Virus record (IMG/VR): IMGVR_UViG_3300024261_002332
Coordinates: 1 to 42,764 of that record
Reading direction: 5' to 3' (one strand)
DNA: 42,764 nucleotides
Origin: a virus
Part shown: positions 1 through 42,764 of the stretch, piece by piece
How positions within the stretch are numbered: the stretch's first letter is position 1
Layout of the letters: the number at the start of each line of letters is the position of its first letter
The notes under the pieces: model-generated
Told to the model about the DNA's origin: nothing
What the model saw: the letters and a program-made list of their open reading frames with translations, nothing else
Database searches by the model: none
Made by a program: the position numbers and the translations under genes

Positions 1-2470
1 ATCAGACGATGATGCTGCAACAAAGAGCTACGTAGATGGGGTTGCTCAAGGCTTATCAGCTAAAGATTCTGTTAGAGCAGCAACAACTGTTGACGGAACT
101 CTAGCGTCAGCATTTGCAAATAGTCAAGCTATTGATGGAGTTACATTAGCAACAGGTGACAGAATCCTTCTAAAGAATCAAACATCTGGACCAGAAAACG
201 GTGTGTATACTGTTAATGCTTCAGGCGCACCGACTAGATCAGTTGATTTCGATGAGAATGCAGAAGTAGCTAAAGGTGCATTTATCTTCGTAGAAGAAGG
301 AACGACAAATGCAGATGCAGGCTTTGTACTAACAACTGACGGTTCTATTACCTTGGACACAACATCACTTGCATTTACACAGTTTAGTGGCGCAGGAAAT
401 ATTACTGCAGGTGATGCTTTAGAAAAGAGTGGTAATGCTCTTAGCGTTAAAGTAGACAATAGTTCAATTGAAGTTGAAGTTAGTTCTGACGCACTTCGTG
501 TTAAAGCAACAGGAATCACAAGCGCTATGTTGGCAGGTTCTATTGCCAACTCAAAACTAAATCAATTAACCACAGCAAACAAAGTTGCGCTTTCATCGCT
601 TGATTTAGACGGCGGAACAGATATTGGTGCTGATCTTGTTGACGCTGACCTTGTTGTTGTAGACGACGGAGCTGGCGGGACAAATCGTAAATCTGCACTT
701 TCAAGAATGAAGAAATATGTTTTCTCTTCAGTAAGTGGTGATGCAACGGCTTCTGACACAGGCGCATTAACAATAGCTTCCGGCGCAGTTGAGACTGCAA
801 TGGTAAATGCAAATGTTTTGACCGGACAAACTGCTGAAACATCTATCGCTGATGACGATTTGGTTTTGGTTTATGACACATCAGCAACAGCTTTGAGAAA
901 GATGACCAAGGCAAACTTTGTTAGTGGTCTAAGCGGTGCAACAGCAGCTGATGACATCACTACAGGCGATGCAGCAGTAACTATTGCGACATCAGCAGGT
1001 AACATTACCTTAGATGCACAAGGTAGTAATAAAGATATTATCTTCAAGGGAACAGATGGCGGTGTTGATACAACGTTCTTAACATTATATGGTTCTGATG
1101 CAGGTACAGCAGTCTTTAATCATGATATTAAATTAGATTCAGACAATGCAAAATTATTTTTTGGTGATAATAATGAAGTTTACTTTGAGCATGTACATGA
1201 TACTGGATTAAATCTTTGGTTAACAGGCGCAGGTACAGACGAACCAAAACTTACGTTAAAGAGTTCAGGAGATGTTGCTAGAGGACCGCAGCTTGAATTT
1301 TATCATTTCCCAGCAAATGGTGGAAATGGCGATATTATTGGTTCTTTAGACTTTCTTGGGAAAGCAGGAAGTGGTGTTTTGTATTCTTACTGTGATGTAA
1401 GAGGAACTATTAATAATGTTGCCACCGGGGACTTCAGAGGGGAGCTTGATTTCAGGGTTCTTCGTGGCGCTTCTAACTCTATGGGGACAGCACTTTCAAT
1501 TATAGGTAATGCCTCAGGTGGTTCAACTGTTGACATATCAGATCACGATGGTTCTGCTGAAGGCTTGAAACTCGGTGGAACACTAGTAACAGCAACAGCA
1601 GCAGAGCTAAACATATTAGATGACGTGACTGCGACAACTGCAGAGATTAATTTACTTGATGGCGGAACATCTGTTGGGTCTTCAATAACTGTAGCAGATG
1701 CTGACGGTGTTATTATTAATGATGCAGGTACAATGAAGACAATTCCTGCTTCTGATCTTAAAACATATATCGGCGCTGGCGCTGCTGATGATTTGACAAC
1801 TGGCGATGCAGCAGTAACTATTGCGACATCAGCAGGAAATATTACGATTGATGCTCAAGGTAATGATACAGACATTATCTTCAAGGGAACAGATGGCTCT
1901 GCTGATATTACAATGCTTACACTTGATGGTTCTGAAGCAGGTGATGCGACATTTAATAGAAACGTTACAGTGACAGGCGACATTATCCTTGATGACGGTG
2001 GATCTATTAAAGAAGCTGGTGGTACTGCAGCAATAACAATTGATGCCTCTGGTGAAGTGACTAAGATTGGTCAAGATTCTCCTTCAGACGGTCAGGTATT
2101 AACTTGGGACAACTCAAACTCTAAAGTAGTTTGGTCTGCTGCTAGTGGTGGTAGTAGTCTTCCTCCAGAAGTAAAAGCACAGACAACATCAAGCTTTACA
2201 GTTTCTCTTACGCCGTCAAATGCTTCAAACTTTAACGCTCTTGAAGTTATTTATGCAGTAAGTAACGGTAGTACAGCAGTTACAGCAACTCTACCGACAG
2301 CAGCAAGTATTGAAGGTAAAAAGGTTCACGTCAAACGTTTAGGAACAGCTAACGTTACTGTTGATGGTTATAGTTCTGAGACAATCGACGGATCAACGAC
2401 ATTTGTATTGACAACACAATACAGCGCAGTAACAATGATATCAGACGGTACTAATTGGCTGATAATATGA
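1..2470 (+). CDS. Tail fibre / receptor-binding adhesin, 5'-truncated by window edge
   Basis: The reading frame is open from base 2 (first codons read SDDDAATKSYVDGVAQGL) and stops with TGA at 2468-2470, so the true start lies upstream of the window; the ATG at 203 is internal. The style is that of phage tail fibres: a DAATKSYVDGVAQGL module, then an IDGVTLATGDRILLKNQ module, then stacked beta-rich repeats rich in Ala, Thr, Gly and Asp. A near-duplicated module (TGDAAVTIATSAGNIT ... DIIFKGTDG) occurs twice, followed by AAELNILDDVTATTAEINLL and a C-terminal beta domain ending in SDGTNWLII. It would form a trimeric fibre binding the host surface. Hand counts of sampled lines give about 43% GC, clearly above the glycosyltransferase genes that follow. 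No chaperone or protease tail domain is seen. The fibre class is secure; the receptor is unknown. Confidence 0.88.
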   Translation, partial: SDDDAATKSYVDGVAQGLSAKDSVRAATTVDGTLASAFANSQAIDGVTLATGDRILLKNQTSGPENGVYTVNASGAPTRSVDFDENAEVAKGAFIFVEEGTTNADAGFVLTTDGSITLDTTSLAFTQFSGAGNITAGDALEKSGNALSVKVDNSSIEVEVSSDALRVKATGITSAMLAGSIANSKLNQLTTANKVALSSLDLDGGTDIGADLVDADLVVVDDGAGGTNRKSALSRMKKYVFSSVSGDATASDTGALTIASGAVETAMVNANVLTGQTAETSIADDDLVLVYDTSATALRKMTKANFVSGLSGATAADDITTGDAAVTIATSAGNITLDAQGSNKDIIFKGTDGGVDTTFLTLYGSDAGTAVFNHDIKLDSDNAKLFFGDNNEVYFEHVHDTGLNLWLTGAGTDEPKLTLKSSGDVARGPQLEFYHFPANGGNGDIIGSLDFLGKAGSGVLYSYCDVRGTINNVATGDFRGELDFRVLRGASNSMGTALSIIGNASGGSTVDISDHDGSAEGLKLGGTLVTATAAELNILDDVTATTAEINLLDGGTSVGSSITVADADGVIINDAGTMKTIPASDLKTYIGAGAADDLTTGDAAVTIATSAGNITIDAQGNDTDIIFKGTDGSADITMLTLDGSEAGDATFNRNVTVTGDIILDDGGSIKEAGGTAAITIDASGEVTKIGQDSPSDGQVLTWDNSNSKVVWSAASGGSSLPPEVKAQTTSSFTVSLTPSNASNFNALEVIYAVSNGSTAVTATLPTAASIEGKKVHVKRLGTANVTVDGYSSETIDGSTTFVLTTQYSAVTMISDGTNWLII
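965..1897 (+). repeat. Direct repeat of a 96-base fibre module (965-1060 and 1802-1897)
   Basis: Bases 965-1060 and 1802-1897 align without gaps. They begin with an identical run of about 35 bases coding for GDAAVTIATSAG and end with an almost identical block coding for DIIFKGTDG. The 837-base spacing is a multiple of three, so both copies are in the fibre reading frame. This is a duplicated structural module, and recombination between copies would delete the middle of the fibre in frame. Confidence 0.8.
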
Positions 2471-2486
2471 TCGTCTGGCACAGCAA

Positions 2487-2562
2487 ATTGATGTGTGTTA
2501 GGCTGTATAGCTCAATATGATTTAATACTAATATAAACAGCTTTTATTAAACACGCATCAAT
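2487..2562 (+). other. Long-stem RNA structure downstream of the tail-fibre gene
   Basis: Sixteen bases after the fibre stop codon, 2487-2499 pairs with 2550-2562 as a 13-bp stem (12 Watson-Crick pairs and one G-T at 2494/2555). Inside it GCTGT (2502-2506) can pair with ACAGC (2537-2541). No T-run follows the outer stem, so it is not a standard intrinsic terminator; it may protect the 3' end of the fibre mRNA or be a processing site. It is about 76 bases long but lacks D-arm and T-arm pairing, so it is not a tRNA. Confidence 0.5.
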
Positions 2563-2579
2563 CTGGTTACTTTAATATT

Positions 2580-2593
2580 AAATTTATAAATTT
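2580..2593 (+). promoter_or_regulatory. AT palindrome containing a T4-late-like TATAAAT box
   Basis: Bases 2580-2593 (AAATTTATAAATTT) are a perfect 14-base palindrome, next to a second 10-base palindrome at 2572-2581 (TTAATATTAA). The box TATAAATT at 2585-2592 is one base from the T4 late promoter consensus TATAAATA. This phage has a gp55-like sigma factor, so the box could start a transcript for the glycan cassette about 160 bases upstream of its first ATG. In DNA this AT-rich such a match is weak evidence. Confidence 0.3.
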
Positions 2594-2652
2594 GACTCAC
2601 TTTTATCATAATAATTTTAAAAGTAGACGTTTCTTATTCTGAAATAATAGTG

Positions 2653-2726
2653 AAAAGATTGTGGGTGGCATCATAAACAGTTGATACACTATTTGATTGT
2701 GTATTAAACAAATAACATAATCTTTT
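2653..2726 (+). other. Structured leader or terminator-like hairpin before the glycan cassette
   Basis: Bases 2653-2663 pair with 2716-2726 as an 11-bp stem with one G-T pair, and the distal arm ends in TCTTTTT. Inside it ATACAC (2684-2689) pairs with GTGTAT (2699-2704) around a nine-base loop. The element ends 17 bases before the ribosome-binding site AAAGGAAG (2743-2750). It may be a factor-independent terminator closing the fibre transcript, or a 5' leader that tunes translation of the first glycosyltransferase. Confidence 0.45.
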
Positions 2727-2753
2727 TAAAATTTAATTGTTTAAAGGAAGATT

Positions 2754-3650
2754 ATGTTTAAAAGCCCGTTTGAAGAAAAAAAAGATTTGATTGTCGTTTC
2801 TGACGCTTTCTTGCAACAATATGCAGGAGGTGCAGAAATGACTCTTGAAAGTTTTTTGGATGTTACTAGAGAAAAATATAACATTCATAAGATTAATTGT
2901 AGTGATTTGACTTTAGATGTTTTTAATCAAATTATGAGTAATTTTAAGAATGCAAAATGGTTGTTTGGAAATATAGGAAATATTTCTGCTAATATTTTAA
3001 ATATGGTAATTTTCAGAGTTAAGAACTATGATGTTATAGAATGTGACTATAAATATTGTATGTATAGATCTGAAGAACTTCATAAGTTTAAAGAGGGTGT
3101 AAACTGTAATTGTCATACAAATCTTCAGCTCACACATATTATTTCAAACTTCTACAGTAAAGCTAAAAGAATTTTCTGGATGTCAGATCAGCAAAAAGAA
3201 ATTACAAATAATAAAATTCGTATTACGTGTAACAACCAGATAACTCTGAGTTCTGTTTTTGAAAAAACACATATAAACTATATAAAAAATCTAAAAGACA
3301 ATACAGAGTTAAAACGGAGCAATAAATTTATAATACTTAAAAGTCCATCTTGGGTAAAAGGCTATGATCAAGCTTTTGATTATTGTAAAAAGAATAATAT
3401 TGAATATGAAGAAGTCTGGAACCTTGAATATAGTGAATTATTAAAAAAGCTTAGGACTTCTAAAGGTCTTGTTTATTTGCCTAATGGCAGAGATACTTGC
3501 CCAAGGCTTGTAATAGAAGCAAAGCTTTTAGGTTGCGAACTAATTTTAAATAATAATGTCCAACATAAAGATGAAGAATGGTTTAAAAATTCAGACGCAA
3601 TATACGAAAATCTATATAATAAATTAAATTTAATAAAGGAAATATTTTAA
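2754..3650 (+). CDS. GT-B fold glycosyltransferase (GT4-like)
   Basis: This 298-residue protein has the two halves of a GT-B glycosyltransferase. Near the N-terminus DLIVVSDAF (11-19) and YAGGAEMT (23-30) form the first Rossmann strand and the acceptor-side glycine loop. Near residues 240-262 the segment LPNGRDTCPRLVIEAKLLG is the donor-binding E-rich motif of GT4-type enzymes. A middle cysteine cluster (CDYKYCMYRSEE, then CNCHT) is unusual and could be structural. At under 300 residues it is shorter than typical GT4 enzymes of about 350-400. The ATG has a good Shine-Dalgarno (AAAGGAAG). It is first in a run of sugar-transfer genes, five bases before the next. The likely role is sugar transfer to a surface glycan or virion protein; donor and acceptor are unknown. 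Confidence 0.75.
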   Translation: MFKSPFEEKKDLIVVSDAFLQQYAGGAEMTLESFLDVTREKYNIHKINCSDLTLDVFNQIMSNFKNAKWLFGNIGNISANILNMVIFRVKNYDVIECDYKYCMYRSEELHKFKEGVNCNCHTNLQLTHIISNFYSKAKRIFWMSDQQKEITNNKIRITCNNQITLSSVFEKTHINYIKNLKDNTELKRSNKFIILKSPSWVKGYDQAFDYCKKNNIEYEEVWNLEYSELLKKLRTSKGLVYLPNGRDTCPRLVIEAKLLGCELILNNNVQHKDEEWFKNSDAIYENLYNKLNLIKEIF

Positions 3651-3654
3651 TTTT

Positions 3655-4659
3655 ATGAGTACTATATCTAGTTATACACAAACTTATAATTGTATTTCAC
3701 AAGACTTTCCTTTTGAGGAATGCATAACGTCATTACTAGGTTTCAGTGATGAAGTAATTGTTGTTGATGCATATTCAAATGATGGGACTTGGGAAAGATT
3801 AAATGAAATAGCTCAAGCTGAAAGTAGAATCAAGCTATTCCAAAGTCAGGAAAATAGTCAAGGTGTAAGCACTCTTACGCAATCACCCAAGGCATATGCT
3901 AGATCTTTGTGCACTGGTGACTGGTGTTGGCAAATGGATATCGATGAAATTGTACATGAAAAAGATTATCAAAGAATTAAAAACTTAATTAACGAAGTTA
4001 ATTTGCCTGAAGGCGTTGATATTTTATGTTTACCTATTGTAGAATATTGGGGTCCTCACGGTAAAGTTAGAGTTGACATTAATCCGTGGAAATGGCGATT
4101 AAGTAGAAATAAACCTCATATTACTCATGGTGTAAGAAAAGATTTACGTCAATATGACGAAGATGGAAATCTAATATCATCAGGAGGTTCTGATGCTGAC
4201 GATTATATACATAAAGAAACATTTGAGCAACTTCCAGTTGCATCATTTATGACTAGTCAAATTGAAACTGCAAGGCAAAAAGCGCATTATCATTTAGATG
4301 TATATGATTATCAGATTATTGTCAGTGATATTGTTGATAAGTTACCTACGTTACACCATTATTCTTGGTATTCTATTAAACGTAAGATAAATGATTATAA
4401 ATTGTTATGGGGTAGACACTGGAAAGAATTGTTTGGCAAAGACGGTTCAGATACAGCTGAAAATAATATAATGTTTGATAAACCTTGGTCTGAAGTAACT
4501 GATGAAGATATGAATACTTTGGCAGATAGATACGAAAAAGAACTTGGAGGTTGGATTTTTCATAATCCTGTTGATTGGGATAATACTACACCTTGGATTA
4601 ACAGAACTTGGACTCACCCAGAAGTCATGAATAATTGGATGAGTGATAAAGAAAGATAA
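3655..4659 (+). CDS. Family 2 glycosyltransferase (GT-A fold)
   Basis: The protein has 334 residues. The N-terminus shows the GT2 nucleotide-binding strand and loop VVDAYSNDGT (36-45), and the metal-binding DxD appears as WQMDIDE (92-98; Asp95 and Asp97). The long C-terminal half is rich in Trp, His and Tyr (for example PTLHHYSWYSIKRKINDY) and is likely the acceptor side. The AAAGGA at 3635-3640 is about 14 bases from the ATG, so initiation may be weak or coupled to the preceding gene. Resemblance to the WaaE/KdtX type of GT2 is limited to the N-terminal half. It belongs to the glycan cassette and abuts the next GT2 gene with no gap. Its GC content is near the window average, higher than that of the genes just downstream. 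Confidence 0.82.
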   Translation: MSTISSYTQTYNCISQDFPFEECITSLLGFSDEVIVVDAYSNDGTWERLNEIAQAESRIKLFQSQENSQGVSTLTQSPKAYARSLCTGDWCWQMDIDEIVHEKDYQRIKNLINEVNLPEGVDILCLPIVEYWGPHGKVRVDINPWKWRLSRNKPHITHGVRKDLRQYDEDGNLISSGGSDADDYIHKETFEQLPVASFMTSQIETARQKAHYHLDVYDYQIIVSDIVDKLPTLHHYSWYSIKRKINDYKLLWGRHWKELFGKDGSDTAENNIMFDKPWSEVTDEDMNTLADRYEKELGGWIFHNPVDWDNTTPWINRTWTHPEVMNNWMSDKER

Positions 4660-5388
4660 ATGAACAAATCAAAGCCTCAAGTATCAGTAATTATTCCTAT
4701 ACATAACGGTGAAAAAACTCTAGAAAGAAGTTTAAAATCAGTTATAAATCAAACTTATCGAGATTTTGAAGTCATTACTGTGTTAAATAATTGTTCTGAT
4801 AATTCTGAAAATATTTGTAAAAAATTCAATACAAAGATATTACATTGTAATGAGCAAGGAATAGTTCCAGCTTTGAATACTGGTCTATTAAATGCACAAG
4901 GCAAATATATTGCTAGACAAGATGCTGATGATTATTGGTATCCAGAAAAACTAGAAAAACAGGTTAATTTTATGATAGATAATCCTGATATTGATATTTT
5001 AGGTACTCAAATTAGAATTTTAGATAAAAATTTAAATGCAAGCAAAAATCAAGAAAAAAGGCCTTTAGACAATATTAGTATTAAAAATTGTTTATTAAAT
5101 GCAATGAATGTAATTGCACACCCTTCTGTTTTATTTAAAAAATCTATTTTTCTTAGAACTGGTTTTTATTCTGATTTATATCCTTTTGCCGAAGATTATG
5201 AGCTTTGGTTAAAGTCTATAAAATTTTTCAATTTTTCAAATTTACCTGATATTTTAGTAGATTATACTTTAACACATAATCCTAAATACAGTCCAGAAAT
5301 TCATAAAATTGTTTGTTTAAATTACAACATACTATATAATAAGATAGAAAAATATGATTACATTCACAAACTTAGGAAATCAAGGTAG
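4660..5388 (+). CDS. Family 2 glycosyltransferase (GT-A fold)
   Basis: This is a compact 242-residue GT2 enzyme. VSVIIPIHNG (8-17) is the canonical first strand, NQTYRDFEVI follows, DADD (88-91) is the metal/nucleotide-sugar DxD, and AEDYELW (177-183) carries the usual ED catalytic-base motif. All key positions are intact. The ATG follows the previous stop codon directly, and the last 35 bases overlap the start of the fucosyltransferase gene, so translation is probably coupled. Sampled lines here are only about 20% GC, unlike the tail fibre at about 43%, which suggests that this part of the cassette was acquired separately. Donor and acceptor sugars cannot be read from the sequence. Confidence 0.88.
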   Translation: MNKSKPQVSVIIPIHNGEKTLERSLKSVINQTYRDFEVITVLNNCSDNSENICKKFNTKILHCNEQGIVPALNTGLLNAQGKYIARQDADDYWYPEKLEKQVNFMIDNPDIDILGTQIRILDKNLNASKNQEKRPLDNISIKNCLLNAMNVIAHPSVLFKKSIFLRTGFYSDLYPFAEDYELWLKSIKFFNFSNLPDILVDYTLTHNPKYSPEIHKIVCLNYNILYNKIEKYDYIHKLRKSR

Positions 5389-6154
5389 ACTTGGAAATCA
5401 AATGTTTCAATATTCAATGCTAATTGGTGTAGCAAATAGACTTAAAACAAACATTTATATTGAAAATAAAAATATTAGTCTTTTTAATACATTTGATATT
5501 ATTAATTCACCTGAACAACCACAGCTTAATAAATATAAAAACATGTTTATTTTTAAAGAATCAGGTTATCATTTTAACAACAGTATACTAAATATTGACA
5601 AGAAATTAGTTGAAAATAATATTATTGATTTTTTTGGATATTTCCAGTCACAAAAATACTGGTCTAAATTTAAGGAAGAAATTTTTAATAATTTTAAGTT
5701 TAAAGAAAAAGTTACAAATAAAAAATATAAATTTAACACAGATTCTTTAAACGAATTTTGTGCAATACACGTTAGAAGAGGTGATTATCTTGAAAAGCAA
5801 GATTGTCATCCTGTGCAATCAATTGATTACTATCGTCAAGGTATTAAAATAATAAATAACAAATTTAATTGTAAAAAAATTATAATTTTTAGTGATGATA
5901 TTTCTTGGTGCAAAAAAAATTTTATTGAATTTGAAAAAAATAATCACATTATTTACTCAGAAAATCATTCTGAACAAGAAGATTTATATTTAATGACACT
6001 TTGTAAATATCATATAATCGCAAATTCTTCTTTTTCTTGGTGGGGATCTTTTTTGGCAAATAGTAAATATACAATTTGTCCTAAAGTTTGGTTTGGACCA
6101 AAGCTAAATCATAATACGAAAGACATGTATTTAGAAAACTGGGATCGACTATGA
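5354..6154 (+). CDS. Alpha-1,2-fucosyltransferase (GT11)
   Basis: The 266-residue protein carries the hallmark motifs of GT11 fucosyltransferases: GRLGNQMFQY (11-20), the GDP-fucose-binding HVRRGDY (139-145), FSDD (179-182), EQEDLYLM (207-214) and NSSFSWWGSFLA (224-235). Length is close to that of bacterial members (about 280-300). It should transfer fucose from GDP-fucose in alpha-1,2 linkage, typically to galactose, making an H-type disaccharide. The start at 5354 is supported by the N-terminal distance to GRLGNQMFQ, although the Shine-Dalgarno is weak; it lies 35 bases inside the preceding gene. It ends in an ATGA overlap with the GT6 gene. No GDP-fucose synthesis genes are in the window, so the donor would come from the host or from elsewhere in the phage genome. 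The family is certain; the acceptor is inferred. Confidence 0.93.
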   Translation: MITFTNLGNQGRLGNQMFQYSMLIGVANRLKTNIYIENKNISLFNTFDIINSPEQPQLNKYKNMFIFKESGYHFNNSILNIDKKLVENNIIDFFGYFQSQKYWSKFKEEIFNNFKFKEKVTNKKYKFNTDSLNEFCAIHVRRGDYLEKQDCHPVQSIDYYRQGIKIINNKFNCKKIIIFSDDISWCKKNFIEFEKNNHIIYSENHSEQEDLYLMTLCKYHIIANSSFSWWGSFLANSKYTICPKVWFGPKLNHNTKDMYLENWDRL

Positions 6155-6825
6155 AAATTGGGTTACTTTTAATAGCAACAGGTAAGTATGATATTTTTAT
6201 AGAACCTCTAATAGAGTCTATAGAAAAACATTTTTTTAAAAATCATAATGTATGCATATTTTTATTTACAGATTCAGATAAGGAATATGATTACACAAAT
6301 ACTAAAATTATTTATAAAGAGCATAAACCTTTTCCATATCCGACTCTAGAAAGATATAAAACATTTAGTAAAAGTAGCGAGCTTTTTGATGATTGTGATT
6401 ATTTATTTTACTGTGATATTGATATGCTATTTGTAGATGACGTAGATACAGAAATACTTTCAGAAAGAGTAGCCACAATACACCCGGGATTCTTAGGTAA
6501 AAGAGGTACACCAGAAACTAGAAAAGAAAGCTTAGCATATGTTTCTCCAAAAGAAAAACTCGTATATTATGCGGGTGGATTTAACGGTGGAACAAGAAAT
6601 GAATTTTTAAAAATGTCAAAACATTTATCAGAAAATATACAAAAAGATCTTGACAAAAATATTATTGCTATATGGCATGATGAATCTCATATGAACAGGT
6701 ATTTTTTAGATAATCCTCCTACTAAGGTATTAACACCCTCATATTGTTATCCTGAAAGTTGGAAATTGCCATTTAAGAAAAAGCTTTTAGCTCTTGATAA
6801 AAACCATAACGAGATTAGAAATTAA
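6151..6825 (+). CDS. GT6 family alpha-1,3-Gal/GalNAc transferase (ABO blood-group transferase homologue)
   Basis: The 224 residues match the catalytic domain of vertebrate ABO transferases almost motif for motif: FLFTD (37-41), metal-binding DID (89-91), HPGF (111-114), YYAGGFNGG (139-147), IWHDESHMNRY (174-184), PTKVLTPSY (190-198) and KNHNEIRN (217-224). Glu178 in WHDESH is equivalent to the catalytic Glu303 of human GTA. There is no membrane anchor or stem, as expected for a bacterial or phage member. The DxD is intact; as I recall, cellular bacterial members often carry NxN there. At the donor-specificity positions equal to human 266 and 268 it has Ala141 and Gly143; Gly at the latter is the GalNAc-using (A-type) state, so GalNAc is the better guess. 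It starts in an ATGA overlap with the GT11 gene and ends TAATG on the next GT2. Confidence 0.92.
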   Translation: MKIGLLLIATGKYDIFIEPLIESIEKHFFKNHNVCIFLFTDSDKEYDYTNTKIIYKEHKPFPYPTLERYKTFSKSSELFDDCDYLFYCDIDMLFVDDVDTEILSERVATIHPGFLGKRGTPETRKESLAYVSPKEKLVYYAGGFNGGTRNEFLKMSKHLSENIQKDLDKNIIAIWHDESHMNRYFLDNPPTKVLTPSYCYPESWKLPFKKKLLALDKNHNEIRN

Positions 6826-7481
6826 TGATATCAATATTAATGCCAATATACAACGGGCATGAATTTTTTCATGAAAGTTATTCTAGTATATTAAATCAAA
6901 CTTTTGAAAATTGGGAGCTTTTAATTGGAATTAATGGTCACCAAAAAGACAGTAATGTATTTACACACATCAAATCAATAGCAGCTTCAAATAAAAAAAC
7001 AAAAATATTTCAGTTTAATGATATTAAAAATAAATCTATTACATTAAATCGACTAATAAAAGAATGCAATTATGATATTGTTTGCTTATTAGATGTAGAC
7101 GATATCTGGAAAAAAAACAAGTTAAAACATCAAATTAAATACATAAAAAAATATGATGTAGTAGGAACAGATTGTAAATATTTCGGTGAAAGATTTAACA
7201 AGCCTCATCTTCCTTTTGGTTTAATTGATAAAAAAACTTTTATGTCTTATAATCCTATTATTAATTCTTCGTCAATGTTTTATAAAAAAGATGCCTTTTG
7301 GAATGAATCAATTAGAGCATTAAATGACTATGAAATGTGGTTAAGATTAAATAAAGAAGGCAAAACATTTTATAATATTCAAGAAGAACTTTGTTTACAT
7401 AGAGTTTATTCTTCATCTTTTTACAACTCAAAAGATAATAGTGATATTGAAAAAAGATTAAAAAACAAGTGGTATATTTAA
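6825..7481 (+). CDS. Family 2 glycosyltransferase (GT-A fold)
   Basis: This 218-residue GT2 enzyme is related to the one encoded at 4660. It begins ISILMPIYNG (2-11), has NQTFENWELLIG, a DxD-type DVDD at 90-93, GTDCKYFGERF, and NDYEMW at 167-172 where GT2 enzymes usually have ED; here Asn replaces the Glu but the Asp is kept. The short length leaves almost no extra C-terminal domain. Its ATG overlaps the GT6 stop by one base (TAATG), so the two are translated together. It probably adds one sugar before or after the fucose and GalNAc/Gal steps, but neither donor nor order can be derived from sequence. Very AT-rich, like its neighbours. Confidence 0.87.
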   Translation: MISILMPIYNGHEFFHESYSSILNQTFENWELLIGINGHQKDSNVFTHIKSIAASNKKTKIFQFNDIKNKSITLNRLIKECNYDIVCLLDVDDIWKKNKLKHQIKYIKKYDVVGTDCKYFGERFNKPHLPFGLIDKKTFMSYNPIINSSSMFYKKDAFWNESIRALNDYEMWLRLNKEGKTFYNIQEELCLHRVYSSSFYNSKDNSDIEKRLKNKWYI

Positions 7482-7490
7482 AAAATTTAT

Positions 7491-7601
7491 ATGTTAAAAG
7501 AAAACTTTTTAATTAAAATAGAGATAGAAGATATTGATAAATTTGAAACATTTCAATATTGTAATTTTATTATTTCTCAAGAGGAACTAAATGCTAATTA
7601 A
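7491..7601 (+). CDS. Possible 36-residue peptide between GT2 and FkbM genes
   Basis: An ATG at 7491 opens a 36-codon frame (MLKENFLIKIEIEDIDKF ...) ending TAA at 7601 and overlapping the next gene by 11 bases. The composition is protein-like, with alternating Ile/Glu and Phe, and it fills the only notable gap inside the cassette. There is no clear Shine-Dalgarno ahead of it, and it may be a gene remnant or chance in AT-rich DNA. No family is recognised. Confidence 0.3.
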   Translation: MLKENFLIKIEIEDIDKFETFQYCNFIISQEELNAN

Positions 7602-8220
7602 ATTAAATGAATTACAAAATAAATATAATATAAATCCAATCAATGTAATACATATTGGTGCTCATGATGGTCAAGAATATAAATCGTATAAAGATATCGG
7701 CGTTAAAAATATTGTATGGATTGAAGCTAATCCAGAAATTTCAAATAGATTGAGTAAAAAATTTGAAAGTGAAAAAAATACAAAAGTTATAAATGCATTA
7801 ATTACTGATGTTGATAATCAAGAATTTATTTTTAACATTACTAATAACGAACAATCTTCTTCAATTCTTGAATTAGGTAAACATAAAAATTTATATCCTA
7901 ATATATTTTATACTAAAAAAATAAGTCTTTTTTCAAAAACTATTGATACATTAGTTAAAGAACATCAAATTAAAGAAAAATTTGACTTTATGAATATCGA
8001 CGTACAAGGAGCAGAATTACTAGTTTTAAAAGGTGCTAAAAATACTCTTAAAACAGTAAAAGCTGTTTACACAGAAATTAATACTGACTATGTTTATAAA
8101 GATTGTGCTTTAATAGATGAAATAGATAGTTATCTTTTTAACTTTGACTTTAAGAGAGTTGAAACTAAAATGCATCAGGATCATCCTTGGGGTGATGCAT
8201 TATATTTAAAAAATATATAA
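7591..8220 (+). CDS. FkbM-family SAM-dependent methyltransferase
   Basis: The 209-residue protein has a class I methyltransferase fold of the FkbM type. The SAM-binding motif I is VIHIGAHDGQE (19-29), motif II is IEANP (44-48), and the family signature FDFMNIDVQGAELLVLKG lies at 131-148. FkbM enzymes O-methylate sugars and polyketides and are common in phage and bacterial surface-glycan clusters, so the likely role is to cap or modify a sugar built by the upstream glycosyltransferases. The ATG follows GAGGAACTAA, a good Shine-Dalgarno. It is the last gene of the cassette, and 47 bases of almost pure A+T separate it from the nuclease gene. No residue needed for SAM binding appears lost. Confidence 0.9.
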   Translation: MLIKLNELQNKYNINPINVIHIGAHDGQEYKSYKDIGVKNIVWIEANPEISNRLSKKFESEKNTKVINALITDVDNQEFIFNITNNEQSSSILELGKHKNLYPNIFYTKKISLFSKTIDTLVKEHQIKEKFDFMNIDVQGAELLVLKGAKNTLKTVKAVYTEINTDYVYKDCALIDEIDSYLFNFDFKRVETKMHQDHPWGDALYLKNI

Positions 8221-8224
8221 TTTT

Positions 8225-8253
8225 TTGTTCTTTTTTATATATTTTAATATAAT
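8225..8253 (+). promoter_or_regulatory. Sigma70-type promoter before the nuclease gene
   Basis: TTGTTC at 8225-8230 (four of six -35 consensus bases) and a perfect TATAAT at 8248-8253 are separated by exactly 17 bases. Transcription would start near 8260, only about eight bases before the ATG at 8268 or 23 before the in-frame ATG at 8283. It sits in one of the few gaps in the window and fits a host-polymerase promoter giving earlier expression of the nuclease. The AT-rich context weakens the case. Confidence 0.5.
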
Positions 8254-8267
8254 ATTGACATATTAGT

Positions 8268-9134
8268 ATGAAAGTAAGCAATATGTCTGAAGATGAATTA
8301 AATAAAAAAGTAAAAAATTATGTGTCTTTTTCTGAAATAAAGCAGTGGAAAGATTGTGGTTGGCGTCATAAACTTTTATATATTGACAAAATTGGTACGT
8401 TTGAAGATTCACCACATCTTCATTATGGAACTATAATACACGATGCAGTTGAAAATCTATTAAAAAGCGGCACAGTTGACTTAGATGTCGTAAAGGAAAA
8501 AATAGAAAAGACCTGGGGCGTTGCGGGCTTTGATAGTAATGACTTTATAATTTTACAGGAAAACAAAGCAAACCAGCAGGGCTGGAAGTATAAACATAAT
8601 AGTATAGAAAGCTGGGTTGATTGGTCAAATGCTTGTCTTGAAAGATTGCCGGGATTCTTAGAAGAAAACTTTCCTGGATACACTCTGTTTGGTGCAGAAG
8701 AACAGTTGTTTGAAGATATAGAGTTTAATCATAAAAAGTTTAAAGGTTATATAGACTGTATTATAAAGGTACCAACAAGCAAAGGTAATAAATACTGGAT
8801 AATAGACTGGAAGACTTCATCGGCAAGAGGGTGGGATAGAAGAAAACAACAAGACATTTCTTTTACTTCACAGTTAGTACTATATAAACACTTTTGGGCT
8901 AAAAAGCACAATATTCCTTTGAGAGAAATTAATTGTGGCTTTGTTCTATTGAAAAAAACAAAAAAAATGGAAAAAACTTGTCAATTAATAAAAGTGGCAA
9001 CAGGGCCCAAGACTATGGAAAAATCTTTAAAGCTAATGAGTAGTATGTTAAAAACTGTTGAACAAAAAAGGTATCTTAAAAATAGAAATTCCTGTATGTT
9101 TTGCGAGTTTTACAATACCAAGAATTGTTTATAG
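8268..9134 (+). CDS. Cas4/RecB-like PD-(D/E)XK exonuclease with putative Fe-S cysteines
   Basis: This 288-residue protein belongs to the PD-(D/E)XK family of the RecB/Cas4/AddB type. In order: the VSFSEIKQWKDC box (19-30), GTIIHDAVE (54-62), the acidic pair E144-E145, GYID (160-163) with Asp163, IIDWKTS (178-184) with Asp180 and Lys182, and the downstream QL (202-203). One cysteine at 30 and three at 276, 279 and 287 reproduce the split arrangement that holds a 4Fe-4S cluster in Cas4 and AddB. It likely processes DNA ends in phage recombination or replication, or degrades host DNA. The start could be 8268 or 8283; the promoter-like sequence fits the latter slightly better. It interrupts a run of sugar-transfer genes and may belong to a different regulon. 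Confidence 0.85.
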   Translation: MKVSNMSEDELNKKVKNYVSFSEIKQWKDCGWRHKLLYIDKIGTFEDSPHLHYGTIIHDAVENLLKSGTVDLDVVKEKIEKTWGVAGFDSNDFIILQENKANQQGWKYKHNSIESWVDWSNACLERLPGFLEENFPGYTLFGAEEQLFEDIEFNHKKFKGYIDCIIKVPTSKGNKYWIIDWKTSSARGWDRRKQQDISFTSQLVLYKHFWAKKHNIPLREINCGFVLLKKTKKMEKTCQLIKVATGPKTMEKSLKLMSSMLKTVEQKRYLKNRNSCMFCEFYNTKNCL

Positions 9135-9159
9135 AATAATAAAAACAGGAGACTGAGTA

Positions 9160-10392
9160 TTGAGTAAAAAAAAGATAATAGTTTTAAGCGATCACGCACT
9201 TTCAACAAGTGGTGTAGGCGTACAGACTAGACACTTAATAAATGGCTTGATAAAAAAAGGTTGCTGGTCATTTAAGCAATTAGGTGCAGCAATAAAGCAC
9301 ACAGACTACAGTTTAAAACAAATTAATGATGATTTTGTTATTAAGCCGATAGACGGTTTTGGAAATAAAGATATGATGAGAAATATTCTCATTACAGAAA
9401 AACCTGACGCAATTATATTGTTTACAGATCCAAGATTTTTTCTTTGGCTTTTTGAAATAGAAGACGAAATTCATCAAGTATGTCCTATTTTTTGGTGGCA
9501 TGTATGGGATAATAGACCTACTCCGTTATTTAATAGTTGGATGTATGAAGCAACAGACGCTATTAACTGCCATTCTTATTTAACATACCAGATGTGTTCT
9601 GAGAATTTTCCAGAAAAATCCAGATTTATACCTCATGCTATACCAGAAAATATTTTTCACGAAATCTCTGATGAAGAAAAAATAAAATATAAAACTAAAG
9701 TTTTAGGTGAAGACAAAAAAGATCATTTTGTTGCTTTTTGGGCAAATCGTAACGCAAGAAGGAAAAGGCCTGGTGATTTATTAAATGCTTGGAAGTTGTT
9801 CCTAGATAAAACAGATAAGAAAGACGCAATGTTGATATTGCATACTGACCCTTTTGATAACGAAGGTGTTAACATTCCTAAAATTATAAAAATGTTAAAC
9901 ATAGAAAAAAATGTTGCAATATCAACTGACAAGATTGATTTTGATGAAATGAATATAATGTATAACATATCAGATATTACATTGAACATAAGTTTTGCTG
10001 AAGGTTTTGGTTTATCAACTCTTGAGTCTATGCAAACTGGTACGCCTATTGTATCTATAACAACAGGTGGTTTAACAAGACAAGTAATTGATCATAGAGA
10101 CAATTCTGAAAATGGCGTTGCGATAAAGCCTGTTTTGAAAAATCTAGTAGGGAGTCAAAATGTTCCTTATATATACGAAGACTATGTTTCTACTGAAGAC
10201 GTTGCTGATGGCATATTGAAAATGTATTCTTTAGATGAAAAATCACGCAAAAAGCTTTCTTTTAAAGTTAAGAAATATGCGAAAGAAGAGTTTTCTTACG
10301 AAAAAACAATAGATATGTGGCATGATTCTATAGATTACACTATAACAAACTGGAAGAAAAAAAGGCAAAATATTTATCTGGAGGAATTTTAA
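9160..10392 (+). CDS. GT4-type glycosyltransferase (TTG start)
   Basis: The 410-residue protein is a full-length GT-B enzyme. The N-terminal domain opens with KIIVLSDHALSTSGVGVQTR, the glycine-rich acceptor loop of GT4 enzymes, and the C-terminal donor domain has WANRNARRKRP, then AEGFGLSTLESMQTGTP near residues 280-296 with the E-x7-E nucleotide-sugar motif. The start is TTG at 9160, set by AGGAG at 9147-9151 eight bases upstream; no in-frame ATG lies nearby. GC content is higher than in the 4660-8220 cassette, so it may have a separate history. It abuts the next GT4 gene without a gap, and the pair may act in sequence on one acceptor. Acceptor candidates are a host surface glycan, phage DNA or virion protein; none is shown by sequence. 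Confidence 0.85.
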   Translation: MSKKKIIVLSDHALSTSGVGVQTRHLINGLIKKGCWSFKQLGAAIKHTDYSLKQINDDFVIKPIDGFGNKDMMRNILITEKPDAIILFTDPRFFLWLFEIEDEIHQVCPIFWWHVWDNRPTPLFNSWMYEATDAINCHSYLTYQMCSENFPEKSRFIPHAIPENIFHEISDEEKIKYKTKVLGEDKKDHFVAFWANRNARRKRPGDLLNAWKLFLDKTDKKDAMLILHTDPFDNEGVNIPKIIKMLNIEKNVAISTDKIDFDEMNIMYNISDITLNISFAEGFGLSTLESMQTGTPIVSITTGGLTRQVIDHRDNSENGVAIKPVLKNLVGSQNVPYIYEDYVSTEDVADGILKMYSLDEKSRKKLSFKVKKYAKEEFSYEKTIDMWHDSIDYTITNWKKKRQNIYLEEF

Positions 10393-11601
10393 TTGAAAAA
10401 CATTTTGATTGTCGGGCCATTGCTATCAATATCAGGATATGGTTATCATAGTAGACAAGTATTTGATTATTTTTTAAATAAAAAAGATGTCAGAGTCTAT
10501 TCTGCTATTTTGCCTTGGGGTAATACTTCTTGGTTTGTAAATAAAGATGCTGAAAATGGATTGATAGGTAAGATTATAGATTCAGCTGTTGATATCAAAA
10601 ACATATCAAGTAATGAGTATGATATAGGCATACACATACAACTACCTAATGAGTGGAATACAACATTTGCAAGAAAAAACGTAGGAATTTCAGCTTATGT
10701 TGAAACTGATATTTGCTCGCAATCGTGGATTGAAAAAACATTGCCCATGGATTTAGTGATTGTTCCAAGTAATTTTACAAAACAAATTGTTTTAAACTCT
10801 TCAAAAGATGAAAGTCAAAAGAAAGTATTAAATGATAAAATATCTGTTGTTGCTGAATATTATCATACAGACTTTGATAAAGCAGACAAAGAGAAGGCTG
10901 AAGGCTTGGATATCTCTTTAGAAAAAGTAAATACAGAATTCAACTATCTTTCTATTGGCCATTTAACTTCTGAAGATGAAAATTGTGATAGGAAAAATTT
11001 AATTGAAACTTTAAGATATTTTTGTTCACAATTTAAAGATGATAAAAAAGTAGGATTAATATTAAAAACCTCTATTGGAAGATCTACAACACTTGACAGA
11101 AATAAAACAATAGAAGTTTTTAGTAGCATTATAAAACAAATCAAAGGTGACTCAGAATATCCGAAAGTATATATACTACACGGCGAAATGTCTATTAATG
11201 AGTTGTATTCTTTATATACACATAAAAAAGTTAATTGTTACTTGACGCTTACAAAAGGAGAAGGTTATGGTCTTCCTTTGCTAGAGTCAGCTAGATGTGG
11301 TTTACCTATTATAGCTACAAACTGGTCAGGACACTTAGACTTTTTAAATAATGATTTTCTAAGAGTTGATTATGATTTAAACTTTTTGCCTAAAGAAAAA
11401 ATTGATAATAATATCTTTGTTGACAAATCAAAGTGGGCAATAGTTAGAAAAGATAGCGTTAAAAAACAACTTGAATATTCATATAAAAACTATGAAAAAA
11501 TTAAAGAAAAATCACTCAAATTAAAATCAGAAATTGTTAAAAATTACTGTAGAAAAGAAATTTTTAACAAATATGACAAAGTATTAAAGGAATATTTATA
11601 A
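10393..11601 (+). CDS. GT4-type glycosyltransferase (TTG start)
   Basis: This 402-residue GT-B enzyme starts NILIVGPLLSISGYGYHSRQ, with the Gly-rich loop near residues 13-17, and carries the donor-site segment KGEGYGLPLLESARCGLP near residues 287-305, including the E-x7-E pair. The middle segment NVGISAYVETDICSQSWIE resembles the GT4 region that precedes the interdomain linker. The TTG start directly follows the upstream TAA; GGAGGA at 10380-10385 lies seven bases ahead, so the start is well supported. Two neighbouring genes that both use TTG with strong Shine-Dalgarno sites suggest set translation levels. The sugar and acceptor are unknown; its length and intact motifs argue for an active enzyme. 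Confidence 0.83.
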   Translation: MKNILIVGPLLSISGYGYHSRQVFDYFLNKKDVRVYSAILPWGNTSWFVNKDAENGLIGKIIDSAVDIKNISSNEYDIGIHIQLPNEWNTTFARKNVGISAYVETDICSQSWIEKTLPMDLVIVPSNFTKQIVLNSSKDESQKKVLNDKISVVAEYYHTDFDKADKEKAEGLDISLEKVNTEFNYLSIGHLTSEDENCDRKNLIETLRYFCSQFKDDKKVGLILKTSIGRSTTLDRNKTIEVFSSIIKQIKGDSEYPKVYILHGEMSINELYSLYTHKKVNCYLTLTKGEGYGLPLLESARCGLPIIATNWSGHLDFLNNDFLRVDYDLNFLPKEKIDNNIFVDKSKWAIVRKDSVKKQLEYSYKNYEKIKEKSLKLKSEIVKNYCRKEIFNKYDKVLKEYL

Positions 11602-11931
11602 ATGAACTATTTTTCGAATTATTATTTAGAAATATTATGTATTATTTTTTTTGTTTTAACAGTTTTTTTCGGATATTTCTGTATAAAGTTTGCATTAATT
11701 ATTATAAATATCCAAGAAACTGTAGAAGAATGTTTGAGTATTATTGATGAAAAATATACAAAAATAGTTAGCATATTAGAGATACCTTTGTTTTTTGATA
11801 GTCCTGAAATTAAAAGAATGCTTAGCGAATTAAAGGATGTAAAGCTATCAATATTGTACATTGCAAATAAGCTAAGCCCGAAAGACTTAAGATTTAATGA
11901 AGAAAAGGAAGATAATGACAAATCAGATTAA
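11602..11931 (+). CDS. Small single-span membrane protein
   Basis: The 109-residue protein has one strongly hydrophobic segment at about residues 9-36, followed by a predicted helical, charged domain (ETVEECLSIIDEKYTKIVSI ... FFDSPEIKRMLSEL) and an acidic tail. The N-terminus lacks a cleavage motif, so it is probably anchored in the inner membrane with the helical part exposed. It begins directly after the upstream TAA and its 3' end overlaps the sigma-factor gene by 17 bases, so it is co-transcribed with transcription genes. Its second half resembles small proteins I associate with marine T4-like phages, but I cannot name a function. A role in lysis timing or membrane attachment is possible but not shown. 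Confidence 0.7.
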   Translation: MNYFSNYYLEILCIIFFVLTVFFGYFCIKFALIIINIQETVEECLSIIDEKYTKIVSILEIPLFFDSPEIKRMLSELKDVKLSILYIANKLSPKDLRFNEEKEDNDKSD

Positions 11932-12643
11932 AAAAAAGGTTAAGTCTAAAAAAAAAAGAAATTATTATTTTACTAGTGTAACTCAAGAAAAAATAGTTGA
12001 ATATCAAAAGTGTGTAACAAAAAGAAGAAAAGATTCTTTATATAGCGATCACATACACCCAGCATTTACAGAATTAGTTCACAACTTAGTTTCTGTTTAT
12101 AATTATAAATCTGCAAATGAGAGCATTTTACATTTAAAGTCTGATTGTGTTGCTTTTTTATTTGAGACATTACACAAATGGAATCCAGATAACGGAACTA
12201 AGGCATTTAGTTATTTTAATGTAGTTGCTAAAAACTGGCTAACTATAAACTCCCGGCGTCTATTGAAAAATGCAAGAAGAAATGTCTGTATTGATGTACC
12301 TGCAGACTTCACGTTGGACGAAAGAAGAAGTTTGTCTGAAATTGATATAGAACTATCTCATGAAGAAGTAATGCTCAAAAAAGAAAAACATGATACAATA
12401 AATGAAATGATATGTTACATTAAAGAGCAGCTAAAAGACAATAGAGACATAAGATGTATAAACGCGATACATCATGTATTTAACAATATTGATAGTTTGG
12501 ATTATTTAAATAAGCGTGCAATTTTTGTATACTTAAGAGAGATATCAGGACTAAACAGCGCTGAGTTAAGTTCTTCATTATCTAGTATACGTAAACATTA
12601 CAAGAAAACTGTTGGTCCTGATATGATGTTTGACTGGTTTTGA
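11915..12643 (+). CDS. gp55: gp55-like late-transcription sigma factor
   Basis: Read from the ATG at 11915, which has AAGGA at 11905-11909, the protein has 242 residues; an ATG six codons upstream lacks a ribosome site. A basic N-terminus is followed by a sigma region 2-like segment, CVAFLFETLHKWNPDNGTKA then FSYFNVVAKNWL (about 77-109), which parallels T4 gp55 around [20 protein letters not shown]. A C-terminal helix-turn-helix-like part, REISGLNSAELSSSLSSIRK, lies at about 208-227, and the chain ends in DMMFDWF. T4 gp55 ends in a hydrophobic-acidic sliding-clamp motif (SLDFLFE), and this tail has the same character. It should direct host RNA polymerase to late promoters for the structural module that follows. 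A run of ten A residues lies in codons 12-15. It is longer than T4 gp55 (185 residues). Confidence 0.85.
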   Translation: MTNQIKKKVKSKKKRNYYFTSVTQEKIVEYQKCVTKRRKDSLYSDHIHPAFTELVHNLVSVYNYKSANESILHLKSDCVAFLFETLHKWNPDNGTKAFSYFNVVAKNWLTINSRRLLKNARRNVCIDVPADFTLDERRSLSEIDIELSHEEVMLKKEKHDTINEMICYIKEQLKDNRDIRCINAIHHVFNNIDSLDYLNKRAIFVYLREISGLNSAELSSSLSSIRKHYKKTVGPDMMFDWF

Positions 12644-12651
12644 GGTTTAAT

Positions 12652-13029
12652 ATGAATGATAAAAGTATAAGTAGTATTTCAAAAAAAATCGACAGCAATG
12701 AAAAAAAAGAGAATCAAATAAAAAATTTTGCTGATATTCTTGATTCTATTGACTCTTTAGAGAGTAAAAAGAAAATGTTGTGGAAGGAAATATATGAAAA
12801 TGCGATAGAAGATAGAGAAAAGTCTAAATTGTTATTTAATGATGCATATATTTCAATGCAAGGTGGTGTTAATGAACATATGAATATAGGCGCAATAATG
12901 TCAAAATACATTGAAAGAATGAGCAAGTCAAATGATCAAATATTGAAGCTTGCTGAATTGATTGCTAAAGAAGAAGAAAAGTCTGAAGTAGTGTCAACAG
13001 ATGATATTTTTAGTCAGATTAACGGTTAA
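12652..13029 (+). CDS. Small coiled-coil protein, possible late-transcription partner
   Basis: The ATG at 12652 is preceded by GAGG at 12642-12645; a longer reading from TTG at 12640 is less likely. The 125-residue product is highly charged and helical: a Lys/Asp/Ser-rich start, LESKKKMLWKEIYENAIEDR, then SKYIERMSKSNDQILKLAEL, and an acidic end with STDDIFSQI. It sits directly between the sigma factor and the gp5-like gene. T4 gp33, the gp55 partner, also ends in a clamp-binding hydrophobic-acidic motif, and TDDIF is faintly like it. T4 gp25 is preceded by uvsY, another small helical protein, but the UvsY pattern is not visible here. No family is confirmed; gp33-like, UvsY-like or unrelated structural roles all remain open. 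Confidence 0.6.
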   Translation: MNDKSISSISKKIDSNEKKENQIKNFADILDSIDSLESKKKMLWKEIYENAIEDREKSKLLFNDAYISMQGGVNEHMNIGAIMSKYIERMSKSNDQILKLAELIAKEEEKSEVVSTDDIFSQING

Positions 13030-13032
13030 ATT

Positions 13033-14922
13033 ATGTTTGTAAAAGCAAGAGTTCTTTATATGATTGGTGATGATGTCGGTGATTCTTCGCTAATCGATAC
13101 AAATCTAAGCGAAATTGGCGTCAAATCTAAGTTTTTCAATACAAACCCGTCAGTTTTTTCAAATATTGGTTACGTAAATTTTTTAAAAAAACTCCCAGCA
13201 GAGACTGCTTTTGCTGTGAAGATTGTATCTGGTAATAATAACAATATTTCTCATAGTTTTTTAATATCTATTCCATTTGTTTCTTCGCACTTAGGTTTAC
13301 CTATAAAGGTTGGGGAAACAATATGGCTCCAAGAAATAAGTGAAATATCAGATGTAGAAAAATTCTATGAAATTAATGCATATTATCTAGGGCGAGCACA
13401 CAGTTATTTTACTACTGAAGATGTTGGTTACTGTTATGACAACAGAGAAGATGAAATATTTAATGTAAGTAGGAAAAGTTTTAATCAATCGCGTGCAGAC
13501 AATAGTAAAAATGTCAAACAAAAGTTAGATACATTAAAAGATTCAAACTCTAAAGCAAACTCTATTTTTGTTCATAACACGATTGGTGAAAACAAAGAAT
13601 TAAAGTATTTAAACAATAAAATTTCATATATTACAAAAACCATAGACGATTATGAAATAAAACCTACAGCAAAGTTTATTAAAAAACCAGAAGATGCAGT
13701 TTTTCAAGGAACATATAATAATATGATAAGTTTGTCAAGCGAAAATGACAAATTTGAATCAGGACATAGGTATGGAAATATTGAATTGATTGCAGGGCGT
13801 GGAGAATATACTAAAAATAAACCACCAGAAGAATTTGAGTTTGATCAAGTACAGACTAATAAGCAAAAAATATCTAATAAGGCTAGAGTAATAAAGTTTG
13901 ACACAGACATAATAGGTGCGCAAGTTTGGAATGGAATTCATTACGAAACTATTAAGTCAGATATGTCTTTTGTAAATGAGGGTATAGTAAAAAAGTTAGG
14001 TTTGGATGCTTATGGTACAAACTTATTAAACAACAAAAACGATAGAATAAAAAGTTATAACACGAATGCTTCTTGCTTTAATATATCTGAGTATAATACT
14101 AAAAGTATCGAAATTCAAAAAAATAATTTGCTTTCTCTTAATGATATAACAAATTTAAGTTTAGATTTTTTTGTTAATTCGTTTATTAAGAATAAAAACG
14201 TCTTTTCAGTTCAAGTCCCAGCAGTTTATCCCGACATTAATAAACCTCTTTTAGACTCGTTTCACGGAGGTTCTAGCATAACAGGCGTATCAGACAGCAT
14301 TTTGTTTTGTACGCATAAAAATATCTACTCAGAAAACAATAATATAAAGTTAATCCAGACAAATAGCGATGACAATAGCCCTACACAGATATCCCTCAAC
14401 CAGTCAGGAAATATACTGTTAGACGGACATAAAATATTAATTGGTTCTTTTAATAGACTAAAAGAAAAGCAACACGGAAAATCAGCCATGGTATATCTTG
14501 GTCATAGCAACGAAAACCAAAGCCTTGTTCTAGGTGAAAGATTAAACGATTTCTTAGAAGAGTTATTAACAGTCCAGATAGAAACTTTAAATTTAACTAA
14601 AGATTTGTTTAAAAAGTCAAAAGACGTATCTTCTTCTACGAAAGATACATTAAAAAATCTTAATGGGTATATTAAAGAGTTTGCCGGGGCACTTGATAAA
14701 GCAACAAAGGCACCCCCATTAATACCACTAAACGCACCTTTTAATGCTTTTTTTAAAATAGTAGAGGAAAACGAAAAAAGTATAGAAGGAATACCGATCG
14801 ATGAGTTTGATAAACAAATAATAGATTTTAGAGTAAACAAAGATGAAGAATATTCTTTGAGGATACAGAGTATAGTTGATAACTTAGAATTATTATTAAG
14901 TAAATTTACTAAAACTTCTTGA
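13033..14922 (+). CDS. gp5-like baseplate hub/spike protein with OB fold
   Basis: In the N-terminal third of this 629-residue protein, FLISIPFVSSHLGLPIKVGE (76-95), TIWLQ and NAYYLGRAH (115-123) form the OB-fold pattern seen in phage gp5-type baseplate spike proteins. Near residue 485 the segment AMVYLGHSNENQSLVLGERL and then NDFLEELL give the usual VLG-[ED]-[RK]-L-x-x-x-LEEL exit helix. The C-terminal 130 residues are helical and charged. No lysozyme domain like that of T4 gp5 is present between OB fold and C-terminus, so peptidoglycan cutting, if any, is done by another protein. It lies three bases after the small helical protein and just before the gp25-like gene. The middle is Asn/Lys-rich and of unknown function. 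Confidence 0.7.
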   Translation: MFVKARVLYMIGDDVGDSSLIDTNLSEIGVKSKFFNTNPSVFSNIGYVNFLKKLPAETAFAVKIVSGNNNNISHSFLISIPFVSSHLGLPIKVGETIWLQEISEISDVEKFYEINAYYLGRAHSYFTTEDVGYCYDNREDEIFNVSRKSFNQSRADNSKNVKQKLDTLKDSNSKANSIFVHNTIGENKELKYLNNKISYITKTIDDYEIKPTAKFIKKPEDAVFQGTYNNMISLSSENDKFESGHRYGNIELIAGRGEYTKNKPPEEFEFDQVQTNKQKISNKARVIKFDTDIIGAQVWNGIHYETIKSDMSFVNEGIVKKLGLDAYGTNLLNNKNDRIKSYNTNASCFNISEYNTKSIEIQKNNLLSLNDITNLSLDFFVNSFIKNKNVFSVQVPAVYPDINKPLLDSFHGGSSITGVSDSILFCTHKNIYSENNNIKLIQTNSDDNSPTQISLNQSGNILLDGHKILIGSFNRLKEKQHGKSAMVYLGHSNENQSLVLGERLNDFLEELLTVQIETLNLTKDLFKKSKDVSSSTKDTLKNLNGYIKEFAGALDKATKAPPLIPLNAPFNAFFKIVEENEKSIEGIPIDEFDKQIIDFRVNKDEEYSLRIQSIVDNLELLLSKFTKTS

Positions 14923-14971
14923 TAATCTTGATTATTTAATATTTATTAACAAATAATATACGAAGGTTTTT

Positions 14972-15454
14972 ATGTCACAATACTTATTTAAAAATTCTGG
15001 CCGTAATATAAAAGAGCTAGATAAAAAAATAAAAAGAAATAATTTTATAGAAAATGAAAATTTTTTTCCTATAGGTATTGTTTTACCATTACAGAATTCT
15101 AAAAAGTCGAGTGAGTCATTATTTGCAATGACTTATGACTTGAATGAGCAAACTAAGGTAAATTTAAAAAATTTAATTTTGACTAGAAAAGGTGAATATC
15201 TCGGCAGACCTGATTTTGGAACTGGTTTAATTGATCTTTATAATTTAAGTAGTAATGAAAACATTGATCAAATTGCTATGGACGAAATTAAAAGTGCTGT
15301 TGGTATTTATATGCCCTTTATTACGCTTAAAGATTTTGAGTCAAGTTATATAGAATCAACAGTTAACAGTGATCCTTATTACGACATAAAAATATACTAT
15401 ATATTTAATGATATTAAAAATGAAATTAATTTAAAACTTCAAGTATCGAGGTAA
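14972..15454 (+). CDS. gp25: gp25-like baseplate wedge protein (GPW/gp25 family)
   Basis: The 160-residue protein has the GPW/gp25 core: NLKNLILTRKGEYLGRPDFG then TGL at 64-86, with the family-typical R-x-GE-x-x-x-R/G-P-x-FG pattern, followed by a helix (ENIDQIAMDEIKSAVGIYMP) and a closing beta segment. T4 gp25 is 132 residues; here about 30 extra residues sit at the N-terminus. It forms part of the inner wedge with the gp6-like protein, whose gene begins three bases later, as is usual for this pair. GAAGG lies nine bases ahead of the ATG. The 49-base gap upstream is nearly all A+T and holds no convincing promoter. Confidence 0.92.
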   Translation: MSQYLFKNSGRNIKELDKKIKRNNFIENENFFPIGIVLPLQNSKKSSESLFAMTYDLNEQTKVNLKNLILTRKGEYLGRPDFGTGLIDLYNLSSNENIDQIAMDEIKSAVGIYMPFITLKDFESSYIESTVNSDPYYDIKIYYIFNDIKNEINLKLQVSR

Positions 15455-15457
15455 AAA

Positions 15458-17332
15458 GTGGCAAACCCAAAATTTCAAAATAGATTAAAAAACTATCAAA
15501 ATAAAAATAGAGTAATAAAAAAAGATTTTGATGGATTTAGAAATGAATTATTAAATTACGCAAAAAGTAATTTTAGTAATCAAATTCAAGACTTTTCAGA
15601 AGCTTCTTTGGGAGGAATGTTTTTGGATTTTGCATCATTAGTTGGTGAATCATTGAGCTTTTACGTAGAACAACAATTTAACGAATTAGACTATGAAACT
15701 TCATCTAGCGATTATAATCTAATAAACCATTTAAGAAAAGCTGGCGTTGAATCTGGTTACGCTTCACCTTCAAGTGCTTATGTAGACTTTTATATTGAAA
15801 TTCCTGCAAACGGACAGCAAACGTCAAATACTTTAGTTCCTGATGCAAAATATTTGCCTATAATTAAGTCCGGTACAAAACTGTCATCAGTTGAAGGAAT
15901 TAATTTTGTCTTAGAAGAAGATGTTGACTTTATAAAGTCATATGACAAAATAACTATATCTGAGACAAATGATGCAGGCGCTCCTACTTCTTTAATATTA
16001 ATTAAAAAAGGCATCTGTGTTTCAGGTGACGTTTTTAGTGAAAGTGTTGCATTCGACGAAGATCAAGCTGGCAATTTTTTAAGTTATACTATTTCTAATC
16101 AAAATGTAACTAAAATATTAAAAGTAATTGATAATGATTATAATGACTACAAAGAAGTTGAATTTTTATCTCAAGACACAGTTTATGAGAAAATAGAAAA
16201 TGGCATAGACACTTTTTTTGAAGTAAAACCTGCTTCGTTTAGATTTATTGTTGAAAACAATTTTGATTCTGGCTTGTCAACTGTAAGATTTGGTAACGGC
16301 AGCGGTCATATTATTGAAGACAATATACTAACTAATCCAGAAGATTATTTGTCGCTTCCACTTCTAGGAAAAGACTATTTGTCTAGAAACTCCTTAGATC
16401 CGAAAAGGCTATTGAATAGCGATAGTTTAGGAGTATCACCAGCAGGAAAAACATTGACAATAAGATACAAATCCGGTGGCGGAATAAGGCATAACGTTGG
16501 CGCAAATACAATTGATGAAATAATTGATTTAAGAATAGAATTCCCAAATGTAGCAGATAATTCTAGCGATAGCATTAAAAGTATAATTAACATAATTAGT
16601 AGCACAATTGGCGTTGACAATGAAGAAGAGGCTGTAGGTGGTACAAACAGTCTATCACTAGAAGATTTAAGAGATCAAATTCCAACAGCATTAAAAAGAC
16701 AATCAAGAATTGTTAATCATGAAGATTTGTTGGCTAGAATATATACTATGCCGTCAGAATTTGGTAAAATTCATAAAGCAGTAATAGTTAGCAATCCATA
16801 CACAAAGTCAGCTAAAGACTTATTTATAATATGCAAAAATGATGATGATCATTATGTTCATGCAAATGATGCTATAAAAATCAATTTATCTAAATTTTTA
16901 AACGAGTATCGACTGATTGGCGACAGTCTTAATATTATTGACACGCCTATTTATAATTTCTCTTTATACCTTAAAATTAAGATTTCGCCAAGTTATGATT
17001 CAAGATCAGTTAAAGCGCAAGTAAGATCAAAAATATATCAAAACATGCGATTTGAAACACTGCAGATTGGTGAAGGAATAAATGTAAATGACATTATTTC
17101 TCTTGCTTTATCTTGTCCCGGGCTTGTTACTGTTATATCAAACTACAAAACTATTGTAAGACCCAAAACTAATAGTGACATTACACAACAACAATCAAAT
17201 TTAAATGTCAGCTACAATTCAAATAGATTTTCTTCTAGAGAAAGCTATTTAGATGGAATAGTTTATCCTCCGCAAGGTGGCATATTCGAACTAAAATATC
17301 CTTCACTTGATATTGAAATTGTTAGTGGTTAA
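15458..17332 (+). CDS. gp6: gp6-like baseplate wedge protein (baseplate-J family)
   Basis: The 624-residue product is close to T4 gp6 (660) in length. Its N-terminus (LLNYAKSNFSNQIQDFSEAS, then SLVGESLSFYVEQQFNE) is the helical start typical of J/gp6 proteins. The core has DLRDQIPTALKRQSRIVNHE and DLLARIYTMP near residues 400-435, the classic baseplate-J signature, and the C-terminal part has GEGINVNDIISLALSCPGL near 535-555. Two gp6 chains with one gp7 form the ring of each wedge in T4. The start is GTG at 15458, supported by GAGG at 15448-15451 and the position right after gp25. No gp7 homologue is recognisable next to it; a DNRLRE-like protein follows instead. Confidence 0.9.
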   Translation: MANPKFQNRLKNYQNKNRVIKKDFDGFRNELLNYAKSNFSNQIQDFSEASLGGMFLDFASLVGESLSFYVEQQFNELDYETSSSDYNLINHLRKAGVESGYASPSSAYVDFYIEIPANGQQTSNTLVPDAKYLPIIKSGTKLSSVEGINFVLEEDVDFIKSYDKITISETNDAGAPTSLILIKKGICVSGDVFSESVAFDEDQAGNFLSYTISNQNVTKILKVIDNDYNDYKEVEFLSQDTVYEKIENGIDTFFEVKPASFRFIVENNFDSGLSTVRFGNGSGHIIEDNILTNPEDYLSLPLLGKDYLSRNSLDPKRLLNSDSLGVSPAGKTLTIRYKSGGGIRHNVGANTIDEIIDLRIEFPNVADNSSDSIKSIINIISSTIGVDNEEEAVGGTNSLSLEDLRDQIPTALKRQSRIVNHEDLLARIYTMPSEFGKIHKAVIVSNPYTKSAKDLFIICKNDDDHYVHANDAIKINLSKFLNEYRLIGDSLNIIDTPIYNFSLYLKIKISPSYDSRSVKAQVRSKIYQNMRFETLQIGEGINVNDIISLALSCPGLVTVISNYKTIVRPKTNSDITQQQSNLNVSYNSNRFSSRESYLDGIVYPPQGGIFELKYPSLDIEIVSG

Positions 17333-17343
17333 AGGAAGAATTA

Positions 17344-19260
17344 ATGATAATTACTGAGTTGGCGAAAAAAGATACATATGTAACAAATCTACATCTAGGT
17401 GTAACAGACGCAACATTTTCTAATGTAGGAAAAGCTTCTACACTTGATTTGTTTAAAATTGCTAAGGAAAATAAAAAAATCAAGGCCCGAGCAGTTTTTA
17501 CTATAATAGATTCTTCTATAGATTTTGTTGATACTAAAACTTTCATTTTAAAAGATTCTAACAATAACACAGTTACTTTTATAATAAATAGAAATGTATC
17601 GCATGATGACGGTAGAGTAGATGCTTCTGGTAAAGTTATCATTGGAATAGATAGTACTTCGGCTGGTGTAAATCAGCTACAAAAAGTAATAAATGCTATT
17701 AATAATGTAAACGTAATGGATCAAACTGTCAATGGTGGCTCTAATCAATTGCTTTCTTCGCTTACATTAAACATCACTGCCATTAAACTTGATGACAAAA
17801 GAATTTTGTTAGAGCAAGACGTAGAAGGAGAAATTGGTGAAAATCCAAATGTTTATGATGAAAATTCAAACTTTAGCTTAACTAATTTTATAAGAATACA
17901 ACATTCAGCAATATTATTAAATTTTGATTTAGCTGCTTTAAAAGAAAAGCATATCTATGATATGAATAATTCTGCATTTAGTACAGACTCAAACTATAAG
18001 GTTTATTTAAAACTTTTTGATGTAGGTGAAGCAAACACAAGGACGAAAGACTATAATATAAAGCTAAGTATTTTAAAAAACAATGTATCATTTGAGGAAG
18101 GAATTGGTTCAGATGTTTACAATTTCTCTGATGGTGGTTTCACTAATTTTCAAAAAATAAATGATAGTACAAATTGGACAAATACATCATCAATATCGCA
18201 AGATGACTGTGTTAACAACTATTATCTATTTAAAAGTCAAAAAGAAAGTATAACAAGAGGAAATGAAGACATTACCTTTGATATAACATCTTACTTTAAA
18301 GAGTATATGAACACCAACATACAGAGTTCAAATTTTATCATCAGTTTTGACATCGACAATCTTTTTGATGAATATACATATTTTGTTAAAAGGCTTGGTA
18401 GCGTTCAATTAAATAGCAAGATAAAGCATCCGAGAGTAGAAGTTCATATTGATGAAAACAAAGTTCAAAATATTGAAAATCAAACTAAAAAAAGATATTT
18501 TGATAATGAAGAAATTTTCTATCTATATAATAAGGTATCAAAATTAGAAAACTTTAATGAAAACTACAACGTTAAAGTTAGACTAGAATATAAAAATGCG
18601 GCTGGCACCAACTTATTAGATGACGGTGCTAATAGCCATATAATAACTGGTTTTAATTTTAGAGATTACAGAGGAACTATTAAGCAAGGTGTTAAAAAGT
18701 TTACGATACCTAGCGCGCTAATTAGCAGATTTAATGCTAATATACAGTCAGATATTACTTCAAAAGACAACATAAAGGTAAGCTTTAATTATTATTATGA
18801 TAATGGTTCAAGTACAATAGATATAAAGAGTGAGTCAATAACATTTTATAAGTCAGAAGTTACTTCTTCGATAGAAAGCTTAAGACTCTTAAAACCTTGC
18901 ATAAAAATGCTTAACAACGTTTTAGACGCTGATGATTCTATAGTAAAAGTAGTTATAGATTTTATTGATCTTAAAAGAGAATATAAGGCTGTAAATATTC
19001 CTATAAATTTATCAAGTGAAAATATAGGAAAAGTATATTATTCTTTGTATGATGTTGACACAGGTGAAATTCTAATTAAAAGAAGTGAAGCTGATATTAA
19101 TGCTAATGAAATGTTATATGATGGTTCAAGTTATGTAATGAACTTTTTTGCTAGCAAAATATATAAGAACAGAAGAGTTAATTTTAAGTTTTACTACAAC
19201 GATGAAGTTAGCTTGCTAGAAAATGTATTATATGATAAAAGTTTTTCAATAAGGTTTTAA
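17344..19260 (+). CDS. Baseplate/tail structural protein with DNRLRE-like domain
   Basis: The first 50 residues (KDTYVTNLHLGVTDATFSNV, then G-K-A-S-T-L-D-L) and residues about 185-290 (SAILLNFDLAALKE ... YKVYLKLFDV ... NYYLFKSQ) look like the two halves of a DNRLRE beta domain, a fold found in cell-surface and phage structural proteins. Between them lies an inserted module with VTFIINRNV, GKVIIGIDSTSAGVNQLQKV and ILLEQDVEGEIGENPNV, a pattern seen as a mobile beta module in marine phage structural proteins. The C-terminal half is beta-rich and unassigned. GGAAG lies 6 bases before the ATG. The position after gp6 suggests a wedge or peripheral baseplate role. The domain call rests on pattern reading only. 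Confidence 0.6.
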   Translation: MIITELAKKDTYVTNLHLGVTDATFSNVGKASTLDLFKIAKENKKIKARAVFTIIDSSIDFVDTKTFILKDSNNNTVTFIINRNVSHDDGRVDASGKVIIGIDSTSAGVNQLQKVINAINNVNVMDQTVNGGSNQLLSSLTLNITAIKLDDKRILLEQDVEGEIGENPNVYDENSNFSLTNFIRIQHSAILLNFDLAALKEKHIYDMNNSAFSTDSNYKVYLKLFDVGEANTRTKDYNIKLSILKNNVSFEEGIGSDVYNFSDGGFTNFQKINDSTNWTNTSSISQDDCVNNYYLFKSQKESITRGNEDITFDITSYFKEYMNTNIQSSNFIISFDIDNLFDEYTYFVKRLGSVQLNSKIKHPRVEVHIDENKVQNIENQTKKRYFDNEEIFYLYNKVSKLENFNENYNVKVRLEYKNAAGTNLLDDGANSHIITGFNFRDYRGTIKQGVKKFTIPSALISRFNANIQSDITSKDNIKVSFNYYYDNGSSTIDIKSESITFYKSEVTSSIESLRLLKPCIKMLNNVLDADDSIVKVVIDFIDLKREYKAVNIPINLSSENIGKVYYSLYDVDTGEILIKRSEADINANEMLYDGSSYVMNFFASKIYKNRRVNFKFYYNDEVSLLENVLYDKSFSIRF

Positions 19261-19263
19261 TAA

Positions 19264-22200
19264 ATGTCTAGTAGTCTTACTATAAAAAACAGTTTCAGTA
19301 ACAATAATATTAATGGTTTCAAGAACTCTGTCTCTTCTTCTAACATTGTTAGTGCTAAAAGCGATTCAAGTATGGCTTTGAAAAGCTTTTTAGAATTATA
19401 TAATCAAAATGAAAATGAGTATTTTGATAGATTGGACAGTTACGACGGTTTTTTTTCAACGCAACAGATTGAAAGTGTTGATTTTAATAATTTTGAAGAG
19501 CACGTATTTTTTGACTCAGCAATAGAAAAGACTAACTACTCATTTAAAAAAATATTTAACGAGTATCCTTACGATGGAACTGAAAGAGATGTTGTCGATT
19601 ATCTTAGGAGTTTAGACGGATATACGAGATTTATTTTAAAAAATAAACACGAAAAAAATATTGGGTATTTAAGATTTGATGGAAGTCATTATGTTAAGTT
19701 AAAAGATAGAAACGGGTGGCTGTTAAACGACTACAAGAAGAAAATTAAAACAGGACTTCTAAACTTAACAAATAACTTTACATTCTCTTTTGATTTCTGG
19801 ATACACCCTTTAGACATAAACAACGATGTCACCAAAAATGAACAAATAGTTCTTCAAAAAGCAAACTCAAACAATGGTTATACAATATATCTAGACAATT
19901 TCAGCGGAACAAATTGTGATATAAACTTTTTAATTAGTAATAAAGATGAAAGCCAAAAATGTTCTACGAGCATAAAATTAGATAGCTGGAGTCATGTTAA
20001 TATTTCTTTTAGTATAGAAGAAGTAAACAATACAATGTCTATCTTAGGCAAGGTTTTTATTGATAGCATACCAGCGATTACTTCTACGAGCGGTGAAGGA
20101 ACTAATTTATCATTTGATAATGATTTTAACAATATAGATTTTACCCTAGGGAAGGGAACAACACACGTAACAACAATACAAGGTATTTCCTTGTCTGACG
20201 CTACTAAAGATTATAGTTTTATAGGATTATTAGATGAATTAAAAATTTTTGCTGGTGAGTCTAGAAATAGAGAGACAATTGCTGTAGAGAAAGACGAAAA
20301 TATTCATTCAAAGTCTACCTTAAAACTATACTTTAGATTTAATGAGCCTAGTGGCGTTTATGTAAACAATCATATAGTATTAGATCATTCAGGTAATAAG
20401 ATGCACGGCGTCATATACAACAATAATAACGTTGCTTCAAAGGAGAATGTTTCTTCTCTAAGGGCAATATTTAATGATGTTGATACACCTATGAAATATG
20501 AATCGTTAGAATTAAATCCTGTGTTGTTTCCTAGCTTTACTAATTCGCTGGAAGTTCAAAACAAAATACTGGAAGCAGCTAAGCAATATGATTTAGCAAA
20601 CCCTAATTCTTTCTGGAAACTTTTACCTAAAAATATTTTTATCGAAGGTTCTGACTTCGATAATATTGAAAATACGTATATAAATGAAAACAAAGTTACT
20701 GAAGACTTGAGTTCAACTATAGGTGTAAAGTCTCCAGCAAATCAAAAAATGGTAAATTTATTTTCTATATGGGCAAGATTTTTTGATCAACTTAAAATGT
20801 ATATTGATTCAATAACGAGTCTAATTGATGTTAATTACGACAATTTAAATAATAATAAAAAGATAAACGGCATTTTGCTTCCTTTGGCATTAAAGTTATC
20901 TGGTTATAATTTTAAAGAGATTTTGCCATACCCAGTTTTAGAAAAACTAAACAACAAAAACTTGACGCACGAAGAAGTAATATCAGACATAAGCATCCGA
21001 CAAATACAAAACAACTTGTGGCAAAGATTTCTAATAAATTCTAAAGACATTTTAATGTCAAAAGGAACGATTTCTAGTATAAATTCAGTTTTTAATTCGT
21101 TCGGCTTAGAGGCGTCAAAATTTATTTCAATAAAAGAGTTTAATGGTCAAAATAAATTTAATATAAACAACAACTTATATTCAAAGAAAATTAGCTTTAA
21201 AGAAATTGATTTTTCTTGTGGCGAAGAATTGTTCAAGCAGAGCGAGACAAACAACAGGATTTTATTTACTACACCTGCTTATAATAATAGTAATAGTGAT
21301 AATTTGTTGGATATTATCAAAGATTGGTCTGTTGAATGTCTTTTCAGTTATTCGACTGAAAAGACATCGATTTACAGCTTAAATGAATCACTTTTAAGAT
21401 TAAATAATGTAGCTTCTTCGTTTAACTATGATAGGCCACATATTAATATTGTATTTGAAAGACAGAATAAGCAAAATAAAAGTGGACTGCTTAAATTGTA
21501 TGTCAATGATGATGATGACAATGACAACATTAAAACAGCTGTTATTGATGATGTAAGTCTTTTAAACGGCGAAGTACATCATATGTGCTTAAGAAGAAAA
21601 CAGATTGAAAGTGCTGATAGTGATTTGACTTATTACAAATACATCTTGTCTATTTCAAGTACTGGAGATAATTTTTATTCAAAAGAGTTGAATGAAGTTA
21701 GTATTAAAACAAAAATAGAAATAACAGCAAAAAGCAATCTAAACAATAGATTTACAATAGGTTTTAATACAGAATATGAGACTGAAGCGTCACGTTTGCC
21801 AAACTTATCATACGAAACAAACTTTTCAGGGAGAATATCAAACTTTAGGATTTATAATAAAAGTTTTTCATCTGAAGAATTGTTTTTAAAATGTAAAGCA
21901 TTGACAACTGTTTCTCTTGATGACGGGACAGACTCTGCTATTTTAAATATAGACTTGTTTCAAAAATTAAAAAGTATTGAATTTGACAGTACATCTAGAA
22001 AATACACAATATTGTCATTAATAGATTTAAACCACAGCAAGTTAACTAATTTCAATAAATCTTTTTTAACTTTAGGAAGTAGTATTGCAAGTTATAATCC
22101 TTTTAAAGTAAGAAAAATACATAGTTTAAGTCAAAATTATGAAGTAGACTTTCCAAAAAGCAACAATTTTATTTACATTAACTCTTTTGAAAGCAATAAA

Positions 22201-22740
22201 TTCAAAGATCAGTATTCAAATCATAATTTGACAAATGTTCCTAGAGTATCTCCAGATTATCTTTATTCTAAGGATATAAGATTAAGCATAGACTTTTCTA
22301 TGGTTAACTTTTTAAATCAAGATATACTTAAAATAATTAATGTAAACAAGCTTTTTACTGACAAGCTTTCACAAACAGCTAATCTTTACGAAGATTCGTA
22401 TACAGACTTAAAGCCATTAAGAGATAAATACTTTGAAAGATTAGAGCGAGAGATAGATGTTAACGAGATATATCAGATGTATAAATATTTTGATAATATT
22501 CTAGAAGAGCTTTTGTTTACTTGTATTCCGTCTAAAGCCAAGTATAAGGGGTTTAATTTCGTATATGAGTCTCACGCGCTTGAAAGAAACAAGTATCAAT
22601 ATAAAATGATTAACAACAATTTACCTGTTTTTGACGAAAATACAAAGTATCAATATCATAAAGACAATGCAAATACTACGAGTCATCGTAAATCAGATGA
22701 CTCTGATTTTAGTTTTATAATAAAAAGTAGAATAACATAA
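19264..22740 (+). CDS. Giant baseplate protein with two LamG-like lectin domains
   Basis: The protein has 1158 residues. A concanavalin/LamG-like domain spans about residues 132-355: GYLRFDGSHYVKLK, then FTFSFDFWIHPL, DSWSHVNISFS, FIGLLDELKIFAG and LKLYFRFNE. A second, more divergent one runs about 685-865, starting DWSVECLFSYS and closing with GRISNFRIYNKSFSSEEL, the typical LamG end. A helical stretch between them (about 470-640) has NLFSIWARFFDQLKMYID and SKGTISSINSVFNSFGLEA, which resembles a tail assembly or wedge-docking region. It could place carbohydrate-binding domains on the baseplate. It starts three bases after the previous stop and ends TAATG on the next gene. Analogy to T4 gp7 is by position and size only. 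Confidence 0.68.
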   Translation: MSSSLTIKNSFSNNNINGFKNSVSSSNIVSAKSDSSMALKSFLELYNQNENEYFDRLDSYDGFFSTQQIESVDFNNFEEHVFFDSAIEKTNYSFKKIFNEYPYDGTERDVVDYLRSLDGYTRFILKNKHEKNIGYLRFDGSHYVKLKDRNGWLLNDYKKKIKTGLLNLTNNFTFSFDFWIHPLDINNDVTKNEQIVLQKANSNNGYTIYLDNFSGTNCDINFLISNKDESQKCSTSIKLDSWSHVNISFSIEEVNNTMSILGKVFIDSIPAITSTSGEGTNLSFDNDFNNIDFTLGKGTTHVTTIQGISLSDATKDYSFIGLLDELKIFAGESRNRETIAVEKDENIHSKSTLKLYFRFNEPSGVYVNNHIVLDHSGNKMHGVIYNNNNVASKENVSSLRAIFNDVDTPMKYESLELNPVLFPSFTNSLEVQNKILEAAKQYDLANPNSFWKLLPKNIFIEGSDFDNIENTYINENKVTEDLSSTIGVKSPANQKMVNLFSIWARFFDQLKMYIDSITSLIDVNYDNLNNNKKINGILLPLALKLSGYNFKEILPYPVLEKLNNKNLTHEEVISDISIRQIQNNLWQRFLINSKDILMSKGTISSINSVFNSFGLEASKFISIKEFNGQNKFNINNNLYSKKISFKEIDFSCGEELFKQSETNNRILFTTPAYNNSNSDNLLDIIKDWSVECLFSYSTEKTSIYSLNESLLRLNNVASSFNYDRPHINIVFERQNKQNKSGLLKLYVNDDDDNDNIKTAVIDDVSLLNGEVHHMCLRRKQIESADSDLTYYKYILSISSTGDNFYSKELNEVSIKTKIEITAKSNLNNRFTIGFNTEYETEASRLPNLSYETNFSGRISNFRIYNKSFSSEELFLKCKALTTVSLDDGTDSAILNIDLFQKLKSIEFDSTSRKYTILSLIDLNHSKLTNFNKSFLTLGSSIASYNPFKVRKIHSLSQNYEVDFPKSNNFIYINSFESNKFKDQYSNHNLTNVPRVSPDYLYSKDIRLSIDFSMVNFLNQDILKIINVNKLFTDKLSQTANLYEDSYTDLKPLRDKYFERLEREIDVNEIYQMYKYFDNILEELLFTCIPSKAKYKGFNFVYESHALERNKYQYKMINNNLPVFDENTKYQYHKDNANTTSHRKSDDSDFSFIIKSRIT

Positions 22741-23816
22741 TGGCTATAAAAAAAATCAATGTTAATACACCAAGAAATGCTGTTTTTAATGAATCAAGAA
22801 ATGTAAGCATAAATTATAATGTAATTGAAGATATAAATAACATATCGTATGTAAATAATACAGCAGATAATTTTAGCTTTTTTGAAAGAAATAAAAATAA
22901 ATTTTTCAAACTTATATTTTCTTATAACGATCAGAGATTTAATCAAGAAAATGTAACGCAAGATAGATTTAATGAAAATAATAAGAGTTATGCTAACATT
23001 GAAAACATAGAACCATTCAGCGAAAACGAAAGAACAATTAAGAACTTTTCTTCTAATCTTGTAACTAGAAATATTGGAAGTTTAAACAGTACAGATGGAA
23101 ACGTGTTAAATGCAAAAGTTGTCAATAAACCTTTTTTTGACAAAACTAATCCTGTACATTCAAATAATCTCCTTTTAGAAAACTTTAGTCATCCTGAATT
23201 TGATTACCACTTTTCTTTTAACTACTCTAATTTTTATTTTAGAGGTGGCAGAATTGATGCTTTTTCTAACGTTGATAAAATAAAAATGTCTGAAGATAGT
23301 ATTGCGAAACTAAAAGGTTTTAGAGAAAATGGTTTAGGTAAAGGTAAGTCAGCTTTTAAATTAAACAATGTAATTAAACAACACTATAGAAAAGATGATG
23401 AAGATACATTTTGTTTCGAAGACAATATAGATAACGTTTACTTGACAAACAACACATTAAAAAAAGTTCTTCAAAGATTAAATTATACTTGGGATGCTGA
23501 TACTGGCAAATATATTGAAGATGTCAATAATATAAGTGTCTTTAAACAAGCACACTCGCAAGAAGCAAGATACTTTGCATTCAAAGAAAGTAATGTTCAA
23601 GTATTTAGAGATAGAACAAATAACGAAAATTATAGCTGGATAACAAATAATATATACAAATTTTCTGATAGTGATATTAATGACAAAATACTTTCTAACA
23701 AAACCAAAAATGATGATATAATAGAAGATATTATTTACTCTGCACACGGTAAAGATATAAATAAAGAGTATAGCTCGGGAAGAGACTCAATTGGATTTTA
23801 TGAAAGTATCGACTAA
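22740..23816 (+). CDS. Unrecognised virion structural protein
   Basis: The 358-residue protein is rich in Asn, Asp, Lys and Phe, with no signal peptide, membrane segment or catalytic motif. Notable segments are NYSNFYFRGGRIDAFSNVDK near 160-180 and a C-terminal YSAHGKDINKEYSSGRDSIG. It is joined by one-base TAATG overlaps to both the LamG protein upstream and the 886-residue protein downstream, so the three are translated as a unit, and a shared place in the baseplate periphery is likely. No family is recognised. Confidence is for a real gene with a structural role, not for a function. Confidence 0.65.
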   Translation: MAIKKINVNTPRNAVFNESRNVSINYNVIEDINNISYVNNTADNFSFFERNKNKFFKLIFSYNDQRFNQENVTQDRFNENNKSYANIENIEPFSENERTIKNFSSNLVTRNIGSLNSTDGNVLNAKVVNKPFFDKTNPVHSNNLLLENFSHPEFDYHFSFNYSNFYFRGGRIDAFSNVDKIKMSEDSIAKLKGFRENGLGKGKSAFKLNNVIKQHYRKDDEDTFCFEDNIDNVYLTNNTLKKVLQRLNYTWDADTGKYIEDVNNISVFKQAHSQEARYFAFKESNVQVFRDRTNNENYSWITNNIYKFSDSDINDKILSNKTKNDDIIEDIIYSAHGKDINKEYSSGRDSIGFYESID

Positions 23817-26476
23817 TGCCTAAAAAAAGAATTAAACAATCTGGTAACATCAACAAGTCAGGCATATTGACTCAAAACTTTAGAAAAGAGTTGAGGGTTG
23901 ATAGTCATTTAAATAATTTCGTATTAAGAGATGTGTTCCACAGCGAAGATGAAAAAAATCTGGATAAAATACAATTTGATGATTCAAATACGATTATTTT
24001 TAATACTAAAACTGTAAACTCGACACTTGGAATAGAAAGAAAATATGTTGAAGGCGACTTTGAGACCAAAAACAGGGTTGTAAATACTCCAAATGATTTT
24101 GCCCAGGATAGCTCTTTTGACGTTCAAAAAATAGTCAATCCAGAAGATTATAAGCACGTAATATATTCAAACTATGTTGATGAACTAAGCAGTGACAAAT
24201 TTAAATCTTTTAATGACGAATTCATAGATTACGAAATTAATTTTAGCAATTCAAAAAAAGACTTAGTAGATAAAGCAACTGATTATGAGAAAATAATATA
24301 TAACTTTAAAAATAAAAGATACGAAGTTAAAAAGAATTTTGAAGAAATAAATATAAACTTTAATAAAAACTACTTAAACCTATCATTTAACTTAAATAAC
24401 GACGTTAGCGATTATTCAAATACTACATCCTCGAAAAATTTACCTTTAGTAAAAAATCATGAAAATCTATACTTTTTAGCGTTAAATAACAATACAGTCT
24501 ACTTAGATAATAATTCTATTAACGATTCAAATACATATTATTCTCTAGGTAACAACAAGTACAATTATTTTTCTAGTATTAATAATTTTTCTAACGCTGC
24601 AATTACTAACAATCCTCTTACGCTGTATAGTAATGATATAATCGGAAATCCAACAAACGGCAAAGCTTTTTTTGATACTACATCATTGTCTAATCCAATA
24701 ATAAACTTTGGTTTTCCTTTTAGCAAGAGGTTTAGAGGTAACAATGAAGTTGAAATAGATGTAAGCAATTTCATTAATGAAGATTTTATGCTAGAGAAGA
24801 TATACGTTGAATTTAAGCTGAAAAACTTTGCTGTATCTACAGACGCTGGTAAACCTTGCTTGAACACATTGAACTTTTTTATTGTAAATCAAAGAGGAAA
24901 TATTGACACATTAAATAAACATTTTGAAAATCTATATTCGGTAAACAACGAAGAAATACAAAACAGCAGTTATTGGAATCAAAATTCTTCGACATTAGAA
25001 GAAGTCGGTGTTACAATGGGAAGTGACGAAAAAAGTCAACCTGATTGTTCTGTTACTAGAGTAAATTTTGAAAAGAGACTTCTCTCGCAAGGACAAGTCG
25101 ATGGTGGCGATGGAAAAGTTAATGTAACAATAGTACCTGGGCTTAACAAGGATGGTGTTTACAACCATCAGGAATTAAATTTTCAAGATGCAAAGCATAG
25201 AGAGATAGTTTCTAATATTAAGATTGTTAATGTAGGAAGTACTATAAAAAATAATATTGATAATAAAAATTTTGATTATTTTAAATCTTTAAACGGCGCT
25301 GACCATATTGTTTACACAGACGTTGTTGACCCAAGCAAACTGAACAATTTGAATGTTTCTGTAAAGGATTATATAATTAATGATAGTTGGCAAGAAGTAA
25401 AAATTCTATCATCTGTCAAGGGTTTCAAAGGAAATTCTAATCTAAAGAGGTTTAGTCAATTTGAAATATACCCAAGTCAATCTAGTAAGAGAGCAGGTAT
25501 ACCTATAAATTCTGAAAGATCTATTAACTCAGAAAGTGGCTTTTCATTTGACAGAGCAAGTGTAGATGATGAGAGGGGACAAAACTTAGATTACGGCTCT
25601 AATAGTTCAAATACCATATTTGAAAATAACTACCAAGATAATCCGTATATTCTAAGAGCTAAAGATAAACTTATTTTTGGTTTTAACTTTTGCCCAAGTA
25701 TGGATTTACAAAACATAGACAATTCAGACCTAATATTACAGCAAAACAATCAGTATACAGACTATAATGGCCGTGATGTAATAACGTTAGATTTGAGAAA
25801 TTTAAAAATAAAACTATTAGGTAGATATGTTGCTGAAGATCGTGTGTTTACAATTAAAAAGAGCGAATTTGAAAGTAAGAATATAAAAAAAATAAATGAA
25901 TTAGCAACTAATGTAGTTGATAATGCAGGATTGCCTCCTCAATTTATGATGAATAACAATTATTATAATTGTTTTACTTCTTCTTCTTCTTTATATCCAA
26001 AATTAGTATCAAGAGGAGATAACACGTTTGGAGGATTTGTTAATATTCCTCAAGTATCATCTAGTTCTATATCATACGGACTTTCAGAAATGAATGGTAA
26101 TATGTATGTAACAGGATCGTCAGACGTTTCTGCTAATATTGTAAGCTATTTAAGAGATGATAAAAAACACAAAGATAATGACTTTTACTTGAATTATAAA
26201 TTCAAAGTTGATCATTTTGGTTTTATGTCAGATAAAATTAATGATAATAAACATTATTCTTATTTGAACACAAAAACAAGTAAGGCTACTTATAACATTG
26301 AAAAATATTTTAGAAAAAGTGGATTGTGGATTCAAAAAAACGAAAGTGCAGGTGACGTAATCAATAGTTATAATAAAGATAAAAATGCAAGATTAAGAAC
26401 AGAGCCATTAACAGGCAATAGTCTAACAGATTTGTTGTTATCAGCTTTTTCTGAATTTAGTCCTGTATTATCTTAA
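23816..26476 (+). CDS. Large virion structural protein of marine-phage type
   Basis: The protein has 886 residues. The N-terminal third is Asn/Asp-rich and low in complexity. The middle has INFGFPFSKRF and VEIDVSNFINEDFMLEKIYV, followed by CLNTLNFFIVNQRG; the C-terminal third has NPYILRAKDKLIFGFNFCPS and VITLDLRNLKIKLLGRYV. I associate this GFPF-x-KRF ... NFF-I-x-NQRG ... NPY-x-L-x-x-x-D-K-L-x-FG-x series with an unnamed structural protein family of marine phages, from memory and without a search. It looks beta-rich and could be an outer baseplate or fibre-linked part. It ends 36 bases before the next gene, whose ATG has an AAAGGA site. No enzyme motif was seen. Confidence 0.65.
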   Translation: MPKKRIKQSGNINKSGILTQNFRKELRVDSHLNNFVLRDVFHSEDEKNLDKIQFDDSNTIIFNTKTVNSTLGIERKYVEGDFETKNRVVNTPNDFAQDSSFDVQKIVNPEDYKHVIYSNYVDELSSDKFKSFNDEFIDYEINFSNSKKDLVDKATDYEKIIYNFKNKRYEVKKNFEEININFNKNYLNLSFNLNNDVSDYSNTTSSKNLPLVKNHENLYFLALNNNTVYLDNNSINDSNTYYSLGNNKYNYFSSINNFSNAAITNNPLTLYSNDIIGNPTNGKAFFDTTSLSNPIINFGFPFSKRFRGNNEVEIDVSNFINEDFMLEKIYVEFKLKNFAVSTDAGKPCLNTLNFFIVNQRGNIDTLNKHFENLYSVNNEEIQNSSYWNQNSSTLEEVGVTMGSDEKSQPDCSVTRVNFEKRLLSQGQVDGGDGKVNVTIVPGLNKDGVYNHQELNFQDAKHREIVSNIKIVNVGSTIKNNIDNKNFDYFKSLNGADHIVYTDVVDPSKLNNLNVSVKDYIINDSWQEVKILSSVKGFKGNSNLKRFSQFEIYPSQSSKRAGIPINSERSINSESGFSFDRASVDDERGQNLDYGSNSSNTIFENNYQDNPYILRAKDKLIFGFNFCPSMDLQNIDNSDLILQQNNQYTDYNGRDVITLDLRNLKIKLLGRYVAEDRVFTIKKSEFESKNIKKINELATNVVDNAGLPPQFMMNNNYYNCFTSSSSLYPKLVSRGDNTFGGFVNIPQVSSSSISYGLSEMNGNMYVTGSSDVSANIVSYLRDDKKHKDNDFYLNYKFKVDHFGFMSDKINDNKHYSYLNTKTSKATYNIEKYFRKSGLWIQKNESAGDVINSYNKDKNARLRTEPLTGNSLTDLLLSAFSEFSPVLS

Positions 26477-26512
26477 TATAACTAAATAAATTTCAAAGGA
26501 AAAAGATAAAAA

Positions 26513-27526
26513 ATGGCAGGATTTTTAGACAAAAAAAAGAGATTTATAGACTATAAGCTGACTGAGCTGGGTAGAGAAAAAATGTCTAAGGGGAATTTAG
26601 AATTTAAGTATTTTACATTTTCTGATAGATCTGTGTCATATACGAAAAATCTCGATCATAATAATAGTTTCAACATATCAGATTCTTTAGAAAACACAAA
26701 CTTTATACCTCTTGAAGTTACATCTAATGAAGGTATTGTTTTAAACCCAGAATTGTCGTTAAACGAAATGCTTTCTTATGAAAGTCTAACAAATACAAGA
26801 ATATATGATGTTAAAGTTGTAAATGACAAAACACTTTCGGAAAAAATAAGTGCTGGTTTAATAATCAACGATCTTACGATTCAAAATAAGTTCAATATAG
26901 ATGAAATACAGTTTAGTAAAATAGACGTAAAAGACACTTACGACTTCAAAAACTATTCTTTTGTTTCTTACTATCCAACAATAAAATTTCCTGTTGTTAG
27001 CATTGATGATGTGCCAAAGATTCAAAACGATAAAAGATTTCAACATTTAAATAAAAACAAGAAACTTGTACCTAAAAACGTTAGCGGTGTGACAGTTGAC
27101 AGCGTTGAAGAAGATGATACAAATAAGATTGATTTTCTATTTAAGAATCTTGAAATAGAAAACATTGATTTAAGTAGAGTTGAAAGTAGAGAGCAAATTA
27201 TAACATCCATATTAGAATCAATTGAAAATGATATGGATGTTCTTAGATTAGATTATACATTGTCAGAAGACTATACTAAAGACAGCGATAAATTTTTACT
27301 TGAATTACATAGTATTAAAAACGACAAGTTAGAGAAGCTAGCTTTTATAAAAATTGGAAATTTTATTAACGATAGAAATCAAAAGCAATATACAGTATAT
27401 CTTATAGGCAAAATAGTAAAAAGTACAAATAAATCTAGGGACTTCAATAAAGAAAGTAGAACTTTGATAGTTGATATTAGTCAAGACTATGTATTTTTTA
27501 ATCTGTTTACAATGGTTGTAGAATAA
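26513..27526 (+). CDS. Structural protein with FL...LTExGRE N-terminal domain (first copy)
   Basis: The 337-residue protein opens MAGFLDKKKRFIDYKLTELG, then REK, a glycine/phenylalanine strand and a D-x-x-x-x-Y motif within the first 45 residues. The same pattern begins the protein encoded at 37921, so the two share an N-terminal domain that may dock both to one baseplate site. The remainder, with DFLFKNLEIENIDLSRVESR and a beta-rich end (LIVDISQDYVFFNLFTMVVE), is different. A good AAAGGA site lies before the ATG, and the stop overlaps the next gene as TAATG. No named function; likely a peripheral wedge or tail connector part. Confidence 0.65.
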   Translation: MAGFLDKKKRFIDYKLTELGREKMSKGNLEFKYFTFSDRSVSYTKNLDHNNSFNISDSLENTNFIPLEVTSNEGIVLNPELSLNEMLSYESLTNTRIYDVKVVNDKTLSEKISAGLIINDLTIQNKFNIDEIQFSKIDVKDTYDFKNYSFVSYYPTIKFPVVSIDDVPKIQNDKRFQHLNKNKKLVPKNVSGVTVDSVEEDDTNKIDFLFKNLEIENIDLSRVESREQIITSILESIENDMDVLRLDYTLSEDYTKDSDKFLLELHSIKNDKLEKLAFIKIGNFINDRNQKQYTVYLIGKIVKSTNKSRDFNKESRTLIVDISQDYVFFNLFTMVVE

Positions 27527-30500
27527 TGAATAAAAATATTATTAAAAACGCTAACGCGCGAGAAGTTAGAAAAAGTATCAATAGAGAGACTTTATTCTTT
27601 CCTGTTTCTTTGAACAAAAAAAATGCTTTATTAAATGAAGTTAAATTTATAAAAATTGTAGTACTACCTTCAAGTTTTAATCCTAAATCGATTTATACTG
27701 ATAATATTCCTATCAATATAAATTCTTCATTAACTGTTGTCTCTAATGATAACATCATAGATAGTAACGAAGTTGGCAATTCTTCATCGACACCTTTTAC
27801 AAGAAATATTCTTTCAAAAAATATTGTTTCTAATCTATCACAAGATAATTTTTCTAATTTTGAAATTTTTATTGACAAAAATGATACTTCTCTTCAACAA
27901 GAATTCATTGTCAACATACCAAGAAGCAAGATTGATTTAAGCTTAAAAGCGCAAAGGTCGATGCAACTCAGCGCGATGATGCAAACTAGTGAAGAAGACT
28001 ATGAGTTGCCTCATTATTTTATAATTTACGTGTTAGATGCAGATGAAAATGTGTTGCAAAACATTATAGTAAATCCAGATATCACTGACAAGAAAATAGA
28101 TGATTATGCAGATGCAGATACTAAGCTTGTTGAGGAATCATTTATTGATGAAATAGGCGGTAATATAGATATTGATTGGGAAAGTTTTAGGTTTAATGCG
28201 CTAACTAACGAAATTATTTCTGGGCCAAGTATAAGACTAAATTATTACAAGTTTTTAGATTTCATAAACAACGTTAATGTATTAGTTAAAACTGTTAATA
28301 TAACATTAGAATATGCTAATGAGAATTATAGAGAAAGCTTTTTTACGCCAATAACATTGATGGCGACTGATTTTGCGCCTATTTCAAATATGAACATACA
28401 ACGAAGTGTTAACATTATGAAATTGTCTTTTTTGAATAAATTTGCAAAAATAGAATTTGATAACGATAAAGATAGAGCAGGAACAGTAGATGTATCTGAT
28501 TATTTTGAAAACAAATTCATAGTAAATCTTTATAACTCTTTTGAAAAATTAAATATTGAAGAGCAAACTGTAGAGATCACAGTTACTTTGGAAAATCATT
28601 CTTATACAAAAGACATTATAATAGAAAAAGAAAACTTTTACAATTTCTACGCTAAATATCTAGAATACAATAAAGAAGAAATAGTTAGAAAAACAATTAA
28701 CAGTCAAATTTCTATTGATAGTACAATTAATGACTTAGGACTTTCTATAGGCAAGTTATCTATTACTAAGTTTGACTATAAAAGTTATTCTCTTAATGTT
28801 TTAAATGACTTTTCATATTTTGACTTCAATACAAATAACAAAACTGATATTGAAGAGTTGTTTTTTGATGATAATTGTACATTTGACAATAGTTTGAAGC
28901 AGATTTCAAAAAACAGATTCTACATTAAATCTTTGTTTAGTAGTAGAGATGTATCAGACTTCTACTTTAAGAACGATAGTGCAGGAAGTGATGTTGTAGA
29001 TATATCTTTAGATAGATTTAATATTTATAGAAGATTATTAGGTCAAAACATTAGAAACAACAATGATTCAAACAGATTCTCAGACGTTTCATCTGGTCTT
29101 GATGACCTAACAATGTCTAGAAGGGTTGATACGTTGAACAAACCAAACGTAAGAGGAGTTTTTGGTGATATTAGAAAACCACTAAACATTGGTATTAGAG
29201 AAAGCTTGCTTCAAAACTCAACTGTTCTTGTTCAAAGAAACTTATCATTGTCAACTAATGCAAGTTTAAGTAGAGGCACTGTTGAGTTTTCTGTAAATCA
29301 GAAAAACCTAAATACAGACCTGATATCATCAAGGCTTGGTATTACTTTAAATAGCAGTGACACTACGTCTGAGGCTAGACAACTTAGTTTAAATAATAAT
29401 ATGATTTCAACATTTACAATGTTTTCAGAAGATGACAAGTTTTTAGGGACTGTTTTTAAAAAGAATACTGATATTAACTCTTTAGAAGGTGGTAGTAAAC
29501 AAATAAATCTTTTAGAAGATGGTAGCAGTTATGGTGGAAAAATTGATAAAGTAGAATTTAAAAGCTTTATCTTGTCTAAAGATATAATTGATAGTCTAGG
29601 AACTTCTGCAACAGACGCTGTAAAGGAAGAGTTGTGCAGAATATTAGTTGATGCTAAACCAAGCAAATATCATTATATTGTTAGAAAAATAAACAACGAG
29701 TGGTTTAAAGAAAGTATTGATATTAATTCTGTTGTTAATGAAATTGGCGAGTTATTGAGCTCTTCAAATTTAGAAAACATCATTTCAATTTTTGACAAAA
29801 ATCCGAAAAATCCAGTTTTAAAAAAGAAGCCGTTTGTTAATAGAACAAAATTGAAAAGAATAGGTGATGTTGTATCTAAAAAACTAAATATTGATAAAAT
29901 CAGTAAAGTTAAATCTTCAAGAGTTATAAATCATATGTTTAATTTTGGTTTTAACAATATAAAGCCAGAGGCAATAAAGACAAACTTAGTGTTCGACTTA
30001 AAAGAAAGCTTTATTATCAAAAAAGAAAGTAGAAACAAAGACTACATTTACGAGATTAGTTTGAATAACAATTCTAAGATTAGTAATGATGTAAAATCAG
30101 ACAATTTTAGTTCACTAAATATATACTGTTTTTACGGTTTTGAGTATTACAATAAAAACATCACTAATAAAAAAGAAAACATAGCAGCGTTAAACGTGAC
30201 ACCAAATGGATGTTTAATTGATAGAAAGTTTGTTGAAATAGTTACAAGATTTAAATATAAAATAGACAGAAATAAATTGCTAATATCTAGTGAGGAAAAT
30301 AAAATTCTAAATTACAACGAAGACTACTATAATATTGTTAAAACAGTATGGGAAAATAGCAAAAGCTTGAATGTTAAGTCACTAATTAACAGGATTCTAA
30401 TTGAAGTTATTCTAGACAACGGAGAAAAAACATATTATGGTCACAACGAATTAATACAATATAACAGCAAGTTTAATAAATTTAAAAGTGTTAACAGAAA

Positions 30501-30573
30501 AACCAATTTATCTATAAATATAGATAACAATAAGTTGAGAAATCCTAATATGATTTTATCGTTTGGTAAGTAA
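27526..30573 (+). CDS. Large unrecognised virion structural protein
   Basis: The protein has 1015 residues. No transmembrane span, signal peptide or enzyme motif is visible. The first 350 residues look beta-rich (for example HYFIIYVLDADENVLQNIIV and KTVNITLEYANENYRES), like stacked beta-sandwich domains. The centre has a Ser/Arg/Asn-rich linker (RRVDTLNKPNVRGVFGDIRK) and the C-terminal third is Lys/Asn-rich. Its ATG overlaps the preceding stop by one base, and only two bases separate it from the 1880-residue gene, so it is part of the same translation-coupled block. I do not recognise the family. Confidence 0.62.
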   Translation: MNKNIIKNANAREVRKSINRETLFFPVSLNKKNALLNEVKFIKIVVLPSSFNPKSIYTDNIPININSSLTVVSNDNIIDSNEVGNSSSTPFTRNILSKNIVSNLSQDNFSNFEIFIDKNDTSLQQEFIVNIPRSKIDLSLKAQRSMQLSAMMQTSEEDYELPHYFIIYVLDADENVLQNIIVNPDITDKKIDDYADADTKLVEESFIDEIGGNIDIDWESFRFNALTNEIISGPSIRLNYYKFLDFINNVNVLVKTVNITLEYANENYRESFFTPITLMATDFAPISNMNIQRSVNIMKLSFLNKFAKIEFDNDKDRAGTVDVSDYFENKFIVNLYNSFEKLNIEEQTVEITVTLENHSYTKDIIIEKENFYNFYAKYLEYNKEEIVRKTINSQISIDSTINDLGLSIGKLSITKFDYKSYSLNVLNDFSYFDFNTNNKTDIEELFFDDNCTFDNSLKQISKNRFYIKSLFSSRDVSDFYFKNDSAGSDVVDISLDRFNIYRRLLGQNIRNNNDSNRFSDVSSGLDDLTMSRRVDTLNKPNVRGVFGDIRKPLNIGIRESLLQNSTVLVQRNLSLSTNASLSRGTVEFSVNQKNLNTDLISSRLGITLNSSDTTSEARQLSLNNNMISTFTMFSEDDKFLGTVFKKNTDINSLEGGSKQINLLEDGSSYGGKIDKVEFKSFILSKDIIDSLGTSATDAVKEELCRILVDAKPSKYHYIVRKINNEWFKESIDINSVVNEIGELLSSSNLENIISIFDKNPKNPVLKKKPFVNRTKLKRIGDVVSKKLNIDKISKVKSSRVINHMFNFGFNNIKPEAIKTNLVFDLKESFIIKKESRNKDYIYEISLNNNSKISNDVKSDNFSSLNIYCFYGFEYYNKNITNKKENIAALNVTPNGCLIDRKFVEIVTRFKYKIDRNKLLISSEENKILNYNEDYYNIVKTVWENSKSLNVKSLINRILIEVILDNGEKTYYGHNELIQYNSKFNKFKSVNRKTNLSINIDNNKLRNPNMILSFGK

Positions 30574-30575
30574 AA

Positions 30576-33500
30576 ATGATTAATAGATTTAGTACTGGTA
30601 AAGTTAAGAACAGAAATAAAACAGCTAACGGAGGAGACAATGATGGTAAAGATGTGCCTCCAGCACAAGCTGAGAGGAGTAGTGTTTTAGGCGCAGCGAG
30701 TCAACTGTCGGAGGAACAAATGGAAGTTGACACTCTTGAAACAGTTGGACTAGAAGACAACCCATCAGCCGGTCCTACTGATTTTGACGAAATGTCTAGA
30801 AGTCTAGAGGAAGAAAATCTCCGGGAAGGCGCAAGAATCATTAGGGAGTCTTTCGAAGCAACAGCTGAAGATATAAGGACAGCAAGTTATTTGTTTGATT
30901 TCTATAACACTAGGGCTTCTCTTATTAATTTAGAGCAAAGCGAAAGTCTAATTTTATTAGAAAATAGTCTTTCATTAAGCAGTCTCAGGGAAGATTTTAA
31001 TCAAAACATTTCTTTACTATCACACGAAAATTATAAAATAACAGCACAACCTATTGGTCCAATATTTGGACCAAGGGAAATGATATCAAATGGTCCATTT
31101 ATAAATCCTGAACAACTTTTTTTGCTAAAAAGCAATTATATCAATAACAAAGTAAATTCTATTAAGAATAGATACTTTAACAAAAATTCTTACTCAGAAG
31201 ATAATAAAAATCTTTATTTAAATTCTATAAAAGAAAACAATATTTTTAAAAAAGATTATATGAAGAATATTGAATCTTTTCTGGATAACAACAAAAGCAA
31301 TTTAAAAAAAATCAATTTCGGTAATCAAGTAATTGAATACGCTGAATCTAAGAATTATTTAAATTATTTTGGAAAAGTAAGCTCCGTTATTTATAATGTT
31401 AGTAAACAAAGCCACTCGATTGACACAACTACTACACATTCAAACGGTGATTATTTAAGACTTAATAGTTTAATTGAAAGCGAGTCTACATCAAAACGAT
31501 ATGACAATTTAAAAAGCGTTTTTACTAATTATTTTAAATTTAGAATAGAAGACAATGATGATGTAACGTCAGGGTTGAGTTCAAATCAAAGTGAAATAAT
31601 AGATTCTAACATTTTGATTAGTAAAGCTTTGTTGAATTGTTCTTTAAGTTTAAAAAACATGCATGAAGGGAGCTTTACTAATACTGAATATGATAAAGCA
31701 TCTGATTTAAACTATGAAATTTATGATTCTTTATTAAATAACAATTCTTTAAACAGGATGTCAATATTGCCTTATGCATATCATTATGATGTCTTGAACA
31801 ATACCGGCGAATACAAATTGAACTTTACTAATCCATCTTATACAAACGAAAAATCAGCTGGCACGTTAATGAATGAAGAGAATAGCATTGATTTTAATGA
31901 AGACTCAATTTATAATTTATCAGATGTATATGATAATGATAAAATTCATAAAGACCACTTTACAAGTATTAGTATGCTTCAAAGATCAAATAATATGTCT
32001 AACACAGACTTTTACTCTTTTTACTTAGACAACGAAGAAATTGGCATTTTTGAATTCGATCTATTAAATAATAATCATGGTTTTAGTTTCCAGCCCATTT
32101 TGGAAGGGTTTGAGATTAGCGATTTTCTAATATCACACAATGAATTTGAAGAAAAATATGATATTACAGTTGATGACTATCTTTGTCAAAGAAATAATTT
32201 ATTAGATGTAGATGCAATAATTTTTAATCGTACTAATAAGTTACAATTAATTTATGTAGACAACGAAAGTCAAATCAGAGATACAGATGATAGTGATTCT
32301 AATAGAATCAAATATCTTTCTTCACCCACGTTTAATTTGTTTAGCATACATGACTCAGGGCCTGGGAATTCACATATAAACTCTATTGAGTGGGATATGA
32401 GTTTCAATGAAAGTTTTGGTTGGCCACATCAACCTATTCACAACTCAGTGTCATGGGGTAGTCCTTACAGAAGTACTTTTTTTAGAAGAACAAGGGCGCT
32501 AGCAACACGTGAGGGTGTGATTCAAGCATCGAGAGTGTCAAGAGAAATACCTATTGACTTTTTAAGAATAAAAACAAAGGAATTTAGCGAGTTAAGTCCT
32601 GATAGACTTCTTTACGCGTACACTGACATTTTTAATCAAGTCGAAAGTCAAATAGACAATGTTTTTAATGGTGTATTTGGCAATTTGTCCAGCTTTATTG
32701 ATAGAGTGTGGACAATAAGTTCAGAAGGTAATGTTGATACAGAACATAATACGATTCAAGTGTCTAGCAGCCAATATCTTAGAAGCATAGATTTTAGAAA
32801 AGTTAGAATGGGTGCGGGAGAGAGATTTGTACAAGTAGGTGTAGAAAAGCCTGCGATAGTAGAAGAAGAAAAAATACCAAGTATTCTAGATAAAAAATTC
32901 TACCCGTTTGTTATGGTTGAAAATACAAATAAACTTTATGATTACAACTCTGACGTTTTAAAGGAAAAGTTCCTTAAAGATGAAGGTGAAGAAATTACAA
33001 CCGAAGAAGAAGAATTTTATAAAAGAGTTTCTTTAACTTCTTCTTCAAGAACGTCTTATAAGAAAGATAGTGAAAAAAATACTTTTAAGACATTTAATAC
33101 AAAATCTAGCTGGGGTCTTGGCAAAAATGGCTGGGTAAAGAGTTCGTTTGAAATAAAACGTAATCTTTTTAAATTAAAAGAAAAAAAGCTTGAAGAAAAT
33201 CAATTTTTTAATTTTTTGAAATCTGTAAGTTTGAAATCAAATGCTGTTGTTGTAAAGGAAGGATCAAACGCATTTAGCTTTTTACATTCAAATGATGAAG
33301 TTTCAAAGATGTTTAGTTTAGAAGAAAGCCCTTTCCTCTACAAGAAAAACAATTCTTTTATTGATATAAACAATTACAAATCAAATTATAGCAAAGAAAT
33401 TATAAATATTAACAATGCACTAAATCTATTAAGCAGCGCTGATATTGAAGGTATTAGCTCATTTTCTGACAAGGATTCTTTGAACAGCTTTTTAGATTTA

Positions 33501-36218
33501 TATTATACAAATAGTTATTTAAAGAATAGCAGTAGCTTAATATACAAGTTCTTTTATGACATAAATAAAACTTTAAAAAAATATACAAATGAATACGTTA
33601 AAGATAATAAGAATAAAATTGGTTTTGAAAAACTTGTTGCTGATTCCCTGACCTCAGACAATGAAGCACTTAAATATTTTATATATTCAACGATAGAAAT
33701 TAAACATAAAGGTATTGAATATAAAAATAGAACTTCAAACCCTGGAAGTTTTTTTAAAAATATTGACAAAGAGTCAGCCGGGTTATATAACAGCTATTTA
33801 ACTTCAGTTTTTAGTTATGAAAATGTTAAAAAACAAAATACATTTACATTAAGGACGATAGACAGTAGTTTTCTTACAGGAGTATCAATAAGTGATATTA
33901 GAGGGAACTCGATTCAAACTGGAGTTAGTGAAGGAAGCGAAATGGGATTTGTTGAAATAAGTGGAGGAAAAATAAGAAACTATCTCTTTCCTCATTCAGC
34001 TCACACTACTAAACTGTCAACTGGACACTTAAATATTCTTAGTGAAGTTAAGGATGAGGGCGAACTTAGAATATCTGGTTTCAAAAAAGATTTGGGTTTG
34101 TTTTTCACCTTAAACACGTATAATTACGATGCGTATCTGCATAAAGGCAACAATAAAAATATAGATAATAAATCTCTTTTTTCAAAAGAAAATATTCAAA
34201 ACAGCAGTTTGAACGCAAATATTTCTTATATAGTGCTACCGGTTAACCCTAAAGAAGGATATACTGTTGATTACTTCCAGGAACCGCATCAAGAGCTAGA
34301 TCAGGCTCTTCCTGATCGTAAAATTAAAGATTTTGTGCTGAATGTGGGTTTTAGCGACGCAGAAGTTGACAAAGATTTAACAGCTGGAGATGTTTACGAT
34401 AGAATTTCAAATAATCTATTTTATGAAAAATTGAATACAGTAACGTTTAACAAAGATTTAACTTATGAATTAATGTTAGAAGAAAATACATTTACAAACA
34501 ATTTGTCAAATATTATACTTAGTTTTGTTACTTATATGTTTGGTGTAGAAGAGTTAGAAAGTCAATCAACTCTTGAATTACTTAATTCTAATGAAGAAGA
34601 AATAAAGACGCTATCAAATATTTGCAGAGAATTTATTAAAATGTATGTATTTGAGTACGAAAGAATTTCTACTTTATCTTTGCATAGAAGTATTGAGCTT
34701 GAAGTTCAAGTTAGTAATAATGATGATGATGAATTGTATAATTTCTGGGATGACAACATAAAAAACATGATTGAAGCTTCATACGCTAAAATATTAAATA
34801 AAATTGATAGAAACGATATTGATTATGACATAGATAGCGAAAAAAATAAATTTGAAGATGAGCGTCCTGCAGATGATCAGTATCACAAAAGTAAACAATC
34901 GACTGATAATTTTAATATAGTAAATCTTTTAAACAAGTCAGATTATCTTGAGTCAGTTAGTTTTGATTTGATATTTGCTTATTTATCTAATTTTGAGGAT
35001 AATAAAAATATGTTGTTATCACAAAGCGAAAGTAGATTTAATGTAACTCAAAAAATATCTAGTATGAGTAATGATATTAATGATATTGAAAATATTAATT
35101 TTACTAATATTGCTTCAAACAAATATAAGATTTGCAAAATTTCAAAATTAATGCAAAATGAAAAATTCTATAGTCTATTAAAAGAAGAAAATATTAATTC
35201 TTCAAGCTTTATTAGAGGAGATTTGGATTTTAAAAGCTTAGATATTTTTAAATCAGACGTTAAACGTGAAGAAGACAAGCGTAATTTAGCTGAAATTGGT
35301 TTGGAAACATTTTTGTTAGATGACGGTTTGCAAGAAAACTTTAACAAGATAGATATTTTAAGATTTGGAATCCCTTATAATTTGGCTAATAGTCTAGGTA
35401 ACGATAAAATAATGTCTATAATGGTATATCCAGTAAACCACAAGTACCCAGAAATAGAGTTTGAACCTTTTGAGTTTTTATATACACCTGTTTTAACAGA
35501 CATTACAGAACATTATAATAATACAACAAGTATTGCAAGTTTAAACGACTATCTTGGTGTGTATGATATTTTCAACCAAGACTTTTCAAAAAAGTATAAG
35601 ATTCTTAATACAAATGGATTGATTAATGTTGTATTAAACATGCTTACAAACATTTCTAATAAAAGACAAGTAATGGGATTTGATGATACGTTATCACCTG
35701 ATGTATGGAATTCTGATAGGATTATTATAGCTAGAAAGTTATCTAATAGTATAAAATATTTAAACGAGTCTTATAATTCTGTTTTTGATGATGCTAAAAT
35801 TAACAAATTAAACATTGATTTTGATAATATTATTTCTTTGAAAACTAAAGCTGAATTTGACAAAATAGATCTGGACAATTATAAGAAGATATTTAGCGAA
35901 AATAAAAGTATAGTTGAAGAATACTTTGTTGAAGAAGACGGGTATATTAGTATTGAGGACAAGAAAGAACAAGTGACAAATAATATTCATTCAATTGAAT
36001 TTTTTAATAAAATTGATAATGATATTTCAAATGTGAAATTTCTAAAGAGTTTAGCTACGGATGCTTTTTTCGACATATTTTCAGTTAGGATTTCAAAAGA
36101 AGCGTTAAGAGAGAAAATTATAACTGATTTGTCTGATTCTATGAAAAGACATATTTTACAAGATAAAGATGATTTTAGCAATAGTTATTCATATACAATA
36201 CAGACAAAAGTTTATTAA
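30576..36218 (+). CDS. Giant 1880-residue virion protein of unknown family
   Basis: This is the longest gene of the window. Residues about 10-100 form an acidic, Gly/Ser/Glu-rich linker whose DNA is near 50% GC in sampled lines, against about 22% a few hundred bases on. Next is a mostly helical stretch with repeated Leu/Asn/Ser patterns (LINLEQSESLILLENSLSLS), then a second GC-richer patch near 32320-32540 coding for SWGSPYRSTFFRRTRALATR. The rest alternates helical and beta-like parts, with several acidic clusters. No lysozyme, protease or lectin motif was found. The frame is unbroken over 5.6 kb. By position it may be a tape-measure-sized baseplate, whisker or tail-fibre-network scaffold, but its domain pattern does not match a standard tape measure. 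Function unknown. Confidence 0.65.
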   Translation: MINRFSTGKVKNRNKTANGGDNDGKDVPPAQAERSSVLGAASQLSEEQMEVDTLETVGLEDNPSAGPTDFDEMSRSLEEENLREGARIIRESFEATAEDIRTASYLFDFYNTRASLINLEQSESLILLENSLSLSSLREDFNQNISLLSHENYKITAQPIGPIFGPREMISNGPFINPEQLFLLKSNYINNKVNSIKNRYFNKNSYSEDNKNLYLNSIKENNIFKKDYMKNIESFLDNNKSNLKKINFGNQVIEYAESKNYLNYFGKVSSVIYNVSKQSHSIDTTTTHSNGDYLRLNSLIESESTSKRYDNLKSVFTNYFKFRIEDNDDVTSGLSSNQSEIIDSNILISKALLNCSLSLKNMHEGSFTNTEYDKASDLNYEIYDSLLNNNSLNRMSILPYAYHYDVLNNTGEYKLNFTNPSYTNEKSAGTLMNEENSIDFNEDSIYNLSDVYDNDKIHKDHFTSISMLQRSNNMSNTDFYSFYLDNEEIGIFEFDLLNNNHGFSFQPILEGFEISDFLISHNEFEEKYDITVDDYLCQRNNLLDVDAIIFNRTNKLQLIYVDNESQIRDTDDSDSNRIKYLSSPTFNLFSIHDSGPGNSHINSIEWDMSFNESFGWPHQPIHNSVSWGSPYRSTFFRRTRALATREGVIQASRVSREIPIDFLRIKTKEFSELSPDRLLYAYTDIFNQVESQIDNVFNGVFGNLSSFIDRVWTISSEGNVDTEHNTIQVSSSQYLRSIDFRKVRMGAGERFVQVGVEKPAIVEEEKIPSILDKKFYPFVMVENTNKLYDYNSDVLKEKFLKDEGEEITTEEEEFYKRVSLTSSSRTSYKKDSEKNTFKTFNTKSSWGLGKNGWVKSSFEIKRNLFKLKEKKLEENQFFNFLKSVSLKSNAVVVKEGSNAFSFLHSNDEVSKMFSLEESPFLYKKNNSFIDINNYKSNYSKEIININNALNLLSSADIEGISSFSDKDSLNSFLDLYYTNSYLKNSSSLIYKFFYDINKTLKKYTNEYVKDNKNKIGFEKLVADSLTSDNEALKYFIYSTIEIKHKGIEYKNRTSNPGSFFKNIDKESAGLYNSYLTSVFSYENVKKQNTFTLRTIDSSFLTGVSISDIRGNSIQTGVSEGSEMGFVEISGGKIRNYLFPHSAHTTKLSTGHLNILSEVKDEGELRISGFKKDLGLFFTLNTYNYDAYLHKGNNKNIDNKSLFSKENIQNSSLNANISYIVLPVNPKEGYTVDYFQEPHQELDQALPDRKIKDFVLNVGFSDAEVDKDLTAGDVYDRISNNLFYEKLNTVTFNKDLTYELMLEENTFTNNLSNIILSFVTYMFGVEELESQSTLELLNSNEEEIKTLSNICREFIKMYVFEYERISTLSLHRSIELEVQVSNNDDDELYNFWDDNIKNMIEASYAKILNKIDRNDIDYDIDSEKNKFEDERPADDQYHKSKQSTDNFNIVNLLNKSDYLESVSFDLIFAYLSNFEDNKNMLLSQSESRFNVTQKISSMSNDINDIENINFTNIASNKYKICKISKLMQNEKFYSLLKEENINSSSFIRGDLDFKSLDIFKSDVKREEDKRNLAEIGLETFLLDDGLQENFNKIDILRFGIPYNLANSLGNDKIMSIMVYPVNHKYPEIEFEPFEFLYTPVLTDITEHYNNTTSIASLNDYLGVYDIFNQDFSKKYKILNTNGLINVVLNMLTNISNKRQVMGFDDTLSPDVWNSDRIIIARKLSNSIKYLNESYNSVFDDAKINKLNIDFDNIISLKTKAEFDKIDLDNYKKIFSENKSIVEEYFVEEDGYISIEDKKEQVTNNIHSIEFFNKIDNDISNVKFLKSLATDAFFDIFSVRISKEALREKIITDLSDSMKRHILQDKDDFSNSYSYTIQTKVY

Positions 36219-36227
36219 AGAGTTGTT

Positions 36228-37859
36228 ATGGAAAATATAGTAGATTCAATTATTTCAATAAGTACAAACAAGACAGAAGAAAGAAGCGTTGTTTCTTCTT
36301 TTATTTATAACAAGTATTCCAATAGTGAAACTACTAATGAAGACAGTCTTATTACAAACAATTTAAAAAGCAATAAAAATGACATTAAAAACAAGTTTAT
36401 AAGACTTGAGCTTTCCAAAGAAATGTTAGATTTAGATTTAGATTTAGATGAATTTACATTAAACGTACCTGAGCTTTATAATATTGCAAAAATTTTTAGT
36501 TTAGATTCAGCAGATCTTTTGTATTTTAACAGGCAGATTAATTATAACAACAAAAGAGACTATCATATTTTTTCTTTAGACGAAACTAGCGTTAGAAATG
36601 CTATATCATATTTGGCAGCTGACGAAGAAATATCAAACCTTGATACAAACAAGATAAGAAAAACTTCAGTAAGTGCTGCTAAGATTTCTATACTAAAGGA
36701 TGAAGATTTAAATTTAAATTTATTAAATAACAATAACATTTTTAGTAATAATGATATTTTTTTAGAAAATAGTTTAATTAACAATGTAGAAAGTCAAGTT
36801 AGTCAATCTAATCAAGTTAAAAATGGATTTATGTTTAACACATTTAAGCCTATTAAGAAGTTTGTAAATTCTGAGGGTTTTTTGACATTTGCAGAAAAAA
36901 ATGGTGTAAGGTGTGGTTTTCTTCTTGAAAAATTTAAATTAGTAGATGGTGATTATATAAGAGTTTCTTCAAGGTTTTTTACTAAAAAGAAGTCTGAAAG
37001 AAATTTAGAGAATTTGCCTAATATGATTGAAGACGAAGCTGTTCAATACGGGAGAACTTATAAATATATTATAAGCGATGTTTATTTATATGCGTATCCT
37101 GATGTTACAAATAGATTTGTTTTAAACTATTATCTATTATGTGATAATCCTTGTATGACAAAAGATATTGAATGTAGAGAAAACGAAAAACCGCCGCCAC
37201 CTTTAAATATTAAATTTATGTATAACCAAGATCAACGCCAGCTTGAAATAAATTGGCAAGAACCAAGAAACTATCAGTATGATGCAAAAGGTTACCAAAT
37301 ACTAAAAAGACAAAGTGTAAGTGAACCCTTTACAGTTATTAAGCAACTTGAAGGTCATTATAGATACGATGATTATAAGTTTAGAGAAATAGTAGACGCA
37401 GACTCAAAAGTTTTTTCAGAAGGCGTTATTCCTTATAGTTGTATTGATAAAACTTATGAGCCGGGTAGAATTACTATTTATACTATTAGAACTATTGATG
37501 CACACGGTCACATATCAGACTATTCTGAACAGTTGGCTATTCTTTATGACCCTTTTGAAGAAGAATTAATTGTTGATTTAGTATCAACTAAAGGCGCAAA
37601 AAGAGATTATCCGAATTCAAAAATAAAAAAGAAAAGCATATTTTTCAAAAACAAAGTAGATATTGTTGATAATCTACCTATTGTTAAAAATCCAAGTAAA
37701 ATATCTTTATACATAACGCCAGAGTTCGGCGGTTACTCTAAATCGTTAAACAGCAATATAAAATTAATTGATGAAAATTACCAGTTTTCAATAACAAAAT
37801 TAAACAGTATGACAATTCATAAAGAAAAATTTAAGATTACAAATTTTAATTTATCTTAA
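36228..37859 (+). CDS. Structural protein with FN3-like domain
   Basis: The protein has 543 residues. The N-terminal 250 residues are Asn/Lys/Ser-rich and mainly helical, with an LDLDLDLDEF stretch encoded by a hexanucleotide repeat. A proline hinge (NEKPPPPLNI, about residue 320) leads into a fibronectin type III-like domain to about 437: RQLEINWQEPRNYQYDAKGY, QILKRQSV, and TIRTIDAHGHISDYSEQLAI. A beta-rich tail of about 100 residues follows. FN3-like domains on virions are usually outward-facing and help weak surface binding. GAGTTGTT lies ahead of the ATG, ten bases after the giant gene. A 61-base gap then separates it from the next gene. The domain assignment is by pattern; the exact role is unknown. 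Confidence 0.68.
   Translation: MENIVDSIISISTNKTEERSVVSSFIYNKYSNSETTNEDSLITNNLKSNKNDIKNKFIRLELSKEMLDLDLDLDEFTLNVPELYNIAKIFSLDSADLLYFNRQINYNNKRDYHIFSLDETSVRNAISYLAADEEISNLDTNKIRKTSVSAAKISILKDEDLNLNLLNNNNIFSNNDIFLENSLINNVESQVSQSNQVKNGFMFNTFKPIKKFVNSEGFLTFAEKNGVRCGFLLEKFKLVDGDYIRVSSRFFTKKKSERNLENLPNMIEDEAVQYGRTYKYIISDVYLYAYPDVTNRFVLNYYLLCDNPCMTKDIECRENEKPPPPLNIKFMYNQDQRQLEINWQEPRNYQYDAKGYQILKRQSVSEPFTVIKQLEGHYRYDDYKFREIVDADSKVFSEGVIPYSCIDKTYEPGRITIYTIRTIDAHGHISDYSEQLAILYDPFEEELIVDLVSTKGAKRDYPNSKIKKKSIFFKNKVDIVDNLPIVKNPSKISLYITPEFGGYSKSLNSNIKLIDENYQFSITKLNSMTIHKEKFKITNFNLS
36426..36449 (+). repeat. Hexanucleotide tandem repeat, four copies of TTAGAT
   Basis: Bases 36426-36449 are four perfect copies of TTAGAT within the FN3-like protein gene, encoding alternating Leu-Asp. 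The unit is six bases long, so slippage would add or remove Leu-Asp pairs without breaking the frame. Confidence 0.85.
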
Positions 37860-37871
37860 GAGTTATTAAAA

Positions 37872-37904
37872 TATAAGAATATGTACTATTAAAGTAAATA
37901 TAAT
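37872..37904 (+). promoter_or_regulatory. Candidate promoter boxes in the 37860-37920 gap
   Basis: The 61-base gap before the 246-residue protein holds TATAAGAA at 37872-37879, a poor match to the T4 late box TATAAATA, and a perfect -10 hexamer TATAAT at 37899-37904 without a -35 partner 17 bases upstream. It is one of the few gaps inside the tail module and could hold an internal late promoter. A strong GGAG site at 37910-37913 precedes the ATG at 37921. Confidence 0.22.
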
Positions 37905-37920
37905 ATTTAGGAGACTTCAA

Positions 37921-38661
37921 ATGGGATTTTTAAATCACTCAACTAACAATATAATAGTTGATGCAGTTTTAACTGAAAAGGGTCGTGAAATACTTGCAAG
38001 AAATGACGGTTCTTTTGACATACAAAACTTTAGACTAGGCGACGATGAAATTGATTATTCAATTTTAGAACAGTATGGCATTGTAATTGGAAAAGAAAAA
38101 ATTGAAAAAAACACGCCTATTTTTGAAGCAATTACAGATGAAAAGCTAGCTTTGAAATATCCTCTACGCACATTGCAAACAAATAATACTGAGGATGTAT
38201 TTGCTTTCCCTTATCTAGTTTTAGATAGCACAATTTCAACTCCGGTGAACTTGTCAGCAAACATATCTTCTAGAAAACAAGTAGACAAAACAATATTAGT
38301 AAAGACTTTTTTAGATCAAGATGAAGGGTTTGTATTGAAAGATGAGTCTTTAATTGATTCATCTTTTACAATAACAGTTTTTGACAAGCTCGTAAAACTT
38401 AGAGGAGCTACATCAAAAGTAGTTAAAAAAGATACAGCTTACTACACAATTGCTAGTAGCGCTATAAATGACGACTTTACTGGACAAAGGTCTTGCAAGT
38501 TTTCTATTACATCACAGGGTGTTGTTGATACTGCAACATTTAAGTATTTCTCTACAAAGAGCAACAATTCTGTGATCAAGACACAGATAAAAATTATAGG
38601 TAATAATACAAATTCTTCGTTATTAATACCTGTTACTATTAATAATAATATTATTTCTTAA
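37921..38661 (+). CDS. Structural protein with FL...LTExGRE N-terminal domain (second copy)
   Basis: The 246-residue protein begins MGFLNHSTNNIIVDAVLTEK, then GREILARNDGSF, NFRLGDDEIDY and ILEQYGI. This is the cleaner version of the domain that also starts the protein at 26513, and I recall similar openings in virion proteins of large marine phages. Residues 60-115 have KIEKNTPIFEAITDEKLALK, then a switch to a beta-rich C-terminal domain (DSSFTITVFDKLVKLRG, CKFSITSQGVV) that looks like an immunoglobulin-type sandwich. It has a strong GGAG Shine-Dalgarno and is 13 bases from the next gene. Probably a tail or baseplate connector; no exact function known. Confidence 0.7.
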   Translation: MGFLNHSTNNIIVDAVLTEKGREILARNDGSFDIQNFRLGDDEIDYSILEQYGIVIGKEKIEKNTPIFEAITDEKLALKYPLRTLQTNNTEDVFAFPYLVLDSTISTPVNLSANISSRKQVDKTILVKTFLDQDEGFVLKDESLIDSSFTITVFDKLVKLRGATSKVVKKDTAYYTIASSAINDDFTGQRSCKFSITSQGVVDTATFKYFSTKSNNSVIKTQIKIIGNNTNSSLLIPVTINNNIIS

Positions 38662-38674
38662 TAAAGGATAAAAA

Positions 38675-39934
38675 ATGTCATTTTATGGATTTAACGACGA
38701 AGACAAAGTTAATAAAAAGTCTCAAATAAGACAATTAGTTGATATTTTAGCAATTGACATTGCGGGAAAAGATTCTAGTGATGTTAGTACAAATACAAGA
38801 AAAAAATATGAAGTATTTGTAACAGGATCTACTGACGCAGTTAAAAGTGGTCTTTTTCAAACAATATTTGATCAAGATCACACGCTTCAAACTTCAAATG
38901 AAATGCTAGACTTAGCTATTGGTTCATATGCTAAATACAACGCAGGCACTTCAACAATTGATCCTACTTATAACATAATGTTTAGAGATCACGGGAACAC
39001 GCCAGTAACAGCAATTACTTCATCTGTTGACGCTAGTAATAAGCCTATTTTTTCTTCTACCACCTTGATGATGAGAGAAAAAATAAATATGTATAAACAA
39101 TATGCTCAAATCTTGCTAGGTGATGCTAACACATACTTTACAGCGCCATATGATGATGATGTTACAAATGATGATAGTACTAGAATAAATCACGCTTTGT
39201 TTATAAACGTTAAGAGACTTTTTACAAGAGACTCTCTTGATAAAGAAAAGTTTTCTATGAAAATTGGAAAATATGCAGGAGATGGTACAACTTCTTCAGA
39301 CGAAAAAGCTTTGACAGCTGTTTCAACGACATTAAGTTTATTATCTGATACTGGTGCTAAGTCTAGTTTAACTGTGACACCTAGAGGCGCTAGTGTAGGA
39401 ACAATAGTAGATAGTACAAATGCAGCTGTAGGTTTGATATTTTACGAATATGGTATTGTAGTTTTAAATGCTGAATTGGTTTTTGATCCAGGACAAGACT
39501 TAACTGGCGTAATATCTTCTGTAAATGGAGATGGAGGAACATTAACAATAGCAGCTGGTGGTTCTAAATCTTTTATTCCAGATATTTGGGTATCTGGCTC
39601 TATAGATGATGTGTTAGATCATGTTTCTTCAACAAGATTTGGAAGAGCTAATACTTCTGCAATTGGTTTGATAAATAAGACAACAATAAATTCTACAATT
39701 TACTTTTGTAGAATACCGCCTAATGAAGCTAATTTTTCTACTAATCCAACGTATACAGATGCAAGTGGCAGTTTGAGATGTATTGAAGAAAAAGGTGATG
39801 ATCCTTTCTCCTACGTAACGACAGTTGGTCTTTATGACGCACCCGGTAATTTATTAGCAGTCGCAAAAACTTCAAGACCAATTGAAAAAAATCCAGAAGT
39901 TGATCTATCTATTAGTGTTAGAATTGATTATTAA
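38675..39934 (+). CDS. Virion structural protein (baseplate/tail, marine myophage type)
   Basis: The 419-residue protein begins with a short helical part (SQIRQLVDILAIDIAGKDSS) and a region with KKYEVFVTGSTDAVKSGLFQ. The middle is Gly/Thr/Ser-rich with beta strands. The C-terminus reads DPFSYVTTVGLYDAPGNLLA, VAKTSRPIEKNPEVD and SISVRIDY; this YVTTVGLY-[ND]-x-x-x-LLAVAK-x-S-x-P motif ends many phage structural proteins, probably as an assembly interface. GC is higher than in the giant proteins before it. AAAGGA precedes the ATG, and 12 bases separate its stop from the next gene. A wedge or inner tail part is likely; no T4 counterpart is clear. Confidence 0.7.
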   Translation: MSFYGFNDEDKVNKKSQIRQLVDILAIDIAGKDSSDVSTNTRKKYEVFVTGSTDAVKSGLFQTIFDQDHTLQTSNEMLDLAIGSYAKYNAGTSTIDPTYNIMFRDHGNTPVTAITSSVDASNKPIFSSTTLMMREKINMYKQYAQILLGDANTYFTAPYDDDVTNDDSTRINHALFINVKRLFTRDSLDKEKFSMKIGKYAGDGTTSSDEKALTAVSTTLSLLSDTGAKSSLTVTPRGASVGTIVDSTNAAVGLIFYEYGIVVLNAELVFDPGQDLTGVISSVNGDGGTLTIAAGGSKSFIPDIWVSGSIDDVLDHVSSTRFGRANTSAIGLINKTTINSTIYFCRIPPNEANFSTNPTYTDASGSLRCIEEKGDDPFSYVTTVGLYDAPGNLLAVAKTSRPIEKNPEVDLSISVRIDY

Positions 39935-39946
39935 AAGAAGGTTTAT

Positions 39947-42764
39947 ATGTCGTTTAAGTTAATAGAAAATGACATGATTGTTAAAAACAATATTATACTT
40001 GAACCTCGTATAAATTTTGTTTATGCATCAGATTTATGTGAAGATTTTAAAAGTCTAGATGTTAAAACTCCTGGCATATATGGCGAAGTTAATCTACTCA
40101 ATACTGTTAATTCTTATAATGGGTCAAATGAACTCGGGACAAGAGTTTATAATACAGAATATAATACTGGATATTTAGCAAGAAATGACAACTTAAGTCT
40201 AGTTGAAATATTATCTGGCGCTAGATTATCTGCAAATGGCAGTGAAGATGATTTTAAAAGGGAACTGAGCGAATATGGAATTAGCTTTGATTCAAGATAT
40301 GAACACAAATTTGGTGTAGAAAAAATAAAACAAAAGTTTACTATTGATGATGAAGGCTTTTACAAGAAGAAAGCTGTAAAAAATCTGTATAGATTTTACA
40401 ATGAAAATCTTGAACATAGACAATTTAATTCTTATTGGGGCTTTTCAAATTATAATACAATTAACTTTTTTGATATTGACAGTAATTTAAATAGTAAAAT
40501 TGTTAACAATAAAACTCATTCAAATTGTTTAGCATATCCAAACTTAAAAAATTCTACAGGAATGCCAGCTTATGATTTTTCTGCAGATGATTTGACTTTT
40601 TCCTTTTATATTAATCAGAGACGAAAAAACAAAAAAGGTTACCAGTTTAATCCAGGTTGTATATTGTCTATACCTAAATTAATATCTATATTTGTTGTAA
40701 AAGGTTCGCAAACAGATATAAACGGATTAACAGAATGTTATAGAATTTATGTTGAGTTAGGAGATAAAACTCTAACTGATACAAATACAAAATTATTGTC
40801 ATTAGACTTTAGTAATAGTGATAAACAGTTAATTGGTGAAGATTCGTTTTTAAGTTCTGATAATGTTTTAAAGTTTAATAATTGGCACAATATAACTATT
40901 ACTCTTGCAAAAAAAATATCTACTGACAATAAGTACTCTTTAAAATTATATAATGACGGAATTTTAATAAATAATGTTCAAGTAGAGATTGATAAGACTC
41001 TTTTAAATGAAGAAAACAGTTTTATTTGTATAGGGAATAAATTTAATGATATTGATGGTACAAACTTATCTAAATATGTAACAGAGCTTTACTCAATCAA
41101 TAAAGATTTAGCAGATGATATTATTGGACCATATTCAACAAAATCAATATCGTTTGGAAGTCATAATGTACCTTTCATTACAAACGTTAATTCTAATTTT
41201 ACGCCTAAATTGACAGATATGTTATATGAAGATACTAATTCCCCTTACGTTGTGAAAGATATTACTAGTCATGCATTAAGTGCAGAAATTCATGATATAA
41301 GGATATACAAAGAAAACATAGGAAGTTTAATAAAATCAAGTATCTGTAATCAGAATATAACAAACTTTACAGATGAAAAGCTTATTTTTTCTGTTCCTGT
41401 TTATTACTATGACGCACCTATTAAAAAGTTAGGACTAGTAAATATACACGCAGCAAACGATGAAATTATAAGGTCAAATATTTTAATAGATGGTCCAGTA
41501 AACAGCTATTTTTCAAACAAGTGTTTAGGACATGAAGTTTCTGTTGAAAACTTTTTATATGAATTTAAACAAAAAATATCACCTAACGTAATATTTGGAG
41601 CAAGTCTTAAGGAAGATAATCTGCACAAATCTTTATCACTCGTATATAAACAAGAAACCTTGTCAGACTATTCGAGCAAAATATGTCAAAGTGCTGCTGA
41701 AGGCGTAGACTTGTTAGATTTTTACTTTAAAAAATTAAAATCTTCTGACTTGAAGCCAGAAGAGATTGAAATTGCAAGAAAAAATCACTTTTATTATAGA
41801 AATAATTTAATTCTTCCAAACGACAATGGTTTGCAAGAACAAATATATGATATCACTGGGTATTACGATAACTATGACGGTTTTTCACATATAACTTATA
41901 ATAAAGAAACAGACTATCAAAATGTAAATTTGGAAAAAGTTCATAGCGAAAACATAGCTATGAGAATTACAAATGATTTTGTTTCATCAATTTCAAATAA
42001 TGACTTAATAAATTATACTTCAATAAGTGGAGTATTGAAGTCTATTGAAAATAGAGAAAACTTTTTGATTACCATCCCAATACAGACATACCCTTTTATT
42101 GCTCATTTGCCTTTTAAAGAATCTTATGATTTATTTGAAAATGCTTCTTTAAACAATTTTCATAAGGGTTTAGCTTTAGATAATAATGACAATAATATGA
42201 TTGGTTTGCGAAGAAGGCCTCCTGGCACAAAAATAGAATCAGGATCTAATTTTTTCTTAAAAGATTTATCAAATCCAGTTGGAAGAAAGATAAACGATGA
42301 CTTTAGAATAAGTGGAATTGCTAATACTCAAGCTGCTATAGCGAGTAAAGCAATTGATATTAATCTTGCTAATCCTGATAATGTTGGTTATTTCTCTTAT
42401 GAGTTGCCTTATTATAATATAACAAAAGATATGGGTGAAACATATTCAAATATATTGTGTATATCAAATAAACTTTTTAAGAAGAATATAGTAAGAGATA
42501 CATTTAGTATTTTTGATAGTTCTCTTGCAGGAAGTGGCGGCAATTTAAAAATCAAATTATCAGATAATGGGCTGGGTTTATTATATAGGAACGATTGTTT
42601 AACAAAGGTTGCTGATTGGAATTACGCTGGGCATATTTTTTATAAAGAAGGTTTTGTTTCTATACTGCATCCTGGTTTGGAAAATTTTTCTAAATCAAAT
42701 TATAAGCTAGATTTTAAAATAAATACAAGTTTAAATGTTTATGAGTTAAATTTACCAGCGAAAG
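39947..42764 (+). CDS. Giant virion protein with LamG-like domain, 3'-truncated by window edge
   Basis: From the ATG at 39947 (GAAGG nine bases ahead) the frame stays open for 939 codons to the last base of the window. It begins MSFKLIENDMIVKNNIILEP. A LamG/concanavalin-like domain covers about residues 209-381: YDFSADDLTFSFYINQRRKN, then FNNWHNITITLAKKISTDNK, SLKLYNDGILI and SFICIGNKFND, the standard strand series. Later parts include LYEFKQKISPNVIFGASLKE and a C-terminal AGHIFYKEGFVSILHPGLEN, like the GN-x-FY-x-x-G-x-x-x-I closing segment seen in other phage tail proteins. It probably sits on the outer baseplate and may bind glycans. Its full length and end are unknown. Confidence 0.72.
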   Translation, partial: MSFKLIENDMIVKNNIILEPRINFVYASDLCEDFKSLDVKTPGIYGEVNLLNTVNSYNGSNELGTRVYNTEYNTGYLARNDNLSLVEILSGARLSANGSEDDFKRELSEYGISFDSRYEHKFGVEKIKQKFTIDDEGFYKKKAVKNLYRFYNENLEHRQFNSYWGFSNYNTINFFDIDSNLNSKIVNNKTHSNCLAYPNLKNSTGMPAYDFSADDLTFSFYINQRRKNKKGYQFNPGCILSIPKLISIFVVKGSQTDINGLTECYRIYVELGDKTLTDTNTKLLSLDFSNSDKQLIGEDSFLSSDNVLKFNNWHNITITLAKKISTDNKYSLKLYNDGILINNVQVEIDKTLLNEENSFICIGNKFNDIDGTNLSKYVTELYSINKDLADDIIGPYSTKSISFGSHNVPFITNVNSNFTPKLTDMLYEDTNSPYVVKDITSHALSAEIHDIRIYKENIGSLIKSSICNQNITNFTDEKLIFSVPVYYYDAPIKKLGLVNIHAANDEIIRSNILIDGPVNSYFSNKCLGHEVSVENFLYEFKQKISPNVIFGASLKEDNLHKSLSLVYKQETLSDYSSKICQSAAEGVDLLDFYFKKLKSSDLKPEEIEIARKNHFYYRNNLILPNDNGLQEQIYDITGYYDNYDGFSHITYNKETDYQNVNLEKVHSENIAMRITNDFVSSISNNDLINYTSISGVLKSIENRENFLITIPIQTYPFIAHLPFKESYDLFENASLNNFHKGLALDNNDNNMIGLRRRPPGTKIESGSNFFLKDLSNPVGRKINDDFRISGIANTQAAIASKAIDINLANPDNVGYFSYELPYYNITKDMGETYSNILCISNKLFKKNIVRDTFSIFDSSLAGSGGNLKIKLSDNGLGLLYRNDCLTKVADWNYAGHIFYKEGFVSILHPGLENFSKSNYKLDFKINTSLNVYELNLPAK

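Follow-up and report, generated by a model that had tools for sequence, protein, structure and literature searches.

A phage sugar island carrying a GT11–GT6 glycosyltransferase pair that may build an ABH-like glycan

A GT11–GT6 gene pair lies within a variable sugar island beside tail genes

The viral contig IMGVR_UViG_3300024261_002332 from IMG/VR has 42,764 bases; as it is linear, it is probably a fragment, and this whole stretch is called the window below. Its baseplate-wedge genes bear out the earlier labelling of the source as a phage, and distant structural matches were obtained to phages of Flavobacterium, Microcystis and Rhodothermus and to an uncultured huge phage. A preliminary description had singled out two genes, for a GT11 and a GT6 glycosyltransferase. 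Both open reading frames were recovered on the plus strand (Table 1), with the families matched by PF01531 and PF03414, and the GT11 stop overlaps the GT6 start in an ATGA at 6151–6154 (+), as read from the sequence. However, calling the pair a two-gene module proved too strong, as these are two genes within a modular sugar island spanning 2754–8220.

Table 1. Coordinates of the sugar island genes and flanking features in the window
Feature	Position	Strand	Evidence
Tail-fibre/head-decoration-like protein, left flank, 755 aa	203–2470	+	PHROG 'head decoration' 1.9e-14, 'tail fiber' 1.7e-5, partial-length matches
Island gene 1, probable glycosyltransferase, no Pfam match	2754–3650	+	35–40% identity to L008, L012, L335
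Island gene 2, GT2-type glycosyltransferase	3655–4659	+	PF00535 8.3e-10
Island gene 3, GT2 glycosyltransferase	4660–5388	+	PF00535 1.6e-32
GT11 alpha-1,2-fucosyltransferase-family enzyme, 266 aa	5354–6154	+	PF01531, PHROG 2644, motifs, predicted fold
GT6 glycosyltransferase (ABO/BoGT6a family) with DXD, 224 aa	6151–6825	+	PF03414, PHROG 3317, phmmer, predicted fold
Island gene 6, GT2 glycosyltransferase	6825–7481	+	PF00535 4.5e-16
Island gene 7, FkbM-type methyltransferase	7591–8220	+	PF05050 9.5e-19
PD-(D/E)XK nuclease, right flank, conserved	8268–9134	+	PF12705 1.5e-16
Two GT4 glycosyltransferases, right flank, conserved	9160–10392 and 10393–11601	+	PF00534
Baseplate wedge protein, marker of tail gene block	15458–17332	+	PHROG 6 6.6e-13

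The island, whose full length did not figure in the preliminary description, runs on a single strand and comprises three GT2 genes, GT11, GT6, an FkbM gene and one glycosyltransferase-like gene without a Pfam match, and thus holds in one run the several glycosyltransferases and sugar-modifying genes by which phage LPS or surface-sugar clusters are recognized. The genes are tightly packed: the 3' end of island gene 3 overlaps GT11 by 35 bp, and island gene 6 starts at the last base of GT6 (TAATG). The island is variable and sits at a fixed site between the tail-fibre/decoration-like gene and the tail genes. In the relative L259 the right-flank nuclease is 87.5% identical to that of the window, although the island upstream differs, and the counterparts of the two GT4 genes are 85% and 71% identical. 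The syntenic relative L335 carries GT2-GT11-GT6 (again with ATGA) at the same site, followed by GDP-fucose synthase and GDP-mannose dehydratase (GMD) genes, and has the products of island genes 1 and 2 fused in one 636-aa open reading frame (L335 2053–3963).

Both enzymes retain the hallmarks of their families

GT11 matched PF01531 (E = 4e-31, 108.8 bits, cut-off 23.9) and PHROG 2644 (2.2e-64), and GT6 matched PF03414 (1.1e-42, 146.3 bits, cut-off 25) and PHROG 3317 (1.2e-54), family-level values that rule out chance. Every motif named in the preliminary description could be located by position in GT6: DID at 89–91, HPGF at 111, YAGGFNGG at 140, WHDESH at 175 (with Glu178) and PTKVLTPSY at 190. 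GT11 carries GRLGNQ at 11, HVRRGDY at 139, SDD at 180 (FSDD 179–182) and SSFSWW at 225. Comparison of predicted structures with known enzymes, which had been suggested as a check, agreed with both assignments. The AF2 model of GT11 (pLDDT 92.1) has a fucosyltransferase (GT-B-like) fold with POFUT1, FUT8, plant FUT1 and NodZ as best Foldseek matches, although phmmer found no match for GT11 in the PDB. GT11 is a predicted alpha-1,2-fucosyltransferase acting on galactose, in a family that also includes an alpha-1,3-fucosyltransferase, HhFT2 (PMC4202792).

For GT6, the top PDB sequence match was BoGT6a (phmmer 3.1e-47). Its AF2 model (pLDDT 96.5) has the GT-A fold of BoGT6a and human GTA, with a Foldseek TMq of 0.96, an rmsd of 1.4 Å and 37% identity to BoGT6a (4cj8_E), and a TMq of about 0.92 to GTA. 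The catalytic Glu178, the acceptor residue His111 (human 233) and Asp89-x-Asp91 of the DXD motif are all present, and Thr120 (human 245), Trp175, Asp177, Lys217 and Arg223 are likewise retained. Among 76 viral GT6 sequences, His233 and Glu303 (human numbering) are kept in 76/76 each and the DXD in 75/76. Gly143 had been placed at human position 268 and does align there, with Ala141 at 266 and Pro201-Glu202 at 326/327, all as in BoGT6a. The Ala141/Gly143 combination is identical to that of BoGT6a, which has A-type activity, and differs from human A (Leu/Gly) and B (Met/Ala). These alignments support a putative acceptor and donor pocket most like that of BoGT6a. GalNAc as the donor would be a guess from this pocket, while the DID motif predicts metal dependence by analogy with the DXD-bearing GT6 of Parachlamydia (PMC3961637).

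GT6 and GT11 recur together in phages, with direct adjacency at chance

GT6 was present in 71 public phage records. As single-sequence scans with GT11, FkbM and GT2 gave almost nothing, alignments were used instead; the sequences in A3, the alignment of GT2, were too diverse for it to serve as a search query. GT11 lay within 8 kb of GT6 in 46 of 56 dereplicated IMG/VR GT6 loci, and elsewhere in the record for two more. An unrelated GT4 gene of phages, used as anchor, had GT11 within 8 kb in 4/43 cases (Fisher 1e-13 against the 46/56). Many phages thus have the two families together, frequently accompanied by genes for GDP-fucose, which refutes the idea that the pair is confined to this one genome. 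However, GT11 was nearly as frequent in FkbM-anchored loci (45/62, p = 0.27), which weakens the co-occurrence argument; this control set was seeded from GT6 loci, whereas the GT4 anchor, still at 4/43, is independent. GMD, which serves GDP-fucose supply, was found within 8 kb in nearly half of the dereplicated GT6 loci (26/56) and around 12/62 FkbM anchors (p = 0.003), and was also commoner by GT6 than by GT11 anchors. The window's 42.8-kb fragment itself gave no GMD match.

Adjacent pairs, for which a search of other phages had been proposed, do recur, but among GT6 loci no more often than chance would bring about: GT11 and GT6 were direct neighbours in 4 against an expectation of 6.5, with GT11 directly upstream in 3 cases against 3.3 expected. 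We therefore rejected adjacency as a general argument for coupling. FkbM–GT6 adjacency was above chance (9 seen, 2.4 expected).

In the cyanophage regions examined, GT11 accompanied GT6 in 9/9 and lay directly upstream in 8/9. The cultured Synechococcus phages S-CAM9, S-PRM1, Bellamy, S-8S55 and SynMITS9220M01 share an overlapping epimerase-GT11-GT6 order, B23, DSL-LC02 and DSL-LC03 have GT11-GT6, and P-SSM2 holds gmd, GDP-fucose synthase, GT11 and GT6 within one cluster. We dropped an assignment of the operon epimerase as GalE, because its NCBIfam scores were far below the cut-off. The directly paired cyanophage GT6 belongs to another clade than that of the window, with Gln/Cys at positions 266/268.

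A proposed route to an ABH-like cap

Both enzyme families of the ABH pathway are encoded together in the window. We propose that the phage is large and T4-like, and that the pair belongs to a variable island for sugar building whose place next to the tail genes is fixed. Neighbouring GT2 enzymes would place a terminal beta-galactose-type residue. GT11 would transfer L-fucose from GDP-fucose in alpha-1,2 linkage onto this residue, and GT6 would next add GalNAc (or Gal) in alpha-1,3 linkage to that galactose-type unit, with the help of a metal ion bound at the DXD. The product would be a branched cap resembling the ABH antigens, which FkbM might O-methylate and which could alter a glycan on the virion or on the surface of the infected cell. 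Serial action, the sugar identities, the linkage, the target and the benefit are what we infer, and we lean slightly towards the whole reading, in which the host surface or virion bears an ABH-like glycan that is fucosylated and capped with alpha-1,3-Gal/GalNAc. The pairing recurs in many phages, which may therefore produce a sugar cap like that of ABO.

Serial action agrees with a pocket nearest that of BoGT6a, which adds GalNAc onto 2'-fucosyllactose to give an A-antigen-like product (PMC3961637). Other GT6 enzymes, the alpha-1,3-GalT and the Forssman synthase, act on non-fucosylated acceptors and need no fucose (PMC3961637), and GT6 might likewise act on a non-fucosylated residue while GT11 modifies another sugar of the same glycan, their proximity reflecting a shared modular cluster. 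Such separate branches, which we consider rather unlikely, would fit the chance-level adjacency, the FkbM clusters that carry GT11 about as often, and five GT6 records, L008 (320 kb), L012 (87 kb), L261 (257 kb), L035 (332 kb) and L047 (210 kb), in which searches for GT11, GT10 and O-FucT gave no match (a NodZ search, intended as a check for other fucosyltransferases, gave no match in the control genomes themselves). Three of these five, L008, L012 and L261, have other genes in common with the window's cassette, which likewise counts against serial action. However, the same three retain GMD and GDP-fucose-synthase-like genes. The greater frequency of GMD near GT6, the GT11–GT6 operon order kept in at least eight cyanophage isolates and the GT6 tree, on which GT11–GT6 adjacency requires at least 10 changes, also speak for the serial route.

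The serial reading has a bolder form, in which phages assembled a genuine ABH-type pathway several times independently, as an exchangeable cassette of GDP-fucose supply, H-type GT11 and A/B-type GT6 with varying donor pockets, so that lineages would differ in 'blood type'. We regard this as unlikely; if it were true, such variation on virions or infected cells would shape superinfection or recognition.

Where the glycan may be placed

The glycan may well be meant for the host surface, although we stop short of calling this probable. The enzymes would cap or rebuild LPS or capsule and so block other phages while infection lasts, as proposed for cyanophage LPS clusters, among them that of P-SSM2 (PMC7824862, PMC9602691). 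The PHROGs class of both families is auxiliary/host takeover, and the O-antigen of E. coli O86 bears H and B structures made by GT11 and GT6 (PMC4202792). The tail-gene location in the window's lineage points instead to the virion, and tentatively the island could decorate tail fibres or head proteins, varying the surface of the particle and not of the host. The island lies between the tail-fibre/decoration-like gene and the baseplate block, the two adjoining GT4 genes remain linked to the tail genes in relatives that have a different island, and virion glycosylation is known from mycobacteriophages, according to work cited in PMC12619734. The cyanophage GT11–GT6 genes, in contrast, have auxiliary metabolic genes (transaldolase, hli, psbA) as neighbours and lie apart from the structural genes. 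It is highly improbable that the glycosyltransferases build sugar chains on hydroxymethylated bases of DNA: phage enzymes that make such chains are known (Pyle et al. 2024, as cited in PMC12619734), but GT11 and GT6 are unlike the known DNA glucosyltransferases in family, and PF00303 (thymidylate synthase/hydroxymethylase) was found in 2/13 GT6-related records, several of them above 200 kb and some maybe fragments.

Significance and comparison with known systems

Cyanophage GT6 genes and the sugar clusters of phages were known before, while we found no published account of GT11–GT6 pairing in phages in the literature searched. If the enzymes act in series, the two-step logic of the ABO antigens would exist in viruses of bacteria, widespread and exchangeable. 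Genes usually labelled just 'glycosyltransferase, host takeover' would gain a concrete product, and the travelling of GDP-fucose genes with GT11–GT6 would be explained. The many DXD-type GT6 with natural donor-pocket variants (Ala-Gly, Gln-Cys, Ile-Ala) also offer material on blood-group donor choice.

The closest bacterial parallel in pathway is E. coli O86, where GT11 makes Fuc-alpha-1,2-Gal and the GT6 enzyme WbnI adds alpha-1,3-Gal to give blood group B (PMC4202792). Those are O-antigen enzymes of known activity, whereas the phage pair is known from its genes in the sugar island. The Bacteroides ovatus enzyme BoGT6a (4AYJ, 4CJ8) resembles the window GT6 in structure (TMq 0.94–0.96) and in the residues at human positions 266, 268, 326 and 327, but like most bacterial GT6 it has NXN rather than DXD, and is metal-independent. 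Human GTA/GTB and FUT1/FUT2 share with the phage pair their CAZy families, the proposed order of action and the DXD, HPGF and WHDESH motifs; the window GT6 is 33–34% identical to the human enzymes, lacks a membrane anchor and has Ala-Gly at 266/268 in place of Leu-Gly (A) or Met-Ala (B). The cyanophage LPS clusters of P-SSM2, S-CAM9, Bellamy and S-PRM1 likewise combine GT6 and GT11 in a cluster of several glycosyltransferases, often with nucleotide-sugar enzymes and in some cases with the same ATGA overlap, but differ from the window in their auxiliary metabolic setting and in the Gln/Cys clade of their directly paired GT6.

Organization of the sugar island

With its 42,764 bases, the window takes up an entire IMG/VR viral record, which is linear and hence probably a fragment; distant relatives of the baseplate-wedge genes it carries are found in phages of Flavobacterium and Microcystis and in an uncultured phage of 484 kb. 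We found in it a phage sugar island with a putative ABH-like enzyme pair that recurs in other phages. The preliminary description had read the two genes as an alpha-1,2-fucosyltransferase (GT11) overlapping an ABO-like transferase (GT6), and its coordinates, ATGA overlap and motifs were all recovered, and a Pfam profile search confirmed both family assignments with matches far exceeding the curated cut-offs. The PHROG label of both is 'glycosyltransferase'.

Features of the window around the GT11–GT6 pair, in gene order
Feature	Position	Strand	Annotation
Sugar island	2754-8220		
GT-like gene	2754-3650		
GT2	3655-4659		
GT2			
GT11	5354-6154	+	266 aa; PF01531, 4e-31; PHROG 2644
ATGA	6151-6154		common to GT11 end and GT6 start
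GT6	6151-6825	+	224 aa; PF03414, 1.1e-42; PHROG 3317
GT2			
FkbM methyltransferase	7591-8220		
PD-(D/E)XK nuclease			right of island
Two GT4 genes			right of island
Tail block			right of island

Comparison with other loci (L-numbers) revealed that the island occupies a fixed slot beside tail genes, in which sugar islands are exchangeable. The relative L259 shares the right-hand block of the window (nuclease 87.5% identical, GT4 85%, baseplate 75%), yet the sugar genes that precede its nuclease (1-2021) are wholly different (PF03407, GT47). At the same site, a second relative, L335, has a fused GT-like+GT2 gene, GT2, GT11, GT6 (ATGA overlap at 5446), GT4, GDP-fucose synthase and GDP-mannose 4,6-dehydratase (GMD). 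Its GT6 lies far from that of the window, in a Gln/Cys clade with a Synechococcus phage operon (99% SH-aLRT), and a shared gene order and site, combined with GT6 genes of distinct clades, suggests exchange or repeated assembly. On a GT6 tree without long-branch rows, GT11 adjacency needed at least 10 changes. The fused gene of L335 (2053-3963) is a single 636-aa ORF covering the counterparts of the first two island genes, the unassigned GT-like gene and its GT2 neighbour, suggesting that their products act together.

Predicted structures and active site

The structure prediction proposed in the preliminary description, run with AlphaFold2 on alignments of each window protein with its phage relatives (pLDDT 96.5 for GT6, 92.1 for GT11), agreed with these assignments. 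In Foldseek searches, the GT6 model matched BoGT6a, the blood-group-A synthase of Bacteroides ovatus (TMq 0.96, rmsd 1.4 Å, 37% identity); it also matched human GTA/GTB, at a TMq of about 0.92. The matches of the GT11 model were GDP-fucose enzymes (POFUT1, FUT8, plant FUT1 and NodZ). Aligned with human GTA and BoGT6a, the window GT6 retains Asp89-x-Asp91, His111 (human His233), Thr120 (Thr245), Trp175, Asp177, the catalytic Glu178 (Glu303), Lys217 and Arg223. Gly143 does fall at human position 268, and donor positions 266/268 (Ala141/Gly143) are the same as in BoGT6a, human A having Leu/Gly; BoGT6a transfers GalNAc to 2'-fucosyllactose (PMC3961637). Among 76 phage GT6 rows, position 266 is Ala in 56 and position 268 Gly in 57, a second group having Gln (14) and Cys (13). 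Nearly all bacterial GT6 are NXN and metal-independent, with two DXD exceptions known by 2014, including that of Parachlamydia, for which a metal requirement was shown (PMC3961637). DXD occurs in 75/76 phage rows, from which phage GT6 are predicted to be metal-dependent. Gut Candidatus Gastranaerophilales MAGs (L088-L092) carry GT6 without GT11 nearby, and in L088 NAN replaces DXD, as in other bacterial GT6.

Recurrence of the pair and its limits

By tblastn, GT6 was present in 71 and GT11 in 102-103 of 50,697 phage records (psbA, in 512 records, was the yardstick for cyanophage number; the GT6 records include two faecal contigs). The search for adjacent pairs suggested earlier was successful: all nine cyanophage regions inspected (P-SSM2, S-CAM9, S-PRM1, Bellamy, S-8S55, B23, DSL-LC02, DSL-LC03, SynMITS9220M01) contain both genes, GT11 lying directly upstream of GT6 in every one except P-SSM2. 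An overlapping nucleotide-sugar epimerase–GT11–GT6 series occurs in S-CAM9, S-PRM1, Bellamy, S-8S55 and SynMITS9220M01. In the P-SSM2 cluster, gmd scores 539 bits (cut-off 415), and a GDP-fucose synthase is also present, at 462 bits against a cut-off of 500. According to hit tables, ACG-2014f, P-SSM5, S-8S53 and S-8S56 likewise carry GT11 and GT6, and in each of two huge uncultured phages (LR745206, LR756502) a single region holds the two genes. An Actinomycetota MAG contig (L093, 787-2506) is a cellular or proviral instance in which GT6 comes first and overlaps GT11. Some phages have two GT6 genes (L041, 3952-4668 and 6030-6764; L044, 8001-8696 and 8699-9430); one has the Ala-Gly pocket and the other belongs to the Gln-Cys clade, which might mean that two different sugars are added.

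We dereplicated IMG/VR loci by removing anchors >90% identical; because each scan covered the nearest 80 loci and the lineages are related, p-values are indicative only. GT11 lay within 8 kb in 46/56 GT6 loci, versus 4/43 loci that were anchored on an unrelated phage GT4 gene and had 6 kb or more of upstream sequence (Fisher 1e-13, indicative). However, FkbM anchors did not differ from GT6 loci (45/62; p=0.27, indicative), a conservative control, since its seeds were FkbM genes taken from GT6 loci. GMD within 8 kb was more frequent around GT6 (26/56) than around FkbM (12/62; p=0.003, indicative) or GT11 (21/74; p=0.04, indicative). Among GT6 loci, direct GT11–GT6 adjacency showed no excess over chance (4 observed, 6.5 expected), whereas FkbM–GT6 adjacency was above it (9 versus 2.4). 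FkbM also directly adjoins GT11 in 19/62 FkbM-anchored loci (L174-L253), a pattern that, like the FkbM–GT6 excess, would fit fucose methylation; the window island likewise holds an FkbM gene.

The link between GT6 and GT11 is not strict. Ten GT6 lineages had no GT11 within 8 kb; in four (L017, L039, L071, L075) the locus begins no more than about 1.3 kb to the left of GT6, and two (L063, L079) carry GT11 in another part of the record. No GT11, GT10 or O-FucT match was found in the IMG/VR records, perhaps incomplete, of L008, L012, L035, L047 and, from another scan, L261. L008, L012 and L261 have other genes in common with the window cassette, and also GMD and GDP-fucose-synthase-like genes, through which fucose may still be made. 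In L008 a 668-aa ORF (13021-15027) fuses GDP-L-fucose synthase to GMD. The sugar islands of L008 (2244-3293) and L012 (1889-2902) hold genes resembling, by eye, IMP dehydrogenase/GMP reductase, perhaps supplying guanine nucleotides to GDP-sugars. The main rival explanation, in which the GT6 acceptor would be a residue of the shared glycan that bears no fucose, is one we consider possible but doubtful.

Proposed function and comparison with known systems

Serial action of GT11 and then GT6 on the same residue is the most likely mechanism, and we favour it with modest confidence. GT11 would form Fuc-alpha-1,2-Gal, and GT6 would add GalNAc or Gal to that product in alpha-1,3. Since some FkbM-type enzymes methylate fucose, the island FkbM enzyme would perhaps O-methylate it. 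The tail-gene location of the island argues for the virion as target, and the surroundings of the genes in cyanophages argue for the host surface. Modification of DNA by the island enzymes is unlikely, because PF00303 occurs in just 2/13 records.

GT6 had been recorded in two cyanophages by 2014 (PMC3961637). Descriptions also exist of phage LPS clusters that hold numerous glycosyltransferases, among them that of S-SCSM1 with an alpha-1,2-fucosyltransferase and GDP-fucose synthesis (PMC7824862, PMC9602691). In the literature searched, mostly outside subscription journals, we found no account of GT11–GT6 pairing in phages. The pair is recurrent, and its predicted activity can be assayed. A bacterial precedent is E. 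coli O86, which follows the same two-step logic as that proposed here for phages (PMC4202792).
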